From Dehalococcoidia bacterium (lineage in GTDB: Bacteria; Chloroflexota; Dehalococcoidia; DSTF01; JACRBR01), in assembly GCA_021462855.1 (NCBI GenBank), contig JAJTXQ010000067.1, forward strand, positions 66,860 to 130,859: a stretch of DNA of 64,000 nucleotides, read 5' to 3'. The notes beneath the pieces were generated by a model. It had not been told where the DNA came from and ran no database searches. It saw nothing but the letters and a program-made list of their open reading frames with translations. The first letter of the stretch is position 1, and each line of letters starts with the position of its first letter. The translations under genes and the position numbers were made by a program. Below are positions 1 through 64,000 of this stretch, one piece after another.

Positions 1-457
1 CCTCGAGCAGGTGGGCGATGGTGCGGCCAATGCCGGCGCCGCGCAGCCGCTCATCGACGATGACGCTGCGGATCACGCCGCAATCGTCGTAGAGTTCGAG
101 GGCGCCGCAGGCGACGATCTCGCCATGGTGGTCGGCGACGACGAACCCCTCGAGGAATTCGCCGATGAACAGCGGCGGCAGCTCGCCCGACAGGATGAGC
201 GCGCCGAGCTGCGGCACGTCGGCGAGCGTCGCGCGCCGCAGCACGAGCGCGGATGCGTCGAGCGGCGCCGTGTTGCGCGGCGGCAGCGCCCCGATCAGCG
301 GGTTCGGGCGCTCGGCGCCGGCCGCCAGGTCTGCGTCGAACATCGCCAGGAGGGCGCGGATGCCGTCGCTCTCGTCGTATTGCCGCGTCATGCGGCCGAC
401 GGCGTCGGTTGCGCGCTCGCGCGTCCACCACGATCCCGCCACGACTTCGTTGCGCAT
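1..457 (-). CDS. GNAT-family N-acetyltransferase, C-terminus beyond window
   Basis: Reading leftward from an ATG preceded by GGAGGAG, the frame stays open to the window edge and gives 152 codons. The last visible residues contain the acetyl-CoA pyrophosphate loop RGAGIG after a V-D-E-R-L strand, the classic GNAT motif A, and the strands before it (EIVACGALELYDD, then VIRSVIVDERL) fit the fold. About 65 N-terminal residues precede the catalytic core, which is longer than a minimal GNAT. It probably acetylates a small metabolite amine in the cytoplasm; the ArgA-like layout is suggestive but the substrate cannot be read from sequence. The gene is divergent from the lipoprotein gene to its right. 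Confidence 0.8.
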   Translation of the reverse strand, partial: MRNEVVAGSWWTRERATDAVGRMTRQYDESDGIRALLAMFDADLAAGAERPNPLIGALPPRNTAPLDASALVLRRATLADVPQLGALILSGELPPLFIGEFLEGFVVADHHGEIVACGALELYDDCGVIRSVIVDERLRGAGIGRTIAHLLE

Positions 458-533
458 CGCGTACTCCTCCCGAACCGAGATGATAGCGACGGCGGGCACG
501 CGCCGCATCCGCGGAACGTGGCGAACTGTTGGC

Positions 534-539
534 TATAGT
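534..539 (+). promoter_or_regulatory. Candidate -10 element TATAGT
   Basis: TATAGT lies 30 nt before the lipoprotein ATG. No TTGACA-like box is present 16-19 nt upstream, so this belongs to the -10-only promoters that recur through the window. Confidence 0.4.
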
Positions 540-568
540 GATGCGGTTTGCGCCAGGAGGGATCGGGA

Positions 569-1369
569 ATGCGGAAGCTGGTGATTTCGGCCGTAGCGGT
601 TGTGGCCGCCGCCGCATCGTTTGCGTGCGGGGACGGCGGCAAGAAGGCGGGCGACGACGGGGACGGCCCCCCGCGCGCAACGATTGCGGCTGGCACGCGC
701 ACGCCATCGGGCGCCACGCCGCCGGGCGGCACGCCGCCCGCGCGCACGCCGGCGGGTGGCGGCGACACAGCAAACGGCGGTGGAGCGGACCGCGACCGCG
801 TGCGGCGCACGATCGAGAAGTTCATCGATTCGACGTTCACGGGCGAGTATCAGGCGACCGGTCCAGACGACGACGATGGGCTGAGCGGCGGCACGATCAC
901 GATCTACAAGGACGGCAAGACGAGCCTGCGTTTTGACATCCGCACGCAGCAGGACGGCGAAGACGTCGAGATGATCTTCATCACGGCGCCCGGCGTGACG
1001 GCGTTCTGCATGAGCGGCGGCGCGGCGCTGGGCATCCCCGTCGGCGACGGCACGTGCTTTGACGACGATCCGACGGGCGGCTTCGCGCTCGGCGACCTGA
1101 GCTCGGAACTCGAGGCGCTGGAGACGCAGGACTTCGACCTGCTCGAGGACAGCGAACGCGAGATCGCCGGCATCGGCGCCACATGCTTCCGCGCGAAAGA
1201 CGCGGATGGCGAGGAGAGCGACATCTGCCTGTCCGACAACGGAGAACTGCTCCAGGTGGGCGGCGGCAGCGACGGCACGCTGATGACGGCGACGAGCATC
1301 AGCAGCGGCGTGGATGCGGACGCCTTCACGCTGCCGTACGATCTGGGCGACCCGCTGGCGGGCGAGTAA
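569..1369 (+). CDS. Predicted lipoprotein of unknown function
   Basis: The 266-residue product begins MRKLVISAVAVV and has a lipobox-like S-F-A-C with the lipidated cysteine at residue 20. A roughly 50-residue Gly/Pro/Thr linker follows, then a globular domain rich in acidic residues and beta strands (for example GTITIYKDGKTSLRFDI). The ATG at 569 is preferred over a TTG at 548 because AGGAGG sits just before it and because the signal peptide then starts at residue 1. The domain recalls extracytoplasmic LolA/LppX-type half-barrels in strand pattern only; no family is claimed. It is likely anchored to the outer face of the cytoplasmic membrane. A strong hairpin terminates the unit. Confidence 0.75.
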   Translation: MRKLVISAVAVVAAAASFACGDGGKKAGDDGDGPPRATIAAGTRTPSGATPPGGTPPARTPAGGGDTANGGGADRDRVRRTIEKFIDSTFTGEYQATGPDDDDGLSGGTITIYKDGKTSLRFDIRTQQDGEDVEMIFITAPGVTAFCMSGGAALGIPVGDGTCFDDDPTGGFALGDLSSELEALETQDFDLLEDSEREIAGIGATCFRAKDADGEESDICLSDNGELLQVGGGSDGTLMTATSISSGVDADAFTLPYDLGDPLAGE

Positions 1370-1390
1370 CCGTATCACGTTCGACGACGA

Positions 1391-1416
1391 GGCCCGCGCG
1401 TCCGCGCGGGCCTTTG
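1391..1416. terminator. Intrinsic terminator, probably bidirectional
   Basis: A perfect 10-bp inverted repeat (GGCCCGCGCG, two-base centre) is followed by TTTG. It lies between two convergent genes. Confidence 0.75.
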
Positions 1417-1437
1417 TCGTCCAGTGCACGTGCGAGG

Positions 1438-2334
1438 TTACTCGCGGGCCGGATCCGTCTGCGGCTCACTGCCGTCGACGCCACCGCCAAGCGGCGGTTC
1501 CGAGCCGGGCGCCATGCAGCTCACGGCAGGGTCATCGGACGGGCACTCTGGCGCCGGCGCGTCCGGGCACACGATCGAGCCATCGCTCGAGACCGAGCAG
1601 TCCGGCGGCAGGCAACGCGCGCCGCCGGTGTCGTCGCACGGCTCGACGGGGATCGGCTCGCACGGCGCGGGCATCGGCAGGATCCGGTCTTCGACGCCGG
1701 GCTCCGGCAGCGGGTACCTCGGCATCACGCACGGGTCGACCGGCAGACACGGGACGGGCATGCCCGGCGCCGGGTCGACGGGCGTGACGTCGACGGGCGG
1801 CATTGGCGTGATCGCGATCGTCGTGCCGCCTTCTTCGGCGTAGCCCTCCTGCGCGATCGCCCTGCCCGAACCGTGGCCCGTTTCCAGGCATGGGTACGGC
1901 GTCCAACCGCACTCGGCTTCGGGCACACCGTCGGGGCAGACGGGCGGATTCATCAGCCACGGCTCGATGCAGGCCATGCCGGGCGGGCACGCTCCGCCGC
2001 CGGCGACCATGTCGCACGGGCCGTCGGCCGCGCACTTGGCGTCGTCGCCGGCGACCATGTCGCACGGGCCGTCGGCCGCGCACCTGGCGGCGTCGCCCGC
2101 CGGCTCGACGACCACGTCGACGCAGTCCGGCACGCCCTCGGCGCACATGGCGCTGACCGCGCTGCCGCCGCTTCCATCGGATTCGGGCCCCGCGTGCCGC
2201 TGGCCGTCGCGTGATACCACGTCATCTCGCGCAGGCGCGTCGCTTCCGCCGCGCATGGCGTAGGCGCCTGTCCCCGCGGCGATGGCCAGCACGAGCGCGC
2301 CAATCCCAATGCCCAGCTTCGTCCACTTCTTCAT
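1438..2334 (-). CDS. Cysteine- and proline-rich membrane-anchored exported protein
   Basis: The 298-residue product starts MKKWTKLGIGIGALVLAIA, one N-terminal membrane segment or uncleaved signal. A long low-complexity ectodomain follows, with about 25 cysteines among Pro, Asp and Gly. Near residues 80-112 there are two 16-residue tandem copies containing CAADGPCDMVAG. Paired cysteines such as CPPGMAC and CLPVDPC suggest a disulfide-stabilised extracellular chain. The start follows GGAGG. No enzymatic motif is visible; it may be a surface or envelope protein. It converges on the lipoprotein gene. Confidence 0.65.
   Translation of the reverse strand: MKKWTKLGIGIGALVLAIAAGTGAYAMRGGSDAPARDDVVSRDGQRHAGPESDGSGGSAVSAMCAEGVPDCVDVVVEPAGDAARCAADGPCDMVAGDDAKCAADGPCDMVAGGGACPPGMACIEPWLMNPPVCPDGVPEAECGWTPYPCLETGHGSGRAIAQEGYAEEGGTTIAITPMPPVDVTPVDPAPGMPVPCLPVDPCVMPRYPLPEPGVEDRILPMPAPCEPIPVEPCDDTGGARCLPPDCSVSSDGSIVCPDAPAPECPSDDPAVSCMAPGSEPPLGGGVDGSEPQTDPARE
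2000..2095 (-). repeat. Two tandem 48-nt repeats inside the Cys-rich gene
   Basis: Two consecutive 48-base copies differ at only two or three positions and encode two 16-residue units sharing CAADGPCDMVAG. The near identity at DNA level points to a recent in-frame duplication. Confidence 0.85.
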
Positions 2335-2417
2335 CTCTCGCCTCCTCGCAAGCTGTGTCGCCTCTCAGACGACGCGCCCGCGCCGAAAGTTCCCCTGCGC
2401 CGGCGGCCGATGCCCCG

Positions 2418-2423
2418 TATACT
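2418..2423 (+). promoter_or_regulatory. Candidate -10 element TATACT
   Basis: TATACT lies 57 nt upstream of the Rieske-like gene without a recognisable -35 box. Confidence 0.4.
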
Positions 2424-2479
2424 CGGCCCGTGCTTGACGCCCCGCCAGCCTGCTGCGCGCTTCCGCCGCGCCGCCGCCG

Positions 2480-3178
2480 ATGATCTCGAGCCGCGTTGCG
2501 GCCGCGCTTTCGCTTGTGCTGGCCGTGGCGGCGGTGGCGCTGGCGACGGTCGCGTTTACGGCGACGCTCCGGGATGACACGCCGGCCCCCGGGCGGCGCG
2601 TGCAGACGCGCTTCAGCCGGACGTACGAGGGCGAGCCGGCCGCCTTCCCGCTCGACGAGTTCTACCTGAGTATCGACGCCGGGACGGCGCGGGCGCTGTA
2701 CGTCTATCCGCCGGGATACTACGGGCACGCGCGCGGGTGCAAGGTGGTGTGGGTCGAGGGCGAGACCGTCGTCACGCCGGCGGGCATGCGCGGGCCGGGG
2801 ATGTTTGTCGACCCGTGCGGCGGGGCGCGCTTCGACCGGGAGGGGCGGCTCGTGGCGGGGCCCGCCGACCGGGGGCTGGACTGGTTCACGGTGCTGCCCG
2901 CCGTCGATGGCTACGTGGTGGACACGCATACGCTGTACTGCGGCGACGCGTTTGAACCGGAGGAGCCGCGCCCAACCGGCGCGCCCGTGCCGCCCGCGCC
3001 ACCAGCACCAACGGTTGCGGCATCGCCCGGAGCGCCGGCGGCCGGCGCCGCGACGGCGACGGTTGCGCTGCCGACGGCGACACCGACCGCGACCGCGGCG
3101 GGCACGCATACGCCGACGCGCACCGCGACGCCCGAAGGCGGCGCCAGGTGCGAACGGGCGTCGAACAGCGACGCTTAA
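2480..3178 (+). CDS. Rieske-like exported protein lacking the [2Fe-2S] ligands
   Basis: The 232-residue product has an N-terminal membrane segment (about residues 5-28) and then a domain with the skeleton of a Rieske protein: GCKVVWVEGE, later DPCGGARFDREGRLV, then GPADRGLDWF. Classical Rieske boxes read C-T-H-L-G-C and C-P-C-H-G-S. Here the two disulfide cysteines are kept (GC and PCGG), but the ligand Cys and His of box 2 are Asp and Gly, and box 1 lacks its Cys-x-His. No cluster should form. The last 80 residues are a Pro/Ala/Thr-rich tail. It probably has a structural or binding role at the outer membrane face. Its stop overlaps the stop of the convergent flavoprotein gene within TTAA. 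Confidence 0.65.
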   Translation: MISSRVAAALSLVLAVAAVALATVAFTATLRDDTPAPGRRVQTRFSRTYEGEPAAFPLDEFYLSIDAGTARALYVYPPGYYGHARGCKVVWVEGETVVTPAGMRGPGMFVDPCGGARFDREGRLVAGPADRGLDWFTVLPAVDGYVVDTHTLYCGDAFEPEEPRPTGAPVPPAPPAPTVAASPGAPAAGAATATVALPTATPTATAAGTHTPTRTATPEGGARCERASNSDA

Positions 3179-4374
3179 CCGCCGCGCGCGGTACGTCGCG
3201 CCAGGTCGCGTTGGTGGCGGCGGACCTCGTGGTCGCCCCACGCCTCGATCAGGCGTGCGATCGGCCCGAGCTTCTTCGGCAACTGCGGGTACGTGAGCTC
3301 GCCGCGGATGATCTCGGTCATGTAGCGCCAGAACGTCGAGTTGTACTTCAGCATCAGCACGGAGACTGACGGCAGGCGCTGGAAGATGGCCTGCAGCCGC
3401 TTCGACGCGATGATCTCGTCACGCATCTCGGCGTCGAGCGCGCGCTGGTAGCCCGACAGGTCGCGCGCCTCGCCCGCGAGGTAGCGCTGCGCTTCGGTCG
3501 CGGCGAGGCGTCCGCTCACGAACGCCGCCCAGATCCCCTCACCGGACAACGGGTCGACGAGCGCCGCGGCATCGCCGGCGAGCATCGCCGGGCCGCGCAC
3601 CACGGGCGCGTCGTCGCGCCGCAGCGGGAGCTGGTAGCCGCGATGCCCGCGGAGCCGCGATTCGTCGAGGCCGTAATACGCGCAGAGGCGCGACAGCTCA
3701 TGGCGCAGCGTCGGGCCGGTGTACTTCCAGCCGCCGACGCCGACGTTCAGGTGGTCGCCCTTCGGGAAGATCCACGCGTACCCGCCGGGGATGCCGGCGA
3801 GGTCAAGGCCGATCATGCGTGACCACGGTTCCATGTCACCGTTCAGCGCAGGGTAGTTCGCCTCGAACGCCACCGCCGTCTCGCCCGCGGCCTCGATGCC
3901 GAGTGCCCTGGCCGTGACGCCGTTGATGCCGTCGGCGCCGATGAGCACCGGCGCTTCGGCGGCGCCGCGGTCGGTACGCACGACCGCGCCGTCCGGTCCG
4001 ATGTCGACCGCGCGCACGGCGACGCCGTCGCGGAATTCGGCGCCCGCGCATGCCGCGTGCTCGACAAGGTACGCATCGAGCTTGCTGCGCTGTGTCATGC
4101 GGGCGAGCAGCCGCGGACTCGTGCGGTCGAAGCGGCGGCCGAGGCGCACGCTGACGCGCACGCCGTAGATCTCGCGCTCGGTCACGGGCGCCAGGTCGAG
4201 GTCGTTGGCCTCGTCGGCGCGGAAGGTGACGCCGCCGCCACAGGGCTTGTCGCGCGGGAATGTCGCGCGGTCGAGCAGGAGCACGCGCGCGCCAGCCCGC
4301 GCGAGGATTCGCGCGGCGGTGCTGCCCGCCGGCCCGGCGCCTGCGACGATGACGTCGTATCGGTTCGTGGACAT
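3175..4374 (-). CDS. Geranylgeranyl-reductase-family FAD oxidoreductase
   Basis: The 399-residue protein opens with a dinucleotide-binding fold (VIVAGAGPAGSTAARILA, acidic residue at the end of strand 2 in LLLDR). It then shows the RDKPCGGG signature of the geranylgeranyl reductase (GGR/ChlP-like) branch of the p-hydroxybenzoate hydroxylase superfamily. The second FAD motif GDAAALVDPLSGEGI lies near residue 285. Family members reduce isoprenoid double bonds in lipids, quinone tails or chlorophyll side chains; here menaquinone or membrane isoprenoids are likely, but this is inference. The start MSTNRYD was chosen because the Rossmann strand follows directly; a GTG two codons earlier is possible. 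It follows the PH-domain gene on the same strand. Confidence 0.85.
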   Translation of the reverse strand: MSTNRYDVIVAGAGPAGSTAARILARAGARVLLLDRATFPRDKPCGGGVTFRADEANDLDLAPVTEREIYGVRVSVRLGRRFDRTSPRLLARMTQRSKLDAYLVEHAACAGAEFRDGVAVRAVDIGPDGAVVRTDRGAAEAPVLIGADGINGVTARALGIEAAGETAVAFEANYPALNGDMEPWSRMIGLDLAGIPGGYAWIFPKGDHLNVGVGGWKYTGPTLRHELSRLCAYYGLDESRLRGHRGYQLPLRRDDAPVVRGPAMLAGDAAALVDPLSGEGIWAAFVSGRLAATEAQRYLAGEARDLSGYQRALDAEMRDEIIASKRLQAIFQRLPSVSVLMLKYNSTFWRYMTEIIRGELTYPQLPKKLGPIARLIEAWGDHEVRRHQRDLARRTARGG

Positions 4375-4418
4375 CTGCACGGTCAGTGTACGGCGCGCGC
4401 GGGCGGCGCGCCCGCTGG

Positions 4419-5312
4419 CTAATTCAGCGCGATGATTGCCGCCGCGAGCAGGATGCCCTGCGCGCCGATGGCCGCGACGAGCAGCACGTAGCCGACCATC
4501 CGCTCCCACGAGTGAGCGATGAACCCGAGCCCGAGGTTGAGTAGCAGGAGCCCGATGCCGGTCTGCGGCAGCTTCAGCAGCTCGTCCTTTGAGCCGACGC
4601 GCGTGACGCCGTCGAGCTGCGGGAACGAGAGGGCGATGCTCTGCGGCAGTCCGGGGTACTGCTGGAACACGTACGCGAACATAGCGAAGAACGTGGCGAA
4701 GGCGGCGAACGCCAGCGCCTGGGCCGTGTAGTCCGCCCAGAACGGCTGCGCCGCAAGGTACAGGCGGTCGGGCGTCTGCGCGGCGGCGATCAGCGAGCCC
4801 ATGCGCTGCTGGCCCTGGAGGGCCTCGGCGAACGCCACCTCGTCCTCGACGCTGAGCGCGTAGGACTGCGCCGGCGTGACGACATACAACAGGTCGGCGG
4901 GCGCGCGGTGCGTCGAGTAAAACAGCGTGTCGCCAATGCTGCCCTGGATCGTCGCGCGGCCGACGTGGTGGCCCAGCCAGCTGACGCCGGCGACGTGCGG
5001 GTTCGGCAGTTCGCGCCCGGGCACGAGCCGCTCGATCTGCGTGATCGGTACCGTCTGGCGGATGTCGCCCCAGACGATCGTCAGTGCGTTGCGGTCGAGC
5101 ACATAGCGCAACGTGCCGAGGCTGTACGTCCAGTAGCAAAACAGCAGGCCGAGCAGCAGGAACATCGACGCGACGAGGTAGAACGGGATCACCTTGAGGT
5201 CGATGTCCTGGCTCAGGCCGCGCAACGTGAGCGCGACGGCGATGCCCAGGCACCAGGCGGCAAGCGCGCCGCCGACGAGCGTACCGATCGCGCGGGGGGG
5301 ACGGAATTCCAT
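4419..5312 (-). CDS. PH-domain-like integral membrane protein
   Basis: This 297-residue protein has two N-terminal membrane helices (about residues 10-30 and 43-65). A beta-rich segment resembling bacterial PH domains follows (RYVLDRNALTIVWGDIRQTV, then IERLVPG), with at least three more helices in the C-terminal half. Bacterial PH domains of this type are membrane-associated and of uncertain function. The ATG overlaps the TGA of ilvE by one base (TGATG), so translation is probably coupled to ilvE, and the flavoprotein gene follows 44 nt downstream. A longer start inside ilvE is less likely. Confidence 0.7.
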   Translation of the reverse strand: MEFRPPRAIGTLVGGALAAWCLGIAVALTLRGLSQDIDLKVIPFYLVASMFLLLGLLFCYWTYSLGTLRYVLDRNALTIVWGDIRQTVPITQIERLVPGRELPNPHVAGVSWLGHHVGRATIQGSIGDTLFYSTHRAPADLLYVVTPAQSYALSVEDEVAFAEALQGQQRMGSLIAAAQTPDRLYLAAQPFWADYTAQALAFAAFATFFAMFAYVFQQYPGLPQSIALSFPQLDGVTRVGSKDELLKLPQTGIGLLLLNLGLGFIAHSWERMVGYVLLVAAIGAQGILLAAAIIALN

Positions 5313-6262
5313 CAGGCCTTGGCCGCCGCCGGCGACTCGACCGCGGGCTGTACTGGCGTCACCCACTGCGCGTACTTCGCGTTGCGCCCGCGGATGCAGT
5401 CGAAGAACAGCTTCTGCAGCTGCGCGGTGATCGGGCCGACGCCGCCGCCGCCGATCGCCCGGCGGTCGAGCTCAACGACCGGCGAGACGTGCGCCGCCGT
5501 ACCGGTGAGAAACACCTCGTCGGCGATGTACAGCTCCGTGCGGTCGATGGTCCGCTCGATGATCTCGAGGCCGAGCTCGTCGCGCGCGAGCTGCAGGACC
5601 GACGCGAGCGTGATGCCTTCGAGCACGTTGTCGCTGCGCGCGGGCGTGATGATCCTTCCGTGCCGGATCATCACCAGGTTCTCGCCCGAGCCTTCCGAGA
5701 CGTGGCCGTCATCGTTGAGCATGATCGCCTCGTCGAAGCCGTTCTGCAGCGCCTCGGTCTTGGCGAGCGCGGAGTTGACGTACAGCCCGTTGACCTTCGC
5801 GCGTGCCGGGATCGAAGTATCCTGCACGCGCCGCCACGTCGACGTCTGGCAGCGGATGCCGGCATCGAGGTCAAGGTAGTTCCCGAACGGCAGCACGAAC
5901 AGCAGGAAATCATCGTCCACGTCGTGCATCTTCGGGCCGATGACCTCGCCGCTCTTGTAGGCGATGGGACGCAGGTAGACGTCTTCGCGGAAGCCGCACT
6001 TCTCGACGACGCGCGTCGTGATGTCGGTGAGCTCGCGCGCGGATTGCGGCAGCCCGATGTGCATGATGTGCGCGGACTGGCGCAGGCGCTCGTAGTGCTC
6101 CTCGGCGCGGAAGATGAGCACTTCGCCGCGCTCGTCGCTCCAGTTGCCGCGGATGCCCTCGAACACGGCCGTCCCGTACAGGAACGCGTGCGTCATTACC
6201 GGGATCCGGGCCTCCTCCAGCGGCACGATGCGCTTCTGGAACCAGGCGTAGGATGTCGGCAT
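5312..6262 (-). CDS. ilvE: Branched-chain amino acid aminotransferase
   Basis: This 316-residue class IV PLP aminotransferase interconverts Leu, Ile and Val with their 2-oxo acids in the cytoplasm. The expected landmarks are present: THAFLYGTAVFEGIRG near the N-terminus, the PLP lysine in ARAKVNGLYVNSALAK around residue 160, and the phosphate-binding stretch GSGENLVMI with a conserved Glu before it. Length matches the family. MPTSYAWFQ was chosen as start because upstream codons fall in the divergent promoter region. It heads a leftward unit with the PH-domain and flavoprotein genes. Confidence 0.95.
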   Translation of the reverse strand: MPTSYAWFQKRIVPLEEARIPVMTHAFLYGTAVFEGIRGNWSDERGEVLIFRAEEHYERLRQSAHIMHIGLPQSARELTDITTRVVEKCGFREDVYLRPIAYKSGEVIGPKMHDVDDDFLLFVLPFGNYLDLDAGIRCQTSTWRRVQDTSIPARAKVNGLYVNSALAKTEALQNGFDEAIMLNDDGHVSEGSGENLVMIRHGRIITPARSDNVLEGITLASVLQLARDELGLEIIERTIDRTELYIADEVFLTGTAAHVSPVVELDRRAIGGGGVGPITAQLQKLFFDCIRGRNAKYAQWVTPVQPAVESPAAAKA

Positions 6263-6371
6263 GGCTTCGCGTCCTTTCTGTTCGGGGTTGTGGCGATTAT
6301 AGGCGTCGGGCGCGGAGAGCGACAAGAAACGGCCGCGCCGCATTGCGATTGACCCATGCGGTCGGACGGGC

Positions 6372-6377
6372 TATCGT
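6372..6377 (+). promoter_or_regulatory. Candidate -10 element TATCGT for the MBL gene
   Basis: TATCGT lies 10 nt before the first in-frame ATG (6388) and 31 nt before the SD-preceded ATG used here. No -35 box is evident. Confidence 0.3.
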
Positions 6378-6408
6378 CGCGCCGTTCATGCGAGCGATGG
6401 AGGGGCGC

Positions 6409-7236
6409 ATGGGTTCGACACTCACCGTCGGCAACGTTGAGATCATGGCGCTGGTGGACGCGACGGCGAGCGCGCCGTGCTCGTTGATGTTCCCCACGCT
6501 CAGCGACGAGCAGTGGGCGCCATACGAAGCGCAGCTCGACGCGCATCGCAACATTCCGCTGACGATCCCCTCGTTCGTGCTGCGGTCGGGAGGGAAGACG
6601 ATCGTCGTCGATACTGGGGTTGGGGCGAAGAACCGGCCGATCTTCCCGAACGGGCGGCTGCCCGACGCGCTCGCGGATGCGGGCATCCGCCTGGAAGACG
6701 TGGACATCGTGCTGGCGACGCACATCCACATCGATCACGTCGGCTGGCACACGACGCTCCGCGGCGAGACGTATGCGCCGACGTTCCCGAACGCCACGCA
6801 CGTGTTCAACCGCGACGAGTACGACTTCTTCACGTCTCCGGCGCAGGTGCCCGTGTGGGAGCACGTGCGCGACTGCGTGTTGCCGCTCGACGGCGCGGCC
6901 GACATCGCGCTGGTCGACGGTGAGCACCGCCTGACCGACGAGATCATGCTGCTGCCGACGCCCGGGCACACGCCGGCGCACGTGTCGGTCGCCATCATGT
7001 CGCAAGGCGAGGCGGCGGTGATCATTGGCGATGTGTGCCACCACCCGGCGCAGATGATCGAATGCGGCTGGTCGCCCGTGTTCGACATGAACCCGGCGCT
7101 CGCCGCCGAGTCGCGCGAGAAGCTGATGCAGCGCATCGAGGACGATCGGATGATCGCGGTCGGCGGCCACTTCGCGCACCCGGGCTTTGGCCGGCTGGTG
7201 CGCGTGGATGGCCGCCGCACGTGGCAGGCGCTGTAG
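6409..7236 (+). CDS. Metallo-beta-lactamase-fold hydrolase (lactonase-like)
   Basis: The 275-residue protein carries the dinuclear zinc motif THIHIDHVGW (HxHxDH) near residue 105, a downstream metal ligand in PTPGHTPAH, and Asp in IIGDVCHHP, followed by a late His (GGHFAHPGFG). The arrangement and length resemble AHL-lactonase or glyoxalase-II-like MBL enzymes acting on small esters, lactones or thioesters; the substrate is not evident. The start at 6409 follows GGAGGGG with good spacing; an ATG at 6388 would add seven residues. It is divergent from ilvE and ends at a strong hairpin. Confidence 0.85.
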   Translation: MGSTLTVGNVEIMALVDATASAPCSLMFPTLSDEQWAPYEAQLDAHRNIPLTIPSFVLRSGGKTIVVDTGVGAKNRPIFPNGRLPDALADAGIRLEDVDIVLATHIHIDHVGWHTTLRGETYAPTFPNATHVFNRDEYDFFTSPAQVPVWEHVRDCVLPLDGAADIALVDGEHRLTDEIMLLPTPGHTPAHVSVAIMSQGEAAVIIGDVCHHPAQMIECGWSPVFDMNPALAAESREKLMQRIEDDRMIAVGGHFAHPGFGRLVRVDGRRTWQAL

Positions 7237-7256
7237 CGCGCGCGCTGGCGCAACGG

Positions 7257-7288
7257 GAACGGCGGCGCCGATGGCGCCGCCGTTCTGT
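7257..7288. terminator. Bidirectional terminator hairpin
   Basis: A perfect 13-bp stem (GAACGGCGGCGCC and its complement) with a three-base loop GAT separates the convergent MBL and sdhE genes. Confidence 0.75.
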
Positions 7289-7308
7289 CGTTCCAGCGCG
7301 TGAGCGGG

Positions 7309-8208
7309 TCAGACTGCCGCGCCCTGCGGCAGTTTGTCGAGCAGCTTCTTCGTCGACACGACGTGGTGGTCGAGCCGCATCTCCTTCGGCTCGAGTCCGA
7401 GCGCGAGGCCGATGAGCTGCGGCAGGTGCAGGATCGGCATCTCGATGTCGTACTTCGTGACGGCCTTCGCCGCCGGCTGCTGCGCATCGAGGTTCAGGTG
7501 GCAGAGCGGGCAAGGCGAGACGAGCGCGTCGGCGCCCAGGTCTTGCGCCTCGTGGATGTGGTTGCCGGTCTGTTGCAGCGAGTTCTCGCGGTTGACCGTC
7601 AGGATCGGAAAGCCGCAGCACTTCTTCTGGCCGCTGTAGGTCACCGGCGTCGCTCCGATCGCCTCGATGATCATCTCGATGTACTTGTCGCGGGCGGGGT
7701 GCTCGGACTTGCCGAGGATCTCGCTCGGGCGAAGGATGTAGCAGCCGTAGAACGGTCCGAAGCGCATCCCCGTGAGCGGACGCTTCACCGCGGCCTTGAG
7801 CTTGTCGAGCCCGAAGTCCTCGACGAGCACCCAGAGGAAGTTCTTCACGACGAGTCCGGGGGTGTAGCGCAGTCCCTCATCGGCGAGGACGCCGTTGACC
7901 TTCTCGAGGTATTCGGGGTTCTTTGCGAGCTTGTCCTGCACCATGCTCTCGATACCCTGGCACGTCGAGCAGATGTTCATCAGCGGCAATCCGAGCTGCT
8001 GCGCCATCGCGAACGTGCGCGCGTTCAGCGCGTCGGCGAGCTCGGGGTTCTGTTCCTGCACCACGCCGGCGCCGGTGCACGCCGCCTGGTCAAGTTCCAC
8101 CAGTTCGATGCCGAGCACCTGCGCCACGCGGTTGGTCGAGACGTAGAGCTCTGGTGCGACGCCCTTGGAGACGCAGCCAGGCCAAAACGCATACTTCAAC
8201 GCACTCAT
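7309..8208 (-). CDS. sdhE: Succinate dehydrogenase/fumarate reductase subunit E (HdrB-like CCG protein)
   Basis: The 299-residue subunit belongs to the CCG-domain family of heterodisulfide reductase HdrB and the type-E SdhE/FrdE anchors. Cysteine motifs are visible: WPGC, AACTGAG and CSTCQG in the first domain, and YGC, KKCCGFPI and SPCPLC in the second. The first-domain CCG reads ACTG, a common degeneration, so one [4Fe-4S]-type site may be altered. In these complexes the subunit passes electrons between SdhB and the quinone in place of the haem-bearing SdhC/D pair. Its ATG overlaps the sdhB stop by four bases. No transmembrane helix is present, so membrane contact must be peripheral. Confidence 0.88.
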   Translation of the reverse strand: MSALKYAFWPGCVSKGVAPELYVSTNRVAQVLGIELVELDQAACTGAGVVQEQNPELADALNARTFAMAQQLGLPLMNICSTCQGIESMVQDKLAKNPEYLEKVNGVLADEGLRYTPGLVVKNFLWVLVEDFGLDKLKAAVKRPLTGMRFGPFYGCYILRPSEILGKSEHPARDKYIEMIIEAIGATPVTYSGQKKCCGFPILTVNRENSLQQTGNHIHEAQDLGADALVSPCPLCHLNLDAQQPAAKAVTKYDIEMPILHLPQLIGLALGLEPKEMRLDHHVVSTKKLLDKLPQGAAV

Positions 8209-9212
8209 GAGCTCTTCACCTCAGCCTTCTTCGGTTTCAACGATGCGGACTTGCGGACGATGTTTCGGACGCGGTCCATGCCCTTCATCTTGTGTGAGCC
8301 GGGCATCCCCGGCGGGATCACCTGGTTGAACGGCATCTTCCCGGCGAGCGCCAACCGGATCGCGCCGGGCATCTCCTTGGTGATGCGCCCGATGTTGAAC
8401 AGGCCGACGGAGCCGGGGACCATCCAGACCTCGTTGAGGCGGCCGCCGTCGGTGATGGACTTGGTGAAGATGTTGGTATGCCGGGCGCCGGCGTTGTTGG
8501 TGATGCCTTGCTCGATCGCCATCTCGCGCAGCTGCAGGATGCGGTTCATCGGCGCGACGCCCTTGGGACACACTTCGACGCACATGTTGCAGCGCGTGCA
8601 ATCCCAGATGCCGCTGTACTCGCTGTACTTGACGAGGCGGTCATGTTCCTTTCCGTCGCGCGGGTCGGCGGCGACGCGGTAAGCCTTCGCGAGCGCGGCC
8701 GGTGCGATGAAGTTCTTGTCGACCTCGAGCACGGTGCAATCGCTGACGCATGCGCCGCACATGATGCAGTTCATCGTGTGCGTCAGGTCGAGCATCGCCT
8801 CGTTCGTCACGCGGTACTCCTCGTTCGCCGGCGGAGCCTGCGCGGGCTGCAGGTACGGGTCGACCTGGCGCATCTTCGACCAGAACGACTCCATGTCGGT
8901 GACGAGGTCCTTGATCACCGGCATGTTGCCCATCGGCTCGACGACCATCTCGTGGTCCTCGTCGCCGCCGGTGATGGCGATGACCTTCGCGCGGCAGGCG
9001 AGGCGCGCGCGGCCGTCGACGCGCATGGCGCAGGAACCGCAAATCGCGCTGCGGCATGAGCAGCGCAGGCCGAGCGTGCCGTCCTCGTACTCGCGGACGT
9101 GGATCAGCGCGTCGAGCAGCGTCACGCTCTGTTCGGCCTCGAACTCGTAGCTGCTGTAGCGCGGCTCGTTCGACCCGGGGTCGGTGCGCTTGACCTTGAG
9201 TCTGACCTTCAT
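8205..9212 (-). CDS. sdhB: Succinate dehydrogenase/fumarate reductase iron-sulfur subunit
   Basis: The 335-residue protein has an N-terminal plant-type [2Fe-2S] domain (RCSCRSAICGSC, with the fourth Cys in RLAC) and two C-terminal clusters, CIMCGACVSDC and CTRCNMCVEVCP. The last motif has four cysteines, whereas classical SdhB has a three-iron site with one Cys replaced; four are typical of type-E enzymes. About 75 residues follow it, longer than usual SdhB. It carries electrons from SdhA FAD to SdhE. Start and stop abut sdhA (TAG-ATG) and overlap sdhE (ATGA), showing a tight operon. Confidence 0.95.
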   Translation of the reverse strand: MKVRLKVKRTDPGSNEPRYSSYEFEAEQSVTLLDALIHVREYEDGTLGLRCSCRSAICGSCAMRVDGRARLACRAKVIAITGGDEDHEMVVEPMGNMPVIKDLVTDMESFWSKMRQVDPYLQPAQAPPANEEYRVTNEAMLDLTHTMNCIMCGACVSDCTVLEVDKNFIAPAALAKAYRVAADPRDGKEHDRLVKYSEYSGIWDCTRCNMCVEVCPKGVAPMNRILQLREMAIEQGITNNAGARHTNIFTKSITDGGRLNEVWMVPGSVGLFNIGRITKEMPGAIRLALAGKMPFNQVIPPGMPGSHKMKGMDRVRNIVRKSASLKPKKAEVKSS

Positions 9213-10913
9213 CTAGTACTTCCTTTCCTGCGGCTGCCACTGCGTGATCGTGACGGGCAGGTAGCTCATCTTCTCGCTGCCGTCCGGCTGCTTGGTCAGG
9301 ACGATGTGCTTGAGCCAGTTCTCGTCATCGCGGTTCGGGTAGTCGAGCCGCGTGTGGGCGCCGCGCGATTCCTTCCGCTCGATCGCGCTCTTCGTGATCA
9401 TCTCGGCGCAGTCGAGCATGTAGCCGAGCTCGATGTGGAAGAGGATGTCAGTGTTGAACACCTTGCCCTTGTCCTCGACGCCGACCTTGTCGTAGCGCGC
9501 GCGGAGCTGCCTGAGGTTCTCGAGCTGAGCGTTGAGCTTATCGGGGTGCCGGAACATGCCGACGTTCGTGTTCATGCTCTCGCCCATGTCGCGCCGGATG
9601 CGGGCGATGCGGTCGCCGTTCATGCCGCGGTTGAGGACCCCCTGGATCATCGCACGGTCTCTCTCGACGACGCTCTCGGGGATGGGGCGGAACTTCTGGC
9701 CCTGGATCCACGGCACCGCGTGCTCGGCCGCGCGCCGTCCGAAGACGAGCGTATCGAGCAGCGAGTTCGCGCCGACGCGGTTTGCGCCGTGCACGCTGAC
9801 GCATGCCGCCTCGCCGGCGGAGTACAGGCCGGGCATCGGCGTCACGCCGTCGATGTCGGTCTTGACGCCGCCCATGATGTAGTGCACGCCGGGGCGGATC
9901 GGCAGCAGCTCCGTCGCGATGTCGATGTTGACGAGGTCGCGCGCGATCTCGTAGATCTCCTCGAGCCGCTCGCGGATCAGCTTTTCGCCGAGGTGGCGCA
10001 TGTCGAGGAACACGCAGTCGTCGACGCCGCGTCCCTCGTCGATCTCCATCTGCTCGGCGCGCGAGACGACATCGCGCGAGGCGAGCTCCATGAGGTTTGG
10101 CGCGTACTTCTCCATGAAGCGCTCGCCGTCCTTGTTGAGGAGGTACGCGCCCTCGCCCCGCGCGCCTTCGGTGATGAGCACGCCCGACCCCTTGAGCGTC
10201 GTCGGGTGGATCTGCACCATCTCCATGTCCATGATGGGCGCGCCGGCGCGGTAGGCGAGGCTGATGCCGTCGCCGGTGCAGATCAGCGCATTGGTCGACG
10301 GCTCGTACACGCGTCCGAGGCCGCCGGTGGCGATCACCGTCGCCTTCGCCGTGATCGCGTGCAACTCGCCTGTGCGGATGTTCATCGCCACGCAGCCGCG
10401 GCACTGGCCGTCATCGACGATCAGGCTGGTGACGAACCATTCCTCGTAGTTGCGCATGGCGTTGTGGATGGCCGGCTTCATCAGCTGCTCGTAGAGGACG
10501 TGCAGGATCGCCTGCCCGGTGATCGCGCCGACGAAGAACGTGCGCGCCTTCCCCATGCCGCCGAAACGGCGCACGGCCATGCGCCCATCCTCCTTGCGGC
10601 TGTAGACGACGCCCCAGTGCTCAGTCTGGAGCACCTCGCGCCCGCCTTCCTTGGCCAGGATCTCGATCGCATCCTGGTCGCCGAGATAGTCGGACGCTTT
10701 CGTCGTCTCGAACGCGTGCTCTTCCCACGGGCCGCCGTCCTCGCCGACGCCGGGGCCGTTGATGCCTCCCTGTGCGGCGTTTGAGTGCGACCGGACCGGG
10801 TGCACCTTCGAGATCATCGCGACATCGGCGCCCATCTCCTGCGCGGCGATGGCCGCCCGCATGCCGGCGAGACCCGCTCCGATCACCAGTACGTCGTGCT
10901 CGTAGACAGCCAT
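9213..10913 (-). CDS. sdhA: Succinate dehydrogenase/fumarate reductase flavoprotein subunit
   Basis: The 566-residue flavoprotein interconverts succinate and fumarate. The FAD fold starts at once (VLVIGAGLAGMRAAIAA). The histidine for covalent FAD lies in RSHSNAAQGGING, substrate-binding HPTTL and the RGEGAYL arginine loop follow, and HGANRVGANSLLD closes the FAD site. MAVYEHD was chosen as start with AAAGGTG upstream. There is no twin-arginine signal, unlike the periplasmic methylmenaquinol:fumarate reductases with a similar subunit set, so the complex faces the cytoplasm. It heads sdhA-sdhB-sdhE, and no sdhC/sdhD or sdhF is adjacent. Confidence 0.97.
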   Translation of the reverse strand: MAVYEHDVLVIGAGLAGMRAAIAAQEMGADVAMISKVHPVRSHSNAAQGGINGPGVGEDGGPWEEHAFETTKASDYLGDQDAIEILAKEGGREVLQTEHWGVVYSRKEDGRMAVRRFGGMGKARTFFVGAITGQAILHVLYEQLMKPAIHNAMRNYEEWFVTSLIVDDGQCRGCVAMNIRTGELHAITAKATVIATGGLGRVYEPSTNALICTGDGISLAYRAGAPIMDMEMVQIHPTTLKGSGVLITEGARGEGAYLLNKDGERFMEKYAPNLMELASRDVVSRAEQMEIDEGRGVDDCVFLDMRHLGEKLIRERLEEIYEIARDLVNIDIATELLPIRPGVHYIMGGVKTDIDGVTPMPGLYSAGEAACVSVHGANRVGANSLLDTLVFGRRAAEHAVPWIQGQKFRPIPESVVERDRAMIQGVLNRGMNGDRIARIRRDMGESMNTNVGMFRHPDKLNAQLENLRQLRARYDKVGVEDKGKVFNTDILFHIELGYMLDCAEMITKSAIERKESRGAHTRLDYPNRDDENWLKHIVLTKQPDGSEKMSYLPVTITQWQPQERKY

Positions 10914-11218
10914 GGCGTCTACACCTTTCTCGTTGCGTGCCGCGATACGCCGCGGCGGCGTGCCTGTGCGATGGGGCCTGGAACGTGGGACGTGCGCTGG
11001 TGCGGGGAGAACTGCGACGAGCGGCGGGCCGTTGCAGCTCCGCCGGCAGTCGTCGTGGCGCGCGTTGAACGTGTCATCCTTCTCCCACGCGGCCCTTTCA
11101 GCGTATTCCGTTGCCCGGTGGCGGACAAGCGACGGCACGCGATCGGTCGCTCGGAGTCAGGGCCTGCGGTACGATACCGCCGCCGATCGCGACGCTCAAT
11201 AGCCCTGGAGTGAAGCCC
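10914..11218. other. Divergent intergenic region between sdhA and the LLM oxidoreductase
   Basis: These 305 bases hold no convincing gene on either strand. A TACGAT -10-like box inside a palindrome lies toward the rightward gene, and an AAAGGTG ribosome site precedes sdhA. No known riboswitch signature is seen. Confidence 0.5.
11166..11180. promoter_or_regulatory. Palindromic candidate operator overlapping a -10 box
   Basis: GCGGTACGATACCGC is a perfect six-base inverted repeat with a three-base centre, and its middle contains TACGAT, a plausible -10 for the LLM oxidoreductase gene 39 nt downstream. A repressor bound here would block that promoter. No cognate regulator is identified. Confidence 0.35.
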
Positions 11219-12127
11219 ATGCGCATCGGACTGCAGGTCCCGTCTTTCACGTGGGGCGGCGGCCCAGCGTCGCTCGGCGCGACGCTGGCCGATATCGCGA
11301 CGCGCGCTGAGTCGCACGGCTTTGACTCGCTCTGGGTGATGGACCACTTCTTCCAGATCCCGGGCGTCGGCCCCGCTGAAGCGGACATGCTCGAGGGTTA
11401 CACGGCGCTCGCGTTCGCCGCCGGCCACACCTCCCGCATCCGTCTCGGGACGATGGTCACGGGCGTGACCTACCGCCACCCGGGAGTCCTGGTGAAGACG
11501 GCGACGACGCTCGACGTGCTGTCGGGCGGGCGGGCGTACTTCGGCATCGGCGCGGCGTGGTTCGACCGCGAACACGCCGGGCTCGGCGTGCCGTTTCCGC
11601 CGCTGAAAGAGCGCTTCGAGCGGCTGGAGGAGACGCTGCGCATCGCGAGACAGATGTGGAGCGACGACGACGGCCCGTTTGAGGGGTCGCACTACCGCCT
11701 CGCCGAGGCGCTGTGCGTGCCGCAGCCGGCGTCACGGCCACGTCCGCCGATCCTCATCGGCGGGCGCGGGGAGAAGAAGACGCTGCGCCTCGTCGCGAAG
11801 TACGCAGACGCAAGCAATATCGGCGTGCCGCTCAACGACGAGGGCGGGGACATCCTGCGGCAGAAGTACGCCGTACTGCGCGAGCACTGCGAGCGCGAGA
11901 ATCGCGACTACTCCGAGATCGAGAAGACGGCGCTGGTCACGCTGTGGCTCGCGCGCGAGCCGCAGAGCAGGGGCGCGTGGCTCGTGCCCGGCCAGGCCGT
12001 CGAGTTCCTCGCCAAGTTCCGCGCTGCCGGCGTCGACCACGTGATCATGAACATGGCGCAGGTCGAGCGGCCGGAGACGCTCGCGCTGGTCGCCGAGACG
12101 GTACTCCCGGCGACCGCGCGGATGTGA
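11219..12127 (+). CDS. LLM-class (luciferase-like) flavin/F420-dependent oxidoreductase
   Basis: The 302-residue TIM-barrel protein begins MRIGLQVPSFTWGG and shows LLM-family marks: SLWVMDHFFQIP, RIRLGTMVTGVTYRHP, and GRAYFGIGAAWFDREHAGLG followed by FPPLKERFERLEETL. The PFPPLKERFERLEE pattern is common in F420-dependent members of Actinobacteria and Chloroflexota, so reduced F420 is the likelier cofactor than FMNH2, although this is inference. The substrate is unknown. GGAGTG precedes the ATG; an upstream in-frame ATG at 11111 would add an unlikely basic leader. It is divergent from sdhA. Confidence 0.85.
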   Translation: MRIGLQVPSFTWGGGPASLGATLADIATRAESHGFDSLWVMDHFFQIPGVGPAEADMLEGYTALAFAAGHTSRIRLGTMVTGVTYRHPGVLVKTATTLDVLSGGRAYFGIGAAWFDREHAGLGVPFPPLKERFERLEETLRIARQMWSDDDGPFEGSHYRLAEALCVPQPASRPRPPILIGGRGEKKTLRLVAKYADASNIGVPLNDEGGDILRQKYAVLREHCERENRDYSEIEKTALVTLWLAREPQSRGAWLVPGQAVEFLAKFRAAGVDHVIMNMAQVERPETLALVAETVLPATARM

Positions 12128-12182
12128 TGGCAGCCTAACCACACCGCTAATTCGCACAAAAGCATCGATCTCGCGGCTATCG

Positions 12183-13055
12183 GTGCGCGCACCGCACGCC
12201 GAACATCTACGCGTGAAGCGCGCGATATTTCTCGGCGTGGTCGCCGGGTCGCTGGTCGGGTCGTACACGGTGTTGATATTCGGGTTCGCTTCGGACCTGG
12301 CGATCGGCCCTGTGACCAACGCGGCCGTGGCGTTTACGGGGCTGAGCGCCGGGCTCGCGCTCGCCGCGTACGTGACGTGGGAGACACGCAATGCGCACCA
12401 GGCGCGGGACCTGACCGAATCGCTGAATGCCCAGTTGGTACGCAAAGAGATCGAGATCGGGCGGCTGGCGACCGTCGACGAACTGACGGGGTTGTACACG
12501 CGCCGTGAGTTCGAGGAGGTGGTGCGTCTCGAGATCGCGCGTGCGCGGCGGCATCACCGGCCCCTCGCACTCCTGCTGATCGAGGTGGACGATATCGCCG
12601 AGCTGGGTGAGCACGTCGGCAGCCTGAGCAAGGGCTACCTGCTGTCCGAGATCAGCGCCGTGCTGAAGCGCCTGCTCCGGGCGAACGACAGCGGCGCGCG
12701 CTACACGAACGACTCGCTGGCGATGCTGCTGCCGGAAACGGGCGGCGACCAGGCGGCGCTCGTGGCGGAGAAGGTCTCGAGCGCCATCGCAGGGCACCAG
12801 TTCCTCGGGCACGTCCAGCAGGATGCGATGCGGGTCACCGTATCGCAGGGCGCCGCCGTGCTCGACCGGACGATGGACGGGCCGCCGGACCTCATGAAGT
12901 GCGCCGAGAACGCGCTCTGCGAGGCGCGAGCGCGCGGCTTCCAGCAGGTGTTCGTGCACGAGGCGGAACTCGCAGATGACGTCGCGGGACCGTCGCCGAT
13001 CCGCCCGCCGGACGACGACGAGCCCAACCCCTACATCGACCTGCTGGCGTCGTAG
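12183..13055 (+). CDS. Membrane GGDEF-domain protein, catalytically degenerate with intact I-site
   Basis: The 290-residue protein has two membrane helices (about residues 13-35 and 43-63), a short coiled linker, then a GGDEF domain starting DELTGLYTRREFEE. The active-site pentapeptide reads TNDSL instead of GGDEF, so diguanylate cyclase activity is not expected. The allosteric RxxD sits exactly five residues before it (RAND), so the domain may bind c-di-GMP as a receptor. The C-terminal 30 residues are acidic and Pro-rich. Start is uncertain: GTG 12183 and GTG 12213 both lack a clear ribosome site. Confidence 0.8.
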   Translation: MRAPHAEHLRVKRAIFLGVVAGSLVGSYTVLIFGFASDLAIGPVTNAAVAFTGLSAGLALAAYVTWETRNAHQARDLTESLNAQLVRKEIEIGRLATVDELTGLYTRREFEEVVRLEIARARRHHRPLALLLIEVDDIAELGEHVGSLSKGYLLSEISAVLKRLLRANDSGARYTNDSLAMLLPETGGDQAALVAEKVSSAIAGHQFLGHVQQDAMRVTVSQGAAVLDRTMDGPPDLMKCAENALCEARARGFQQVFVHEAELADDVAGPSPIRPPDDDEPNPYIDLLAS

Positions 13056-14741
<1,686 letters not shown>

Positions 14742-14826
14742 GCCGTCACCTCGCCCCCGGTCGATGGCTGATCGTAGCGCAGCGGGGCCGCGCCCGCATC
14801 ACCGGGCGGCCAGCGTCAAGCGCCCG

Positions 14827-15567
14827 TCACGAGGCGGCCTGCGCCACGACCTGCACCTGCAGTGTCACGTCATCCTCGACCGAGACGATGCCGGCGATGT
14901 TCGGCGCCGTGATGCCGAAGTCGGCGTACAGGAAGTTGACCGTCGCCAGGCCGGTAATGACGTTGCCCTCGCGCCGTGCCTTCAGGTCCCACGTCACTTC
15001 CTTCTGCACGCCGTGGATGTCCAGCGTGCCGGTGAGCGTCAACGCCTGCTCCACGCCCTCGGCGGCGCCGGGGTCGTAGCCTTCGACGCCGGTCGCGGTG
15101 AACGTGGCCGTGGGGAAGCGCGATGTCTCGAGCGCGTCCTGCACGCGGTTGTCGCGCAGCTCCTCGTCGCTCTTCAGCGTGCGAAGGTCGACGGTGAACG
15201 TGGCCGGGTTATCGGGGTCGAATCCGTCCTCGGTGACGACGAACTCGCCGCTGATGTCCGTCGTGGCGCCCTTCGCGGTCGACGGCAGCGGCAGGCGCGC
15301 CAGCTGTTCGTCGGCGAAGTACGCGGCTTCCGAGCGCTCGGGGATGATCACGAAGCGCGTCGCGCCTCCGGGGAGCGCGGGCGCGGTCGCCGTGCCGGCG
15401 GCGGGTGTCGATGCAGGCGGCGTGCGCAGGTCGGTCGGGATCTCCGGCGCGTTTGAGGCAAGCTCAGCGTCGTTGCGGACGAAGAAGTACCACGCCGACC
15501 CGCCGGCAACGGCGACGACGACGACGAGTACCGCGAGTGCGATGATGATGCGTAGCGGGTTTGTCAT
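14827..15567 (-). CDS. Membrane-anchored YceI-family lipocalin-like protein
   Basis: The 246-residue product has one N-terminal membrane anchor (residues 5-29), a Pro/Ala/Thr linker of about 30 residues, then a YceI domain. Recognisable parts are TRFVIIPERSEAAYFADE, ISGEFVVTEDGF, SRFPTATFTATGVEG and LDIHGVQKEVTWDL. YceI proteins form elongated beta-barrels that bind polyisoprenoid or other amphiphilic chains outside the cytoplasm. AGGAAAGGA precedes the ATG. It lies downstream of the MaoC gene with a 69-nt gap and may be co-transcribed. Confidence 0.88.
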   Translation of the reverse strand: MTNPLRIIIALAVLVVVVAVAGGSAWYFFVRNDAELASNAPEIPTDLRTPPASTPAAGTATAPALPGGATRFVIIPERSEAAYFADEQLARLPLPSTAKGATTDISGEFVVTEDGFDPDNPATFTVDLRTLKSDEELRDNRVQDALETSRFPTATFTATGVEGYDPGAAEGVEQALTLTGTLDIHGVQKEVTWDLKARREGNVITGLATVNFLYADFGITAPNIAGIVSVEDDVTLQVQVVAQAAS

Positions 15568-15636
15568 GGCGTGTCCTTTCCTGTGGCGGCGCGCTCACGC
15601 CGCGTGTATGCGGTGGAATCGGGCCCGGTCGTGCGT

Positions 15637-16056
15637 TTATGCCGGCGCGAGTGGATCGATGAGCACGCTCGCTTCGCCGGAGATGACGGTCGCGCCGTCC
15701 TGGTTCGTGCAGTCGGTCTTGAGCGTCAGGATGCGCTTCTCCGCGTCGACGGCCGTCACCTCGGCGGTCGCCGTGATCGTATCGCCGATGCCGACGGGCA
15801 GGCGAAACCGCAGTTGCTGCGACAGGTAGACCACGACCGCATCGGGCGCGAGCCGGGTGCCGAGCGCGGTGGAGATGAAGCCGGCGGACAGCATGCCGTG
15901 CGCGATGCGGCGCTTGAAGCGCGTGCGCTCGCCGAAGGTCGCGTCGAGGTGCAGCGGCTGGTCGTCGCCGCTGACCTTCGCGAAGGCAATGACGTCGTCT
16001 TCCATGACGGTCCGCGTGTAGGTGACCTTGTGTCCAACAGGCGGCAGGTCGGCCAT
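15637..16056 (-). CDS. MaoC-family (R)-specific enoyl-CoA hydratase/dehydratase
   Basis: The 139-residue hot-dog-fold protein carries the hydratase-2 motif: D-D-Q-P-L-H-L-D, F-K-R-R-I-A-H-G-M-L-S-A-G-F, with catalytic Asp and His both present. It is the usual length for single-domain MaoC enzymes that hydrate trans-2-enoyl-CoA to (R)-3-hydroxyacyl-CoA. AAGGAG precedes the ATG and a good promoter (TTGGAT, 17 nt, TACGAT) lies upstream. It is divergent from a TetR regulator, the natural candidate to control it. Confidence 0.88.
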   Translation of the reverse strand: MADLPPVGHKVTYTRTVMEDDVIAFAKVSGDDQPLHLDATFGERTRFKRRIAHGMLSAGFISTALGTRLAPDAVVVYLSQQLRFRLPVGIGDTITATAEVTAVDAEKRILTLKTDCTNQDGATVISGEASVLIDPLAPA

Positions 16057-16085
16057 CGGGCGCTCCTTCTCGTGCTCGCACGGTC

Positions 16086-16114
16086 ATCGTAAACGCGGCT
16101 CGGGATGCATCCAA
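16086..16114 (-). promoter_or_regulatory. Promoter of the MaoC gene
   Basis: On the minus strand, TTGGAT and TACGAT are separated by 17 bases, with the -10 about 30 nt upstream of the MaoC ATG. Confidence 0.6.
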
Positions 16115-16142
16115 TGACGAAACAGTTATGGCGATAGAGCGT

Positions 16143-16172
16143 TTGACAGCCTCTCGCGGGCTGCCATACCCT
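16143..16172 (+). promoter_or_regulatory. Promoter of the TetR gene
   Basis: TTGACA is followed after 18 bases by TACCCT. AGGAGG lies just after it, which argues for the TTG start at 16197 rather than the upstream ATG at 16128. Confidence 0.6.
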
Positions 16173-16196
16173 GCGGGCAGGAGGCGAGGTGAGCGC

Positions 16197-16856
16197 TTGA
16201 CTGCCGCACGCGAAAGCGTCCAGCCGAAGCCACGGGTCAAGAAGCTGAGGCACGGCCCCGTCACGCGCGAGCAGATCCTGGATTCGTCTCTGCGCTTGTT
16301 CTCCGAGAAGGGGTTCGCGCGGACGAGCGTCCGCGACATCGCCCAATCCGCCGGCATCACCGACGCGGCGATCTACTACCATTTCGCCTCCAAGCGCGAC
16401 CTGTTCGAGGCGCTCATCGAGGAGCGCGGCTTCGGCGCGGCCCTCGAGGGGCTGGAGCGCGCGGAGGTCACGCTCGGGCCGCAGGAGGCGATCGGTAACA
16501 TCGCCATCAGCGCGCTGGCGTTTATCTATGTTAACCGCGACCTGATGAAGGTGCTGATGGTCGAGGCGATGGCGGGCGACGCCGTCGCGACCGAGGAGTA
16601 CCTCACGCTCGTAGAACGCTGGAAGCGGGCCGAAGCGCGCATCCTGCGGCACTTCGACGCCCGCGGCCAGCTGTGCACGAGAGACATCGATGAACTCGCC
16701 TCGCAGCTCGTGGTGACGGTGATCGGCGCGTTCGCCGACTGGCTGATGTCCCCGGCCAAGCCGGCGGATGGCGCGGACATGCCGGCCGAGCTCCGGCGGC
16801 ATGTCGAAGCTGCGATGGAGCACATCGTCCTGGGGGTGACCACGCCGGCACGATGA
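16197..16856 (+). CDS. TetR/AcrR-family transcriptional regulator
   Basis: The 219-residue protein has the TetR DNA-binding domain: REQILDSSLRLFSEKGF, TSVRDIAQSAGITDAAIYYHF and KRDLFEALIEER. A divergent all-helical ligand domain follows. A TTG start is proposed because a TTGACA-18-TACCCT promoter and AGGAGG lie between it and the upstream ATG at 16128; the longer form would place the promoter inside the coding region. It is divergent from the MaoC hydratase, so an acyl-CoA-type effector is plausible but unproven. Its stop overlaps the next start (ATGA). Confidence 0.88.
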   Translation: MTAARESVQPKPRVKKLRHGPVTREQILDSSLRLFSEKGFARTSVRDIAQSAGITDAAIYYHFASKRDLFEALIEERGFGAALEGLERAEVTLGPQEAIGNIAISALAFIYVNRDLMKVLMVEAMAGDAVATEEYLTLVERWKRAEARILRHFDARGQLCTRDIDELASQLVVTVIGAFADWLMSPAKPADGADMPAELRRHVEAAMEHIVLGVTTPAR

Positions 16857-17767
16857 ACGCGAGACCGCTCGAAGCAAGGACGCCTCCTCCCACCAGCGTC
16901 GAGGACGCGCGCTTTGCCCACGAGAGCGAGGAAGAATTCGCGCGCATCCTCGATTTCTACGGTGTCCGCTGGCAGTACGAGCCGCGGACGTTCCCGCTGC
17001 AGTACGCCGACGACGGGCGCATCGTCGAGGCCTTTTCCCCAGACTTCTATCTCCCCGACCTGGACCTCTACATCGAACTGACCACGCTCAAGCAGGGGCT
17101 CGTCACCGACAAGCACCGCAAGCTGCGCCGGCTGCAGGAGCTGTACCCCGGCGTGCATGTGAAGCTGCTCTACAAGCGTGACTACCTGAGCCTGCTTACC
17201 AAGTACGGCATCGGCGGGTTCGGCGAGGGCGACGGCGCCGACGTGCGTGAGATCCTTCACAGCGCGTCGGAGATCGAGCGTCGCGTCAACGACCTTGGGG
17301 CGCAGCTGACGCGTGACTACGCCGGCCGGGCGCCCCTCTTCGTCGGCGTGCTGAAGGGCGTGACGTGCTTCATGGCCGACCTGATGCGCCACACGTCGCT
17401 GCCGATCAGCATCGACTTCATGACGATCTCGTCGTACGAGGGCGACCGGAGCGGCGCCGTCCGCATCGTGCAGGACCTGGCGGAGGACATCCACGGCCGC
17501 GACGTGCTGCTGGTCGAGGACATCGTCGACACCGGCATGACGCTCGCCACGCTGCTGACCATGCTGCGTGCGCGCGAGCCCGCCACGCTCGCCGTCTGCG
17601 CGCTGCTCGACAAGCGCGTCCGCAGGCTGGTCGACGTGCCGCTGGGCTACGTCGGGTTCGAGATCCCGGACGAGTTCGTGGTTGGCTACGGGCTGGACTA
17701 CCGGCAGCGCTTCCGCAACCTGCCGTTCATCGCCACCCTCGCGCCGGAAGCGCTCCAGAAGAAGTAA
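16853..17767 (+). CDS. Hypoxanthine phosphoribosyltransferase fused to an N-terminal nuclease-like domain
   Basis: The 304-residue protein joins two parts. Residues about 130-300 form a type I phosphoribosyltransferase with PRPP loop LLVEDIVDTGMTLATLL, the ISIDFMTISSYEGD flexible loop and late VVGYGLDY, all typical of hypoxanthine/guanine salvage enzymes. Residues about 20-115 look like a PD-(D/E)XK fold: ESEEEFARILDFYGV, FSPDFYLPDLDLYIELTTLK, then a strand VHVKLLYKRDYL. The usual lysine of E-x-K is Thr (E-L-T), so catalysis is doubtful. Normal HPRTs are about 180 residues. It overlaps the TetR gene by four bases. Confidence 0.85.
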   Translation: MNARPLEARTPPPTSVEDARFAHESEEEFARILDFYGVRWQYEPRTFPLQYADDGRIVEAFSPDFYLPDLDLYIELTTLKQGLVTDKHRKLRRLQELYPGVHVKLLYKRDYLSLLTKYGIGGFGEGDGADVREILHSASEIERRVNDLGAQLTRDYAGRAPLFVGVLKGVTCFMADLMRHTSLPISIDFMTISSYEGDRSGAVRIVQDLAEDIHGRDVLLVEDIVDTGMTLATLLTMLRAREPATLAVCALLDKRVRRLVDVPLGYVGFEIPDEFVVGYGLDYRQRFRNLPFIATLAPEALQKK

Positions 17768-17791
17768 ACTTCCGGCGAAGGAGCCGCACCG

Positions 17792-18130
17792 ATGCCCCAG
17801 GACCGTGAGAGCGATGCCCCGCGCGCCCGCGCACGCCCCCGTCTGCCGCGCGTCAGCGACATCTTCGACATCACCGAGGAGATGATCGCCTTCGCCGATA
17901 AGTACCAACAGGCTTGGGAAAATGAGGCCAAAGCGACGTTGGCCCTGGGAGAGTTCCTGAACTACCGTTCTGCATCAATGAAGATGCAGGTCGACCTGAT
18001 GCGCATGGGCAACGACACGTTCCGCCGCTACGTCCAGTGGTCCGAGGCGCTGTTCGGCGTCCGCCCGGAGACGTTCATGCGCGGGTTTCTCGACCAGATG
18101 GACGTCTTCCGGCCGAGGGAGAAGCCATGA
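17792..18130 (+). CDS. Small alpha-helical protein of unknown function
   Basis: The 112-residue product has a basic, disordered N-terminus and then an amphipathic helical region (DITEEMIAFADKYQQAWENE, then FLNYRSASMKMQVDLMRM). No membrane segment or known motif is seen; its pattern is loosely like phasin or PhaE-type helices, which is only a resemblance. It lies 24 nt after the HPRT fusion, and its stop overlaps the hemolysin III start (ATGA), so the three are probably one operon. Confidence 0.65.
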   Translation: MPQDRESDAPRARARPRLPRVSDIFDITEEMIAFADKYQQAWENEAKATLALGEFLNYRSASMKMQVDLMRMGNDTFRRYVQWSEALFGVRPETFMRGFLDQMDVFRPREKP

Positions 18131-18819
18131 ACGTCGCCATCGAGCACGATTTCGGTACGGAGGCGCTCGCCGCGCCGGCCGCGATCGTCGAGGAGATCCG
18201 CCCGGCGCTGCGCGGGGCGATGCACCTCGGCGCGGCGTTCGCGGCGCCCTTCGCGCTGCTCGCGCTGTTGCTCATCGCTGACTCGCCGAGCGGGTACGTC
18301 GGCGCGTCGGTCTTCGCCTCGAGCCTGGTCCTGCTGTACACGAGCAGCGCGAGCTACCACACGATCCCCTGGCCGGCGAAACTGCGCGGCATCGCCAAGC
18401 GCGTCGACCACTCGATGATCTTCGCGCTGATCGCGGGGACGTACACGCCGTTCTGCCTCATCACGCTGAGCCGCGCCTGGGGCATATCGATGCTGTCGAT
18501 TGTCTGGACGCTCGCGGGCCTGGGGATGCTGCTGAAGGTCATCTGGCCATTCGCGCCGCGCTGGCTGAGCGTCGGCCTGTACGTGGCCCTCGGCTGGGTG
18601 GGGATCGTCGCCGCGCGCGAAGTCGTCAACGCGATGCACCCGGAGGCGCTCCTGGCGCTGTTCATCGGTGGCGCGTGCTACTCCGTGGGCGGGCTCATCT
18701 ACGCGCTGAAGCGCCCCAACCCGTTCCCCAGCGTCTTCGGGTTCCACGAGGTGTTCCACGTGTTCGTGCTCGCCGGGAGCATGGCGCACTTCTCGCTGAT
18801 CGCCCTGTACGTGCTGTGA
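18127..18819 (+). CDS. Hemolysin III (PAQR-superfamily) membrane protein
   Basis: The 230-residue protein has seven predicted membrane helices and the family metal-site motifs: SSASYHTI, KRVDHSMIFALIAGTYTPF and GFHEVFHVFV. The His and Ser/Asp set is that of PAQR/HlyIII proteins, putative zinc-dependent hydrolases acting within the membrane. The start at 18127 overlaps the preceding gene by four bases. Its TGA overlaps the GTG of the following lipase gene. Confidence 0.9.
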   Translation: MNVAIEHDFGTEALAAPAAIVEEIRPALRGAMHLGAAFAAPFALLALLLIADSPSGYVGASVFASSLVLLYTSSASYHTIPWPAKLRGIAKRVDHSMIFALIAGTYTPFCLITLSRAWGISMLSIVWTLAGLGMLLKVIWPFAPRWLSVGLYVALGWVGIVAAREVVNAMHPEALLALFIGGACYSVGGLIYALKRPNPFPSVFGFHEVFHVFVLAGSMAHFSLIALYVL

Positions 18820-19682
18820 TCCGGCCGGACGAGGCAGGCGATACGCGCGTACGCCACGAAGAAGACGCCTTCACCACGCCCGACGGCCTGCGCCTGCTGG
18901 AGCGCCGGTGGATGCCGCACGGCAGGGCGCGCGCGCACGTCATCGTGGTGCATGGGTACGCCGAGCATGGCGGGCGCTACGCGCATGCCGGCGAGCGGCT
19001 GGCGCAGCACGGGTACGGCGTCCACGCGCTCGACCTGCGCGGGCACGGCCGCTCCGATGGCCCGGTCGCGCTCGTCCGCTCGTTCGCCGAGTACCTGGCC
19101 GACATGCGGCAGCTGATGCGCCGCGTCGCCGGCCGGCACGCGGGCGACCGGACGTTCATCCTCGGGCACAGCATGGGTGGCACGATCGCGGCCCTGTACG
19201 CGATCGTCGACCGGCCGGCCGTGGCGGGCGTGATCCTGAGCGGCCCGGCGCTCGGCGCAGCGCGCGGCCCCGGCATCGTGACGCGGGCGATGTTGATCGC
19301 CGGGCGCATCGCGCCGCGGCTGCCCACGGTACGGCTCGATGCGTCGGCCGTGTCCCGCGACCCGGGGGTCGTGCTCCGCTATCGCAACGACCCGTTCGTG
19401 TACACCGGGCGCGTCCGCGCCGGGCTCGTCGCGGCGATGATCCGCGCCGCGCGGCACATCGACGAGCGGGTACACCATGTCCACGTGCCGCTGCTGATCA
19501 TGCATGGCACCGAGGACAGGCTCGCGGCACACGAGCACAGCCGCGAGTTCCACGAGCGAGCGTCGTCGCGCGACAAGACGCTGCGGCTGTACGACGGCCT
19601 GTACCACGAGATCTTCAACGAACCCGAGCGCGACAAGGTCCTCGGCGACGTGATCGCCTGGCTCGACGAGCGATCGGCCTAG
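18816..19682 (+). CDS. Alpha/beta hydrolase, monoacylglycerol-lipase type
   Basis: The 288-residue protein has the nucleophile elbow GHSMGG (Ser near residue 115), an oxyanion region VHGYAEHGGRY, the acid in IMHGTEDRLA and the base in YDGLYHEIFNE. The HGYAEHGGRY stretch is characteristic of monoacylglycerol lipases and lysophospholipases. It has no signal peptide, so it is cytoplasmic. The GTG start overlaps the hemolysin III stop, and its own stop overlaps that of the convergent MBL gene. Confidence 0.85.
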   Translation: MIRPDEAGDTRVRHEEDAFTTPDGLRLLERRWMPHGRARAHVIVVHGYAEHGGRYAHAGERLAQHGYGVHALDLRGHGRSDGPVALVRSFAEYLADMRQLMRRVAGRHAGDRTFILGHSMGGTIAALYAIVDRPAVAGVILSGPALGAARGPGIVTRAMLIAGRIAPRLPTVRLDASAVSRDPGVVLRYRNDPFVYTGRVRAGLVAAMIRAARHIDERVHHVHVPLLIMHGTEDRLAAHEHSREFHERASSRDKTLRLYDGLYHEIFNEPERDKVLGDVIAWLDERSA

Positions 19683-20965
19683 TACTCGCCCGCGAGGTCC
19701 CGCTTTCCCTGCTTGCTCGCGAGCGACGCGTGGTTGAGGATGTTTCGCGCCATCGATGACGTCTGCTCCTTCGAGCGTGCGGCGTAGACGCCGGCGCGCG
19801 CCTCGTGCGCCGCGGCGGACGCCGGCTCGGCCAGCACGGCGTACTCGATGAGGTGGCACGCCAGCCGCGTGTTGCCCTCGGCGACGAGGGCGAGAGCGCG
19901 GGCGATCACGTGTTCGAGCCCGCCCGCGAGCGCGACCCACTCGCGCGCCTGCTCGGCGCGTGGCGCGGGAAGCAGGTTGTCGGGCTCGCCGTCGTACCAG
20001 CCGCCGTACAGCCGCCAGATGTTGCGCAGGATGAACTGCGGGTGGTCGTATACCGGCTTCAGGTACGGGCGATCGAGCAGGCGCTGCGGCATCTCGACCT
20101 CGTGCAGCACGCGGTCGAGCGACGCACCGGCGTTCATGAGCGCCAGCACCTGCGCCTCGAGCGACTCCAGCAACTCCGCGGTGTCGGCGAGTGCCTGGCG
20201 CACGCGGTCCACGCCGAAGATCGGCATGCCGTGCCCGGGGATCATCGCTTCGGCGCCGAGCGCCTCCATTTCGCGGAGCGCGGCCGCCCATTCGGCGGTA
20301 TAGCGCTGGACCTTCTGCGGGTTGCCGGAGTTCGGGGCGGCCCAGATGAAGAGGTCGCCCGGGAAGAGCAGCTTCTTCTCCGGTATCCACGTCCACGTCG
20401 CGTCGTCGGTCTCGCCGCGGGCGTGGCGCAGTTCGAACGTCAGCGCGCCGCTGCGGAACTCCATGCGGTCGTGGTACGAGACGTCCGGGTACCGGTACTG
20501 CTCGGGCCAGATGAACCGGTCGACCGGGAAGGCGAACTGGCGCACGTTGATCGCGGCGTTCCACCCGCGCGACTTCTTGTACCGGTCGAAGTTTGGCGCG
20601 AGACCCGCGTGACCGTAGACGAGCGGTGGTGGCCGGCGCTGCTCCTCGGCTTCGCGCTCAAACGGCGCGACGCCGAAAATGTGGTCGATGTGGTGGTGCG
20701 AGAACACGGCTGCGGCGAGCGGCGCGTCGGGCCGCCACTTGCGCACGGCCTCGTACAGGCGCTGCGTGTCCGCGACCGACCCCGTGTCGAGCATGACGAG
20801 CGCGTCGCCCGTGTCGATCGTGTTCGCGCTGGCGAAGCCCTTGTAGAAGAGCACGCCGTCGAGGATCTCGTCGCCCTCGGGGTATGTGGCGGTGACGGGG
20901 TGGGCTTCACCTGGGTCGAGCGTGCCCGTCCACAGCCGCTCTGCAAGGTCACGGATCTTCGACAT
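19679..20965 (-). CDS. Alkyl-sulfatase-like metallo-beta-lactamase-fold hydrolase
   Basis: The 428-residue protein has an MBL domain with AAVFSHHHIDHIFG and later GDLFIWAAPN and IPGHGMPIFG. An alkyl-sulfatase dimerisation domain (LYGGWYDGEPDNLLP, then a helical tetratrico-like region) completes the SdsA1/BDS1 layout. The C-terminal SCP2-like lipid-binding domain of full-length SdsA1 is missing. It lacks a signal peptide. It may hydrolyse alkyl sulfates or related esters. The terminal 30 residues (SSMARNILNHAS) are conserved in the family. Confidence 0.85.
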   Translation of the reverse strand: MSKIRDLAERLWTGTLDPGEAHPVTATYPEGDEILDGVLFYKGFASANTIDTGDALVMLDTGSVADTQRLYEAVRKWRPDAPLAAAVFSHHHIDHIFGVAPFEREAEEQRRPPPLVYGHAGLAPNFDRYKKSRGWNAAINVRQFAFPVDRFIWPEQYRYPDVSYHDRMEFRSGALTFELRHARGETDDATWTWIPEKKLLFPGDLFIWAAPNSGNPQKVQRYTAEWAAALREMEALGAEAMIPGHGMPIFGVDRVRQALADTAELLESLEAQVLALMNAGASLDRVLHEVEMPQRLLDRPYLKPVYDHPQFILRNIWRLYGGWYDGEPDNLLPAPRAEQAREWVALAGGLEHVIARALALVAEGNTRLACHLIEYAVLAEPASAAAHEARAGVYAARSKEQTSSMARNILNHASLASKQGKRDLAGEY

Positions 20966-21020
20966 GGATTTCCTCCCTGTGGCTCGTCATCTGCCGCGGG
21001 CCGCGCCCGTCGCAGCGCGG

Positions 21021-21551
21021 CTACACGCCGAACGCCGGCGGATAGATCACCGTACCGCGATACGACTTATCGTAGGCGCGCAGCGGGAGCGCCATGAACG
21101 CCGCGTCCGGCATCTCGTCAGAGGGCGGCCTGACGCCCATCGCGCGCGCCGACGAGAACCCGAACTTCGGGTAATACGCGGGATGCCCGAGGACGACGAC
21201 CAGCGGTTCGCCCAGTTCATCTGCGATGCGCAGACCCTCGCGGATCAGCGCCTTGCCGATGCCGGCGCGCTGCTCGCCGGGGCGTACGGCGACGGGCGCG
21301 AGCGCGAGGACCGCGCGGTCGCGGTCGCCGCGCAACGTCACGTGCGTGAACATCACATGCCCGACGACTTCGGCGCCTGTCTCAGCGACGAGCGCGAGGG
21401 CGGGGATGTAACCGCCGGTCTCCCGGAGTTCCGCGACGAGGCGCGCCTCGTCCCGCTTCCCGAATGCGGCCTCGACCACGCGCGCGATGGCGGCGAACTG
21501 GCGTGGCTCCTCGGCGCGGACCAGCACGCCCGGCGTCCCGGTGGCAGTCAT
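21021..21551 (-). CDS. GNAT-family N-acetyltransferase (YhbS-like)
   Basis: The 176-residue protein shows VALAPVAVRPGEQRAGIGKAL, the acetyl-CoA loop R-x-x-G-I-G/A near residue 95, and HPAYYPKFGF downstream, a hallmark of the YhbS/DUF-type predicted N-acetyltransferases. The substrate is unknown. Its ATG overlaps the stop of the acyl-CoA dehydrogenase gene by four bases, so the two are translated together. Confidence 0.85.
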   Translation of the reverse strand: MTATGTPGVLVRAEEPRQFAAIARVVEAAFGKRDEARLVAELRETGGYIPALALVAETGAEVVGHVMFTHVTLRGDRDRAVLALAPVAVRPGEQRAGIGKALIREGLRIADELGEPLVVVLGHPAYYPKFGFSSARAMGVRPPSDEMPDAAFMALPLRAYDKSYRGTVIYPPAFGV

Positions 21552-22741
21552 CGGAGCCCGAAGTCCCAGCCGTTGCCCCGCTTGTACTCCCGCAGCAACA
21601 GCCGCGCGACGGTCGCGCGGTGCACCTCATCGGGGCCGTCGTAGATGCGTGCGAAGCGGGCGTGCCGGTACATGCGCTCGAGCGGCGTGTCGCTCGTGAC
21701 GCCGGCCGCGCCGTGGACCTGGATCGCGCGGTCGATCGCGTTGTGCAGCATCGACGCGCCGACGACCTTGATGATGCCGATCTCGACGCGCGCCGGGTCG
21801 CCGCTGTCCATCTTGTGCGCCGCCTGCAGCGTGAGCAGGCGCGACGCCTGGATCTCCGCCGCCGTCTCGAAGATCATCACCTGGACCTGTTGTTTCTCGC
21901 CGAGCGTGGTGCCGAACGCCATGCGTGAGTTCGCCCGCTCGCACATCAAGTCGAACGCGCGCTGCGCCTGGCCAAGCCAGCGCATGCAGTGGAAGATCCG
22001 CCCCGGCCCGAGCCGCTGCTGTGCGATGAGGAAGCCGTGCCCGCGCGGCCCGAGCAGGTTCGCCCGTGGCACGCGGACGTCCTCGTACGCCACCTCGCAG
22101 TGGCCGCCGAGCATCCCCATGACCGGCGTCTCGCGGACGATGTTGTAGCCCGGCGTGTCGGTCGGCACGACGATCATGCTGAACGCGGAGTGGTCCGGCG
22201 TGTCGTCGTCCTCGGTGCGGCACATGACGGTCGTGTACGCCGCGTTCTTCGCGCCGGTGGTGAACCACTTGCGGCCGTTGATCACCCAGTCATCGCCATC
22301 GAGCACCGCGCGCGTCTGCAGCTGTGTCGGGTCAGAGCCGGCGACCTCCGGCTCGGTCATGCCGAAGCTCGGGAAGACCTCGCCGGCGACGAGCGGCTGC
22401 AGGTACCGGTCGCGCCACTCCGGCGACGCGTACAGGTTGAGCATGATCGAATCCTGCAGCGAATGCGTGCCGAGGCAGACCTGCGCGTACTCCGACCGGC
22501 CGATGACCTCGTTGACGTAGACGTAGTCGAGGAACGGCATGCCCTGGCCGCCGATCTCCTTCGGGTGCCCGAGCGCCCAGAGCCCGGCGTCCTTCGCCTC
22601 CTGCATCAGGCGGCGCAGCGTGGCGCGGCCCTCCTCGCCGGGCTCTTCGAGCGACGCCTCCGCCGGATAGACGCGCTGCTCGATGAACGCGCGGACGCGC
22701 TCGCGGACCGGCCGCACGTGTTCGGGGATTTGGAAGGACAT
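21548..22741 (-). CDS. Acyl-CoA dehydrogenase, ACAD10/11-like
   Basis: This 397-residue flavoprotein oxidises acyl-CoA to 2-enoyl-CoA. It has the family signatures FGMTEPEVAGSDPTQ, VINGRKWFTTGA and HGAAGVTSDTPL, and ends with RIYDGPDEVHR. The DGPDEVH ending is typical of the ACAD10/11 and LcdH-like branch rather than short-chain MCAD-type enzymes. MSFQIPEH was chosen as start; more upstream codons belong to another frame. It is followed by the overlapping GNAT gene. A second family member lies 440 nt away, divergently. Confidence 0.92.
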   Translation of the reverse strand: MSFQIPEHVRPVRERVRAFIEQRVYPAEASLEEPGEEGRATLRRLMQEAKDAGLWALGHPKEIGGQGMPFLDYVYVNEVIGRSEYAQVCLGTHSLQDSIMLNLYASPEWRDRYLQPLVAGEVFPSFGMTEPEVAGSDPTQLQTRAVLDGDDWVINGRKWFTTGAKNAAYTTVMCRTEDDDTPDHSAFSMIVVPTDTPGYNIVRETPVMGMLGGHCEVAYEDVRVPRANLLGPRGHGFLIAQQRLGPGRIFHCMRWLGQAQRAFDLMCERANSRMAFGTTLGEKQQVQVMIFETAAEIQASRLLTLQAAHKMDSGDPARVEIGIIKVVGASMLHNAIDRAIQVHGAAGVTSDTPLERMYRHARFARIYDGPDEVHRATVARLLLREYKRGNGWDFGLR

Positions 22742-22824
22742 CGGCCCGCTCCTGCGCTGTCGTCGCTGGTGTGTGGAGGCACATCGTAGGGCGCGCGGGC
22801 CGTGGGCGCCATCCGCGCCGGCGG

Positions 22825-23089
22825 TCAGCGCCCGCCGGCCGGGGCGGCGCCGCGGAGTCGCCGGTACGCCCAGAGCGCGGCCTGGTGCGGCAGTACGCCG
22901 GCCGCGGTGTTGGCTACCGCAAGCGCGCCGGCGCCAGCGAATTCCCCCGCGGAGCCAATCGTGCCGGTTGCGAGGAGCAGCAACGGCCAGCCGGCCGCCG
23001 CCGACGCGAGCGCGAACCGCCACCAGCGTCCGCAGACGAGGCCGTAAAGGATGAGCGTCGGGATCGTCGCCTGCCCCCGTGGGCCGCAT
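22825..23089 (-). pseudogene. Frameshifted 87-residue membrane protein (or G-run sequence error)
   Basis: Leftward from ATG 23089 the frame starts MRPTG and then breaks at a run of five G (plus-strand C run at 23074-23078). If one G is removed, the frame continues as QATIPTLILYGLVCGRWWRF, then GWPLLLLATGTIG and HQAALWAYRRLRG, and ends at TGA 22825. The restored protein has two hydrophobic segments. Without the correction that downstream frame has no start codon. It could be a real inactivation, programmed slippage, or a homopolymer error. Confidence 0.5.
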
Positions 23090-23141
23090 CGTACCCGACG
23101 GCCTGGTGGTGGGCGCGATTGCCCGCAGTCGCGCGCACGCC

Positions 23142-23147
23142 TAGAAT
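23142..23147 (+). promoter_or_regulatory. Candidate -10 element TAGAAT
   Basis: TAGAATCC lies 36 nt before the acyl-CoA dehydrogenase start. The same octamer occurs before dapL and, on the other strand, before galU. Confidence 0.45.
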
Positions 23148-23183
23148 CCGATGCTGCGCGAATCGCGCGAGAGGAGCATCACC

Positions 23184-24434
23184 ATGCGCATGAACGTCAA
23201 GCCCATCCCGACGATCTCCGGCCGGATCAACGAGATCCGCGGCCTCACGGCCGAGATCGTCAACAAGGAGATCCTGCCGAACGAGAACATGCTCTGGGCG
23301 TGGCACGCCGACCGCCGCGTCACCGACGCTGAACTCGAACAGTCACGGCACCTGCGCGAGGAGATCAAGGCGAAGGTGAAGCAGGTTGGCCTGTGGGCGC
23401 CGCACCTGCCTGTCGAGTACGGCGGCGCGGGGCTCGACTTCCTCGAGCATGCGTACATGAACGAGGTGCTGGCGTACGCGGTCGGCGCGGCGTCGCTGTT
23501 CGGCGTGGTCGCGCCGAACTCCGGCAACCAGACCATCCTCCTCAAGTACGGCACCGAGGACCAGAAGAAGGAGTGGCTGCAACCGCTCATCGATGGAAAG
23601 ATGGAGTCCGGCTTCTCGATGACGGAGCCCGACCAACCGGGTTCCGACCCGCGCTCGCTGAAGACCACGGCGCGCCGCGACGGCGACGAGTGGGTGATCA
23701 ACGGGCACAAGTGGTTCACCTCCAACGGCAAGCGCGCCGACTTCTTCATCGTCATGTGCCGGACCGAGGATCCGGACGGGCCGGCGGACCGCAACGGCAA
23801 GATGACGCAGATCATTGTCCCGAAGGACACGCCGGGCGTGAACGTCATCCGCGGCGTGCCCGTGTGGGGCCGGGACAGCGACCACTGCGAGATCATCTAC
23901 GACAACGTGCGCGTGCCGGTGACGAACCAGCTCGGGCAGACGGGCACCGGCCACCAGGCTGCGCAGGATCGGCTCGGCGCGGGGCGCGTGTTCCACTGCA
24001 TGAACTCGATCGGGCAGATGTGGCGCGCGTTCGACCTGATGGTCGAGCGGGCGATGACGCGCGAGGTCCACGGCGGCAAGCTCGAGACGAAGCAGTTCAT
24101 CCAGGGCTTCATCGCTGACTCGTACATCGACATCCAGGCGGCGCGGCTGATGACGATCCACACGGCGGAGAAGATGGAAGGCGGCGGCGACCCGCGGACG
24201 GACATCTCCGCGATCAAGATCTTCGTGCCGGCGGCGTACATCCGGGTGGTCGACCGGGCGATCCAGGTGTGGGGCGCCGCGGGCGTCTCGGGCGACCTGC
24301 CGCTCGCGGGCATGTACGAGGGCGCGCGCACGCTCCGCCTCGCCGACGGCCCGGACGAGGTGCACAAGATCCTCATCGCGAAGAACGTGCTGCGCCGCTA
24401 CCACGACGGCCAGGGCTGGGACTTCGGCAACTAG
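23184..24434 (+). CDS. Acyl-CoA dehydrogenase, ACAD10/11-like (second copy)
   Basis: The 416-residue enzyme shares the layout of its divergent neighbour: FSMTEPDQPGSDPRSL, VINGHKWFTSNGKRADF, VWGAAGVSGDLPLAG and LADGPDEVHK. It is a cytoplasmic FAD enzyme of acyl-CoA beta-oxidation; chain length is not evident. GAGGAG lies before MRMNVKPIP, preferred over an ATG 33 nt upstream. It ends at a strong symmetrical terminator. Confidence 0.92.
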   Translation: MRMNVKPIPTISGRINEIRGLTAEIVNKEILPNENMLWAWHADRRVTDAELEQSRHLREEIKAKVKQVGLWAPHLPVEYGGAGLDFLEHAYMNEVLAYAVGAASLFGVVAPNSGNQTILLKYGTEDQKKEWLQPLIDGKMESGFSMTEPDQPGSDPRSLKTTARRDGDEWVINGHKWFTSNGKRADFFIVMCRTEDPDGPADRNGKMTQIIVPKDTPGVNVIRGVPVWGRDSDHCEIIYDNVRVPVTNQLGQTGTGHQAAQDRLGAGRVFHCMNSIGQMWRAFDLMVERAMTREVHGGKLETKQFIQGFIADSYIDIQAARLMTIHTAEKMEGGGDPRTDISAIKIFVPAAYIRVVDRAIQVWGAAGVSGDLPLAGMYEGARTLRLADGPDEVHKILIAKNVLRRYHDGQGWDFGN

Positions 24435-24453
24435 CGCCGGAAGCAGATCGCAC

Positions 24454-24483
24454 AGAAGCCCGCGGCGGCCGCCGCGGGCTTCT
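24454..24483. terminator. Bidirectional intrinsic terminator
   Basis: A perfect 30-nt palindrome (arms of 15 beginning AGAAGCCCGCGG) separates two convergent genes. On each strand the hairpin ends in TTCT. Confidence 0.75.
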
Positions 24484-24502
24484 GCGTTGCCACGGCCGGC
24501 GG

Positions 24503-25561
24503 CTACGCGCCGCGGAAGCAGTCGATGACCTGGCGCGCGAGCGCGGTCAGGTGGTGCCGCCGTTCGGCCGGCGTGTCGCCGTGGCGCACGATGATCAGGT
24601 CGAGCGCCGGCACGACGTAGATGTTCTGTCCGACGTAACCGGATGCGAAGAACGTGCCGAGATCGTCGTCCTTGAGCAGCCACCAGTGCGCGCCGTACCC
24701 GTGCGGGCTGTCGGCCGGCTGGGCGGGCGCGGGCGTACGCGCATAGTCCACCCAGCCCTCGGGCAGGATGCGCTGGCCGTCCCAGACGCCGTCGCGCATG
24801 TACAGCAGGCCGTACTTCGCGAAATCGCGCGGTGTGGCGAAGCAGAACGATGAGCCGATCCACGTGCCCGAGCGGTCGAAGCGCGGCGTCGCCGTACGCA
24901 TGCCGATCGGGTCGAAGACCTCCCGCCGCAGAAACGCCTCGTAGTCCGCGCCGGCGCCGACGATGTTGCGCACGAGCCGTGAGACGATGTTCGACGTGCC
25001 GCTCGAGTAGTTTGAGACGGTGTCCGGTGGATGGTCGAGCGGGAAGTTCGCGGCGAACCCGCCGGTGTCGTCGGCGCCGGGCGAGAAGAGCATCTTGATC
25101 ACGTCGGAGCCGCCGGCGTCGACGTAGTCCTCCGCGAAGCGCAGGCCGGGCGTCATGTGCAACAACGAGTCGAGCGTGATGGCGCGGCGCGGGTCGTCGG
25201 CGTGCTGCCACTCCGGGACAGCGGCCGGCGCCGCGACGTCGAGCTTTCCTTCGCGGACGAGCACCCCGACTGCGCCGTGCAGGATGCTCTTCGCCATCGA
25301 CCACGACGGCTGGGTGTTGTGGGCGGTGATGTCGCCGCGGTATCGCTCGGCGACGATGCGCCCGCGGTAGGCGACGAGCAGCGCGTCGGTGCGGACGGTG
25401 GTCTCGGGCTGGGGCTCCGTGATCGTCGTGTCGAGCAGGCTGGCGAGACCGCGTTCGAGCGCTTGCGGTGGCGGCTCGGCGAACGTCCAGCCATCGGTCG
25501 GGAAGGGCAGGTCCGCGGGTTGCGCGGGCAGCGGCACGAGGGGGATGCGGGTCGATGTCAT
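24503..25561 (-). CDS. Serine hydrolase of the class C beta-lactamase/NylB family
   Basis: The 352-residue protein has the S-x-x-K nucleophile motif in SMAKS (near residue 90) and Y-S-S in NYSSGTSN, as in 6-aminohexanoate-dimer hydrolase and EstB-type esterases. The HGYGAHWWLLKDD segment stands where the KTG-like third motif lies. There is no signal peptide, so an intracellular esterase or amidase is more likely than a beta-lactamase. The ATG lacks a ribosome site; a CATACT box sits six bases before it. Confidence 0.85.
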   Translation of the reverse strand: MTSTRIPLVPLPAQPADLPFPTDGWTFAEPPPQALERGLASLLDTTITEPQPETTVRTDALLVAYRGRIVAERYRGDITAHNTQPSWSMAKSILHGAVGVLVREGKLDVAAPAAVPEWQHADDPRRAITLDSLLHMTPGLRFAEDYVDAGGSDVIKMLFSPGADDTGGFAANFPLDHPPDTVSNYSSGTSNIVSRLVRNIVGAGADYEAFLRREVFDPIGMRTATPRFDRSGTWIGSSFCFATPRDFAKYGLLYMRDGVWDGQRILPEGWVDYARTPAPAQPADSPHGYGAHWWLLKDDDLGTFFASGYVGQNIYVVPALDLIIVRHGDTPAERRHHLTALARQVIDCFRGA

Positions 25562-25670
25562 GGCGGGAAGTATGGCGGCGGGGGCGGCGTGGCGGGAGTG
25601 CCGATCGGCGAGAAAGAAAGCGCCCCGAGTAACCTTGCGTCGCTCCCGGTCTCGTCCTCCTCCGGTCTTC

Positions 25671-25697
25671 CCGTAGCTGGCTTGCGCCTGCTGTCGG
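25671..25697 (-). ncRNA. Candidate structured RNA element with GNRA tetraloop
   Basis: On the minus strand CCG, AGC and GGC pair with GCC, GCT and CGG around a GCAA tetraloop, with one A-A mismatch. It is flanked by repeated CCGG-containing segments. No match to a riboswitch class I know could be defended. Confidence 0.3.
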
Positions 25698-25748
25698 TAC
25701 CTCCGGATTTGTCCACCGGGCCGCGCTCAGTTCCTCGGAGCAAACGCT

Positions 25749-25777
25749 ACGTTACCAGCGGCCCTGCAGGCTGTCAA
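25749..25777 (-). promoter_or_regulatory. Strong minus-strand promoter
   Basis: TTGACA and TAACGT are separated by exactly 17 bases on the minus strand, about 185 nt upstream of the serine hydrolase ATG. Confidence 0.65.
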
Positions 25778-25852
25778 TACTGTATGCGGCATCTTCACAT
25801 TGATGTTCCCGCTATCCCACGGTTTCGTTATCGCCAAGCGCCGATAGCCCGT

Positions 25853-25858
25853 TATGAT
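25853..25858 (+). promoter_or_regulatory. Candidate -10 element TATGAT for galT
   Basis: TATGAT lies 21 nt before the GTG start of galT, so the transcript leader would be very short, and no ribosome site is visible. Confidence 0.4.
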
Positions 25859-25879
25859 CGCGCGCTTTAGACTCACGGC

Positions 25880-26968
25880 GTGGAGAAACGGCGGATCGTT
25901 CGGCCGGACGGCCGGTACCTGTACTACTACGCGTTCGACCGTGCGCTGCCGTCGGCGAGCGACGGACGGAGCGATCCGCGTCCGGCCGGCCAGATCGAAC
26001 TGCGCCGCAACCCGCTGCTCGACGAGTGGGTGATCGTGTCGACGGAGCGGCAGGAGCGGACGTTCCTGCCGCCGGACGAGTACTGCCCGCTCTGCCCGAC
26101 GTCCGGCGGCGCGTTCGCGACGGAGGTCCCGGCCGCGCAATTCGAGATCGTCGCGTTCGAGAACCGCTGGCCGAGCTTCCGCGCCGACGCGCCCGATGTG
26201 AGCGACGCTTCCCCGCTCGAGCGGCGGGGGCGCGCCGCAGGCGCGTGCGAGGTGCTGGTGTACGAACCGGCGCACGACGGCACGCTGGCGTCCATGCCAC
26301 CACGCGCGGTGAGGCACCTCGTCGACGTGTGGGCGGACCGCTACGCCGAGCTTGGCGCACGCGGCGAGGTGGCCTACGTGTTCATCTTCGAGAACCGCGG
26401 GAGGGAGATCGGCGTCACGCTGACGCATCCGCACGGGCAGATCTACGCGTTCCCGTACGTGCCGCCGCGCGTTGAGCGCGAGCATGCCGTCGCGGCGAAG
26501 CATCGCGAGGCGACGGGGCGCTGCCTGCAGTGCGACGTCGTGGCGCGCGAAGCGGCGGACGGTGGGCGCGTCGTGCTGGAGGCTCCGGGATTCGTCGCCT
26601 GCGTGCCGTTCGCCGCGCGCGTGCCGTACGAGGTGCACGTGACGGCCACGGCGCATCGCCCGTCGCTGCTCGACCTCGATCAGAGCGAGCGCGACGGCCT
26701 CGCGGCCATCGTGCGTGCGCTCCAGGCGACGTACGACGCGCTGTGGGGCTTCGCGATGCCGTACACGATGTCGATGCATCAGCGCGCGACGAGCGTGGAC
26801 GCGCCGGACGACCATCTGCACATCGAATTCCTGCCGCCGTATCGCACACGGGACAAGCTCAAGTACCTCGCGAGCGTCGAGACGGGCGCCGGGACGTTCA
26901 TCAACGACACGGCGCCGGAGGAGAAGGCGCGCGAGCTGCGCGATGCGCGCGACCGCGCCGGCGCGTGA
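25880..26968 (+). CDS. galT: Galactose-1-phosphate uridylyltransferase
   Basis: The 362-residue enzyme transfers UMP between UDP-glucose and galactose-1-phosphate (Leloir pathway). The active-site HPHGQ stands in VTLTHPHGQIYAFP, and the zinc-site CPLC lies near residue 72, with ENRWPSF and DDHLHIEFLPP further along. Start is GTG (GTG GAG AAA), with no Shine-Dalgarno and a -10 box just upstream, suggesting a short or absent leader. galK follows with a one-base TGATG overlap. Confidence 0.95.
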   Translation: MEKRRIVRPDGRYLYYYAFDRALPSASDGRSDPRPAGQIELRRNPLLDEWVIVSTERQERTFLPPDEYCPLCPTSGGAFATEVPAAQFEIVAFENRWPSFRADAPDVSDASPLERRGRAAGACEVLVYEPAHDGTLASMPPRAVRHLVDVWADRYAELGARGEVAYVFIFENRGREIGVTLTHPHGQIYAFPYVPPRVEREHAVAAKHREATGRCLQCDVVAREAADGGRVVLEAPGFVACVPFAARVPYEVHVTATAHRPSLLDLDQSERDGLAAIVRALQATYDALWGFAMPYTMSMHQRATSVDAPDDHLHIEFLPPYRTRDKLKYLASVETGAGTFINDTAPEEKARELRDARDRAGA

Positions 26969-28149
26969 TGCCGGCTGAGCGGAGAGCCGCCGCCGCCGGC
27001 GCGTTCCAGCGCGCGTTCGGCCGCGCGCCCGAAGGCATTGCCGATGCACCCGGCCGGGTGAACCTGATCGGCGAGCACGTCGATTACCACGGCGGCCTCG
27101 TCCTGCCGTTCGCGATCGACCGCGGCGTCGCGGTGGCGTGGGCGCGCAACGGCGGCGCAACGCTTCGTGCGTACGCTGCTGATTTCGACGCGCGCGGCGA
27201 TGCGCCGCTGGACGCGCTGGCGCCGCTCGGTCGGGGCGCCTGGCAGGACTACGTGCGCGGCGTCGCGGCCATGCTGCGGAAGGCGGGCCACGCGCTCGGC
27301 GGCCTCGACCTTTCGATCGCCGGCGATGTGCCGCCGGCCGCCGGGTTATCGTCGTCGGCGGCGATCGAGGTGGCGGTCGCGGGGGCGATGCGCGACGCGT
27401 TCGTGCTCGAAATCGATGATGTTGCGCTGGCCCGGCTCTGCCAGCGGGCGGAGAACGAGTTCGTCGGCGTGCAGTCGGGGATCATGGATCAGTTCGCGTC
27501 GGCGCTGTCGCGGCGCGGCCACGCGCTGCTCATCGACTGCGCGACGCTGGCGTACGAGCACATCCCGCTGCGCATCGACGAGGCGGGTATGGCCGTGGTC
27601 ATCGCGAACAGCGGCGTGCGGCGCGAACTGGCGTCATCGGCGTACAACGCGCGGCGCGAGGAGTCGGCCGCGGGCCTGCAGGCGTTGCGAGACGCGCTCA
27701 GCCGCCCGAACGCCACGTACCGCGACTTCGCGGCGGATGAGGTGGCGCTCCTCGCGATTCAGCCGGACGATGTGCCGCTACGTCGGGCGCGGCACATCGT
27801 GACGGAGATCGCCCGCGTGCGGGCGGCCGTCGCGGCGCTGCGCCGCGACGACTTCGCCGTTGCCGGCGGGTTGCTGAATGCGTCGCACGCCAGCCTGCGC
27901 GACGACTACGAGGTGAGCGTGCCGGACCTCGACCTGCTCGTCGAGCTGGCGCAGGCGCAGCCGTACGTCGCGGGAGCGCGGCTCACCGGCGCCGGGTTCG
28001 GCGGCTGCACGGTGAACCTGGTCCGGGCGCCGAGCATCGACGCATTCGAGCGCGACGTGATGGGGACGTACCGCGCGCGCACCGGGCACGCCGTCGAGAC
28101 ATACGTTACGACGCCGTGCGGCGGCCTCTCGGTGCGCAGGCTGCCGTAG
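26968..28149 (+). CDS. galK: Galactokinase
   Basis: The 393-residue GHMP kinase phosphorylates galactose at C1. It carries the galactokinase signature PGRVNLIGEHVDYHGG, the ATP loop PPAAGLSSSAAIEVA, the QSGIMDQFASAL stretch with the catalytic Asp, and the third motif TGAGFGGC. The start overlaps the galT stop. No epimerase or mutarotase gene is adjacent, but galU lies about 21 kb to the right. Confidence 0.96.
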   Translation: MPAERRAAAAGAFQRAFGRAPEGIADAPGRVNLIGEHVDYHGGLVLPFAIDRGVAVAWARNGGATLRAYAADFDARGDAPLDALAPLGRGAWQDYVRGVAAMLRKAGHALGGLDLSIAGDVPPAAGLSSSAAIEVAVAGAMRDAFVLEIDDVALARLCQRAENEFVGVQSGIMDQFASALSRRGHALLIDCATLAYEHIPLRIDEAGMAVVIANSGVRRELASSAYNARREESAAGLQALRDALSRPNATYRDFAADEVALLAIQPDDVPLRRARHIVTEIARVRAAVAALRRDDFAVAGGLLNASHASLRDDYEVSVPDLDLLVELAQAQPYVAGARLTGAGFGGCTVNLVRAPSIDAFERDVMGTYRARTGHAVETYVTTPCGGLSVRRLP

Positions 28150-28181
28150 ACGCCGCGCTTCTCCGACGCTGCGCGGACGCG

Positions 28182-28187
28182 TAGAAT
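28182..28187 (+). promoter_or_regulatory. Candidate -10 element TAGAAT for dapL
   Basis: TAGAATCC lies 40 nt before the start codon, identical to the octamer before the 23.2-kb acyl-CoA dehydrogenase. Confidence 0.45.
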
Positions 28188-28227
28188 CCGGTATCCGCCG
28201 GCCAGCCCAACGACACGAGCCAGCACG

Positions 28228-29394
28228 ATGAAATTCGCCGACCGCATCGAGAAGCTCCCGCCGTACCTCTTCGCGCAGATCAGCAAGAAGGTCGCCGCAA
28301 AGAAGGCCGAGGGAATCGACGTGATCTCGTTCGGCATCGGCGACCCCGACCTGCCGACGCCGACGCACATCCTCGACGCGCTGCACAAGGCGGCGGAGGA
28401 CCCGGCGAACCACCGCTATCCCGAGACGGAGGGGCTGCCGGAGTTCCGCCAGGCGGTGTCGGCGTGGTACGAGCGCCGCTTCGGGGTGATGCTCGACCCG
28501 GCGAAGGACGTGATCTCGCTCATTGGCTCGAAGGAGGGCATCGGGCACATCGCGCTGTGCTTCATCGACCCGGGCGATGTCGCGCTGGTGCCGGACCCGG
28601 CGTATCCCGTGTACGAGATCGGCACGATGTTCGCCGGCGGCACATCGTACGCGCTGCCGCTGAGCGAGGAGCACGGCTTCCTGCCGGACCTCGACGCCGT
28701 GCCGGCCGACGTGGCGCACCGCGCGAAGGTGCTCTGGCTCAACTACCCGAACAATCCGACCGGCGCGGTGGCCAGCATCGAGTTCTTCGAGCGGGCGGTG
28801 CGTTTTGCGCAGCGATACGACATCGCGATCTGCCACGACGGGCCGTACAGCGAGGTGTCGTACGACGAGTACGTGCCGCCGAGCTTCCTGCAGGCGAAGG
28901 GCGCGATGGATGTCGGCGTCGAGTTCCACTCGTTGTCGAAGAGCTACAACATGACGGGCTGGCGCATCGGCATGTGCGCCGGCAACCCGAAGATCGTTGA
29001 TGCGTTGATGCGCGTGAAGTCGAATCTCGACTCCGGCGCGTCGCAGGCGATCCAGCGCATGGCGATCGCCGCGCTGGAAGGGCCGCAGGACGCGATCGCC
29101 GAGCACAACGACATCTACCAGCGCCGTCGCGACCGCGTCGTCGACGCGTTGCGGCGGCTCGGCCTGCGCGTCACGCCGCCGAAGGCGAGCCTGTACGTCT
29201 GGGCGAAGGCGCCGGCTGGCATGACGTCGGCGGCGTTTGCCGAGCGCCTGCTCGATGAGGCGGCGGTCATCGTCACGCCGGGCAACGGCTACGGTCCGAG
29301 CGGCGAAGGCTACGTGCGCCTCTCGCTGACGCTCGCCGACGACCGCATCGACGAGGGCTTGCGGCGCATCGCCGCGCTGCCCGCGCTCGCCTGA
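28228..29394 (+). CDS. dapL: LL-diaminopimelate aminotransferase (class I/II)
   Basis: The 388-residue PLP enzyme starts MKFADRIEKLPPYLFAQI and has ISFGIGDPDLPTP, YPNNPTGAVA, the PLP lysine in HSLSKSYNMTGWRIG and C-terminal YVRLSLTL. The opening and SKSYNMTGWR are those of DapL-type enzymes, which convert tetrahydrodipicolinate directly to LL-diaminopimelate in lysine and cell-wall synthesis, a route common in Chloroflexota. Other class I aminotransferases remain possible. Confidence 0.85.
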   Translation: MKFADRIEKLPPYLFAQISKKVAAKKAEGIDVISFGIGDPDLPTPTHILDALHKAAEDPANHRYPETEGLPEFRQAVSAWYERRFGVMLDPAKDVISLIGSKEGIGHIALCFIDPGDVALVPDPAYPVYEIGTMFAGGTSYALPLSEEHGFLPDLDAVPADVAHRAKVLWLNYPNNPTGAVASIEFFERAVRFAQRYDIAICHDGPYSEVSYDEYVPPSFLQAKGAMDVGVEFHSLSKSYNMTGWRIGMCAGNPKIVDALMRVKSNLDSGASQAIQRMAIAALEGPQDAIAEHNDIYQRRRDRVVDALRRLGLRVTPPKASLYVWAKAPAGMTSAAFAERLLDEAAVIVTPGNGYGPSGEGYVRLSLTLADDRIDEGLRRIAALPALA

Positions 29395-29396
29395 AC

Positions 29397-29416
29397 GGGC
29401 GGGTCGCGCCCATTTT
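29397..29416 (+). terminator. Weak intrinsic terminator after dapL
   Basis: A five-base GGGCG/CGCCC stem with a five-base loop is followed by ATTTT. Confidence 0.45.
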
Positions 29417-29424
29417 GCTACGCT
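29416..29424 (+). promoter_or_regulatory. Extended -10 element for hflX
   Basis: TGC followed by TACGCT gives an extended -10 box about 31 nt before the proposed start codon; its first bases overlap the T run of the preceding terminator. Confidence 0.35.
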
Positions 29425-29454
29425 GAACCGAAGCCATTCCCGCGAGGAGCGCCT

Positions 29455-30645
29455 ATCCCGAGGCAGTACCACAGCACCCAGCAGGAACCGGAGCGCGCGT
29501 ACCTCGTCGGCGTGCAGCGCAACAGCGAGCGCGAGCGCTGGCGCGCATCGGCCTCGCTCGATGAACTGGCGCTGCTCGCGCAGACGGCGGGCGCCGTCGT
29601 CGCCGGGCGCGCGCTGCAGCGGCTCGAAGCGCCGCATCCGGCGACCTACATCGGCAAGGGCAAGGTCGAAGAGATCAAGTCGCTGCGCTTCGCTGACGGC
29701 GGCTACGACCTGGTGGTGTTCGACGACGAGCTCTCGCCGTCGCAGCAGAAGAACCTCGAAGACGCGCTGAAGGTGAAGGTGCTCGACCGCACCGCGCTGA
29801 TCCTCGACATCTTCGCCATGCGCGCGCGGACGCGGGAGGGCCGGCTGCAGGTCGAACTGGCGCAGTCGGAGTACCTGCTGCCGCGCCTCAAGGGGCAGTG
29901 GAGTCACCTCGAGCGGCTCGGCGGCCGCAGCGGCCAGCCGGGGGCGATCGGCGTCCGCGGCCCGGGCGAGACGCAGATCGAGACGGACCGCCGCCTCGTG
30001 CGGCGGCGCATCCAGCACTTGAAGTCGCAGATCGAGGACGTGCGCAAGCAACGCGCGCTGTATCGCCGCCGGCGCGAGCGCGAGGGCGTGCCGGTCGTCG
30101 CGCTGGTCGGCTACACCAACGCCGGCAAGAGCACGCTGATGCGCGCTTTGACGCGCGACAGCGACGTGTTCGTGCAGGATCAGCTCTTCGCGACGCTCGA
30201 CCCGCTGACGCGGCGCATCCACCTCGAGGAAGGGCGGCCGGCGCTGTTGACGGACACCGTGGGGTTCATCCAGAAGCTGCCGACAGGGCTCGTCGCGGCG
30301 TTCCGCGCGACGCTCGAGGAACTCGCCGATGCGGCGGTGTTGCTGCACGTCGTCGATGTCACGCATCCGGACGCAGCGGGCCAGAGCCAGACCGTCGAGG
30401 AGACGCTGCGCGATCTGGGGCTGGAAGACAAGCCGCGCGTGACGGCGCTCAACAAAGTGGACCAGCTGCGCGACGCCGCCGGCGAGCCCGTGCGGTCGAT
30501 CGGGGAGCTGGCGCCGTTCCAGGCGTCGCTCGGCGCCAGCGCGCCGGACGCGGTGATGATCTCGGCCGAGAAGCGCTGGGGGCTGGACGATCTCCGGAGG
30601 CGCCTTGCCGAGGTGCTGGAGCGGCAGCCGGTGGGATCGCGGTAA
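29455..30645 (+). CDS. hflX: GTPase HflX, probable ATC start codon
   Basis: HflX is a ribosome-associated GTPase. The product has the N-terminal HflX domain (ATYIGKGKVEEIK, VVFDDELSPSQQKNLE, GGRSGQPGAIGVRGPGETQ) and a G domain with VGYTNAGKSTL, DTVGFIQKLP and NKVD. The only ATG/GTG/TTG in frame near the N-terminus is GTG 29512, which lacks a ribosome site and would remove the first strand (RAYLVGV). GAGGAG is correctly spaced before ATC 29455, so an ATC start giving 396 residues is preferred. With GTG it would be 377. Confidence 0.9.
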   Translation: MPRQYHSTQQEPERAYLVGVQRNSERERWRASASLDELALLAQTAGAVVAGRALQRLEAPHPATYIGKGKVEEIKSLRFADGGYDLVVFDDELSPSQQKNLEDALKVKVLDRTALILDIFAMRARTREGRLQVELAQSEYLLPRLKGQWSHLERLGGRSGQPGAIGVRGPGETQIETDRRLVRRRIQHLKSQIEDVRKQRALYRRRREREGVPVVALVGYTNAGKSTLMRALTRDSDVFVQDQLFATLDPLTRRIHLEEGRPALLTDTVGFIQKLPTGLVAAFRATLEELADAAVLLHVVDVTHPDAAGQSQTVEETLRDLGLEDKPRVTALNKVDQLRDAAGEPVRSIGELAPFQASLGASAPDAVMISAEKRWGLDDLRRRLAEVLERQPVGSR

Positions 30646-30648
30646 CGG

Positions 30649-31194
30649 TCAGTCGCCGAGCAGCGTCTTGTAGCCGAGCGCGATGATCTCCTCGGCGTAT
30701 TCGCTCCGCCAGCCCGGATTGGGGATGCGCATGGCGTGGTCGCGGTACCAGCGCTGGTACGTCAGGTATTCCTCTTCGAGCTTGCGCCGCCAGCCGTCCT
30801 CTTCTGCGAAGATCTCGGGCTCGCCCTCGTCCAGCCGCATGCCGGATTGCGTCGGGTCGATGTCGAGGTCCTCCTGCCAGTAGTCCGCGAGGTAGTCCAG
30901 GCAGTCCTCGAGGTCTTTGCGGCAATCGTTGATGAGCAGGCTCATCATGCCCTCCTGGTCGACCGGGTTGGCGCGAAGGCGCAGGTCGCGGCCGCACGGC
31001 TCGCAGACGATGACGAGGCGGCGGGCGTCGCATTCTTCTTTGTTCTTGCAGTTGTGCTGGCGCGGGGAGTACTCGGCGACGACGGGCGAACGGGTGTACC
31101 CCGCGACGAGGTTTGTGTTCAGCGAGCCGCAGCGAGGGCAGTTCAGCTTGTCGGAAAAGATGTCATCGATCGCCTTGTGCCAATCGATCTGCAT
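30649..31194 (-). CDS. Zinc-ribbon-like protein of unknown function
   Basis: The 181-residue protein has an N-terminal metal-site pattern: CPRCG near residue 20, HNCKNKEEC near 50 and CEPCGRDL near 65. Acidic, aromatic-rich helices follow (DLEDCLDYLADYWQEDLD, LEEEYLTYQRWYRDH). No catalytic motif is recognised; it may bind nucleic acid or act as a structural adaptor. GGAGGGAGG lies before MQIDWHK, so this ATG is chosen over one 12 codons upstream. It converges on hflX. Confidence 0.7.
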   Translation of the reverse strand: MQIDWHKAIDDIFSDKLNCPRCGSLNTNLVAGYTRSPVVAEYSPRQHNCKNKEECDARRLVIVCEPCGRDLRLRANPVDQEGMMSLLINDCRKDLEDCLDYLADYWQEDLDIDPTQSGMRLDEGEPEIFAEEDGWRRKLEEEYLTYQRWYRDHAMRIPNPGWRSEYAEEIIALGYKTLLGD

Positions 31195-31346
31195 CAGCCT
31201 CCCTCCTCGCGCCCGCGATTTCGGCCCCATGATAACGAAAGCGTATCCGCGCGCTCAACGGACGGCCGGGCGGCCAGGGAAGCCGGGGTACCCCCCTCAG
31301 GCAAGGCGATCGCGGCCGATGGTAATGGCAGGTAAGGGGGTGCTAC

Positions 31347-32168
31347 GTGGCTTCACGTCCGCCGCGGCTTCGGCTTGTCGAGCCCGACTCGACGGGTCCG
31401 TTGATTACGCAGGAAGGGCGACCGCCCGAGCGCCGCGCGCCGATTGCGTTCGGCCCGGTGGTCGTGCGGCTGCTCACCGTCGGCTGGAGCATCACCGTCA
31501 TCGCGGCGCTGTTCGACGCGTTCGCGGCGCTGCCGCAGTTGCCGTTCATGACGGCGATGGGCATGACGGCGGTGCTCGTGGCCGGCATGTTCGCCCTCAC
31601 GCGCGAGGGCGTGCCGGACTGGCGCGGCGACCCGGCCGTCAAGCCGGTGGAGGCGCCGCCGACGAACGACTTGCTCACCGACTTGCCGACGTTCAACTAC
31701 TTCCAGCAGCGGCTGTCTGACGAGTTTGACCGCACGCGCCGCATGGGCAAGCAGGTATCGGTCGTGCTGATCGACGTGAACAACCTGACCGCCGTCAACA
31801 AGGAGTACGGCGTCAAGGCGGGGGACGAGGTGCTGCGGCACGTCGCGCGCGCGGTGGATGGCACCCGGCGCTACAACGACGTGGTGGCGCGCCTGGGTGA
31901 CGACGAGTTCGGCGTGCTGTTGCTCGACTGCGCGGACGAGGGAGTGCGCGCGTTCATCGACCGGCTTGAGGACCGCCTGGCGAAGGAGTCGGCACTGGTC
32001 GAGGTGGCCGGGCGGGCGGTGTCGCTGTGGGCGGGGATCTGCTCGGGGACGGCGACATCGAGCCCGCAGATCACGCGCGCCGACGACGTGCTGGAGTCCG
32101 CGATGGCGGACCTGAACCATGCCAAGCAGGACCGCGAGCGTCGCCGCCGGCTGTGGCTATCGGCATGA
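31347..32168 (+). CDS. Membrane GGDEF-domain protein (GDDEF variant)
   Basis: The 273-residue protein has two membrane helices (about residues 35-57 and 66-87), then a GGDEF domain: LLTDLPTFNYFQQRL, VVLIDVNNLTAVNKEYG and VARLGDDEFGVLLLD. The second Gly of the signature is Asp (GDDEF), which should weaken or abolish diguanylate cyclase activity. The inhibitory RxxD site (RYND) stands exactly five residues upstream, so c-di-GMP binding is likely. The GTG start follows AAGGGGG. It lies 3 kb from a c-di-GMP riboswitch operon. Confidence 0.85.
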   Translation: MASRPPRLRLVEPDSTGPLITQEGRPPERRAPIAFGPVVVRLLTVGWSITVIAALFDAFAALPQLPFMTAMGMTAVLVAGMFALTREGVPDWRGDPAVKPVEAPPTNDLLTDLPTFNYFQQRLSDEFDRTRRMGKQVSVVLIDVNNLTAVNKEYGVKAGDEVLRHVARAVDGTRRYNDVVARLGDDEFGVLLLDCADEGVRAFIDRLEDRLAKESALVEVAGRAVSLWAGICSGTATSSPQITRADDVLESAMADLNHAKQDRERRRRLWLSA

Positions 32169-32197
32169 CATAAGCAGACCGACGATGGTGCGTTGAG

Positions 32198-32222
32198 CGG
32201 GGCGGCCCGGCCGCCTCGTTTT
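32198..32222 (+). terminator. Intrinsic terminator after the GGDEF gene
   Basis: A GGCGGC/GCCGCC stem with a CCG loop, extended by further pairs, is followed by TTTT between two convergent genes. Confidence 0.65.
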
Positions 32223-32237
32223 CGCGTCTACCGAGAT

Positions 32238-32732
32238 TCAGGCCGCGGGGCGGATGCCGAGGCGGAGCGCCAGCTCGTCGGCGTCGGCGGCATCGCCGCG
32301 GGTAAGGAGCTGGATCAGCGTGCCGATGCGGAGGATGGCGCCGAGCCCCGCGTCGCGGCGGAGGCTCGCGCCGAGCTGGGCCTCGTAGGCGAGGCGCAGC
32401 TTGACGCGGATCGACTCGTCGCGGGCGGCCTCGGCCCAGATCTCGATGAGCACGCGCCCGAGGGCTTCCGGGGCGAGCGGCGCGTGGTCGGCCGCTTCGA
32501 ACGGCGGGGCGAGCGCGCCGGCGGCCGCGAGCCGGTCGACCACCCCGGCGAGGACTGACGACTTTGTCCGGAAGTGGTGATACAGGCCGCCCTTGGAGCA
32601 CCCCGCTGCGAGGCAGATGTCGTCCATCGACGCGGCGGCGAAGCCCTTGAACGCAAAGACGGTCAGCGCCGCCTGCGTGATGGTATCGCGGGTGGCCCGG
32701 GAGCGCGCGGCCTGGGTGCGTGGCTGTTCCAT
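32238..32732 (-). CDS. TetR/AcrR-family regulator divergent from the hexapeptide unit
   Basis: The 164-residue regulator is short for the family. The HTH domain is clear: RDTITQAALTVFAFKGF, ASMDDICLAAGCSKGGLYHH and KSSVLAGVVDRL. The effector domain is compact. The start MEQPRTQAA was chosen because earlier codons in frame look non-coding; no strong ribosome site is seen. A perfect TetR-type palindrome lies 123 nt upstream, over the start site of the divergent mini-transcript, making this protein the obvious candidate repressor. Confidence 0.88.
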   Translation of the reverse strand: MEQPRTQAARSRATRDTITQAALTVFAFKGFAAASMDDICLAAGCSKGGLYHHFRTKSSVLAGVVDRLAAAGALAPPFEAADHAPLAPEALGRVLIEIWAEAARDESIRVKLRLAYEAQLGASLRRDAGLGAILRIGTLIQLLTRGDAADADELALRLGIRPAA

Positions 32733-32823
32733 GGGTCCACAGGTACTATCGGCCCCGAATGCGCTCGCTCGCAGCGACGGCGGCCGCCGCTGAGGTCGAT
32801 CTGAAATTCCTTGACACGGGGTG

Positions 32824-32853
32824 TTGACACGCCGGACGGGCCGGGCGTATAAA
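32824..32853 (+). promoter_or_regulatory. Strong promoter of the hexapeptide transcript
   Basis: TTGACA and TATAAA are separated by 18 bases, the closest to consensus in this window. A second TTGACA lies 12 bases further upstream. Confidence 0.8.
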
Positions 32854-32854
32854 G

Positions 32855-32872
32855 ATACCGACGAGTCGGTAT
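32855..32872. promoter_or_regulatory. TetR-type operator palindrome
   Basis: ATACCGAC-GA-GTCGGTAT is a perfect eight-base inverted repeat with a two-base centre, placed right after the -10 box and covering the expected transcription start. Its length and symmetry are those of TetR-family operators. Confidence 0.75.
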
Positions 32873-32952
32873 TGCACCGCTCGGTCACGTGAGCGGCGAG
32901 GCAGCCAGGGCCCTCGACGGAGGACCCGACCGAAGGAGAGGAGAGCAGCGAG

Positions 32953-32973
32953 ATGTTCCGCATTCAGTGGTAA
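32953..32973 (+). CDS. Hexapeptide mini-gene MFRIQW
   Basis: ATG is followed by five sense codons and TAA, encoding MFRIQW. AGGAG at 32939-32943 stands nine bases before the ATG, within a purine-rich GGAGAGGAGAG tract. The frame lies in a transcript of about 170 nt with its own strong promoter, operator and terminator and no other plausible gene. The peptide could be a signal, a leader whose translation controls the RNA, or the transcript could act as a small RNA. Gene-like signals are strong; the product is unproven. Confidence 0.5.
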   Translation: MFRIQW

Positions 32974-33000
32974 TCCCTACGGCTTCAAGCCTGACAGCGG

Positions 33001-33033
33001 ACAGGGACTCCCACACGGGAGTCCCTGTTCTTG
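33001..33033 (+). terminator. Terminator of the hexapeptide transcript
   Basis: A perfect 12-bp stem (ACAGGGACTCCC and complement) with loop ACAC is followed by TCTTGT. It stands 27 nt after the hexapeptide stop and just before the stop of the convergent HD-GYP gene. Confidence 0.85.
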
Positions 33034-33054
33034 TGCGCGGAGTTTGGGCGCGGG

Positions 33055-34563
33055 TCAGGCAGCCTGTTGCTGTTGCTGGCGCGGAGCCGCGGCGGCGTGG
33101 TGCGCGGACTCTTCCTCCTCGCCGCTCCAGCGGATCTCGACGATGCGCTCCCACGCGAGCAGGAATGCCTGCACGCAGTGCGGGTCGAATTGGGTGCCGC
33201 TGCAGCGGATGATCTCGTCGCGCGACGCCTCGACCGAGAGCGCCTTGCGGTACGGGCGGTCGGAGGTCATGGCATCGAACGTGTCGGCGAGGACGAAGAT
33301 CCGGGCGCCCAGAGGGATTTCCTCGGCCGCGAGCCCGTTCGGGTACCCCTTGCCGTCGTAGCGCTCGTGGTGGGCGAGCACGATGGTCGCCGCGCCGCTC
33401 AGGAAGCCGATCTCCTTGATCATGTCGTGGCCAATCTGGGGGTGACGCCGCATGTCGACCCACTCCTCGTCGGTGAGCGGACCGGGCTTGTGGAGGATCG
33501 TGTCCGACACGCCGATCTTGCCGATGTCGTGGAGCAGGCCACCGCGCTGCATGTTCACCCAGTCCTCGGTGCCGGGCTCGACGTGCATGTGATACGCGAT
33601 TTCCATCATGTACCGGGCGACGCGGAGCGAGTGGCCCTTGGTCTCGCGGTCGCGGGCGTCGAGCGCCGAGACGAGCGCTTCGAGCGTGCCGTCGTACGTC
33701 TCGCGCAGCTGGTCAGCCATGTGCAGGATGTCGCGGTTGGCCCTGGAGAGCTCGCGGTTGCGCTTGTTGAGTTCCTCGACGTGCTGGGCGGTCTTGTCGA
33801 TGTACTGCTTGATCGAGAAGCGCATCATGAGCGGCGGGGCGACGAAGGCGAGGACGCCGGCGTAGCCCAGGCCGTCGTAGGCGACGGCGAGCGCGAGCCC
33901 GAGCATGCCAAACACGACATAATGCGGCAGAAGCCACTCGAACTTCTCGCGGAACACCGTGATGATGGACGCCCGGGTTGCCAGGCTGACGGCGGCAGCG
34001 ACGAGCGCGCTGTTCAGGAGGTAATACGCGACGACGGCCGCGAGGGCGATCGGGATGAGCCAGCCGTTAATCGGCAGGCCGCCGCCGGCCAGGTGCAGAC
34101 CGCCGGCGATGACGAGGGCGGTAGCCACGTTCACAAGCACCACCGAGCCGACGTTGAAGAGCCGCTTGTACCAGGCGCCGCCGCCGATATCGGTCGCCAT
34201 TGCGGCGAAGGGACTGACGATGGCGGCGCCCGCCGGGCCGAACAAGAAGGCGACGGCGAAGTCGCCGACGGCGGCGATCGACACCGTGGTGTCGCCGTAG
34301 ATGGTGATCTTCGTGCGGCCGAAGGCGATGGCGAGCAGGCCGAGGATGATCAGCCCCGGGATGTCGTCGGTGTCCAGCCTGGGCGCGAAGGCGCCGACGG
34401 AGAGCAGGCCGACGGCAAAGACGCCGAGCACGTACACCAGCGCGCGCGCCGGAAGGCGCTCGGCGGCGTCCGCCGAATCATCCGCGATGCGAAGGGCGAC
34501 GGGCGCCGGCGTACCGCCGGAATCCGGCACGGGCGGCCCGCCCTGCAAGGGAGCGTTCAGCAT
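33055..34563 (-). CDS. Membrane HD-GYP c-di-GMP phosphodiesterase
   Basis: The 502-residue protein has about eight membrane helices in its first 270 residues, a coiled-coil linker (VEELNKRNRELSRANRD), then an HD-GYP domain. HD-GYP motifs are GHSLRVARYM, LLHDIGKIGV, HPQIGHDM, HHERYDGKGYPNGL and LADTFDAMTSDRPYRKAL. All HD residues and the GYP are present, so hydrolysis of c-di-GMP is expected. The tail is Gln/Ala-rich. MLNAPLQGG was chosen because GGCGGAG precedes it. It follows the sigma factor gene by 77 nt, in the riboswitch-led operon. Confidence 0.93.
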   Translation of the reverse strand: MLNAPLQGGPPVPDSGGTPAPVALRIADDSADAAERLPARALVYVLGVFAVGLLSVGAFAPRLDTDDIPGLIILGLLAIAFGRTKITIYGDTTVSIAAVGDFAVAFLFGPAGAAIVSPFAAMATDIGGGAWYKRLFNVGSVVLVNVATALVIAGGLHLAGGGLPINGWLIPIALAAVVAYYLLNSALVAAAVSLATRASIITVFREKFEWLLPHYVVFGMLGLALAVAYDGLGYAGVLAFVAPPLMMRFSIKQYIDKTAQHVEELNKRNRELSRANRDILHMADQLRETYDGTLEALVSALDARDRETKGHSLRVARYMMEIAYHMHVEPGTEDWVNMQRGGLLHDIGKIGVSDTILHKPGPLTDEEWVDMRRHPQIGHDMIKEIGFLSGAATIVLAHHERYDGKGYPNGLAAEEIPLGARIFVLADTFDAMTSDRPYRKALSVEASRDEIIRCSGTQFDPHCVQAFLLAWERIVEIRWSGEEEESAHHAAAAPRQQQQQAA

Positions 34564-34640
34564 ATCTCCGCCAAGGAATGCGCAGCCCCGATCGCGGAGG
34601 CTCAACTGAATATCGGCATCGGCGGGGAGGCGCCGTAGGC

Positions 34641-35366
34641 TCAGGCGGCCACTTCGAACTGGGCGTTCAGATACCGCTTCAGGTTCGCCAGGATGCGCTT
34701 GTGAAGCTGGCAGACGCGGGACTCGGAAAGCCCCATCATCTCGCCAATCTCGTGGAACGGGCGAGATTCCGCGTATCGGAGCTTCAGGATAGCGCGGTCG
34801 CGCGGGTTCAGGTGGCCGAGCGCCTCGTCGAGCAGCGTGAGCGAGGCGGCGTGGTCGGCAGCCTTCGCCGGGTCGCTGAGGTCGTCCTCGTCCGGCGGGT
34901 CGAGCGATGGCGCGCCCTCGCCGGTGCGGTCCTGGAGCGCGTGCTCCAGCGAAATAAACTTCGATGACGTGTGGCGCATCACCGTCTGGAGGTGCTCGAC
35001 CGGCACGCCGAGGCGGAACGCCACCTCTTTCGGCGTCGGCCAGCGGCCGAGCGTGGCCGAGAGCTCCTGCGACGCGGCATCGATCTCGCGGGCGCTGCGG
35101 CGCACGGAGCGCGGCAGCGGGTCCATCTTGCGGATCGCATCGAGGATGCTGCCGCGGATGCGCCGCACGGCGAAGCTGGCGAAGCTGGTGCCCCGTGTCT
35201 CATCGAACGCATCGACGGCCTGGATGAGGCCTTCGATGCCGTAGCCGAGCGCGTCTTCGCGGTCGAGGCCGAGGGTCTTCTGGTTGTCCGTGGACATGCG
35301 GCTGACGACGAACGCCACCAGCGGCATGTGCTGCATGATCATGTCCTGGCGAGCAGAGCTGCGCAT
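34641..35366 (-). CDS. FliA/WhiG-type RNA polymerase sigma factor
   Basis: The 241-residue alternative sigma-70 factor contains region 2 (HMPLVAFVVSRM, YGIEGLIQAVDAFDE, TSFASFAVRRIRGSILDAIR), a region 3 helix (RWPTPKEVAFRLGVPVEHL) and a region 4 HTH (FHEIGEMMGLSESRVCQLHK). The RGSILDAIRKMDPLPRSVR stretch is diagnostic of the FliA/WhiG/SigD branch. No flagellar genes are seen here, so the regulon is open. The ATG follows GGAGGGG, and the upstream leader carries a c-di-GMP-I aptamer and a terminator hairpin, so expression should respond to c-di-GMP. Confidence 0.94.
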   Translation of the reverse strand: MRSSARQDMIMQHMPLVAFVVSRMSTDNQKTLGLDREDALGYGIEGLIQAVDAFDETRGTSFASFAVRRIRGSILDAIRKMDPLPRSVRRSAREIDAASQELSATLGRWPTPKEVAFRLGVPVEHLQTVMRHTSSKFISLEHALQDRTGEGAPSLDPPDEDDLSDPAKAADHAASLTLLDEALGHLNPRDRAILKLRYAESRPFHEIGEMMGLSESRVCQLHKRILANLKRYLNAQFEVAA

Positions 35367-35389
35367 GCGGGGCCCCCTCCACCGAACGT

Positions 35390-35424
35390 ACAAATGCCGC
35401 CATGCCGGAGTCCGGCAGGCGGCA
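35390..35424 (-). terminator. Attenuator terminator between riboswitch and sigma gene
   Basis: On the minus strand a two-part hairpin (TGCCGCC with GGCGGCA outside, TGCCGG with CCGGCA inside, one bulged T) is followed by TTTGT. It lies between the aptamer and the ribosome site. Confidence 0.75.
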
Positions 35425-35463
35425 ACGCTCGATCACGGTCGTGCCCCGGCGGGGCAGGATCGG

Positions 35464-35542
35464 TCTTCGGCAGCCCGGCTATCCGCGTGGCGGACCCGTG
35501 GCTTTGCGTCCCCGCATTTCAGCGGGTTTGCCTGTTTCGGAC
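35464..35542 (-). promoter_or_regulatory. Cyclic di-GMP-I (GEMM-I) riboswitch
   Basis: The minus strand reads CCGAAACAGGCAAACC, a GAAA-capped hairpin, GGGACGCAAAGCC, a second stem, then TAGCCGGGCTGCC. This is the full GEMM-I consensus, including GCAAACC, GACGCAAAGCC and the closing AGCCGGG. The aptamer is about 100 nt upstream of the sigma gene and is followed by a terminator hairpin, so control is probably by transcription termination. Which ligand state permits read-through cannot be read directly. Confidence 0.93.
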
Positions 35543-35765
35543 CTCAGGACTGGCATCACCTGCCTTCCATGGCGCGCTCCCCACGTCTTCCCAACGTTGC
35601 GCTAACCCTCCTAACGCGCGGCAGGCTGTTTCGTTACAGGTTCTCGCGGGCTTTTTTCGGGCGAATTCGCACCGGCGCCTTGTCAAACCGGTAGAAAACG
35701 CCCTTCGCTTCGGGCATACTACGCAGGATGTACCCGGCGGGCGCCGAGTATGACTTCGGGGTGCG

Positions 35766-36389
35766 ATGGCTCAGCGGCTTGTAGACAGGTTCGAACAGCG
35801 CAAGCTCACGCGCGCGAAGCTCATCGACGCCGCGCTCAAGCTCTTTTCTACGAGCGGGTATGAGCATGCGACCGTGGACGACATCTCGCACGAGGCCGGA
35901 TACTCCAAGGGCGCGTATTACTTCCACTTCTCGACCAAGGAGGACATCCTCCTCGAGCTTCTCCGCATGTGGACGGAGGGGCGGACCGCGATCGTGGCCG
36001 GCGGCGGAGCGGCGAGCGACGGTATTCGCGAGACGATCGAGCGATTCTTCTCGTACGAGGACGCGCAGTGGCACGCTGTGCTCCTGGAGTTCTGGTCGCA
36101 AGCCGTGCGCGTGCCCGAGGTGAGCAAGCGCCTGAGCCAGGCGTACGCCGGTTGGCGCAAAGACCTCTCCGAGGCGTTCGCGCGCGCGGCCTCGGAGGAG
36201 CGTCTGCACGTGGCTTCCCCGGAGGACGCCGCGTCGGTGGTGCTCGCCGCGCACGACGGGCTTGCCGTGCAGTTCGCGATCGGCTCCCCCGGCGGCCGCG
36301 CGATGACCGCCGGCGAGCTTGCCGCTTCGATCATCGCGCCGCTCGAGTCGGCCGAGCCGGCGGCGGAGCGCCGCAGGATCGCGCGCTAG
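35766..36389 (+). CDS. TetR/AcrR-family transcriptional regulator
   Basis: The 207-residue regulator has RAKLIDAALKLFSTSGYEHA, TVDDISHEAGYSKGAYYFHF and KEDILLELLRMW, a standard TetR HTH, followed by the effector-binding domain. A GGGG tract precedes the ATG. It is divergent from the riboswitch-sigma operon and could regulate it or the hydroxyacid dehydrogenase operon downstream; no clear palindrome was found. Confidence 0.9.
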   Translation: MAQRLVDRFEQRKLTRAKLIDAALKLFSTSGYEHATVDDISHEAGYSKGAYYFHFSTKEDILLELLRMWTEGRTAIVAGGGAASDGIRETIERFFSYEDAQWHAVLLEFWSQAVRVPEVSKRLSQAYAGWRKDLSEAFARAASEERLHVASPEDAASVVLAAHDGLAVQFAIGSPGGRAMTAGELAASIIAPLESAEPAAERRRIAR

Positions 36390-36418
36390 CCGCGGGCGCG
36401 CCACCCGCGCGCCGGTGG

Positions 36419-36424
36419 TATCGT
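36419..36424 (+). promoter_or_regulatory. Candidate -10 TATCGT, near-leaderless
   Basis: TATCGT ends 10 nt before the ATG of the hydroxyacid dehydrogenase and no ribosome site lies between, so the message may be almost leaderless. Confidence 0.35.
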
Positions 36425-36434
36425 TCCCCCACTC

Positions 36435-37445
36435 ATGGCCGAACCTCAGCGCGCCCTCGTCCTGGCACCGTTTTCCGCGCCGCAGATCGAGCGGATGCGC
36501 GCCATGCTACCCGTGGTGTACGAGCCGTGGCTGGAGACGCGGCGGCTGTGGGACCCGGCGGAACTCGGCGCGCGCCTGAACGAGGAGGACGTCGGGTACC
36601 TGGTGATCGAGGCGGACTTCGCGTTCGAGGAGCTGTTCGAGGCGGCCGCCGGACTGCGACTCGTCGGCGTCTGCCGGAACGCGCTCAACCACGTCGACAT
36701 CGACGCGGCGACGGCGCACGGCGTCGCGGTCACGCACGCGCCGGGACGCAATACGAACGCCGTCGCGGAGATGACGCTCGGGCTGATGCTCGCGCTGGCG
36801 CGTCGCATCGTGCCGGCACACCTGCTCGTGTCGGGCGCGGGTTGGCGGGATCCCTCGGCAGGGTACCGGCTCTTCCGCGGGCGAGAGATCGCCGCGTCGA
36901 CGGTCGGCATCGTCGGCTGCGGGCAGATCGGCCGCGAGGTCGCGCGGAAGGCCGTGGCGCTCGGCGCACGCGTGGTCGCGCACGACCCGTTTGTGCCGCC
37001 ATCGCACATCGTCTCGCTCGGCGCGGAACCGGCGACGCTCGATGCGTTGCTGGCGGCGTCGGACTATGTGTCGCTGCACGTGCCGGAATCGCCAGACACG
37101 CATCACCTCGTCGATGCCGCATTCCTGGCGCGGATGCGGCCGGGCGCGTATCTCGTGAACACGAGCAACGGAGCGGCGGTCGACCCGGCGGCGCTGACCG
37201 ACGCGCTGGAGCGCAGGCATCTGGCCGGCGCGGCGCTTGATGTGTTCGAGGGACAGCCGCTGCCGCACAGCGACGCGCTGATGTCGGCGCCGAACCTGCT
37301 ATTGACGCCGCACGTCGGCGGCGCGACGGAGGAGACGATCGAACGGCACGCGAGGATGATGGTCGATGAGATCGGGCGCATGCTCGCGGGCGAACCGCTC
37401 GCACACTGCGTGAACCCCGGATACGCCGCGGCACGGATGCAGTGA
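36435..37445 (+). CDS. D-2-hydroxyacid dehydrogenase family protein
   Basis: The 336-residue protein has the NAD-binding VGIVGCGQIGREVA near residue 160, the Glu in LDVFEGQPLP and the His in LTPHVGGATEETIERHA. The catalytic Arg expected in N-T-x-R-G-x-x-V-D is Asn (NTSNGAAVD), so activity on ordinary 2-oxo acids is uncertain. It is first of a three-gene cassette; its stop overlaps the kinase start (GTGA). With a sugar kinase and a class II aldolase next, a role in sugar-acid or polyol breakdown is inferred. Confidence 0.88.
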   Translation: MAEPQRALVLAPFSAPQIERMRAMLPVVYEPWLETRRLWDPAELGARLNEEDVGYLVIEADFAFEELFEAAAGLRLVGVCRNALNHVDIDAATAHGVAVTHAPGRNTNAVAEMTLGLMLALARRIVPAHLLVSGAGWRDPSAGYRLFRGREIAASTVGIVGCGQIGREVARKAVALGARVVAHDPFVPPSHIVSLGAEPATLDALLAASDYVSLHVPESPDTHHLVDAAFLARMRPGAYLVNTSNGAAVDPAALTDALERRHLAGAALDVFEGQPLPHSDALMSAPNLLLTPHVGGATEETIERHARMMVDEIGRMLAGEPLAHCVNPGYAAARMQ

Positions 37446-38908
37446 CGGTGCGCGATGCGGCGTTGGTGCTCGATGCCGGCACGAGCGCGCTGCGGGCGTT
37501 GCTCGTCGATGCCGCCGGCGGCGTCACGCCACTCGCATCGCGCCCGTGGCCGATGTTCGTGCCGGACGATGCGCCGCAGTTCGGGCGCGAGCTGAACGCC
37601 GCTGACGTCGCGGGCCAGCTCAGCGCGCTGTTCGACGCGGCTCGCCCGCACGCCGGGCGGATCGCGGCCGTGGCCTGCGCCGGCCAGCGCGAAGGGGTGG
37701 TGTTTGAGGATGCCGGGGGCCGCGCGGTGCTTGTCTCGCCGAACATCGACGCGCGAGCCTCGGCCGAGGGGATAGCGATCGACGCGGCGCGCGGGGGCGA
37801 GATCTATGCGACGACAGGGCACCTGCCATCGCTGTTGCTGGCGCCCGCGAAGTTTGCGTGGCTGCGCGTCCACCGGCCGCAGGACGCGGCGCGCGTGCGC
37901 CGCATCGTGCCGTTCGCTGACTGGGTCGCCGCCGGGGCCGCAGGCGCGGACGCCGCGGCGGCCTGCGCGACGCTCGCCGCGGAAATCGGGCTGCTCGACA
38001 TCAGCACGCGCGCAGTCGCCGCGCCACTGCTCGGCACGCTGGGCCTGGACGCCGGGATGATCCCGCCGGTCGTGGCTGATGGCTCGGTGGCCGGCCGCTG
38101 CGATGCGATCGGCGGCGCGCCGGTCGTGCTCGCTGGCGCCGACACGCAGTGCGCGCTCGCAGGCATGGGCGCGGTGCGGCCGGGTGACACCGGCGTCGCC
38201 GCCGGTTGGAGCGCGCCGGCGCAGCGCGTGGCGGCGGCACCGGTGTTCGATGACGCGTACCGCACGTGGGCGGGGCTGCACGTCGCGCCCGGGATGTGGG
38301 TAAGCGAGTCGAACGCCGGCGAGATGGGGCGCGCGTGGCAGTGGGCCTGCGACCTGCTCGGCGCCTCGCCGGCCGCGGCCGAGGCGCTGGCGGCGCAGTC
38401 GCCGCCGGGCGCGCGCGACGTCATGGCCGTGCTTGGCGCGCGGGCGATGGACGCGGGCGCGATGAGCGCCGGCGTCGGCGCGGTGACGTTCCCGCTGCCG
38501 CTCGTCATGGGCGCGCCAGACCGGGCCGACGTGCTGCGGGCGACGCTCGAGGCGGTCGCCTTCGCCGTGCGCGCGAACATCGAGCAGCTCGAGGAGGTGA
38601 CGGGCGGCGCGGTCGATCACGTGGCGATCGGCGGGGGGATGTCGCGCTCGGCGACGTTCGTCCGCATCGTGTGCGATGTGCTGGCGCGGCCATTGGACAT
38701 TGCGCGTTCGCCGGAGACGTCGGCGCTGGGCGCGGCGGCGCTGGCGCTCGCCGCGACGGGCGTACATGATTCGCTCGATGCGGCGCTGGGCGCGATGTGC
38801 CGTCCCGCGCGCACGTTGGAGCCGGACACCGCGGCGTCGGCGGCGTACGATGACTGCTACGGGCGGTGGTGCGCCATGGCGGACGAGTTCCAGTCGGGGA
38901 AGCTGTGA
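37442..38908 (+). CDS. FGGY-family carbohydrate kinase
   Basis: The 488-residue kinase has the N-terminal phosphate motif LVLDAGTSALRALLVD, the core CAGQREGVV, the central GADTQCALAGMGAV and the C-terminal adenosine motif HVAIGGGMSRSATF followed by SALGAAALA. FGGY enzymes phosphorylate sugars such as xylulose, fuculose, rhamnulose, ribulose or erythritol; the exact substrate cannot be inferred. GTG start and GTG-TGA overlaps with both neighbours show tight coupling with the dehydrogenase and the aldolase. Confidence 0.92.
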   Translation: MTVRDAALVLDAGTSALRALLVDAAGGVTPLASRPWPMFVPDDAPQFGRELNAADVAGQLSALFDAARPHAGRIAAVACAGQREGVVFEDAGGRAVLVSPNIDARASAEGIAIDAARGGEIYATTGHLPSLLLAPAKFAWLRVHRPQDAARVRRIVPFADWVAAGAAGADAAAACATLAAEIGLLDISTRAVAAPLLGTLGLDAGMIPPVVADGSVAGRCDAIGGAPVVLAGADTQCALAGMGAVRPGDTGVAAGWSAPAQRVAAAPVFDDAYRTWAGLHVAPGMWVSESNAGEMGRAWQWACDLLGASPAAAEALAAQSPPGARDVMAVLGARAMDAGAMSAGVGAVTFPLPLVMGAPDRADVLRATLEAVAFAVRANIEQLEEVTGGAVDHVAIGGGMSRSATFVRIVCDVLARPLDIARSPETSALGAAALALAATGVHDSLDAALGAMCRPARTLEPDTAASAAYDDCYGRWCAMADEFQSGKL

Positions 38909-39564
38909 CCGAGACGTTCGAACGTGAGCGACAGGATGTGCTGGAAGCGGTAAGGCGCATCGTCGCCACCGGGCTGGTAGCGGGCGCGAGCGGCAACGTC
39001 AGCCGGCGCATCGTCACCCCGGACGGCGACCTGATCGCGATCACGGCGAGCCGGGTGCCGTACCACCGTTTCGGAGTCGACGACGTGCTCGTGGTCGACT
39101 TCGACATCGAGCCGGTCGTGGGCGACGGCGTGCCCTCGAGCGAGTCGCTGGCGCATGTGGCGATCTACCGCGCGCGGCCGGACGTGGGGGCGGTGATCCA
39201 CACGCATCCGGTGCACGCGAGCGCGTTCGCGGCGGCGTGCACGCCCATTCCGGCGGTGCTCGACGAGCAGGTCGTCACGCTCGGCGGACCGGTGGAGGTG
39301 GCGGCGTACGGTCCTTCGGCCAGTGAGCAACTGGCGCAGAATGCTGTGGCCGCGCTTGGCGACCGGGCGGCGGTGCTGTTGCGCCATCACGGCGCGATCG
39401 CTGTCGGCGCGGACCTCGATGAAGCCGTCGCGGTGGCGGATCTCACCGAGCGCGCGGCGAAGGTGTGCACGCTCGCCGCTTCGCTCGGAGGCGCGCGCCC
39501 CTTGCCGGACGATGTGGTGCGAGCGGAACAGAAGATCTACCGGATGATGAAAGGGTTCAAGTGA
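38905..39564 (+). CDS. Class II aldolase/adducin family protein
   Basis: The 219-residue protein shows GLVAGASGNVSRRI, the catalytic Glu region PSSESLAHVAIYRARPDV, zinc ligands in HTHPVHA and LRHHGAIAVG. It belongs with L-fuculose-phosphate and L-ribulose-phosphate-type aldolases and epimerases. With the FGGY kinase it would cleave the phosphorylated sugar, giving dihydroxyacetone phosphate or a similar triose and an aldehyde. Its stop overlaps the next ATG (TGATG). Confidence 0.9.
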   Translation: MTETFERERQDVLEAVRRIVATGLVAGASGNVSRRIVTPDGDLIAITASRVPYHRFGVDDVLVVDFDIEPVVGDGVPSSESLAHVAIYRARPDVGAVIHTHPVHASAFAAACTPIPAVLDEQVVTLGGPVEVAAYGPSASEQLAQNAVAALGDRAAVLLRHHGAIAVGADLDEAVAVADLTERAAKVCTLAASLGGARPLPDDVVRAEQKIYRMMKGFK

Positions 39565-39932
39565 TGCAGGTACCGGCGTTCCTCCTCCGGCGTCTCTACG
39601 TGAAGGGCAGCCTGCGTGCGACGGCGGGCGGCTTCGCGTTCGACATCAAGAACTCGCTTGGCTCGGGCTACGCCGAGCAGGTGCTGCCGCTGCGCGTCGA
39701 CGACGAGGACATCCCGCCCGGATCGACGCGGTTCATCGTCGATGGCGCGGTGCAGCGGTTTGACGAGGTGTCGGCTGAGCGCCCAGTGACGCTCGGGATG
39801 AATCGCGTCGTCACGATCGAGGCGGACGGGCGCGCGCTCGCGGCCGGCAAGCACAAGATCGCGCTCGGGTTCGTCGTGGTCGGCATGGGACGGATGGTGT
39901 TCGACGTGACGGACGCGCTGGCCGATGCCTGA
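39564..39932 (+). CDS. Conserved-looking small protein of unknown function
   Basis: The 122-residue protein is beta-rich (LYVKGSLRATAGGFAFDIKN, TRFIVDGAVQRFDEV, HKIALGFVVVGMG) and has no signal peptide or membrane segment. It is embedded between the aldolase and a methyltransferase with overlapping starts on both sides, so it is translated with the cassette. No function is claimed. Confidence 0.75.
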   Translation: MQVPAFLLRRLYVKGSLRATAGGFAFDIKNSLGSGYAEQVLPLRVDDEDIPPGSTRFIVDGAVQRFDEVSAERPVTLGMNRVVTIEADGRALAAGKHKIALGFVVVGMGRMVFDVTDALADA

Positions 39933-40791
39933 CGGCAGCGTCCCGCCGGAGATCGCGCCGATCGACTTCGTCGCGCGCTGGGCGGCGATTGTCGAACGGC
40001 GGCGCGCGCAGATGGACGGCGCGTACGCCCGATCGCGCCAGTCGAACGTCGATTACTGGGGCCGGCGTGCGAAGGCATACCGCCAGGCGCTGCACGACCG
40101 CACCGACGAGGACCCGTTCTTCGTGCGCGTGCGCGCCGCGTCGGCGCGAAGCACCACGATCATCGATGTCGGCGCGGGCACGGGGCGGCACACGGTCGCT
40201 CTTGCGCCGCACGTCGCGCGGGTGACGGCGGTGGACCCTTCCAACGCCATGCTCAGCCTGTTGCGCGAGGACGCGGCGGCGCACGGGCTGTCGAACGTCG
40301 ATGCCGTCGAACAGGAGTGGATGGACGCCGATGTCGCGCCGGCGGACCTCGTCATCTGTTCGCACGTGCTGTACCCGATCGGCGATGTCGTGCCGTTCCT
40401 GCGCAAGCTCGAGGCGGCGGCGCGCGAGCGGGTGTTCATCTACCTTCGCGCCGACCCGCTGGCGACCGACCTGGGGTTGTGGCAGGAGTTCTACGGCACG
40501 CCGCTGCAGGCGCAGCCGGTGCACATGGACCTCGTCAACGTGCTGGCGCAGATCGGCGTCTTTGCGGATGTCGACGTCGTCGAGCATCGCTTTACGCTCA
40601 CGTTCGGCACGCTCGACGATGCGGTGGCGCAGGTGCGGAACGGCCTGTGCCTGCGCGAGGACGACGATCGGGCAACGGAGCGGTTGCGCGACCTGCTGCG
40701 CGAACGCCTCGTGGAATCGCCGGACGGCCGCCTCGGGCCGGAGACCGGATCGACGCGGTCGGCGATCGTCTCCTGGCGGCCGCGGCGCTAG
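39925..40791 (+). CDS. Class I SAM-dependent methyltransferase
   Basis: The 288-residue protein contains motif I TTIIDVGAGTGRHTVALA, a following acidic strand AVDPSN, and motif IV-like ADLVICSHVLYPIGDVVPF. The N-terminal 70 residues include a WxxIVERRRAQMD helix and NVDYWGRRAKAY. The substrate is unknown. It overlaps the preceding gene by eight bases, and its stop overlaps that of the convergent hydrolase. Confidence 0.87.
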   Translation: MPDGSVPPEIAPIDFVARWAAIVERRRAQMDGAYARSRQSNVDYWGRRAKAYRQALHDRTDEDPFFVRVRAASARSTTIIDVGAGTGRHTVALAPHVARVTAVDPSNAMLSLLREDAAAHGLSNVDAVEQEWMDADVAPADLVICSHVLYPIGDVVPFLRKLEAAARERVFIYLRADPLATDLGLWQEFYGTPLQAQPVHMDLVNVLAQIGVFADVDVVEHRFTLTFGTLDDAVAQVRNGLCLREDDDRATERLRDLLRERLVESPDGRLGPETGSTRSAIVSWRPRR

Positions 40792-41621
40792 GCGCGGCGG
40801 CTGAGCCAGTCGAGCAGCAGCGCTGCCAGCTTCTCCGGGCGGTCGGTGGGTACCGAGTGGCCGGAGTCGGCGACCTCGATCAACTCGGCGTCGGGCATCG
40901 CGGCGACCATTGCGTCGGCGACGGCGCGCGGCAGCACCTGCGTGAGCCCGCCGCGGACGAGCAGCGCCGGCATCGTGAGGCACGGCAGCGCATCGGTGAG
41001 GTCGGCGGGATCCCAGCGGACGGGCGCCGCCGGGTCGTACTTCAGCGTCATCGTGCCGTCGGCATTGAACACCAGGTTGTGGTGCGTGCGATATCGCAGG
41101 TTCTCCTCGGGCGCCGTCGGGTTCCCGGCGCGCATCGCCGCGACCGCCTCGTCGAACGTGGCGAACGGCGTGTGACCAGACTCGGCGAGCTTCGAGATCA
41201 CGTCCCAGTTCGGCGCTTGCTGTCGCTGCATCTTCGGCGGGATATCGATGATCACCAGGCGCGCGACACGCTCCGGATGGGCGGCGGCGTAGGCGATCGC
41301 GTTGTGGCCGCCCATCGACAGCCCGACGAGCACGAAGCGCTCGGTGCGCCACGCGTCGGCGAGTGCGTCGATGTCGGCGACGAAGTCGGCGGTCGCGTAG
41401 GTGGCGGCGTGCGACGTGTCGCCGTGGCCGCGCTGGTCGGGCGCGAACACGTGAAAGCGGCGGGCGAGCGCGGGCGCCATGTGATCCCAGGTGTGCGCGT
41501 GGCCGGTGAGTCCGTGGAGGAGCACCATCGGCGGCGCGGCGGCGTCGCCCCACTCGAGCACGTGGAAGCGCAGCCCGCGCGCTTCGACCGTGCGCGCCTC
41601 GTAACCGGCTATCGTCTGCAT
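40788..41621 (-). CDS. Alpha/beta hydrolase
   Basis: The 277-residue protein has oxyanion HGLTGHAHTWDHM, nucleophile elbow GLSMGGHN (Ser near residue 110), the acid in the GGLTQVLPRA strand region and the His in SGHSVPTDRPEKL. It resembles esterase, haloperoxidase or C-C hydrolase-type members. AGGAGG precedes MQTIAGYE. It has no signal peptide. The substrate is unknown. Confidence 0.87.
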   Translation of the reverse strand: MQTIAGYEARTVEARGLRFHVLEWGDAAAPPMVLLHGLTGHAHTWDHMAPALARRFHVFAPDQRGHGDTSHAATYATADFVADIDALADAWRTERFVLVGLSMGGHNAIAYAAAHPERVARLVIIDIPPKMQRQQAPNWDVISKLAESGHTPFATFDEAVAAMRAGNPTAPEENLRYRTHHNLVFNADGTMTLKYDPAAPVRWDPADLTDALPCLTMPALLVRGGLTQVLPRAVADAMVAAMPDAELIEVADSGHSVPTDRPEKLAALLLDWLSRRA

Positions 41622-41684
41622 CGCCGCCTCCTGTTACGCTCCGAGCATCGCCCACGGGGCCGTGGCAGTCAACTGGAGGAAGGC

Positions 41685-41711
41685 GTGAGTCACGAGGCGT
41701 TGTCGCCATGA
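41685..41711 (+). CDS. Eight-residue coupling leader ORF VSHEALSP
   Basis: GTG is preceded by GGAGGAAGG and opens an eight-codon frame whose TGA overlaps the ATG of the next gene (ATGA). The next gene lacks its own ribosome site. The mini-ORF probably delivers ribosomes by termination-reinitiation. Confidence 0.45.
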   Translation: MSHEALSP

Positions 41712-42052
41712 CAGCAGGATCGCGCAGCGGCGCAATCATGCTCGTTCGGTCGCTCCACGGCGCGATCACGGCATTCTTTCTGAGTTGCATGGGAGTGCTG
41801 TTCTACGCCGGGATCACCGGCGAGCAGCAGTTCGCCGGGTGGGTCGCGGCGGCGCTGCTCGCGGGCGAGGGCGTGGTGGTAGGGCTGAACGGCGGCGATT
41901 GCCCGCTCGGCGGCGTCCACCGGCGCGTGGGCGACGACCGCACGTTCTTCGAGCTGCTGATGCCTGCGCCGCTGGCGAAGCGCGCGGTGCCGGCGCTCGG
42001 CGGTCTGGCGGCGCTGGGCATCGTGCTGCTGGCGGCGCGGGCGATCGCCTAG
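41708..42052 (+). CDS. Small integral membrane protein
   Basis: The 114-residue protein has three hydrophobic helices (about residues 17-37, 42-60 and 92-112) around a conserved-looking loop LNGGDCPLGGVHRRVGDDRT. An internal ATG would start MLVRSLHGA. No function is recognised; the loop carries one Cys and a His-Arg-Arg run. Translation probably depends on the overlapping upstream mini-ORF. Confidence 0.75.
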   Translation: MTAGSRSGAIMLVRSLHGAITAFFLSCMGVLFYAGITGEQQFAGWVAAALLAGEGVVVGLNGGDCPLGGVHRRVGDDRTFFELLMPAPLAKRAVPALGGLAALGIVLLAARAIA

Positions 42053-42080
42053 CGCGCTCGATCGCAGGCGGCGGCGGGCC

Positions 42081-42086
42081 TACAAT
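42081..42086 (+). promoter_or_regulatory. Candidate -10 element TACAAT
   Basis: TACAAT lies 29 nt before the following ATG, with AAGGAG between them. Confidence 0.45.
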
Positions 42087-42115
42087 GGCGGCGCCCGGCC
42101 CGGCAAGGAGCGCGC

Positions 42116-43246
42116 ATGCTGACCCCCCTCGATGACTACCCGATCCACCAGACGCCGTACACCATCGATCACGTCGCGACGAGCGACCGGAACTTCTACG
42201 ACCGCTATTACTTCGGCATGAACACGCTTGATGGTGAAGTGGCGTTCATCCTCGGCTTCGGGGTGTATCCGAACGTCGGGGTGATGGACGGGTTCGCGAC
42301 CGTGTGCATCGAAGGGCGCACGCAGCACGTGCTGCGCGCCTCGCGGGCGCTCGGGCACGACCGCGCGGACACGACGGTGGGGCCGATCAGCATCCGCATC
42401 CTGGAGCCGCTGCGGCGGTCGCGGATCGTCGCGGAGCCGAACGAGCACGGGCTGTCGTTCGACCTGACGTTCGAGGGGCGGACGTTCCCGTTCGAAGAGC
42501 CGCACTTCCTGCGCACCTCGGGCACGCGCACGGTGATGGACTACACGCGGATGACGCAGAACGGCCGCTGGACCGGCACGCTGACCGCCGGCGGCAGGAC
42601 GTACGAGGTGACGCCCGACCGCTGGTGGGGCGGCAAGGACCGGTCCTGGGGAATCCGGCCGCTCGGCGGGGAGCCGCCATCGGCGCCGCCGGCGGGGGGT
42701 GGCGGGCTCGGCGGGTTCTTCTGGACGTGGACACCGATCCAGTTCGACCACGCGTCGCTGATGTACACGTGCAGCGAGGACGGCGACGGCTCGCGCTGGC
42801 ACACGGCGTCGGAACTCATCTACCCGTTCGGCGATGACCGCGCGCCGGAGCCGCTGACGGTCGTCGGGCATGAGTTGAAGCTCAAGCCGGGCACGCGGCT
42901 GTTCGACACGGGCACACTGCGGTGCGCGCGGCGCGACGGCACGCCGGTGATGATCACGATGACGCCCCGCTCGACGATTTACATGTCGGGAGCGGGGTAC
43001 GCGTACCTCGACGGGTGGCGCCACGGGCAGTTCCACGGGCCGCTGGTGGTTGAAGGCGAAACGTGGGACCTGCAGGACCCGGGGACGCTGGCGAAGATCG
43101 GCGCGCACACGCAGACGGTGTGCGACTACGCGATCGACGGCATCGACGGGCTCGGGCCCGGACACGGCGTGTTCGAGTTCCTGCTGCTCGGCGCCTATGC
43201 GCCGTACGGGTTCAAGACGTTCGGGGACGTCGCCCCGGCGTCGTGA
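42116..43246 (+). CDS. AttH/CrtC-like lipocalin-type protein of unknown function
   Basis: The 376-residue protein is built of beta strands with two repeated halves. Recognisable are DRNFYDRYYFGMNTLDGEVA, DRWWGGKDRSWGIRP and FFWTWTPIQFDHASL. The RWWGGKDRSWG stretch is typical of uncharacterised AttH-like proteins distantly related to carotenoid hydratase CrtC, thought to bind hydrophobic molecules. No signal peptide. AAGGAG precedes the ATG. Downstream is an alcohol dehydrogenase reached through a five-codon frame. Confidence 0.75.
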   Translation: MLTPLDDYPIHQTPYTIDHVATSDRNFYDRYYFGMNTLDGEVAFILGFGVYPNVGVMDGFATVCIEGRTQHVLRASRALGHDRADTTVGPISIRILEPLRRSRIVAEPNEHGLSFDLTFEGRTFPFEEPHFLRTSGTRTVMDYTRMTQNGRWTGTLTAGGRTYEVTPDRWWGGKDRSWGIRPLGGEPPSAPPAGGGGLGGFFWTWTPIQFDHASLMYTCSEDGDGSRWHTASELIYPFGDDRAPEPLTVVGHELKLKPGTRLFDTGTLRCARRDGTPVMITMTPRSTIYMSGAGYAYLDGWRHGQFHGPLVVEGETWDLQDPGTLAKIGAHTQTVCDYAIDGIDGLGPGHGVFEFLLLGAYAPYGFKTFGDVAPAS

Positions 43247-43259
43247 TGCCGCGCCACGG

Positions 43260-44264
43260 ATGAAAGCGGTCGTCCTCGAGCGCGCCGGCGCGGTCGAGCG
43301 TGACGCGCTGCTGGCGCTGCGCGACGTCGCAGCCCCCGTCCCTGGCGCGGGCGAGGTGCTGATCGCGGTGCAGGCCAACGGCGTGTGCCGCACGGACCTG
43401 CACATCGCCGAAGGCGAGGTGAGCGCGCCGCTGCCGCGCATCCCGGGGCACCAGATCGCCGGGTCGATCACTGCCGCCGGCGCTGGCGTCGATGCGTTCC
43501 GAGCGGGTGATGCGGTGGGCGTCGGCTGGATCGCCTCGACGTGCAGCGCCTGCGCGTACTGCGCGTCGGGACGCGAGAATCTGTGCGAACGCGCGCGCTT
43601 CACCGGGCGCGATGTCGACGGCGGGTACGCGGAGTACGCCGTGGCCGACGCGCGGTTCGTGTACCGGCTTCCCGGTGGCGTCGCGCCCGCCGATGCGGCG
43701 CCGCTGTTGTGCGCCGGGATCATCGGCTATCGCTCGCTGCGGCTGTCGGAGATCGCGCCGGGCGGCCGGCTCGGGCTCGTGGGCTTCGGCGCGTCGGCGC
43801 ACCTGGCGCTGCAGGTGGCGCTGCACTGGCGGTGCGAGGTGTACGCGTTCACGCGCGAGGAGCACCACCGGCGGCTGGCGCTGGAGCTGGGCGCGCGCTG
43901 GGCGGGCGCGACGGCGGACGACCCCGGCGTGCCGCTCGATGCGGCCGTGATCTTCGCGCCGGCGGGCGAGCTGGTGCCGCAGACGCTGTCGCGGCTCGCG
44001 CCGGGCGGCACACTCGCGGTGAACGCGATCCACATGTCGCCGATCCCCTCATTCGCCTACGGCTTGCTCTACCGCGAGCGCACGGTCCGAAGCGTCACGA
44101 ACTACACGCGGCGCGATGCCGAGGAGTTCCTCGCGCTGGCGGCGGAGATCCCGGTGCGGGCTGCGGTCGAGCGGTTCCCGCTCGACCGCGCGCGCGAGGC
44201 GCTGCTGCGCATCAAACAGGGCGCGGTGCGCGGGGCGGCGGTGCTCGACATCGCACCGGGGTGA
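43260..44264 (+). CDS. Zinc-dependent alcohol dehydrogenase
   Basis: The 334-residue medium-chain dehydrogenase has the catalytic-zinc Cys in NGVCRTDLHIAEG, a G-H-x motif reading GHQIAG (usually GHE), the structural-zinc set CSACAYCASGRENLC and the nucleotide fold GLVGFGASAHLALQ. The GHE-to-GHQ change is unusual and may affect zinc handling. It likely oxidises alcohols or reduces aldehydes with NAD(P). Its ATG overlaps the stop of a five-codon frame (MPRHG) that itself overlaps the upstream gene. Confidence 0.88.
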   Translation: MKAVVLERAGAVERDALLALRDVAAPVPGAGEVLIAVQANGVCRTDLHIAEGEVSAPLPRIPGHQIAGSITAAGAGVDAFRAGDAVGVGWIASTCSACAYCASGRENLCERARFTGRDVDGGYAEYAVADARFVYRLPGGVAPADAAPLLCAGIIGYRSLRLSEIAPGGRLGLVGFGASAHLALQVALHWRCEVYAFTREEHHRRLALELGARWAGATADDPGVPLDAAVIFAPAGELVPQTLSRLAPGGTLAVNAIHMSPIPSFAYGLLYRERTVRSVTNYTRRDAEEFLALAAEIPVRAAVERFPLDRAREALLRIKQGAVRGAAVLDIAPG

Positions 44265-44330
44265 CGCGCGCGGCGATGACCTGGCGCGCGGCGCGCGTAC
44301 CATCGCCTTCTCGGCGAAGGGAGGGTGTCG

Positions 44331-44603
44331 ATGGATGGGCCGCTACCTGTCTCGGGCCTGGCGGCGGCGCCGGTGATCACGGCGCTCGTCGCGATGATCG
44401 GCGCGGCCGTGCCCGCGTTGCCACGGCGATACTATCCGCTGCTTGCTGTCGGGATCGGCGTCGCATGGCAGTGCGCGGTCGCGTCAGCGGCGGGGGCGCT
44501 GGACGCGACGGCGCTGCTTGCCGGCGTGCTCGCCGGGCTGGCGGCGTGCGGGCTGTACAGCGGCGCGGTGAAGCCGGCGCTCGCCTCGATCGGCGGGCGA
44601 TGA
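44331..44603 (+). CDS. Small holin-like membrane protein
   Basis: The 90-residue protein has two to three hydrophobic helices (PVITALVAMIGAAVPAL, PLLAVGIGVAWQCAVAS, LLAGVLAGLAACGLYSG). The P-x-x-RYYPLLAVGIG and AGLAACGLYSG patterns recall phage holins. GGGAGG precedes the ATG. Its stop overlaps the start of the TIM-barrel gene, an arrangement like a holin-endolysin pair. A bacterial membrane protein without lysis function is equally possible. Confidence 0.6.
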   Translation: MDGPLPVSGLAAAPVITALVAMIGAAVPALPRRYYPLLAVGIGVAWQCAVASAAGALDATALLAGVLAGLAACGLYSGAVKPALASIGGR

Positions 44604-45409
44604 TGCGCGTGTACGGGTGGTGTCACAACGGGTACCACGACCTGCCGGCGGCCGAGGTCGTGCGGCGGGCGCGGCTGGCGTCGCTCGATGCGCTGATCAT
44701 CAAGTACGGCGACCCGGCGTTCGAGCGCGCGATCGCCGCCGCGGGCGTCGCATGGGGTACCGAGCGGTTCTGCTACGCCCGACAGGCCGCCGCCGAGGGC
44801 GGGATGCTGGCGGACGCGGTCGATGCCGGCGCGGCGTTCGCCGTCGCGAACTGCGAGCCGAACGACGGCGGCGCGTGGGACTCGCCGGCCGCCGCGGCCG
44901 CGATACGGCTGCTCATCGACGCGTTCCGGTCGCGGCACCCGAGCGCGCCGCTGTACATCTGCGCCGACCTGCGCCGCGGCCGGAGTCTGGATGCGCCGTT
45001 CGCGTTCGAGGCGGCCCGCGGCGGCATCGACGGCTGGATGCCGATGGTGTACCCGCGCGCGTTCGGGCAGTCGGTCCCCGATCCGTTCGCCGCGGCGTTC
45101 CCGGGCGCGACGTACCGCGGGCTGCCGTGCTGGCCGGTGCTGCAGGCGTACGGCGGCATCGGCGCGGCGACGGTGGCGGCGCAGGTCGGCGAGGCGGCGT
45201 GGCGCGGCGCGGCGGCATGCTCGGTCTACGCCGTCGAGACGGCGACGGATGACGAACTGCGGGCGGCCGCATCGGCGAAGGCCGGCGCGGGCGCCGGCGT
45301 GCTGCGGGCGACGGCGCTGGCCTATATGCGCGGCGCGATCGCGATCCTCGACCACGGCACGCCGGCGGAACTGGAAGCGTGGGGACGGCTGTTCGCAGGC
45401 AGCACGTGA
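44600..45409 (+). CDS. TIM-barrel glycoside-hydrolase-like protein
   Basis: The 269-residue protein reads like a TIM barrel related to GH25-type or other lysozyme-like hydrolases: MMRVYGWCHNGYHD, LDALIIKYGD, FAVANCEPNDGGAWD with a candidate acidic pair, and GWMPMVYPRAFGQ. It has no signal peptide. Next to the holin-like gene and 45 nt from a tRNA gene, it may be a relic of a phage lysis module. The substrate and activity are unproven. Confidence 0.55.
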   Translation: MMRVYGWCHNGYHDLPAAEVVRRARLASLDALIIKYGDPAFERAIAAAGVAWGTERFCYARQAAAEGGMLADAVDAGAAFAVANCEPNDGGAWDSPAAAAAIRLLIDAFRSRHPSAPLYICADLRRGRSLDAPFAFEAARGGIDGWMPMVYPRAFGQSVPDPFAAAFPGATYRGLPCWPVLQAYGGIGAATVAAQVGEAAWRGAAACSVYAVETATDDELRAAASAKAGAGAGVLRATALAYMRGAIAILDHGTPAELEAWGRLFAGST

Positions 45410-45453
45410 CCCTGGTACGGTCGTTCAGCGGGTCGTCGAAGGAAAAAAAGAAA

Positions 45454-45530
45454 TGGTGCCGAGGGACAGAGTCGAACTGTCGACACCACGATTTTCAGTC
45501 GTGTGCTCTACCACCTGAGCTACCTCGGCA
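45454..45530 (-). tRNA. tRNA-Phe (anticodon GAA), CCA encoded
   Basis: The minus strand gives a perfect seven-pair acceptor (TGCCGAG with CTCGGCA), a D arm GCTCAGGTGGTAGAGC, anticodon stem CACGA/TCGTG with loop CTGAAAA (anticodon GAA), and a T arm around GTTCGAC. The terminal CCA is encoded. Confidence 0.97.
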
Positions 45531-45602
45531 CGCGCAGGATTGTATCGGCCGCCGGATCGCCCGACAAGCGAAGCGCGCGCTGCCGCTAAGCCGGGCCACT
45601 GC

Positions 45603-45608
45603 TATACT
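45603..45608 (+). promoter_or_regulatory. Candidate -10 element TATACT
   Basis: TATACT lies 24 nt before the GTG of the DRTGG-like gene, with GGAGAG between them. Confidence 0.45.
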
Positions 45609-45632
45609 TCCGCCGATTTTCGGAGAGTGCGC

Positions 45633-46505
45633 GTGTCGGTACTGGTGGTGGCATCGGCGGAGGCGCGGGCGGGGCGAAGCCTCGTCGCGGCGGCGATCGC
45701 GTATCGCATGGGCCGCGACGGCGCGACGGTGACGCTCGCGCGCCTGCGGGGCGATGACAGCGCCGTGCCCGACGCCGCGACCTTCGCGTTGCTCGATGGG
45801 ATCGTCGCGCCGACTGCGCCGGTGCAACCCGCAGACATCGTGTCACTGAGCCGTCACGTCGTGCTTGAAGCGAGCCCCGGGGCGGACCTCGGCGCGTTGC
45901 TCGCGGCATTGCCGGGCGCGCGAGTACTCGTCGTCGGCCGCGCGCAGTCGCAACCGCTCGACGTGCCGGGCGGCGCGCTCGCTGGCGCCATTCTGACGCG
46001 CGTGCCGGCGGCGGCGGCGATGGGCGCGCGCGCGGACGTCCTGGCGGCGCTGCCCGAGGATCGCGTGCTGGCGGCGCCGTCGATCGCCGACATCGCGGCG
46101 TCGCTCGGCGCGAAGTGGCTCGTGGAGAGCGCGGCGCCGGCGTCGATCGACCGGGTGATGATCGGCACCGTGGCGTCGGACGCGGCGGAGCCGTACTTCG
46201 GCGCGCGAGAGCGGACGTGCGTGATCACGCGCTTTGACAAGACCGATGTGCAACTGGCCGCGTTGCTGACGGACACCGAGGCGCTCGTGCTGACCGGCGG
46301 CCGCGAGCCGAGCCCCTACCTCATCGACCGCGTCCGCGGCACGCGCGAGGACGTGTCGGTGCTGCTCGCCGATGGCGACACCGTCGAAACGATGCGCGCG
46401 ATCGAGGGGCTGTACGGCACGTCGCGGTTCGACGGCGCGGGAAAGCTTGCGCGCGCCGTCGCGCTGCTCGATGAGGCCGGCATGACGATCCCGGCCGCCG
46501 CCTAG
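45633..46505 (+). CDS. DRTGG/phosphotransacetylase-associated-domain-like protein
   Basis: The 290-residue protein begins with a BioD/CobQ-like P-loop fold whose Walker motif is degraded (EARAGRSLVAAA in place of G-x-G-K-T). It continues into a DRTGG-type region: LAAPSIADIAASLGAKWL, RVMIGTVASDAAEPYF, TCVITRFDKTDVQLAAL and ALVLTGGREPSPYLIDRV. Such domains accompany phosphotransacetylases and CBS or DHH proteins and have no fixed function. GTG follows GGAGAG. It overlaps the convergent SDR stop. Confidence 0.75.
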   Translation: MSVLVVASAEARAGRSLVAAAIAYRMGRDGATVTLARLRGDDSAVPDAATFALLDGIVAPTAPVQPADIVSLSRHVVLEASPGADLGALLAALPGARVLVVGRAQSQPLDVPGGALAGAILTRVPAAAAMGARADVLAALPEDRVLAAPSIADIAASLGAKWLVESAAPASIDRVMIGTVASDAAEPYFGARERTCVITRFDKTDVQLAALLTDTEALVLTGGREPSPYLIDRVRGTREDVSVLLADGDTVETMRAIEGLYGTSRFDGAGKLARAVALLDEAGMTIPAAA

Positions 46506-47290
46506 GCGCTCAACTCCTCGCCGCCGTCGATGCCGATGACGTTGCCGGTCATCCAGTACAGCCGTTCCGACGACAGTACGGCAATCGCTTCCGCCACGTC
46601 CTCGGGCGTCGTTGCGCGGCCGCTCGGGTTGCGCTCCATCGCCCGCTGGTGGAGCTCGGGGCCGCCGGGGATGCGGCGCAGCGCGGGCGTATCGGTGACG
46701 CCGGCGCGGATGGCGTTTGCCGTGACGCCGAGTGGCGCGAGCTCGAACGCCAGCTGCCGGATGTGCGATTCGAGCGCGGCTTTCGCCGCGGAGACGGCGC
46801 CGTACGCCTTGATCACGCGCGTCGAGCCGGAGCTGGTCATCGCGAAGATGCGGCTGTTGCGGCCGAGCAGGCGGCGCGTCGCCATATCCTGCGCCCAGTA
46901 GACCAGGCTGTGCGCCATCACGTCGAGCGTCATGTCCATCTGCTTCTGGCTGATGCGCCCCTTCGGGTCATCCTCGATGAACGGAAGCAGCGTGCCGAAG
47001 GCGAGCGAGTGCAGCAGCACGTGGACGTAGCCGCCGTCGCCGAGTTTCGCCCGGACGTCGTCGAGCGCGGCGGCGCGCTTGTCGGGGTCGGCCGCGTTGA
47101 TGTTGAAGAAGACTGCTTCCTGGCCGGCAGCGCGGACGTCGTCCTGCACGCGCACGGCGTTCGGGAGCGTCGAGCGCAGGTCGAAGTGCACGCCGAAGAC
47201 GCCGTATCCCTCCTTCGCCAGCGCGACGGACGTCGCCGCGCCGAAGCCGCTCGATGCGCCCAGCACCAGCGCCCATTTCGATGACGACAT
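46502..47290 (-). CDS. Short-chain dehydrogenase, enoyl-ACP-reductase-like
   Basis: The 262-residue Rossmann protein has VLGASSGFGAATSVALAKEG at the N-terminus, HSLAFGTLLPF where FabI enzymes have their S-x-A-x-A region, and a catalytic tyrosine-lysine pair spaced Y-x6-K in YGAVSAAK. That spacing is the FabI type, whereas ordinary SDRs use Y-x3-K. It may be an enoyl-ACP/CoA reductase. AAAGGA precedes the ATG. It stands alone, between two rightward genes. Confidence 0.82.
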   Translation of the reverse strand: MSSSKWALVLGASSGFGAATSVALAKEGYGVFGVHFDLRSTLPNAVRVQDDVRAAGQEAVFFNINAADPDKRAAALDDVRAKLGDGGYVHVLLHSLAFGTLLPFIEDDPKGRISQKQMDMTLDVMAHSLVYWAQDMATRRLLGRNSRIFAMTSSGSTRVIKAYGAVSAAKAALESHIRQLAFELAPLGVTANAIRAGVTDTPALRRIPGGPELHQRAMERNPSGRATTPEDVAEAIAVLSSERLYWMTGNVIGIDGGEELSA

Positions 47291-47413
47291 AACGGTGTCC
47301 TTTCCCTTCGTGCTCGTGTCGCGACGAGAGTCTACGCCAGAAGCGGCGCACGCACACTCGCGCCCCGGCATCCTCGTTCCGATAACAGATATGCGGAGAC
47401 GAAGGAGGTTGCG

Positions 47414-47698
47414 ATGAAGCGTACGATAGCCGGAGCGCTCATGGGTTCGGTGGTCACGGGGGCGGTGTTCGGCGGACTCATGTTCGCCGAGGCGGGTACC
47501 AGGCAATCGCCCAGTACGAGCATCTGGGCGGATGCGTGCGTGGTGACGATAAGCGATGCATCGCTGTACTTTCCGGGGTGGGGTTACGGTTCGATCAAGT
47601 ACGTGGGCGGCTTTGTGGGGAACTACAACGGTCAATATCTGAGCGACTACGCCGCGCAGAACGCGATTTCGGCGTACGACTGCGAGCGGGCGTACTAG
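47414..47698 (+). CDS. Small exported protein of unknown function
   Basis: The 94-residue protein starts MKRTIAGALMGSVVTGAVFG, a signal or anchor, followed by a short Gly/Tyr-rich exported part (YFPGWGYGSIKYVGG, NYNGQYLSDYAAQ) with two cysteines that could form one disulfide. AAGGAGG stands before the ATG. No family is recognised. Its stop lies six bases from the stop of the convergent gene. Confidence 0.65.
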   Translation: MKRTIAGALMGSVVTGAVFGGLMFAEAGTRQSPSTSIWADACVVTISDASLYFPGWGYGSIKYVGGFVGNYNGQYLSDYAAQNAISAYDCERAY

Positions 47699-47704
47699 CG
47701 GCGT

Positions 47705-48997
47705 TCAGCCGAGCGCGCCGGTCTCGCTCATGAGGCGCTGGCGATAGGCGGCCACGGCGTCGTCGTCGCCGCGGAGGTGCGCCGCGACGGCGCCAAAGAG
47801 CGACGCGGTGGTGGCAATGCCGTAGCCCATCATGTCGGCGGCGGCGCGCAGTTCGGGCGAGGCCTGCGGCGGGCGCTGCGCCGGATCGCGCAGGCGGTAA
47901 CCGTTGACCAGCACGAGGCCGCGGGGACGCGCTACGCTACCGGCGATCGCCTGCTCCATGCGTTCGCGCAACCGGTAATGCGCCGCCATCCCGACGGCCT
48001 CGGCCGAGGCGTCGACCTCGAGCAGGATGAGCGTGCCGTCGCGCCGGAGCGTGATGGCGGCGGGGTCGGTGTCGTACACGTCGAAGCCGATGAGGCGCAG
48101 TGCGTCCCGGACGACCGGCTCGAGGCCCAGTGCGCCCTCCTGCCAGAGCAGCAGCCGATACCTGGCCAGCGCGTCGTGCGCGGCCTGCGCGTCGTCGAGC
48201 CGGGCCTGTGCGGCGTCGCGTGCGTGACGCGCCGAGTCCACGGCACGGACGCGGTCCTCGATCCCGGCGAGGGCGGCGTCCGCCACCCAGTCGGGTGCGC
48301 GCCCTTCGGCGAGCGCGCCGATCAGGCGCCGGATGCATGACTGCAGGATCTCCGTCATGGCATAGCGCGGCTCGCCGGACGGTATGGCGTTGAGCGCTGG
48401 CAAGAGCACGATCTGTCCGTGCGGGCGGGGCAGCTCGGCGGCGACCGCGGCGCCGCCGCGGCTCTCGGCGAACACGCGGGCGTCGTTGGCCACGATGCGC
48501 GCGGTGTAGGCGATGTTGGCCGCCTGGCCGATGACGAACGGCGCGAGGGGATGCGTCGCATCGACGACGACGGTCTCCGTGCCGTGCGCGGGGACGAGCG
48601 ATGGTGGATCGTCGAGCCACCAGTAGTCGTCGATGCCGCCGGTGGCGAGGTCGTGTCGCCGCGGCGGATGCGCGAAGCAGATGACGGCGCCCCCGTGCTC
48701 AAGCAGCATGCGCGTCTCCTCGCTCCGGCGCGCGAGGACGTCCGCCAGCGGCTCGGCGTCGGGAGCTGCGGGCACCGCGGAAACGGCGCGGCCGCCGAAC
48801 GTCCGTGCCTCCGCCGTGCCGTCGATCACGGCGTCGATGTACGTCGACACGGCGTGCGGGTTGATGACGAGCGCGTCGTAGTCGAAGAACGACGGCGCGG
48901 CGACGATGTTGTAGTTGTCGACGCGCGTGCCGGGTAGAGGGAATCCGATCGACAGGATGCGCCCGATCCGCCGGACGCCACGCGGCAGACCGTCCAT
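47705..48997 (-). CDS. Unknown protein with degenerate restriction-nuclease-like C-terminus
   Basis: The 430-residue protein has no recognised name. Residues 1-230 are alpha/beta with IGFPLPGTRVDNYNIV and GQIVLLPALNAIPSGEPRY. A coiled-coil follows (SARHARDAAQARLDDAQAAH), and then a segment LIGFDVYDTDP, TLILLEVDASAEAVGMAAHY reads like a PD-(D/E)XK fold whose lysine is Asp (E-V-D). An ATP- or NTP-independent sensor of DNA or nucleotides is possible. It sits four bases after galU on the same strand. Confidence 0.65.
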   Translation of the reverse strand: MDGLPRGVRRIGRILSIGFPLPGTRVDNYNIVAAPSFFDYDALVINPHAVSTYIDAVIDGTAEARTFGGRAVSAVPAAPDAEPLADVLARRSEETRMLLEHGGAVICFAHPPRRHDLATGGIDDYWWLDDPPSLVPAHGTETVVVDATHPLAPFVIGQAANIAYTARIVANDARVFAESRGGAAVAAELPRPHGQIVLLPALNAIPSGEPRYAMTEILQSCIRRLIGALAEGRAPDWVADAALAGIEDRVRAVDSARHARDAAQARLDDAQAAHDALARYRLLLWQEGALGLEPVVRDALRLIGFDVYDTDPAAITLRRDGTLILLEVDASAEAVGMAAHYRLRERMEQAIAGSVARPRGLVLVNGYRLRDPAQRPPQASPELRAAADMMGYGIATTASLFGAVAAHLRGDDDAVAAYRQRLMSETGALG

Positions 48998-49000
48998 CGC

Positions 49001-49870
49001 TCAGTCGTTGAGCTTGAGCGTGCGCAGGAACTGGCGCAGGCCGGGGCCGATGTCGTCGCGAGAGAGCGCGATCTCGATCGATGCGGTGAGCAGGCCGAGC
49101 GGGCGGCCCGTGTCGTAGCGTGTGCCCTGGAAGCGGTACGCGAAGACGGGCTGCGAGGCCATCAGGAGCGCGAGCGCATCGGTGAGCTGCACTTCGCGGC
49201 CTTTGCCGGGCGCGGTGAGCTCGATGGCGTCGAAGATCTCCGGCGTAAGCACGTAGCGTCCGACAATGCCGAGCCGCGACGGCGCATCGCGCGGCTTCGG
49301 TTTCTCGACGAGCGCGGTGACACGGTACACGCCGCCGCCCGCGTCGTCGCCGGCGACGATGCCGTAGCTCTCGACCTCGCTCTCGGGCACTTCCTGCACG
49401 GCGATGACGGAGCCGCCGCGCGCGTCGAACACGGTTGACATCTGCTTCGTGACCGGCACGCCGGCGACGAGCACGTCGTCGGGGAAGAGCAACGCGAACG
49501 GCTCGTTGCCGATGACGTTGCGGGCCTGCAGCACCGCGTGACCAACGCCGCGCTGCTCCTTCTGGCGCACGTAGACGATCTCGGCCAGGTCACTGATCCG
49601 CCTGATCTCGTCCAGGCGCTCCTGGTCGCCCTTCTCGCGCAGCGCCATCTCGAGCTCGAGCGAGCGGTCGAAGTGGTCTTCGACGGCGCGCTTGCTCGCG
49701 GCGGTGACGATCACGACCTCGGTGATGCCGGAGGCGGCGGCCTCTTCGACCGTGTACTGGATGATCGGCTTGTCGACGAGCGGCAGCGATTCCTTCGGCT
49801 GGGCCTTGGTGGCGGGAAGGAGGCGGGTGCCGTATCCCGCCGCGAGCACGACTGCCTTTCGTACGACCAC
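49001..49870 (-). CDS. galU: UTP-glucose-1-phosphate uridylyltransferase
   Basis: The 289-residue enzyme makes UDP-glucose from UTP and glucose-1-phosphate. It has the nucleotide motif VVLAAGYGTRLLPATKAQPK, LPLVDKPIIQYTVEE, the Mg site in FALLFPDDVLV and VEKPKPRDAPS. GTG start is preceded by AGGAGG. TAGAATCC lies about 30 nt upstream. UDP-glucose links to the Leloir genes galT and galK at 26-28 kb. Confidence 0.95.
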   Translation of the reverse strand: MVVRKAVVLAAGYGTRLLPATKAQPKESLPLVDKPIIQYTVEEAAASGITEVVIVTAASKRAVEDHFDRSLELEMALREKGDQERLDEIRRISDLAEIVYVRQKEQRGVGHAVLQARNVIGNEPFALLFPDDVLVAGVPVTKQMSTVFDARGGSVIAVQEVPESEVESYGIVAGDDAGGGVYRVTALVEKPKPRDAPSRLGIVGRYVLTPEIFDAIELTAPGKGREVQLTDALALLMASQPVFAYRFQGTRYDTGRPLGLLTASIEIALSRDDIGPGLRQFLRTLKLND

Positions 49871-49897
49871 GATGCCTCCTGCGATGCGCGCTGCCGG

Positions 49898-49903
49898 ATT
49901 CTA
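49898..49903 (-). promoter_or_regulatory. Candidate -10 element TAGAAT for galU
   Basis: The minus strand reads TAGAATCCGG, as before two other genes in this window, without a matching -35 box. Confidence 0.4.
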
Positions 49904-50007
49904 GCGGACGCACGCGCTACGCTCCGCGGAGCCCCCCGCGCCTGCTGGCCGGGCACGCGGGCATCGCGGTACGCTGGATTCGCGGGGATGCGCGCTGCGG
50001 AGGGCGG

Positions 50008-50229
50008 ATGAAGGTCGATGACGAGCGCCGGCGAGCGTACGTGGAAGCGTACGAGGACTGGCAGAAGAAGCTCGCCGCGCTGCACGAGGTGCTCCTCGAG
50101 GGGAAGACGCTCGAGGGCGACCAGATGAAGGGCATGCTGAACCGCGAAGCGCGCGCGAAGGCGAACTACGACGAGGCGCGGCTGCGGCTGCTCGGCATCG
50201 CGCCGGCCGAGGCGTCACCGTTTGACTAG
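50008..50229 (+). CDS. Small helical protein of unknown function
   Basis: The 73-residue protein is charged and helical (RRAYVEAYEDWQKKLAALHE, KGMLNREARAKANYDEARL), with no membrane segment or known motif. GGAGGGCGG precedes the ATG. It lies nine bases before ccdA and is probably co-transcribed with it. Confidence 0.7.
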   Translation: MKVDDERRRAYVEAYEDWQKKLAALHEVLLEGKTLEGDQMKGMLNREARAKANYDEARLRLLGIAPAEASPFD

Positions 50230-50238
50230 GGGCCATCG

Positions 50239-51090
50239 ATGACCGAGGGGTGGGTCGACTACCTGACGGGGCCATACGGGTTCGCATTTGCGTTCGCGGC
50301 GGGCGTGCTCTCGTTCCTCTCACCGTGCGTGCTGCCGCTCGTGCCGGCATACATCGCGCACCTGACGGGGACGACGGCGACGCTCCAGCCGGGCGAGGGC
50401 GACCGCCGCCGGGCGGTCACGCACGCCGCGGTGTTCGTGCTCGGCTTCACCGTGGTGTTCACGTTCATCGGCGCGTCTGTGGGGCTGATCGGCGCGCTGA
50501 TCAGCGAGGACTCGAGCTACGCGATCCGGGACCAGTTGCCACTGATGGCGAAGATCGCCGGCGTGTTCCTGGTCATCATGGGGTTGAACCTTGTGGGCGT
50601 GATCCGGATCCCGTGGCTGTACCGGACTTACTCGATCGATGCGTTCAGCGCCCCGGTGCCGGCGGCCGTATCCGTGGGCGGCGGCGGCACGGCGACGATG
50701 GCGATGGGCGGCGGTGGCGGCATGCGCGGCGTGCTGGCCGGGCTGCCGTACGTGAAGTCGCTCGGTGTCGGGGCGGCGTTTGCGGTGGGTTGGACGCCGT
50801 GCATCGGGCCGGTGCTGGGTGCGATCCTGACGCTGTCCGCCACGACGAGCGATGTCGCGCAGGGCGCGTATCTGCTGCTCGTGTACTCGCTCGGGCTCGG
50901 GCTGCCGTTCATCATCACGGGGCTCGCGGTCGTGCCGGTGACGGCGTTTCTGCGCCGCATCCGCGGGGCGATGCCGGTGATCGAGATCGTGACGGGCGTG
51001 CTGGTGATCGCCGTGGGCGCGCTCATCTTCCTCGACGAGCTGACGATCTTCAACCGCTACTTCGACTTCTTCGGCCTGAGCCAGATTTAG
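50239..51090 (+). CDS. ccdA: Cytochrome c biogenesis/thiol transfer protein CcdA
   Basis: The 283-residue membrane protein with six to seven helices carries the two family proline-cysteine motifs, FLSPCVLPLVPAY and VGWTPCIGPVLGA. It moves reducing equivalents from cytoplasmic thioredoxin to the outside for cytochrome c maturation or disulfide reduction. A Gly/Ala-rich loop (residues about 145-165) is longer than usual. No thioredoxin-like partner or cytochrome gene is adjacent. Confidence 0.92.
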   Translation: MTEGWVDYLTGPYGFAFAFAAGVLSFLSPCVLPLVPAYIAHLTGTTATLQPGEGDRRRAVTHAAVFVLGFTVVFTFIGASVGLIGALISEDSSYAIRDQLPLMAKIAGVFLVIMGLNLVGVIRIPWLYRTYSIDAFSAPVPAAVSVGGGGTATMAMGGGGGMRGVLAGLPYVKSLGVGAAFAVGWTPCIGPVLGAILTLSATTSDVAQGAYLLLVYSLGLGLPFIITGLAVVPVTAFLRRIRGAMPVIEIVTGVLVIAVGALIFLDELTIFNRYFDFFGLSQI

Positions 51091-51113
51091 GCCGGCCCGG
51101 GCTCGCGCGGCGG

Positions 51114-51119
51114 TAGACT
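51114..51119 (+). promoter_or_regulatory. Candidate -10 element TAGACT, leaderless rarA
   Basis: TAGACT ends five bases before the rarA ATG with no ribosome site, so transcription would start at or near the initiation codon. Confidence 0.4.
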
Positions 51120-51124
51120 GAGCG

Positions 51125-52498
51125 ATGCCACGCCGCACGACCGCGCCCCGCGCACCGGCCTCCTTGCCGATTGATGACGCCAACCCGCCGGCATCGGCGC
51201 CGCTCGCCGCGCGGATGCGGCCGCGGACGCTCGACGAGTACGTCGGGCAACAGCACCTGGTCGGGGACGGGAAGATCCTGCGGCGGCTCGCTGATTCGGG
51301 CAACCTGCCTTCGATGATCCTCTGGGGGCCGCCGGGGACGGGGAAGACGACGCTGGCGCGGATCCTGGCGGAGATGGCGCGGGCGACGTTCATGCCGGTG
51401 TCGGCGGTCTCCGCGGGTGTCGCCGACCTGCGCCGCATCGTCGCGGACGCGCGCGAGCACGCGGCAGGCGGCGGCGGGCGGACGGTGCTGTTCATCGACG
51501 AGATCCACCGGTTCAACAAGGCGCAGCAGGACGCGATCCTGCCGGTGGTCGAGGACGGCACGGTGACGCTGATCGGCGCCACGACGGAGAACCCGTCATT
51601 CGAGGTGATCGGCCCGCTGCTGTCGCGCTCGCGCGTGTTCGCGCTGAAACAGCTCGAACCGGAGGACATCGACCGGATCCTGCGGAACGCGTTGAGCGAC
51701 GGGGAACGCGGGCTGGGCGCGGCCGGCGTTGCCGTGGACGATGATGCGGTTGCGGCGCTGGCGGCCTCGACCGGCGGCGACGCCCGCATCGCGCTGAACG
51801 CGATCGAGGCGGCGGTGGGCGCGGCGCGCGAGCGGGACGGCAAGGCACCCCGCGTGGGCACGCACGACATCGAGGAGGCGCTGCAGCACCGGACGTACCT
51901 GTACGACCGGCAGGGCGACGCGCACTACGACACGATCTCGGCCTTCATCAAGTCGTTGCGCGGCTCCGACCCGGACGCGGCGCTGTACTGGCTCGCCCGG
52001 ATGATCGAGGCGGGCGAAGACCCGCTGTTCATCGTGCGGCGGATGGTCATCCTGGCGTCGGAGGACGTAGGGCTCGCTGACCCGATGGCGATGGTCGTCG
52101 CGACGGCGTGCCAGCAGGCGGTGCACTTCATCGGCATGCCGGAGGGGTTCTACCCGATGGCGGAGACGGCGCTGTACCTGGCGCTGGCGCCCAAGAGCAG
52201 CAGCGCCGGCAGCGCGTACGCGGCCGCGCTGCGCGATGTGGAGGGCACGCGGAACGACCCGGTGCCGCTGCACCTGAGAAATGCCGTCACGGGGCTGATG
52301 CGCCAGATGGGCTACGGCAAGGGCTACAAGTACGCGCACGACTACGAGGGCGCCGTCATCGACCAGCAGCACTTGCCCGACCGCGTGGCGGGCCACCGCT
52401 ACTATCGCGCCGGCGACCTGGGGTGGGAGGGCCGGCGCAAGCGCGAGCGCGAGGACGCCGGTCCGGAAAAGAAACGCCCGGCGCGCGACCCGGAGTAG
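51125..52498 (+). CDS. rarA: Replication-associated recombination protein A (AAA+ ATPase)
   Basis: The 457-residue clamp-loader-like ATPase acts at stalled replication forks. It has YVGQQHLVGDGKILRRL, Walker A GPPGTGKTTLA, Walker B VLFIDEIHRFNKAQQD, sensor GATTENPSFEV and the C-terminal MgsA tetramer region with YGKGYKYAHDYEGAV. Length and order match RarA/MgsA. The N-terminal 30 residues and the tail are disordered. It ends at a strong terminator. Confidence 0.96.
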   Translation: MPRRTTAPRAPASLPIDDANPPASAPLAARMRPRTLDEYVGQQHLVGDGKILRRLADSGNLPSMILWGPPGTGKTTLARILAEMARATFMPVSAVSAGVADLRRIVADAREHAAGGGGRTVLFIDEIHRFNKAQQDAILPVVEDGTVTLIGATTENPSFEVIGPLLSRSRVFALKQLEPEDIDRILRNALSDGERGLGAAGVAVDDDAVAALAASTGGDARIALNAIEAAVGAARERDGKAPRVGTHDIEEALQHRTYLYDRQGDAHYDTISAFIKSLRGSDPDAALYWLARMIEAGEDPLFIVRRMVILASEDVGLADPMAMVVATACQQAVHFIGMPEGFYPMAETALYLALAPKSSSAGSAYAAALRDVEGTRNDPVPLHLRNAVTGLMRQMGYGKGYKYAHDYEGAVIDQQHLPDRVAGHRYYRAGDLGWEGRRKREREDAGPEKKRPARDPE

Positions 52499-52509
52499 CG
52501 CGGCAAAGG

Positions 52510-52541
52510 AGAGAGCCCGCCGGTGCGGCGGGCTCTCTTGT
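52510..52541. terminator. Bidirectional terminator between rarA and htpX
   Basis: A 12-bp stem (AGAGAGCCCGCC and complement) with a five-base loop is followed by TTGT. Confidence 0.78.
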
Positions 52542-52558
52542 CGTTCGTGCGGTGTGGT

Positions 52559-53425
52559 TCAGTAGCCGCCGCGCGCCATGCGGCGCAGGCGGGCGACGCG
52601 CTCCTCGATCGGCGGGTGGGTACTGAACAGGCGCGACATGCCCTGGCGGCTGAACGCCGCCAGCGGGTTGACGATGTACATGTGCGCGGCTGCCGGGTTG
52701 ACCTGCATCGGCCGCATGGTGGCGCCCCGCTCGAGCTTCTCCAGCGCGTCGGCGAGGGCGTCCGGGTCGTGCGTGACCTTCGCGCCGGTGCGGTCGGCCT
52801 CGTACTCGCGGGTGCGGGAGATGGCGAGCTGGATGACCGTCGCGGCGATCGGCATGAGGATGATCGCGACGAGCATGAAGATGGGGTTCGGCTGGTCGTC
52901 ATCGCCGCCGCCGAATCCGCCGAAGATCATGCGCCACTGCAGGACGTTGGCGATCATGGCGATCGCGCCGGCGAACACGGCGACGACCGCGCCGATGAGG
53001 ATGTCGCGATTGCCGACGTGGCCGAGCTCGTGCGCCATCACGCCTTTGAGCTCACGGTCGTCCAGCAGGTCCATGATGCCCGTGGTTGCGGCGACGACGG
53101 CGTGCTTCGGGTTGCGGCCGGTGGCGAAGGCGTTCGGCGACGGGTTATCGACGATGTAGACCTTCGGCTTCGGCAGGCTCGTGAGCGACGTCACCTCGTC
53201 GACGATGCGATGCAGGCGCGGCGCTTCCTGCGGGCTGACTTCGCGCGCATGCGCCATGCGCAGCGCCAGCGCGTCGGACTTCCAGTAGGCGAAGATGTTG
53301 ATCGCCCCGGCGATCACCAGGAACAGGATGACCCCTGCCCATCCCCCGAGGAACAGATACCCCAGCCCCGCCAGGAGGCCAGTGAGCACTCCCATCAGCA
53401 GCAGAGTCTTGGCGGTTGCTCCCAT
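52559..53425 (-). CDS. htpX: Membrane zinc metalloprotease HtpX
   Basis: The 288-residue M48 protease degrades misfolded membrane proteins. Two helices (residues 8-28 and 32-50) precede PSPNAFATGRNPKH and the zinc motif MAHELGHVGNRD, a third Glu ligand stands in REYEADRTGA, and STHPPIEERVARL closes the domain. Length matches the family. It probably belongs to envelope stress control. It is transcribed leftward from the NYN-domain gene region. Confidence 0.95.
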   Translation of the reverse strand: MGATAKTLLLMGVLTGLLAGLGYLFLGGWAGVILFLVIAGAINIFAYWKSDALALRMAHAREVSPQEAPRLHRIVDEVTSLTSLPKPKVYIVDNPSPNAFATGRNPKHAVVAATTGIMDLLDDRELKGVMAHELGHVGNRDILIGAVVAVFAGAIAMIANVLQWRMIFGGFGGGDDDQPNPIFMLVAIILMPIAATVIQLAISRTREYEADRTGAKVTHDPDALADALEKLERGATMRPMQVNPAAAHMYIVNPLAAFSRQGMSRLFSTHPPIEERVARLRRMARGGY

Positions 53426-53616
53426 TTGTCAGTAACCCTCTTTCTCAGGCGGCCTGTCCAGCGCGCGGCCGTCAATCCAGTGTAACAGGATACGCAGGCG
53501 GCCCCGCCGCGAGATGCAAGCGCCGGCGGCGCGGCAGCCGCGGGGTTTCGCCGATCGGCGCTGGCGGCGCGAGGTGTTAGCATGGCGCCGGTAGTTCCTG
53601 CGGGAAAGGAGGGAAG

Positions 53617-54522
53617 ATGCAGGGAGCAGGAACGGGAGAAGTTGGCCTGTTCATCGATCTTGAGAACATCCGCTACAGCTTTTTGAACGTGTACCAGATC
53701 GAACCAAACGTCTCAGCTTTTATCGAGAAGGCAAGGAAACACGGCCGGGTATCTGTAGCGATGGCATATGCGGACTTCAACGAGCACCCGCAGTGGGTGC
53801 GTCGCGGCCTCGACGTTGCCGGGATCACGGCACGCGATGTGCCGGTGCGGCGATTCGTCCGCGAGGGTCAGGAGCGGCTGAAGAGCTCGGCCGACCTGCA
53901 CATGCTCATGGACATCATGGAGACGGCGCTCGACCGCCCGCAGGTGGGCACGTACGTGCTGATGACGGGTGACTCGGACTACATCCGGGTGATCACGTGG
54001 ATCAAGAACCGTTTCGACAAGCGCGTGATCATCTCGGGCGTGCCGGGGACGATCAGCGCGGACCTCGTCGCCGCCGCGGGGGAGGCCGATCACCTGGAGG
54101 CGGGCCAGGGGTTCACCAGCGATTCGCTGATCACGTCGGTCGAGGCGATCGCGCTCATGGTGAAGCGCTGCGTGCCGCCGACGGGGTTCTGGACGATCAG
54201 GCTGATCGACCAGTGGTCGCGTGACAGCCGGAACGGGGTGCCGGGGAGCGACCCCGACAAGTCGAACGCCATCTCGTACATGCTGCGCAACGGGCTGATG
54301 CGCCGGTACAAGACCGTGACCGATGTGCGCGAGGTGACGATCAGCGAGCTGAACGAGTGCCACCCGATGGTGCGCCGGTTCATCATCTCGTCGGGGCTGG
54401 AATTCGATCCATTGCCCGTGCGATGCGTCGAATGCAACACGCGGAACGTCGCCGAGACGCCGCAGTGCGCCGAGTGCGGGTGCACGATCGCTCCGGCCGA
54501 TTGGGGCGAGCAGCCGGCATAG
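53617..54522 (+). CDS. NYN-domain (LabA-type) ribonuclease-like protein with zinc ribbon
   Basis: The 301-residue protein has a NYN/PIN-like nuclease domain with conserved acidic residues: GLFIDLENIRYSF, SADLHMLMDIMETAL and VLMTGDSDYIRVITW. A winged-helix-like middle (SNAISYMLRNGLMRRYK) follows, then a C-terminal zinc ribbon (CVECN and CAECG). These proteins are thought to process RNA. AAAGGAGGGAAG precedes the ATG. A long hairpin follows. Confidence 0.88.
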   Translation: MQGAGTGEVGLFIDLENIRYSFLNVYQIEPNVSAFIEKARKHGRVSVAMAYADFNEHPQWVRRGLDVAGITARDVPVRRFVREGQERLKSSADLHMLMDIMETALDRPQVGTYVLMTGDSDYIRVITWIKNRFDKRVIISGVPGTISADLVAAAGEADHLEAGQGFTSDSLITSVEAIALMVKRCVPPTGFWTIRLIDQWSRDSRNGVPGSDPDKSNAISYMLRNGLMRRYKTVTDVREVTISELNECHPMVRRFIISSGLEFDPLPVRCVECNTRNVAETPQCAECGCTIAPADWGEQPA

Positions 54523-54560
54523 GCAGGGCGAGGAACCTCGACCACAGGGAACTACCAAGC

Positions 54561-54591
54561 GGAGGCGCCGCCCGGTCCGGGCGGCGCCTCC
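54561..54591. terminator. Long perfect hairpin between convergent genes
   Basis: A 13- to 14-bp perfect stem (GGAGGCGCCGCCC and complement) lies between the NYN and beta-helix genes. No T run follows, so termination would rely on the stem or Rho. Confidence 0.6.
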
Positions 54592-54612
54592 GATGTCTGC
54601 CGATGTCGCGTC

Positions 54613-56766
54613 CTAGCTGCGCCGGCGCCGCGATGCGGTCGCGATGCCGGCGGCGGTGACGAGTCCGCTCAACGCTGCGAGCGCCAGCACGACCATCGCA
54701 AGCTGCGGGCCGCGCCCGCCCGGGCCGGAACCGGTGTTGGGCGCGCCGACCCCCTCGGGCGCTACGCCGCCGCCGGGGGGCGTTGGCGCCGGTGCAGGCG
54801 GCTCTGCCGGTTCGGTCGGCGACGGCGGTTCGGCCGTGGGCTGCGGCACGGACGTTGCGCCCGGCCGCGGCGCGGTGATGTCTCCGCCGCCGCCGCCTTC
54901 CACGGGAGTGCTCGTGGCGGTGGCCGTGGCCGTAGCCGTGGCCGTTGCGGTTGGCGGGGCGCCGTCGGATTCGCCTTCGAAGGCGCCGATGTCGCATGCC
55001 GGGCCGACGGGGCGGGTTACGAAGCGCTGGTCTCCCACGGGGCACCACTCGGTATTGGCCGCATCGATCGCGGGGCTGCCAGCGAGGAGGGCGTGCGTGT
55101 ACGTAGGCCCGGTGTTGTCCGCGAGAGCGCCGAGCAGCGGGTCGGTGTTGCTCATGTCCCCGCTGCCGTCGAGTTCGCAACTCGCGTGGCTGTCGATGTT
55201 GATTTCGAGGGAGGTGATACCCGGATCGGGCGCCTCGACGTCGCTGCTGCAGTTTTCGGGCGAGCCCGCGATGATCGTGTTTGCCGCGGACATTGTTCCC
55301 TCGTTGAAGATCTGGTCGCCCAACCCGTCCGCGGTGTTGTTGGCGATGGTCGCGTGCGTAATCTCCATGTCATCCTGGTTGAAGATGCCGCCGCCATGAG
55401 CGTTCGTCTGGTTGCCGCTCACCGTGCTGTTGATCAGCGCCAATACTCCGTCGCTCCAGATGCCGCCGCCGCCGTTGTGATCATCCACGACGGGCTCGGC
55501 AACGTTTCCGCTGATCGTGGTCTCCTGGATGACCGCGTCCGCGCCCTCCCAGAACAGGCCGCCACCGTTGCCGTAGACCGTGTTCCCGCTGATGGTGGAT
55601 CTCGCGATAACCAGCGAGTCCTTGCTGCTTGAGATGCCGCCGCCCACCGCCATATCGCCGGGGGCATTGCCTGCCTGGTTGTCGGTGATCTCGCTCGCCG
55701 TGATGGTCGTGGTGCCCACGCCGCAGCAGTCGTAGATGCCGCCGCCTTCCGTCGCCGCCCTGTTGCCCGAGATCTCGGAGTACTCAATGACCAGGTCAAA
55801 CGGCGCGTCGCCGTAGGAGGAGCAACACGACGAGATGCCGCCGCCCTCGACCCCGGCGACGTTGTCGCTGATCGAGCTGTAGGAGATGTTGATCAGCGTG
55901 CTCACGGTGTCGTCGGTGCAGCAGTAGTAGATGCCGCCGCCGCCATTGGCCGCGGTGTTGTCCGACACGCTGCTGTCGGTGATTGTCAGTTGCAGCGGGC
56001 CGCAGCAATGGAAGATGCCGCCGCCCTGGTCGCCAGCTTCGTTGTGCTCCACCGCGCTGAGGTCGATGACGAACGTAGCGCCACTGCAACACGACCAGAT
56101 GCCGCCGCCCTGGTCCCCGGCCGTGTTGTTGGAGACGATGCTATCCGTCATCTGGATGTCGCTGGCTTCGATGCCGCCGCCTTCGAAGGTGCTGTTGTTG
56201 AATGTCACCTCGCTGGCGGTCAGCGTCACCGCGCCAGTGCTCCAGATGCCGCCGCCGCCGTTGGCCGTCGCGTTTTCCGTGACGGTGACATCGTCCATCG
56301 TCAGCACGCCGGTTACGCCCCGGATCCCGCCGCCATCCTCGCCGGCCGGCGTCTGGCCGTCGCGGATCGTCAACCCCTCGAGCGTCAGCTCGACCCCGGG
56401 CGCGACGTCGAGCACACGGTCGATCCCGTCTGCATCGATGATGCTGATGCCCGAGCCGGCGCCATCGATCGTCAGGTCTGCGTCGACATCGAGGTCGCCG
56501 GTGGCGCCCGCGTTCTCGGCGGTACCGGCGATGGTCAATGTGTATGTGCCGGCCGGGAGGCTCACCGTGTCGCCGCTGCCTGCCGCGTTGACCGCCTCGC
56601 GCAGGGAGCAGTCGGCGTCACAGGTGCCATCGTTCGTGTCAGCCGTCTTGGTGACGGTGAGCGTCGCCGCCTCGGCGGGGCGTGACGGCGCCAGCGACGA
56701 TGTGAGGGCGACCATGACAATGGCCAGCGCGATCGCGCACCTCGTGATCCAACCGTTCGTGTCCAT
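54613..56766 (-). CDS. CSLREA-domain right-handed beta-helix surface protein with Cys-Cys rungs
   Basis: The 717-residue protein has a signal peptide, the CSLREA motif ([14 protein letters not shown] near residue 60) and about 14 parallel beta-helix rungs of the pectate-lyase or polymorphic-outer-membrane-protein type. Five consecutive rungs carry GGGI-x-x-C-C (WSCCSG, FHCCGP, YYCCTD, SSCCSS, YDCCGV). A Pro/Thr linker and a C-terminal hydrophobic helix with RRRRS follow, so it is anchored outside the cytoplasm. AGAGGAAACG precedes the ATG. It is divergent from an XRE regulator. Confidence 0.88.
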
Positions 56767-56914
56767 CGTCGTTTCCTCTCTCGCCTCTCCAACGGCTCGC
56801 CGCCGCAATCGCCCCGCGCCCGATCCGCGCAGGCACGGGTATGCGCGCCGCCCGCGGCGGCGGCGCGACCCGATCTTCGGCGCACCCGCCCGAAGCCGGC
56901 AAGCGAGAATCGGC

Positions 56915-56920
56915 TACAAT
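56915..56920 (+). promoter_or_regulatory. Candidate -10 TACAAT, near-leaderless
   Basis: TACAAT ends nine bases before the ATG at 56930, so if that start is used the message is almost leaderless. Confidence 0.4.
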
Positions 56921-56929
56921 TTGTGTCCG

Positions 56930-57835
56930 ATGACAATCAGTGTCGCGGTGACAAGAAGCGGGGATCAGATGAACCAATTGCGCGAAGCACAGGACTGGCG
57001 CGGAGCGCTGCGGCAGCATCGCATTGCGCGCGGTCTCTCGCTGGCGGAGATTGCCCGCCGGTCCGGCGTGTCGCTTTCGGCGCTGAAGGCGTACGAGAGC
57101 GGCGATCGGCGCCCGAGCCGCAAGGCGCTGGATGCGGTCCTTGTGGCGATCGGGCTGAGCCACGACGACGGGAATCCGATCCTCGCCGGCGCGGGCTTTG
57201 CGATCGACTGGCGTGCCGTGCTCGAGCGGCGTTACCTCGCCGACATCGACGAGATCAAGTCGCAGGCGGATGCGACGCCCTGGCCGGTCTTCATCACAAA
57301 CCAGGGGTCGTACGTCGTGCACTGGAACCGCGGCTTCGAGCTCGTGTGGGACGTCGACGTCGAGCGCGAGTTTCCGGACGTGCTCTCGCGCAACCTGCTG
57401 TCCGGCGCGAGCCTCGCGCGTTTCACCCGCTGCATCGTCAACTACGAGGAGACGATGTCGTTCTTCATGGGGCTGCTGAAGGGCGATCCGCGAGCGCACC
57501 AGGACCTCGAACATCCCGCGCCGTGGAACGAAGCGGCCATGCAACGGCTGTTCGAGGGCGACCCGCAGGAACTCCGTCGGCTGATGGAAGCATGGGATCG
57601 CGCGGCGCCGATCCCGCACCGGATCCGGCACCAGTACAAGGTCGTGTGGCGGCACCATCCGACCGGGCGCGATCTGCGGTTCCTGGGGCAGCTGACGGTG
57701 TGCGACATCTGGAATGATCTGAACTGGCAGGAATGGACGCCGGCCGACAGCGAGACGTGGCTGTTCCTGGAATCGCTGCAGGCATCGCGACACGACCGCT
57801 CACGGAGTCGCGACGCCGACGCCGGCGCGACATAG
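56930..57835 (+). CDS. XRE-family regulator with MmyB-like ligand-binding domain
   Basis: The 301-residue protein has an N-terminal helix-turn-helix (LRQHRIARGLSLAEIARRSG, SLSALKAYESGDRRPSRKAL) and a PAS-like MmyB/MLTR ligand-binding domain: WPVFITNQGSYVVHWNRGFE, NLLSGASLARFTRCIVN and VVWRHHPTGRDLRFLGQLTV. Related regulators bind fatty acids or other lipids. ATG 56930 follows TACAAT closely; ATG 56969 would remove 13 residues and has a weak GGGG ribosome site. It is divergent from the beta-helix gene, a plausible target. Confidence 0.87.
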   Translation: MTISVAVTRSGDQMNQLREAQDWRGALRQHRIARGLSLAEIARRSGVSLSALKAYESGDRRPSRKALDAVLVAIGLSHDDGNPILAGAGFAIDWRAVLERRYLADIDEIKSQADATPWPVFITNQGSYVVHWNRGFELVWDVDVEREFPDVLSRNLLSGASLARFTRCIVNYEETMSFFMGLLKGDPRAHQDLEHPAPWNEAAMQRLFEGDPQELRRLMEAWDRAAPIPHRIRHQYKVVWRHHPTGRDLRFLGQLTVCDIWNDLNWQEWTPADSETWLFLESLQASRHDRSRSRDADAGAT

Positions 57836-57838
57836 CAG

Positions 57839-60022
57839 CTATCGGTGCGAGCGGCGGCGGGCGGCGCGGGACGGCGAACTGCCGCCATTGGCGCCGGAGA
57901 TGAGCGGCAGGCGGAGGACGCGGCGCCGCGTCTCGGCCTCGGTTGGCTCGGGGTATTGCACGCGCGGGTGGTAGACGGCGCGCATCGTCTGTTTGAACGA
58001 GTCGGCGACCGTGCGCAGGTCGCGAAGCGTCAGGTCGCGCTCGTCCATCTGGCCCTCGGCGACGCACTCGGCGATCACCTCCTCGACCAGCGCATCGATT
58101 CGCGGTGGTGAGCGGTCGGGGCTGCTGCGCACGACCGCCTCGGTGGAGTCGGCGAGCATGACGATCGCCGTCTCCTTCGACTGCGGCCGAGGCCCGGGGT
58201 ACTGGAAGCGCGCCGGGTCAATGTCGGGGTCGTCTTCGGCTGCCTTGCGGTAGAAGTATGCGACGAGCCGTGTGCCGTGGTGCTCGGGGATGAACGCGCG
58301 CACGCGCGTGGGGATGCGGGCGCGGCGGGGGAGCTCCATGCCGCCGCTGACGTGCTGCCGGATGGCGCGCGCGCTGGCCTCGGGCGACATCTCCTCGTGG
58401 GGGCTTTCGCCGGTCTGGTTCTCGATGTAGAGGCCCGGCTGCAGCACCTTGCCGATGTCGTGGTAGTAGCAGCCGACGCGCGTGAGCAGCGCGTCGGCGC
58501 CGACGAGGTCAGCCGCGCGCTCGGCGAGGTTGCCGACGATGACACTGTGGTGGAACGTGCCGGGCGCGTCGTCCTGCAGGCGGCGCATCAGCGGCGCGTT
58601 GAGCTGCGAGAGTTCCATGAGCTGGACGCGCGTGGTCACGCCGAACAGGAAGCCGACCGTGACGAAGGCGCCGGCGGCGAGCACGCCCGCGCTGACGCCG
58701 CCGATCGATGTCGTGAGCGCCATCCAGGCGACGTCCTCGGGTTCGCGGCCGGAGTCGATCAGCCACGTTGCGAGCAGCATGAGGAACGAGACGAGCGCGA
58801 CGGCGGCGCCGCCGGTGAGGAACAGGTTGAGGCGATCGGCGCGGTGCACGATGAACGCGCCGATCATGGGGCCGAGCGAGTAGACGAGCATGAGGCGGAA
58901 CGTGTCGATCGGTGTCACCGACGCGACGAGCGAGATGTCGGGCAGGATCGCGCTCACGAGGGCGACGAGCACGCCGATGACCGCCGCGACGACGACCGCG
59001 ACCTGCGTGTCGAGCAGCGCCGCGACGAGGATCGGCGCGGCGGCGAGCGGCAGGATGAACGCGAGGAAGTACCGATCTTCGTCCGGGATCACGAGCGGCA
59101 CGTAGAACTTCGCGGCGAGCAGCGGCAGCGCGATCACGAGCGCCAGGCTGATGAGGTGGCGTTCGGAGTTTACGCCGCCCGGCTGGGTGACGAAGAGGAA
59201 CCCGGCTACGGCGGCGGCGGCGGCGGCGCAGATGATGGCGACGGCGACGACGTTGCGCCATTCGATGCTGCGTGACAGCAGCCCTGTCGCGCGGAGCTTC
59301 TCGATGGCGACCTGGTCGACTCGGGAGCCGGCGCTCAGGATCATGTCGCCGTTGTTGACGCTGACGCGCTCCGGCGGGACGGCGGCGCGCGCAGCCGCGC
59401 GGGCGTCCTCGGTGCGGGCGTCGTCGGTCGTGAGCGTGGTGACGATCAGCGGGCGCACGACCTCGCTGGTGAGCAGCGCCTCGTCTGCCACGAAGTCCAC
59501 GGAGACCAGCGAGTTCACGCCGTCCTTGGCCTGCGTCACCGCGGCGTCGTCGAGGGAGACGCCGAGCGATTCGTTGAGCACGCGCCGGCCCTCGGAGGCG
59601 ACGGCCTGCCAGCGGTCGGCCGGGAGGTTGATCGTGGTCTCGATGCTGCGCGGCGACAACTGGAGCGATGCGAGGGCGTCGCGCTTGCGGGCGTCGTCCG
59701 GGAGCGCACGGATCTGCGACACTCGCGCGGCGATGCGGTCGTACTCGGCGAGCTGGCGTGTCCGGACCGCGGGGTCGTACACGAGCGACGGCGGCACGGC
59801 GTTGGCCGCCTCGGCGCGGCGCTGGTCGGTGAGGAAGTCGCTCTCGAACGCCACGGAGCGGGGGGCGCGCACTGTGCGCGACGCCGTGTCTCCTTCACGG
59901 ACGGTGAACCGCTGAGGAAAGATCGGGAACAGCGCGATGACGAGGAGCGCGGCGAGCGCGACGCCGAAGACGATGGTTGAGACGAGGGTGATGGTGCGTT
60001 GCGGCGGCGCGCCGGGGAGCAT
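57839..60022 (-). CDS. pgpH: 7TM-HD cyclic di-AMP phosphodiesterase PgpH
   Basis: The 727-residue protein has an N-terminal helix, a 250-residue extracytoplasmic domain, seven membrane helices (about residues 260-470), and a cytoplasmic HD domain with FHHSVIVGNLAERAA, VGCYYHDIGKVLQPGLYIEN and PEHHGTRLVAYFY. The HD residues and order match PgpH, which hydrolyses c-di-AMP. GGAGG precedes the ATG. It is last in the tldD-to-pgpH operon, where gaps are short. Confidence 0.93.
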   Translation of the reverse strand: MLPGAPPQRTITLVSTIVFGVALAALLVIALFPIFPQRFTVREGDTASRTVRAPRSVAFESDFLTDQRRAEAANAVPPSLVYDPAVRTRQLAEYDRIAARVSQIRALPDDARKRDALASLQLSPRSIETTINLPADRWQAVASEGRRVLNESLGVSLDDAAVTQAKDGVNSLVSVDFVADEALLTSEVVRPLIVTTLTTDDARTEDARAAARAAVPPERVSVNNGDMILSAGSRVDQVAIEKLRATGLLSRSIEWRNVVAVAIICAAAAAAVAGFLFVTQPGGVNSERHLISLALVIALPLLAAKFYVPLVIPDEDRYFLAFILPLAAAPILVAALLDTQVAVVVAAVIGVLVALVSAILPDISLVASVTPIDTFRLMLVYSLGPMIGAFIVHRADRLNLFLTGGAAVALVSFLMLLATWLIDSGREPEDVAWMALTTSIGGVSAGVLAAGAFVTVGFLFGVTTRVQLMELSQLNAPLMRRLQDDAPGTFHHSVIVGNLAERAADLVGADALLTRVGCYYHDIGKVLQPGLYIENQTGESPHEEMSPEASARAIRQHVSGGMELPRRARIPTRVRAFIPEHHGTRLVAYFYRKAAEDDPDIDPARFQYPGPRPQSKETAIVMLADSTEAVVRSSPDRSPPRIDALVEEVIAECVAEGQMDERDLTLRDLRTVADSFKQTMRAVYHPRVQYPEPTEAETRRRVLRLPLISGANGGSSPSRAARRRSHR

Positions 60023-60054
60023 GGGCGACCCTCCGGCGACATGATATCAGGGCG

Positions 60055-60591
60055 TCACGCCGCGGCCGGCTCGCTCCAGCGCGCCGCCCTGTTGAGCGCC
60101 TCGATGAACGCGTCCGGCTCGCTGACGGCGATCCACAGCCGCCGCACCGGGACGGTGCGCCGGAGGAGGCGTGCCGGTTGCGGGCGCCTGAACTGAATCT
60201 CGACGAGTTCACCACCGTGACTGAGCACGAGCCGCTCGTGCCAGTCGGTGGACAGCCCGAGCGAGTGCCGCCAGCGCCGCCGGGGGTCGATGCGCTGCAC
60301 CATGGTGATGTCGCGCAGCGGGTACGCCGCGAAGAACATCCCTTCGAATCGCACGAGGAGCGTGTCGCCCTCGATCTCGGCGTAGCTGTCGGCGACGGCC
60401 GCGGTGACGACGCTCGAGGCGGCGGCGAACAGCACGACGACGGCCAGTCCGGCGATCGCGCGATCGCGCGTCGCCGCCTCGCCGAGCGCGGGCGCGATGA
60501 CATACAGGCCGAGCGCGACGACGACCAGCGTGACGGCGCGCAGCGGCACGCGGAACCAGAGCGCAGGGCTGCATTCGAAGCGATGCGGCAT
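60055..60591 (-). CDS. Two-helix membrane protein with PH-like domain
   Basis: The 178-residue product has two helices (about residues 12-35 and 45-65) followed by a beta-rich domain (YAEIEGDTLLVRFEGMFFAA, DITMVQRIDPRRRWRHSL, LVEIQFRRPQPARLL), as in bacterial PH-domain proteins. It ends with VSEPDAFIEALNRAA, common to such proteins. The start ATG lacks a ribosome site and could be later. It sits between tldE and pgpH. Confidence 0.7.
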   Translation of the reverse strand: MPHRFECSPALWFRVPLRAVTLVVVALGLYVIAPALGEAATRDRAIAGLAVVVLFAAASSVVTAAVADSYAEIEGDTLLVRFEGMFFAAYPLRDITMVQRIDPRRRWRHSLGLSTDWHERLVLSHGGELVEIQFRRPQPARLLRRTVPVRRLWIAVSEPDAFIEALNRAARWSEPAAA

Positions 60592-60632
60592 GAGGGAGTG
60601 TCGGCTCGCCGGCGGCCGTCCGACAGGCGGGT

Positions 60633-61985
60633 TCAGAGGCCGCTGACCACCATGCGCGTCATCCGGACCGTCGGCGCGGCGCTGCCGCCGAGCCACTGGA
60701 GGTCCGTGCCGACGGCGTCGATGCTGGCAAGCATGTCGTTCAGGTTGCCCGAGACGTTGATCTCGGTCACCGGGTAGGCGAGGCGGCCGCGTTCGATCCA
60801 CATGCCAGCGGCGCCACGGGAGAAGTCGCCGGTCGTCAGGTTCGTGCCGAAGCCCATCAGGTCGGTGAGGTAGAGCCCTTCGTGGACGCCGGCGACGATC
60901 TCGGCGGGATCGGTCGTGCCGGCCTCGAACACCAGGTTGCCGTCGCCGATGGTGATGGCGTCGCCGCTGCGGCTGGCGCTGCCGGTCGTGCGGCGGGACA
61001 TCCGTCGTGCGTAGTAGGAGTCGAAGAGGAACTGGCGGAACACGCCTCCCTCGACGAGCGGATTGCGGCGTGTGCGCACGCCCTCGCCGTCGAAGGGGCG
61101 TGAGCCGAGCTGCGCGGGCAGCGTCGAGTCACAGGCGATGCTCACGAGGGGAGATGCGATCGCCATGCCCTCGCGGTCGGCGAGGAAGGTCGAACGCTTG
61201 AACAGCGCCTCGCCGCTCGCCGCTCCGGCGACGGCCCCGGCGAGCCGCGCCGTCATCACGGGATCCCACACGACGGGCACCTCGCGCGTGCTGATCTTGC
61301 GCGCGCCGATCTTGCGCACCGCGCGCTCGGCGGCGCGCCGTCCGACTTCGACCGGGTCCGCAAGGCGGTGGAGCATGCGCTCCGCGGAGAACCAGTAGTC
61401 GTTGCGCTTCTTGCCATCCGCGTCGTCGGCCATGACGGCGACGCTGAAGCTGGCCGCGGTGTAGGGATAGCTGCCGCAGAACCCCAGGCTGTTCGCCAGC
61501 ACGAGCAGGCCGCGCTCGGCGCCGAACTCCGCGCCCTCGGAGTTCGTGATGCGTGGATCGAAATCGAACGCCACCTGCTCTGCGCGCAGCACGATGTCCT
61601 TCATCTCGTCGACGCCGAGGGATTCGATGCGTTCGTCGTAGAGCTGCAGCGCGGCGCCCATGCCGGTCGCGAGATCTTCCTTGTCAGGCAGGCCGGCGTA
61701 CACGTCCGGCTCGCTGATCCGCGCGAGCTCGACCGCCGTGCGGACCATCTCGTCGAGCGCCTTTGGCGTCAGGTCGGAGGTGTTGCAGACGGCTGTGCGC
61801 TTGTCCTTGATCACGCGGATCGTCCCCGAGCGTGCGCCCGCCTCGATCAGCTTCTCGATCTTGGACATGCGGACGCTGACAGTGGATTCGACTCCGCTGC
61901 GGACGTACGCGTCGGCCTCATCGGCGCCGAGCGCGCGCGCTTTGTCGACGACGTCGCTGGCGAGGGATCGCAAGTCTTCGTTCAT
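60633..61985 (-). CDS. tldE: TldE/PmbA-type metalloprotease subunit
   Basis: The 450-residue protein is the non-metal partner of the TldD/TldE protease that trims peptides in the cytoplasm. It has DEADAYVRSGVESTVSVR, RTAVCNTSDLT, SEGAEFGAERG and C-terminal EIVAGVHEGLYLTDLMGFGT with TGDFSRGAAGMWIERG. TldE lacks the HExxxH motif, as here. tldD lies two genes upstream in the same operon. Confidence 0.92.
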   Translation of the reverse strand: MNEDLRSLASDVVDKARALGADEADAYVRSGVESTVSVRMSKIEKLIEAGARSGTIRVIKDKRTAVCNTSDLTPKALDEMVRTAVELARISEPDVYAGLPDKEDLATGMGAALQLYDERIESLGVDEMKDIVLRAEQVAFDFDPRITNSEGAEFGAERGLLVLANSLGFCGSYPYTAASFSVAVMADDADGKKRNDYWFSAERMLHRLADPVEVGRRAAERAVRKIGARKISTREVPVVWDPVMTARLAGAVAGAASGEALFKRSTFLADREGMAIASPLVSIACDSTLPAQLGSRPFDGEGVRTRRNPLVEGGVFRQFLFDSYYARRMSRRTTGSASRSGDAITIGDGNLVFEAGTTDPAEIVAGVHEGLYLTDLMGFGTNLTTGDFSRGAAGMWIERGRLAYPVTEINVSGNLNDMLASIDAVGTDLQWLGGSAAPTVRMTRMVVSGL

Positions 61986-61995
61986 GGTGATTCCC

Positions 61996-62571
61996 TCACT
62001 GGAAGAATGCGGGGATGTACCGGCGGACGATCGCGCCGTCGATGCGTTCGATCGCGGGGTGGAGGAGCCACGCCGCGGCGCCCGACAGCACGCCGATCAG
62101 TGTCGCGCCTGCGATGTCGGCGGGCCAGTGCAGGCCGGCGTAGATGCGCGCGAACCCCTGCGCGATGGCGATCGCCATCAGCGCGAGCCCGAGGCGGAGG
62201 CGCCAGGCTCCCGCTCCGGCGGCGAGCCCGGCGGCGACCGACGTGTGCTGCGACGGGAACGATGCGTCGGCGGAGTGATGGGCGAGAAGGACGACGTCAT
62301 CGCGCAGCACAAACGGGCGATCGTGCGGGACCGCGTGCTGCACAGCGACGGACGCGGCGAGCGCGATGACCGATGCGACGCCGGCGGTATACACCGCCAG
62401 GCGGTTGGCGCCGGTGTCGCCGGCCCGGAGGAACCACGAAAGGCAGACGATCGCGAAGATGACGTACACGCCGTCCTGCGCGAGCCGAACCATCGCGTCG
62501 TCGACCCAGCCGGCGTTGCCGGCGAGGCCGTTGATGAGCTCGAAGAGCCGCCCGTTGAGGTCGAGCAGCAC
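61996..62571 (-). CDS. PAP2-family membrane phosphatase
   Basis: The 191-residue protein has five to six helices and the three PAP2 motifs: HDRPFV, SFPSQHTS and RIYAGLHWPADI. It resembles BcrC-type undecaprenyl-pyrophosphate phosphatases that recycle the cell-wall lipid carrier, although other lipid phosphates are possible. GTG start lies three bases after the stop of the 30-residue gene, and tldE follows after ten. Confidence 0.9.
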   Translation of the reverse strand: MLLDLNGRLFELINGLAGNAGWVDDAMVRLAQDGVYVIFAIVCLSWFLRAGDTGANRLAVYTAGVASVIALAASVAVQHAVPHDRPFVLRDDVVLLAHHSADASFPSQHTSVAAGLAAGAGAWRLRLGLALMAIAIAQGFARIYAGLHWPADIAGATLIGVLSGAAAWLLHPAIERIDGAIVRRYIPAFFQ

Positions 62572-62574
62572 GCG

Positions 62575-62667
62575 CTACGCGAACTCGGGGTCGTCGGTGG
62601 CCGTCATCCGCGAGTAGGCGAACGCCGCAATGGCGATGAGGGCGACGATGATGATGAGCTTCTTCAT
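62575..62667 (-). CDS. Thirty-residue single-helix membrane peptide
   Basis: ATG is preceded by AGGAGTG and starts MKKLIIIVALIAIAAFAYSR, one membrane helix, followed by a short acidic tail ending DDPEFA. It fits between tldD and the PAP2 gene in the same direction with gaps of 32 and 3 bases. Placement, ribosome site and sequence make it a probable real gene; function unknown. It recalls other tiny membrane proteins of high-GC bacteria (for example DLW-39-like) in size only. Confidence 0.7.
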   Translation of the reverse strand: MKKLIIIVALIAIAAFAYSRMTATDDPEFA

Positions 62668-62699
62668 GGCACACTCCTGTTTGCCCGCCGGAGGCGGCG

Positions 62700-64000
62700 T
62701 CACATCGCCGTGCCGCCGACGGTGATCCCGCTGATGAGCGTGGTCGGGATGCCGACGCCGACGGGGACGGACTGGCCGTCCTTGCCGCAGGTCCAGCGGC
62801 CGTCGCTGAGCGCGAAGTCGCTGCCGACAGCGGTGACCTTGCGCAGGACATCGGGCCCGTTGCCGATGAGATTGACGTTCTTGATCGGCGCGGTGATCCG
62901 TCCGCCTTCGATCATATATCCCTCGGTGACGCTGAAGACGAAGTCACCGTTGCTGATGTTCACCTGGCCGCCGTTGAACGCGACGCAGTAGATGCCGCGT
63001 TCGACCGAGCGGATGATGTCGTCGGGCGCGGACTGGCCGGCGAGCATGTAGGTGTTGGTCATGCGGGGCATGGGGTAGTGCTTGAACGACTGGCGGCGGC
63101 CGTTGCCCGTCGGCGCGACCTTGAAGTGCCGCGTGCTGATGCGGTCCTGGATGTAGCCGCGCAGCACGCCGTCCTCGATCAGCACGTTGTAGCCCGGCGC
63201 GTTGCCTTCGTCATCGATGTTGATGGACCCGCGGCTGTCCTGGATGGTGCCGTCGTCGACGACGGTACAGAGCGGCGAGGCCACGAGCTCGCCCATGGCA
63301 TCGCTGTAGTTGCTCGTCTTCTTGCGGTTGAAGTCGGCCTCGAGTCCGTGGCCGATCGCCTCGTGCAGCAGGATGCCGCTGTCGCCGGCGGCGAGGACGA
63401 CGGGGAACGTGCCGGCGGGCGCATCGATCGCCGACTGCAACACGACGGACTGGCGCGCGGCCTCGCCGGCGAGCGCTTCCGGTGAGTGGGTGTCGAAGTA
63501 CGACATGCCCATGCGGCCGCCGCCGCCCCAGCGCGCGGTCTGGCGGTTGCCGTTGCGCTCGGAAAGGCAGCTGACGTTGAACCGCACGAGCGGCTGCACG
63601 TCGCCGGCGATGCGGCCGTCGCTCGTCACGATCATCACGTGCTTCATCTCGTCGATGAAGTTGATGTCGACGCGGGCGATGCTCGGGTCGAAGGCGCGCG
63701 CGGCGCTGTCGGCGCGGCGGATCAGGCCGACCTTGCCGGCGGGCGCCACGCCGAGCGTGCTCGCCTCGGGCGCGTAGTAGTTCGCCGACTCGAAGTGCAT
63801 GACATCGATCGGCGGCGCGGTCGTGCCGCGCGAGGCGATGCGCGCGGCGGTATCGGCGGCACGGCGCGTCGCGTCGCGGCTGAGGTCCTCGGTGTAGGCG
63901 TAGCCGATCGCATCGCCGAGGACGACGCGAATGCCGACGCCCTGCGTCGTGCTGCGGCTTGCGGTCTTCACCGCCTGCTGCTCGAAGACGATGTTCGAGC
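62700..64000 (-). CDS. tldD: TldD-type metalloprotease subunit, N-terminus beyond window
   Basis: The frame stays open to the right edge and gives 433 codons without a clear start, so the N-terminus is missing. The zinc motif HEAIGHGLEAD is present with LAAGDSGILL before it, followed by GSINIDDEGNAPGYNVLIEDG and NISNGDFVFSVTEGYMIEGG. It is the catalytic partner of TldE. Read-through residues at the edge (SNIVFEQQAVKTASRS) continue the TldD pattern, so the gene starts beyond the window. Confidence 0.92.
   Translation of the reverse strand, partial: SNIVFEQQAVKTASRSTTQGVGIRVVLGDAIGYAYTEDLSRDATRRAADTAARIASRGTTAPPIDVMHFESANYYAPEASTLGVAPAGKVGLIRRADSAARAFDPSIARVDINFIDEMKHVMIVTSDGRIAGDVQPLVRFNVSCLSERNGNRQTARWGGGGRMGMSYFDTHSPEALAGEAARQSVVLQSAIDAPAGTFPVVLAAGDSGILLHEAIGHGLEADFNRKKTSNYSDAMGELVASPLCTVVDDGTIQDSRGSINIDDEGNAPGYNVLIEDGVLRGYIQDRISTRHFKVAPTGNGRRQSFKHYPMPRMTNTYMLAGQSAPDDIIRSVERGIYCVAFNGGQVNISNGDFVFSVTEGYMIEGGRITAPIKNVNLIGNGPDVLRKVTAVGSDFALSDGRWTCGKDGQSVPVGVGIPTTLISGITVGGTAM

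Follow-up and report, generated by a model that had tools for sequence, protein, structure and literature searches.

Can six codons with a promoter, an operator and a terminator of their own be a gene, and, if so, is it the peptide or the RNA that counts? The question was raised by an earlier note on 64,000 nucleotides of a contig from a Dehalococcoidia bacterium (the window; the genome containing it is 3.0 Mb), which described a lone hexapeptide gene under TetR control and proposed a peptide, a small RNA or a translated leader as its product. Genes of 6–9 codons escape annotation and gene finders, few are known in bacteria, and hardly any member of this class has been cultured or is open to genetic work. 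Our comparison over 24 genera revealed conservation at the peptide level in units that have their own promoter, operator, Shine-Dalgarno sequence (SD) and terminator. Judged from this comparison of sequences, the stand-alone six-residue gene is real and is part of a class-wide, unannotated family of ultra-short peptide genes. The gene described by the earlier note was thus confirmed, and it is one member of a family that extends through the class and includes longer, signal-peptide-like forms.

All the elements of the unit are present in the sequence exactly as had been noted. On the forward strand, the promoter consists of TTGACA (32824–32829) and TATAAA (32848–32853) separated by 18 bases (32824–32853 overall), with an extra TTGACA 5′ of it at 32812–32817. 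It is followed by a perfect, strandless palindrome of the TetR-operator type, ATACCGACGAGTCGGTAT, which reads ATACCGAC-GA-GTCGGTAT (32855–32872) and is conserved in relatives. A purine-rich SD region, GAAGGAGAGGAG (32932–32943, forward), precedes the gene for MFRIQW (ATG TTC CGC ATT CAG TGG TAA, six codons and a stop; 32953–32973, forward), which is supported by orthologous peptides. The intrinsic terminator (33001–33028, forward) has 12 perfect pairs (arms 33001–33012 and 33017–33028), a 4-base loop and, after the stem, TTCTT, a weak T-run. The predicted transcript is monocistronic, about 170 nt long, and folds better than its shuffles (z −3.2), mostly through the terminator. A search of Rfam at a relaxed threshold with the peptide unit gave a sole match, eukaryotic and at chance level, so the unit lies outside the known RNA families. 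The earlier description, a self-contained transcript that bears a TetR operator and has a tiny peptide as its sole product, was confirmed at this level.

The arrangement of the flanking genes was also as had been noted. A TetR/AcrR-family repressor of 164 aa, starting at the ATG at 32732 and presumed to regulate the unit, is divergent from it (32238–32732, reverse; Pfam TetR_N 5e-13), and the downstream gene, encoding an HD-GYP c-di-GMP phosphodiesterase with an N-terminal membrane domain (33055–34605, reverse; Pfam HD_5 4e-33, weak MASE9), is convergent with it. The terminator may have a double use, serving the HD-GYP gene as well. Upstream of the HD-GYP gene lies a sigma-70-family factor with regions 2, 3 and 4 (34641–35393, reverse; Pfam); the two are apparently in one operon, which is headed by a c-di-GMP-I-GGC riboswitch (35465–35541, reverse; Rfam RF03167, 71 bits). 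On the other side, a GGDEF diguanylate cyclase (31347–32168, forward; Pfam GGDEF 1e-27) is convergent with the TetR gene. A GGDEF gene also neighbours the locus in L004, making this a local c-di-GMP neighbourhood of the window's family (f1). A second TetR with a BetI-type C-terminal domain (35766–36389, forward) lies just upstream of the riboswitch region, and its orthologues are conserved beside the locus in f1 and f2. A conserved zinc-ribbon-like protein (CPRC...CxxC...CEPCGR; 30649–31230, reverse) had no Pfam match; in both f3 and f4, genes resembling it also adjoin the peptide/HD-GYP locus.

When 40 relatives were searched at the DNA level, three family members proved to have the promoter/operator block. 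Units at the same place in the family encode MTFRVSW (G001; an upstream GTG is an alternative start, giving MKMTFRVSW), MTFRVQW (G002) and MTFRITW (G003), each with AAGGAGG 5′ and a terminator 3′ of the ORF. A peptide-first pattern search of 393 genomes of the class returned four genomes (the window's and G001–G003) and one chance match. MFRILW (G302, f18) was rejected as chance, as it sits in a coding-like stretch with an SD spacing of 3 bases. Further units were reached via the TetR and HD-GYP orthologues: MVQRVSWG (G004) and MVQRATWG (G006, G007) in the same family, and MKKYHWF (G010), MVRGWSDE (G009) and MAYGWDD (G011) in the same order. Two relatives have longer ORFs, MKKLAGIASAALVVAAVAATQTPVLLWISWWWR (G008) and MKLMWTGMAAALLVATALAPYAPTIMGIRVR (G012), the latter ending in GIRVR without a C-terminal Trp.

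The class was surveyed with a profile (A2) built on the membrane domain of HD-GYP, and the sequence 3′ of every match was inspected. The unit is present at 34 of the 37 loci with a single-module HD-GYP gene (8 families, 24 genera), and in every linked locus it points toward the 3′ end of that gene. Units from the survey encode MSVSWDG (f25), MTFDITWGE (f28), MARGSWWG (f34) and MKLVWTSLAVALLVATAVAPYAPTILGLRW (f4), besides those of f36. The peptides are short, and nearly all have Trp at or near the C-end (at least 24 genera). The SDs of relatives read AAGGAGG, AGGAGG or GGGAGGTG, and 27 of the 28 units examined have TTGACA/T at the corresponding position. Of 23 genus-level units, 20 passed a strict filter (SD, spacing, 4–35 codons and Trp among the last five residues), against an expectation of 0.21 from shuffles that preserve dinucleotides; because the units were picked by eye before the filter was set, this result describes the family more than it tests it blindly. 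A doubtful member, MALW (G041 of f28; L148/L097), is encoded at the equivalent place by ATG GCC CTC TGG TAA, with an AAAGGAG SD and a stem-loop and no clear promoter; a gene of four residues is only a possibility.

The peptide is absent from three f36 loci (G091, G308, G347) despite the presence of HD-GYP and TetR genes, and there is no unit at loci with tandem HD-GYP paralogues (f61, f55, f11). Outside the class, twelve loci of the phylum with the HD-GYP membrane domain were examined, and none had a convincing tiny ORF 3′ of the gene. Close relatives of the window's HD-GYP protein come from Dehalococcoidia/Chloroflexi MAGs. The HD-GYP tree unites the Dehalococcoidia proteins in a single clade (100/100), with units on most of its deep branches and missing from the paralogue clades. 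This distribution fits one early origin of the unit with later losses, without proving it.

The family has two forms. Leaderless ORFs of 6–9 residues occur in f1, f3, f25, f34 and several others, and a leader-like segment is found in f4, G008 and most of f36; the majority of f36 members encode 30 residues, for example MARLRMLLVAGALAAVAVVSTAAPMLTISW. In these long forms (about 30 residues) the N-terminal half is signal-peptide-like and the C-end resembles the short peptides (...STAAPMLTISW); judged by eye, they resemble signal peptides that carry an SxA/AP-type site. Short forms also occur within f36, MAKIIRW (G049) and MARNITWED (G322), at the same place and with the same GGGAGGTG SD as the long ones, and the close relatives of G049 and G322 carry MAK/MAR-(hydrophobic)-xIxW where the short forms stand. 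The long and short forms have in common the [I/V]-x-W end and, in f36, the M-A-K/R N-terminus.

Several comparisons bear on whether the peptide or the RNA is conserved. In G000–G003 the peptide is kept despite codon changes; the earlier note had proposed conservation of FRIQW with synonymous changes as the mark of a peptide, and the outcome in relatives supports one. The frame and the operator, the absence of which from relatives the note had named as evidence against its reading, are both conserved. In f1, the promoter, operator, SD and ORF align, while the leaders vary in length and sequence (about 30 to 130 bases from operator to SD across relatives) and the terminators have no common sequence. 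A profile of the long form (A3), a search that makes no use of HD-GYP and is free of the by-eye weakness, found exactly one copy in each of 15 f36 genomes and a tandem pair in G318. The long forms change mostly synonymously (pS 0.42 and pN 0.24 summed over pairs; pN/pS about 0.55), and the C-terminal Trp is invariant in the nine aligned. In G318 (L169), two complete units lie in tandem about 420 bases apart, between dnaG and the HD-GYP gene, both having a TTGACA, an SD and a terminator of their own, and their ORFs differ only synonymously. As the ORF is kept, the differences are synonymous and the leaders and terminators diverge, it is a peptide that is conserved, and not an RNA of defined sequence. 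Of the three products proposed at the outset, the peptide is therefore favoured over the small RNA and the leader.

TetR control, which had been claimed for the window, is well supported there by the predicted operator. With a TetR-family gene beside it and a palindromic operator across its promoter, the unit is a candidate for TetR regulation. The palindrome at 32855–32872 is the only match in the window at up to 2 mismatches (0.23 expected). It is kept at the same place in all seven family members that have the locus, and in five of these seven genomes (the window's, G001, G004, G006 and G007) it is single genome-wide at up to 1 mismatch, so the f1 TetR looks dedicated to its own locus. TetR orthologues occupy the same position in G002, G004, G006 and G007, and similar palindromes overlap the promoters in f2, f28, f34 and much of f36. 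However, units of f3 and several of f36, as well as those of G322, G264, G337 and G318, have no recognisable adjacent operator or TetR, and a single ancestral TetR is unsupported, as the TetRs of f1 and f36 form separate clades. TetR control is thus common in the family, but does not define it. A Foldseek search with the TetR model gave generic TetR matches only, with no hint of a ligand.

The downstream gene, previously taken as a mere boundary, is indeed convergent, but it is also the constant partner of the unit. The HD-GYP protein has an intact HD_5 domain with invariant HD and HHExxDGxGYP motifs. In its AlphaFold model (pLDDT 74 on average, with higher values in the membrane helices), the C-end matches HD-GYP phosphodiesterases of the PDB, and the N-end matches the ECF S-components FolT and RibU (TM-score on target about 0.7; Foldseek E 0.01 to 0.1, probability about 1). 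The membrane domain (residues about 90–250, weak MASE9 in Pfam) thus has a predicted ECF S-component-like fold; its profile also matches much longer proteins elsewhere in Chloroflexota, and a vitamin-transporter fold as a sensor input domain merits separate study. The fold does not imply peptide binding, because the same sensor-type membrane domain exists without the tiny ORF outside the class and in paralogues within it. The outer neighbour of the locus varies (gp193 in f3/f4, TetR in f1/f2, DnaG in G318 of f36) while the adjacency to HD-GYP is kept, which suggests a functional tie between the peptide and HD-GYP; the shared terminator could explain part of this linkage. The riboswitch is at the same place in the f1, f2 and f4 relatives searched and directly upstream of the HD-GYP gene in f28 (L101), a position that implies feedback of c-di-GMP on its own phosphodiesterase.

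From this anatomy, conservation and linkage, the operator and the two peptide forms, we infer a route through translation, TetR repression, export, a receptor and a role between cells. The dedicated TetR on the promoter would keep the unit off until a ligand frees it, possibly the peptide itself, a metabolite or c-di-GMP. The strong SD would then drive translation into MFRIQW, which in most of this order would be made ready, without a leader, as 6–9 residues. In other lineages, the same [I/V]-x-W C-end would be made behind a hydrophobic, signal-peptide-like segment, a form that points outside the cell. As both forms have the same kind of C-end, the active part would be the last few residues. 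The likeliest target may be the convergent HD-GYP phosphodiesterase, through its membrane domain with the fold of the ligand-binding S-components; the peptide would alter the breakdown of c-di-GMP and, through it, how the riboswitch-headed sigma/HD-GYP operon is expressed. The neighbours scanned by Pfam included neither a peptide exporter nor a modifying enzyme. We consider it about as likely as not that the very short Trp-containing peptide, encoded by an autonomous gene, acts as a signal within a c-di-GMP control module. The fuller proposal, of an undescribed peptide-to-c-di-GMP system in which leaderless and signal-peptide Trp-peptides are sensed by an S-component-like domain fused to HD-GYP, with TetR gating production, is tentative and rather doubtful.

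A peptide signal is the most likely reading, and three others stand beside it. MFRIQW may be an intracellular ligand of the neighbouring TetR, inducing or co-repressing its own promoter in a self-contained feedback switch with no role between cells. Artificial short peptides acting on TetR are known (PMC4014509), and both the divergent TetR gene and an operator that is unique in several genomes would suit such a switch; we consider it unlikely, given the units with no recognisable TetR or operator beside them, the TetRs of separate clades that are not shown to be one lineage, and long forms that would exit the cytoplasm. The peptide could instead act in the membrane, similarly to a type I toxin: the hydrophobic form of about 30 residues would be ancestral and membrane-inserted, perhaps acting on HD-GYP, and the 6–9-residue forms would be shortened derivatives. 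The single hydrophobic stretch of the long forms, the tandem duplication of a whole unit, which is typical for such genes, and Trp, common at the membrane interface, agree with this. Yet the short forms cannot span a membrane and are conserved as peptides over many genera, and what both forms have in common is the C-end and not hydrophobicity, which makes a membrane effector quite unlikely. Tested as a type I toxin on its sequence, the family has the hydrophobicity in the long form only, an antisense RNA being visible only in RNA data.

The third reading, an antimicrobial or RiPP-type product, sees in the short ORF a minimal precursor that enzymes from other loci would process, in the manner of microcin C and the biarylitides. 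The size range, the conserved aromatic residue and the frequent TetR control of such products are in keeping with it, but no P450, ThiF/MccB-like, radical SAM, transporter or immunity gene was found by Pfam within about 12 kb, the constant neighbour is a c-di-GMP enzyme, and the long forms bring their own signal-like segment; we regard it as improbable. A regulatory small RNA or translated leader, with the peptide sequence irrelevant, would account for the short monocistronic transcript, its strong fold and the lack of an Rfam match. The preserved frame and peptide, the variable leaders and dissimilar terminators, the synonymous differences between the G318 duplicates and the lack of anything downstream for a leader to control render it very improbable. 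An attenuator leader was rejected, as only a convergent gene lies downstream. We also rejected a minigene that sequesters tRNA through a short ORF ending in a Trp codon, since 30-codon forms occur at the same place and Trp is often not last.

The peptide-to-c-di-GMP system, if true, would be the first case of peptide signalling put forward for Dehalococcoidia; the literature searched, of partial coverage, described neither this locus nor any peptide signalling in these bacteria. With HD-GYP as the receptor, a peptide signal would be tied directly to c-di-GMP breakdown, and an orphan S-component-like sensor would gain a class of ligand. Since leader-bearing and leaderless forms of seemingly one peptide occur in one family at one locus, the origin of leaderless signals becomes approachable. 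The family suggests a new type of ultra-small signalling-type peptides.

By layout, the nearest known kind appears to be the leaderless communication peptides (LCPs), such as SIP of Streptococcus pyogenes, which is encoded by an ORF of 24 bp and acts with RopB (PMC10518010, PMC6565748). The likeness extends to the ultra-small ORF, the strong SD, a ready peptide without a leader and a divergent transcription factor (PMC10518010, PMC6565748), as well as to a species-specific, aromatic-rich peptide code. In contrast, the divergent factor here is TetR and not an Rgg/RopB TPR receptor, the host is from Chloroflexota and not Firmicutes, HD-GYP is a constant neighbour, and the same family has leader-bearing members. 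Although the size of the leaderless ORF agrees with that of LCPs (about 8–10 codons), we reject membership, because the Rgg C-terminal peptide-binding TPR (TIGR01716) was found in none of 20 genomes, while the positive control, Lactococcus lactis, matched. The SHP peptides are also short hydrophobic propeptides with an N-terminal export segment, active C-terminal residues and an adjacent regulator (PMC13361665), and in SHP/Rgg group III the genes for peptide and regulator converge (PMC13361665, review). The peptides described here differ in lacking that receptor family, in ending with Trp and in their tie to c-di-GMP turnover.

The precursor of microcin C, MccA, has seven residues and is likewise a stand-alone tiny ORF of similar size. 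It ends in Asn and not Trp, and its adenylating enzyme MccB and exporter MccC have no counterparts nearby; as the earlier note had observed for MccB, no such ThiF-fold enzyme was found by Pfam among 18 neighbouring proteins (19.7–47.6 kb, minus 39.8–41.8 and 43.5–45.4 kb). The biarylitide precursor BytA, five residues from an 18-bp gene, is another minimal gene that evades annotation, with an aromatic residue essential to the family (PMC13417212). The window's peptide has six residues and another sequence pattern, and there is no cytochrome P450 among the Pfam-scanned neighbours. In the DSF/RpfC/RpfG system of Xanthomonas, a fatty-acid signal, sensed by a histidine kinase, acts through an HD-GYP phosphodiesterase. 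The locus described here would resemble it as a cell-to-cell signal acting on c-di-GMP via an HD-GYP phosphodiesterase, but with a peptide and an S-component-like membrane domain proposed in place of the fatty acid and the kinase.

Follow-up and report, generated by a model that had tools for sequence, protein, structure and literature searches.

The locus studied here raises the question of how c-di-GMP may control a FliA/WhiG-type sigma factor, and of what this factor would control in turn, in a Dehalococcoidia (Chloroflexota) MAG of 3.0 Mb (G000), from which one stretch of DNA of 64 kb (the window) was analysed. The original prediction placed a GEMM-I aptamer and a strong hairpin ahead of the sigma gene and a membrane HD-GYP gene behind it, all within one leader-operon unit. 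All results on the locus and on the proposed circuit are computational, and the features are collected in Table 1. The sigma gene is kept in 17 of the 18 genomes of the window genome's order; the loci L003-L007 were treated as the same contigs as G191, G085, G231, G016 and G148 and counted once.

Table 1. Features of the aptamer, sigma factor and HD-GYP locus (positions in the window)
Feature	Position	Strand	Basis
ECF-like promoter motif TGTAAC-N16-CGTTA	35612..35638	-	sequence; ahead of leader
c-di-GMP-I-GGC riboswitch aptamer	35465..35541	-	RF03167, 71 bits vs gathering 59, E 8.4e-15 (cmscan)
Aptamer 5' strand, proposed antiterminator, pairs with terminator 5' arm	35530..35540	-	fold probabilities
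Terminator-like hairpin, then TTTGT	35390..35425	-	sequence; forms in minimum-energy structure
Likely ribosome-binding site of sigma gene, GGTGGAGGGGG	35373..35383	-	7 nt ahead of ATG 35366
FliA/WhiG-type sigma factor, 241 aa	34641..35366	-	TIGR02479 180.5 bits; Pfam regions 2, 3, 4
FliA/WhiG-type promoter CTACGGCG-N13-GCCGATAT before HD-GYP gene	34610..34638	-	sequence; -10 conserved
HD-GYP membrane protein of 502 aa, probable c-di-GMP phosphodiesterase	33055..34563	-	HD_5; intact motifs

The covariance search recovered the expected aptamer on the minus strand, where RF01051 also matches it (72.3 bits vs 35), and by its score and its core it is a predicted c-di-GMP-I riboswitch, one of two such aptamers in the window genome. 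The core, GGCAAAC ... G[AG]CGCAA ... [GA]CCGA, carries at its ligand-contacting positions what we take to be G20, A47 and C92 in Vc2 numbering, with G20 in place of the A20 that presumably marks the cGAMP type. An aptamer lies directly upstream of the sigma gene in 15/17 orthologous loci, with the core intact in all 15. The two sigma-bearing genomes without a leader aptamer belong to one family and have no c-di-GMP-I aptamer anywhere in the genome; other known RNA families gave no credible match in their leaders. Conservation thus gives good support to the proposal of the original prediction that c-di-GMP acts on the sigma gene at the RNA level; loss of the aptamer from relatives keeping the sigma gene would have refuted it, and this is not what the 17 loci show. 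In a genome of another family (G031), a more distant FliA/WhiG-type sigma gene also lies behind a c-di-GMP aptamer, which points to more than one origin or spread of this coupling.

Concerning the sigma factor itself, FliA/WhiG is by far its best family, but the TIGR02479 score falls 9 bits short of the curated cut-off of 189.6, and we therefore word it as FliA/WhiG-type. Pfam regions 2, 3 and 4 are all matched within a length that agrees with the expected size of about 240-280 aa. The protein aligns along its length with 6pfv and with FliA, and its best solved relatives are 6pfv (top) and 6pfj, which we take to be Streptomyces WhiG-RsiG structures. A Streptomyces-like control by RsiG was considered and set aside for the window, in whose six frames the c-di-GMP motif of RsiG has no match. 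The original prediction had noted no adjacent anti-sigma gene.

The HD-GYP gene starts 77 nt past the sigma stop codon and is the next gene in 13/17 loci. Its product matches PF13487 HD_5 with 115 bits, has a MASE9-like membrane part scoring just below the cut-off and keeps, as foreseen, its motifs (HDIGK and HHERYDGKGYP) intact; solved relatives include 4mcw and 4r8z, while the closest solved one is annotated as a cGAMP phosphodiesterase, and the protein is probably a c-di-GMP phosphodiesterase. FliA/WhiG sigma factors recognise TAAA/GCCGATAA-type promoters, and a strict -10 box of this type follows the sigma gene in 13/17 loci (shuffle mean 0.40) and is missing in the other 4. Since this promoter lies between the two genes, the HD-GYP gene is probably a target transcribed by the sigma factor itself, with or without read-through from the leader. 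The feedback through HD-GYP that had been foreseen is supported, but with a wiring other than the single leader-operon unit, given the promoter in the gap.

The leader RNA would start at an ECF-like motif, present in 16/17 sigma leaders (shuffle mean 0.08); ECF promoters have an AAC-type -35 and a CGT-type -10, and the motif may act as one. No ECF sigma gene could be tied to it. Away from the sigma leaders, the strict pattern occurs at roughly the frequency of its reversed control, so that it was rejected as marker of a larger regulon and no ECF regulon is claimed. The sequence G[CT]CGATA occurs ahead of GGCAAAC in 2/16 sigma leaders, in one of them inside the aptamer itself. It should be noted that the ECF-like and GCCGATA motifs were spotted by eye first and counted afterwards.

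Downstream of the aptamer, the hairpin followed by TTTGT was found as described; the original prediction named no polarity for the riboswitch. In the window, the terminator 5' arm is predicted to pair with the aptamer 5' strand with a probability of about 0.96-0.97 at most positions, before the terminator 3' arm is made. The same pairing can form in 6/6 leaders with a recognised terminator (terminators were picked by eye, in 6 of 15 aptamer leaders), and on this account an OFF switch is favoured. The opposite polarity, in which c-di-GMP raises the sigma factor and the sigma factor raises HD-GYP, so that negative feedback would hold c-di-GMP in check during expression of the surface genes, appears unlikely to us but deserves consideration. 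Many of the targets with an aptamer belong to the surface or adhesion type, a kind of protein whose level often goes up with c-di-GMP; the terminator arms lie outside the aptamer, and in some leaders a clear terminator is lacking. Against it stands the competition of the terminator 5' arm for aptamer pairing in all six leaders, which is the layout of an OFF switch, even if the shuffle control is only moderate (20, 34, 27, 48, 8 and 6 of 200 shuffles per leader reach that pairing, with 20/200 in the window).

The promoter type found behind the sigma gene recurs in the order. G[CT]CGATA lies within 100 nt ahead of 14/34 other aptamers (shuffle mean 0.42), compared with 0/22 control aptamers of other families (high-scoring ones, being those outside the window genome's order among 30 loci returned), and a -35 hexamer stands at the expected distance in 11/21. 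Many aptamers of the order that have this promoter head genes for surface and secreted proteins; for the polarity of their leaders, the folds gave no decision. HD-GYP genes at other loci also have this promoter type ahead of them, in G240 and G158 and, more weakly, in G180. Genome-wide counts of the exact CTAA-GCCGATA pattern were discarded as a regulon test, there being no overall excess over the reversed control, and only positional conservation counts. The promoter matrix was trained on the aptamer and HD-GYP-gap sites, where its scores are not independent; the archaellum sites lie outside the training set.

As for motility, the absence of an adjacent flagellar cluster, noticed at the outset, extends genome-wide: the flagellar rod family is found in 0/18 genomes of the order, and a flagellar output of the sigma factor was rejected. 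Archaellin is instead found in 14/18 genomes, and four genomes hold the sigma gene without archaellin. In the window genome archaellin scores 100.6 bits, ArlI 631 (cut-off 550) and a FlaH-type protein 259 (cut-off 194), while in G051 ArlJ reaches 449.8 vs 570 and the stator-like protein is under its cut-off. Three genomes have a FliA/WhiG-type promoter 107-108 nt ahead of arlH, and in five genomes one stands in the gap that follows arlI, these sites being kept in several genomes despite diverged spacers; the arlI loci L203-L205 were chosen through a motif match, the arlH sites and one further locus set without it. Promoters of this type also precede archaellins in G202 and G070, but most archaellins have no strict one (G[CT]CGATA within 300 nt in only 3/29), and in G051 there is none at arlH or arlI.

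Of the 17 genomes, 16 also carry a second FliA/WhiG-type paralogue, 33-38% identical; the copy in the window genome passes TIGR02479 (194.2 vs 189.6) and a hybrid histidine kinase gene adjoins it. The GCCGATA promoters of HD-GYP, aptamer genes and archaellum might then be read mainly by this paralogue, the riboswitch controlling the window sigma factor and the two sigmas overlapping or competing. We regard this as rather improbable, because the promoter directly behind the window-type sigma gene is itself conserved and because the other-family aptamers lack the strict box, although some of their genomes have FliA/WhiG-type sigma genes. Least credible is the plain case, a riboswitch that heads a sigma/HD-GYP operon and belongs to no special circuit, with promoter motifs at other loci due to chance or unrelated. 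It would fit motifs first noticed by eye and exact genome-wide counts that in most genomes do not exceed the reversed control. It does not fit a position-specific conservation far over shuffles and over the other-family control, nor the recurrence of this promoter type, ahead of arlH or past arlI, in several genomes whose spacers have diverged.

The explanation that we prefer, and hold to be probable if only by a little, is that c-di-GMP works here through a self-reinforcing switch over surface structures, and over the archaellum in genomes that have one. It starts from what can be read in the DNA directly: an aptamer, a set of genes in a given order and two conserved promoter motifs. From these we infer which sigma reads which promoter, the polarity, the loop behaviour and the motility output. 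At high c-di-GMP, the folded aptamer would release the terminator 5' arm, transcription would stop and no sigma factor would be made. At low c-di-GMP, the sigma factor would be made and would read CTACAGAT-N12/13-GCCGATA promoters, among them that of the adjacent HD-GYP gene, so that more c-di-GMP would be destroyed and the sigma gene would stay on, in a double-negative loop. Other such promoters would serve genes of surface and secreted proteins, of which many have a c-di-GMP aptamer as well, the signal being read twice, and also parts of the archaellum cluster in genomes having one. More tentatively, the OFF riboswitch, the sigma-28-type factor and its HD-GYP target could together act as a bistable motile/sessile switch by which Chloroflexota came to control an archaellum taken over from Archaea, c-di-GMP being re-read by aptamers in the sigma factor's target mRNAs.

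Parts of this circuit have known counterparts. In E. coli, FliA-PdeH/YhjH is a comparable sigma-28/phosphodiesterase link, and the FliA-controlled phosphodiesterases of P. putida and E. coli are not known to be HD-GYP proteins encoded beside the sigma gene. In Pseudomonas putida, FliA controls the phosphodiesterase BifA, so that there too a sigma-28 factor lowers c-di-GMP, but the abstract of that study describes no riboswitch on the sigma gene (PMC5300878). The Cd1 c-di-GMP-I riboswitch of Clostridioides difficile, an OFF switch by transcription termination, heads the 23-kb flagellar flgB operon with sigD one gene inside (PMC6366702) and likewise controls a sigma-28-type factor, whereas here the sigma gene is first behind the aptamer, the HD-GYP gene after it has a sigma-28-type promoter to itself, and a flagellum is lacking. 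In Streptomyces and Rubrobacter a WhiG sigma factor is also under c-di-GMP control, but the sensor is the protein anti-sigma RsiG, in place of which RNA in the sigma mRNA would act here; the predicted WhiG targets in Rubrobacter include surface appendage and DGC/PDE genes, making feedback possible (PMC8325347). Archaellum clusters without flagella were recently described in Dehalococcoidia, with the genes seen here as well, namely arlB, arlH and arlI together with candidate arlJ and stator-like genes, in a study whose main text contains neither 'c-di-GMP' nor 'promoter' (PMC12488501); beyond it, we propose that the archaellum has a sigma-28-type promoter of bacterial kind and is part of a c-di-GMP circuit. 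Among the papers searched, none was found to deal with the regulation of archaella in bacteria. New here are the ECF-like motif, the sigma-type -10 behind the sigma gene, the order-wide promoter type and the antiterminator pairing.

The locus thus offers a concrete, testable circuit made of an RNA sensor, a sigma factor, a phosphodiesterase and defined promoters. If the proposal is true, RNA would fill the role towards a WhiG-type sigma factor that the protein RsiG has in Actinobacteria, and the circuit would illustrate how an archaeal-style motor, once borrowed, was tied by bacteria into their own lifestyle switch.

The locus belongs to a genome assembly of 3.02 Mb in 76 contigs, and its features are collected in the table.

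Features of the aptamer-sigma-HD-GYP locus in window coordinates
Feature	Position	Strand	Remark
ECF-like motif TGTAAC-N16-CGTTA	35638-35612	minus	sequence motif
c-di-GMP-I-GGC aptamer	35541-35465	minus	71 bits vs cut-off 59
Hairpin, then TTTGT	35425-35390	minus	
FliA/WhiG-type sigma gene	35366-34641	minus	TIGR02479 FliA_WhiG best family
Promoter motif CTACGGCG-N13-GCCGATAT	34638-34610	minus	between sigma gene and HD-GYP gene
Membrane HD-GYP gene	34563-33055	minus	HD_5 115 bits, motifs intact
GGDEF-domain gene	31347-32168	plus	96.8 bits; signature GDDEF in place of GGDEF
TetR-family gene	35766-36389	plus	divergent from sigma leader

The sigma protein scores 180.5 bits against its top family, just below the cut-off of 189.6; the closest solved structures are 6pfv/6pfj and next FliA, and its named relatives come from Dehalococcoidia/Chloroflexota MAGs. 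The GGDEF gene is found 0.9 kb past the HD-GYP gene, with relatives in the same place in four other loci of the window's family (f1), so that a maker of c-di-GMP is possibly close by too. The TetR-family gene stands opposite the sigma leader in 7/7 f1 loci, with relatives there in three loci of families f3 and f4, and its product may regulate the intergenic region shared with this leader.

Conservation was evaluated in 18 genomes of the window's order. We found a close sigma orthologue in 17 (the window's own and 16 others, 55-80% identity), the exception being G212, which is 72% complete. Comparing the positions of matches, a c-di-GMP-I aptamer lies immediately upstream of the sigma orthologue in 15/17, with core bases retained in all 15, and an HD-GYP homologue comes next after the sigma gene in 13/17 (not in G222, G158, G180 and G202), giving the full trio in 11/17. 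Two f2 genomes, G070 and G114, have no c-di-GMP-I match in the whole genome, and their sigma leaders lack the aptamer. These leaders (L103, minus, near 2530-2650; L104, plus, near 6840-6915) have in common a GGATGCGA...TCGCATCC stem, placed downstream of the ECF-like motif and ahead of the sigma gene; it matches no Rfam family and is possibly another leader RNA. Locus L103 also carries at 7059-7384 (+) a tRNA directly followed by a T-box-like match (74.3 bits, gathering score 93). Outside the order, the only aptamer-sigma pair seen by eye among the matches listed is in G031, of another family, where an aptamer precedes by ~230 nt the matching part of a distinct FliA/WhiG-type sigma gene that shares 36% identity with the one in the window.

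Concerning polarity, we recognised terminators in six leaders, four from f1 and two from f3. In 6/6 the terminator 5' arm pairs, before the 3' arm is made, with the aptamer 5' strand, including the conserved GGC; pairing probabilities of this proposed antiterminator are mostly >0.9 (lower in G085). When the arm letters were shuffled, 20, 34, 27, 48, 8 and 6 of 200 reached the observed pairing in the six leaders. The pairing, consistent over two families with different arm sequences, is moderate evidence for polarity: ligand would free the arm and terminate transcription, that is, an OFF switch. The leaders of G016, G231, G148 and f4 show by eye no clear terminator and may act at the level of translation.

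The motif TG[TA][AT]A[CT]-N15..17-CGTT occurs in 16/17 sigma leaders (shuffle mean 0.08, maximum 1), including both aptamer-less f2 loci, and looks like an ECF-type promoter, judged by the consensus of that class. No ECF sigma gene could be linked to it, and away from the sigma leaders the strict form and its reversed control occur at about equal frequency. In four f1 genomes (L131 2912, L132 6134, L133 3324, L134 6024) we also observed a near-perfect palindrome, CTGTAACG...CGTTACAG, presenting this motif on either strand; in G085 and G016 it lies ~1.5 kb or less from an OmpR-type response regulator gene, as does a one-strand form in G051 (L135).

Downstream, G[CT]CGATA lies within 130 nt past the sigma stop codon in 13/17 loci (shuffle mean 0.40, maximum 4). 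The order's 34 remaining c-di-GMP-I matches, none linked to the sigma gene, were all read: within 100 nt upstream the motif is present in 14 (0.42 on average in shuffles) and its looser form G[CT]CGA[TC] in 23 (3.9); in 22 control aptamers from other families of the class the counts were 0 (0.22) and 5 (1.4), respectively. An unsupervised search found a -35 box, roughly CT-N-[C/A]-A-G-A-T, 12 or 13 nt upstream of the -10; a -35-type hexamer ends 14-15 nt before it in 11/21, any other distance occurring at most twice. This spacing appears close to FliA/WhiG geometry; a Rubrobacter study uses -35 TAAA and -10 GCCGATAA (PMC8325347). The window's sigma factor probably reads these promoters, the conserved one right behind its own gene being the direct link. 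The chief doubt is that 16/17 genomes encode a second FliA/WhiG-type sigma factor, and sequence alone cannot tell which of the two reads a given GCCGATA promoter. A CCCTAAGGG dyad beside such promoters of aptamer and archaellin genes (L183, L189, L192, L244, L207, L208) is possibly an operator for a further regulator.

The flagellar rod family is found in 0/18 genomes, archaellin (PF01917) in 14 (six matches in the window's genome) and a strong single-copy arlI match in 13; the window genome's arlI passes the archaellum-motor model (631 bits vs 550). In f1, arlH-arlI is separate from the archaellin-to-arlJ genes. Among six f1 loci, three (G148, G231 and G016) carry the FliA/WhiG-type promoter 107-108 nt upstream of arlH, and such a promoter also occupies the gap from arlI to the small gene that follows it in these three, G085 and the window's genome (scores 15.5-18.4); the last two have a weaker GCCGACAA form before arlH, and G051 has neither form at arlH/arlI. 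The six arlI loci examined in f2-f4 carry no promoter immediately upstream of arlH or immediately downstream of arlI. Upstream of 29 archaellin matches, strict G[CT]CGATA occurs within 300 nt in three and, by eye, the GCCGACAA form in three more, the remainder having neither, a mixed picture; promoter scores upstream of archaellin genes attain 15.8 in G202 and 22.0 in G070. Archaellin is absent in G137, G158, G240 and G114, all of which keep the sigma gene, which means that the archaellum can be no more than one of the outputs.

In the window's genome, the gene behind the second aptamer encodes a secreted TSP3-repeat protein, and aptamers elsewhere in the order precede, among others, genes for a TSP3/dockerin protein, a subtilase, TadE/TadG-like proteins, and camelysin/TasA-like proteins accompanied by a signal peptidase; foldings of these target leaders gave no clear polarity. 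Among HD-GYP genes not linked to the sigma locus, promoter scores are strong in G240 and G158 (18.7) and weaker for one in G180 (14.6); G158 and G180 have no HD-GYP adjoining the sigma gene. Locus L200 (G100:C11:15425-15757) shows a tandem pair of c-di-GMP-I aptamer matches ~140 nt apart. By eye, L277 (G002:C134, ~2145), outside the order, shows an aptamer with a TAAAGTTT...CCGATAA promoter, followed by Flp-type pilin and prepilin-peptidase-like genes.

In E. coli the phosphodiesterase PdeH is driven by sigma-28. So is BifA in P. putida (PMC5300878). C. difficile Cd1 has an OFF-switch layout like that inferred here (PMC6366702). The proposed circuit resembles a combination of Cd1-sigD, in which RNA governs sigma-28, with the WhiG regulon of Rubrobacter, made up of surface appendage and DGC/PDE genes (PMC8325347); RNA stands where Rubrobacter has RsiG. 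Our literature search, which reached neither preprints nor most subscription journals, found no published account of this arrangement. In the proposed circuit, low c-di-GMP would permit read-through of the leader and synthesis of the sigma factor; the HD-GYP would then be made, c-di-GMP would drop further and sigma would stay on, while high c-di-GMP would turn sigma off. Such a double-negative sigma/HD-GYP loop can be bistable.
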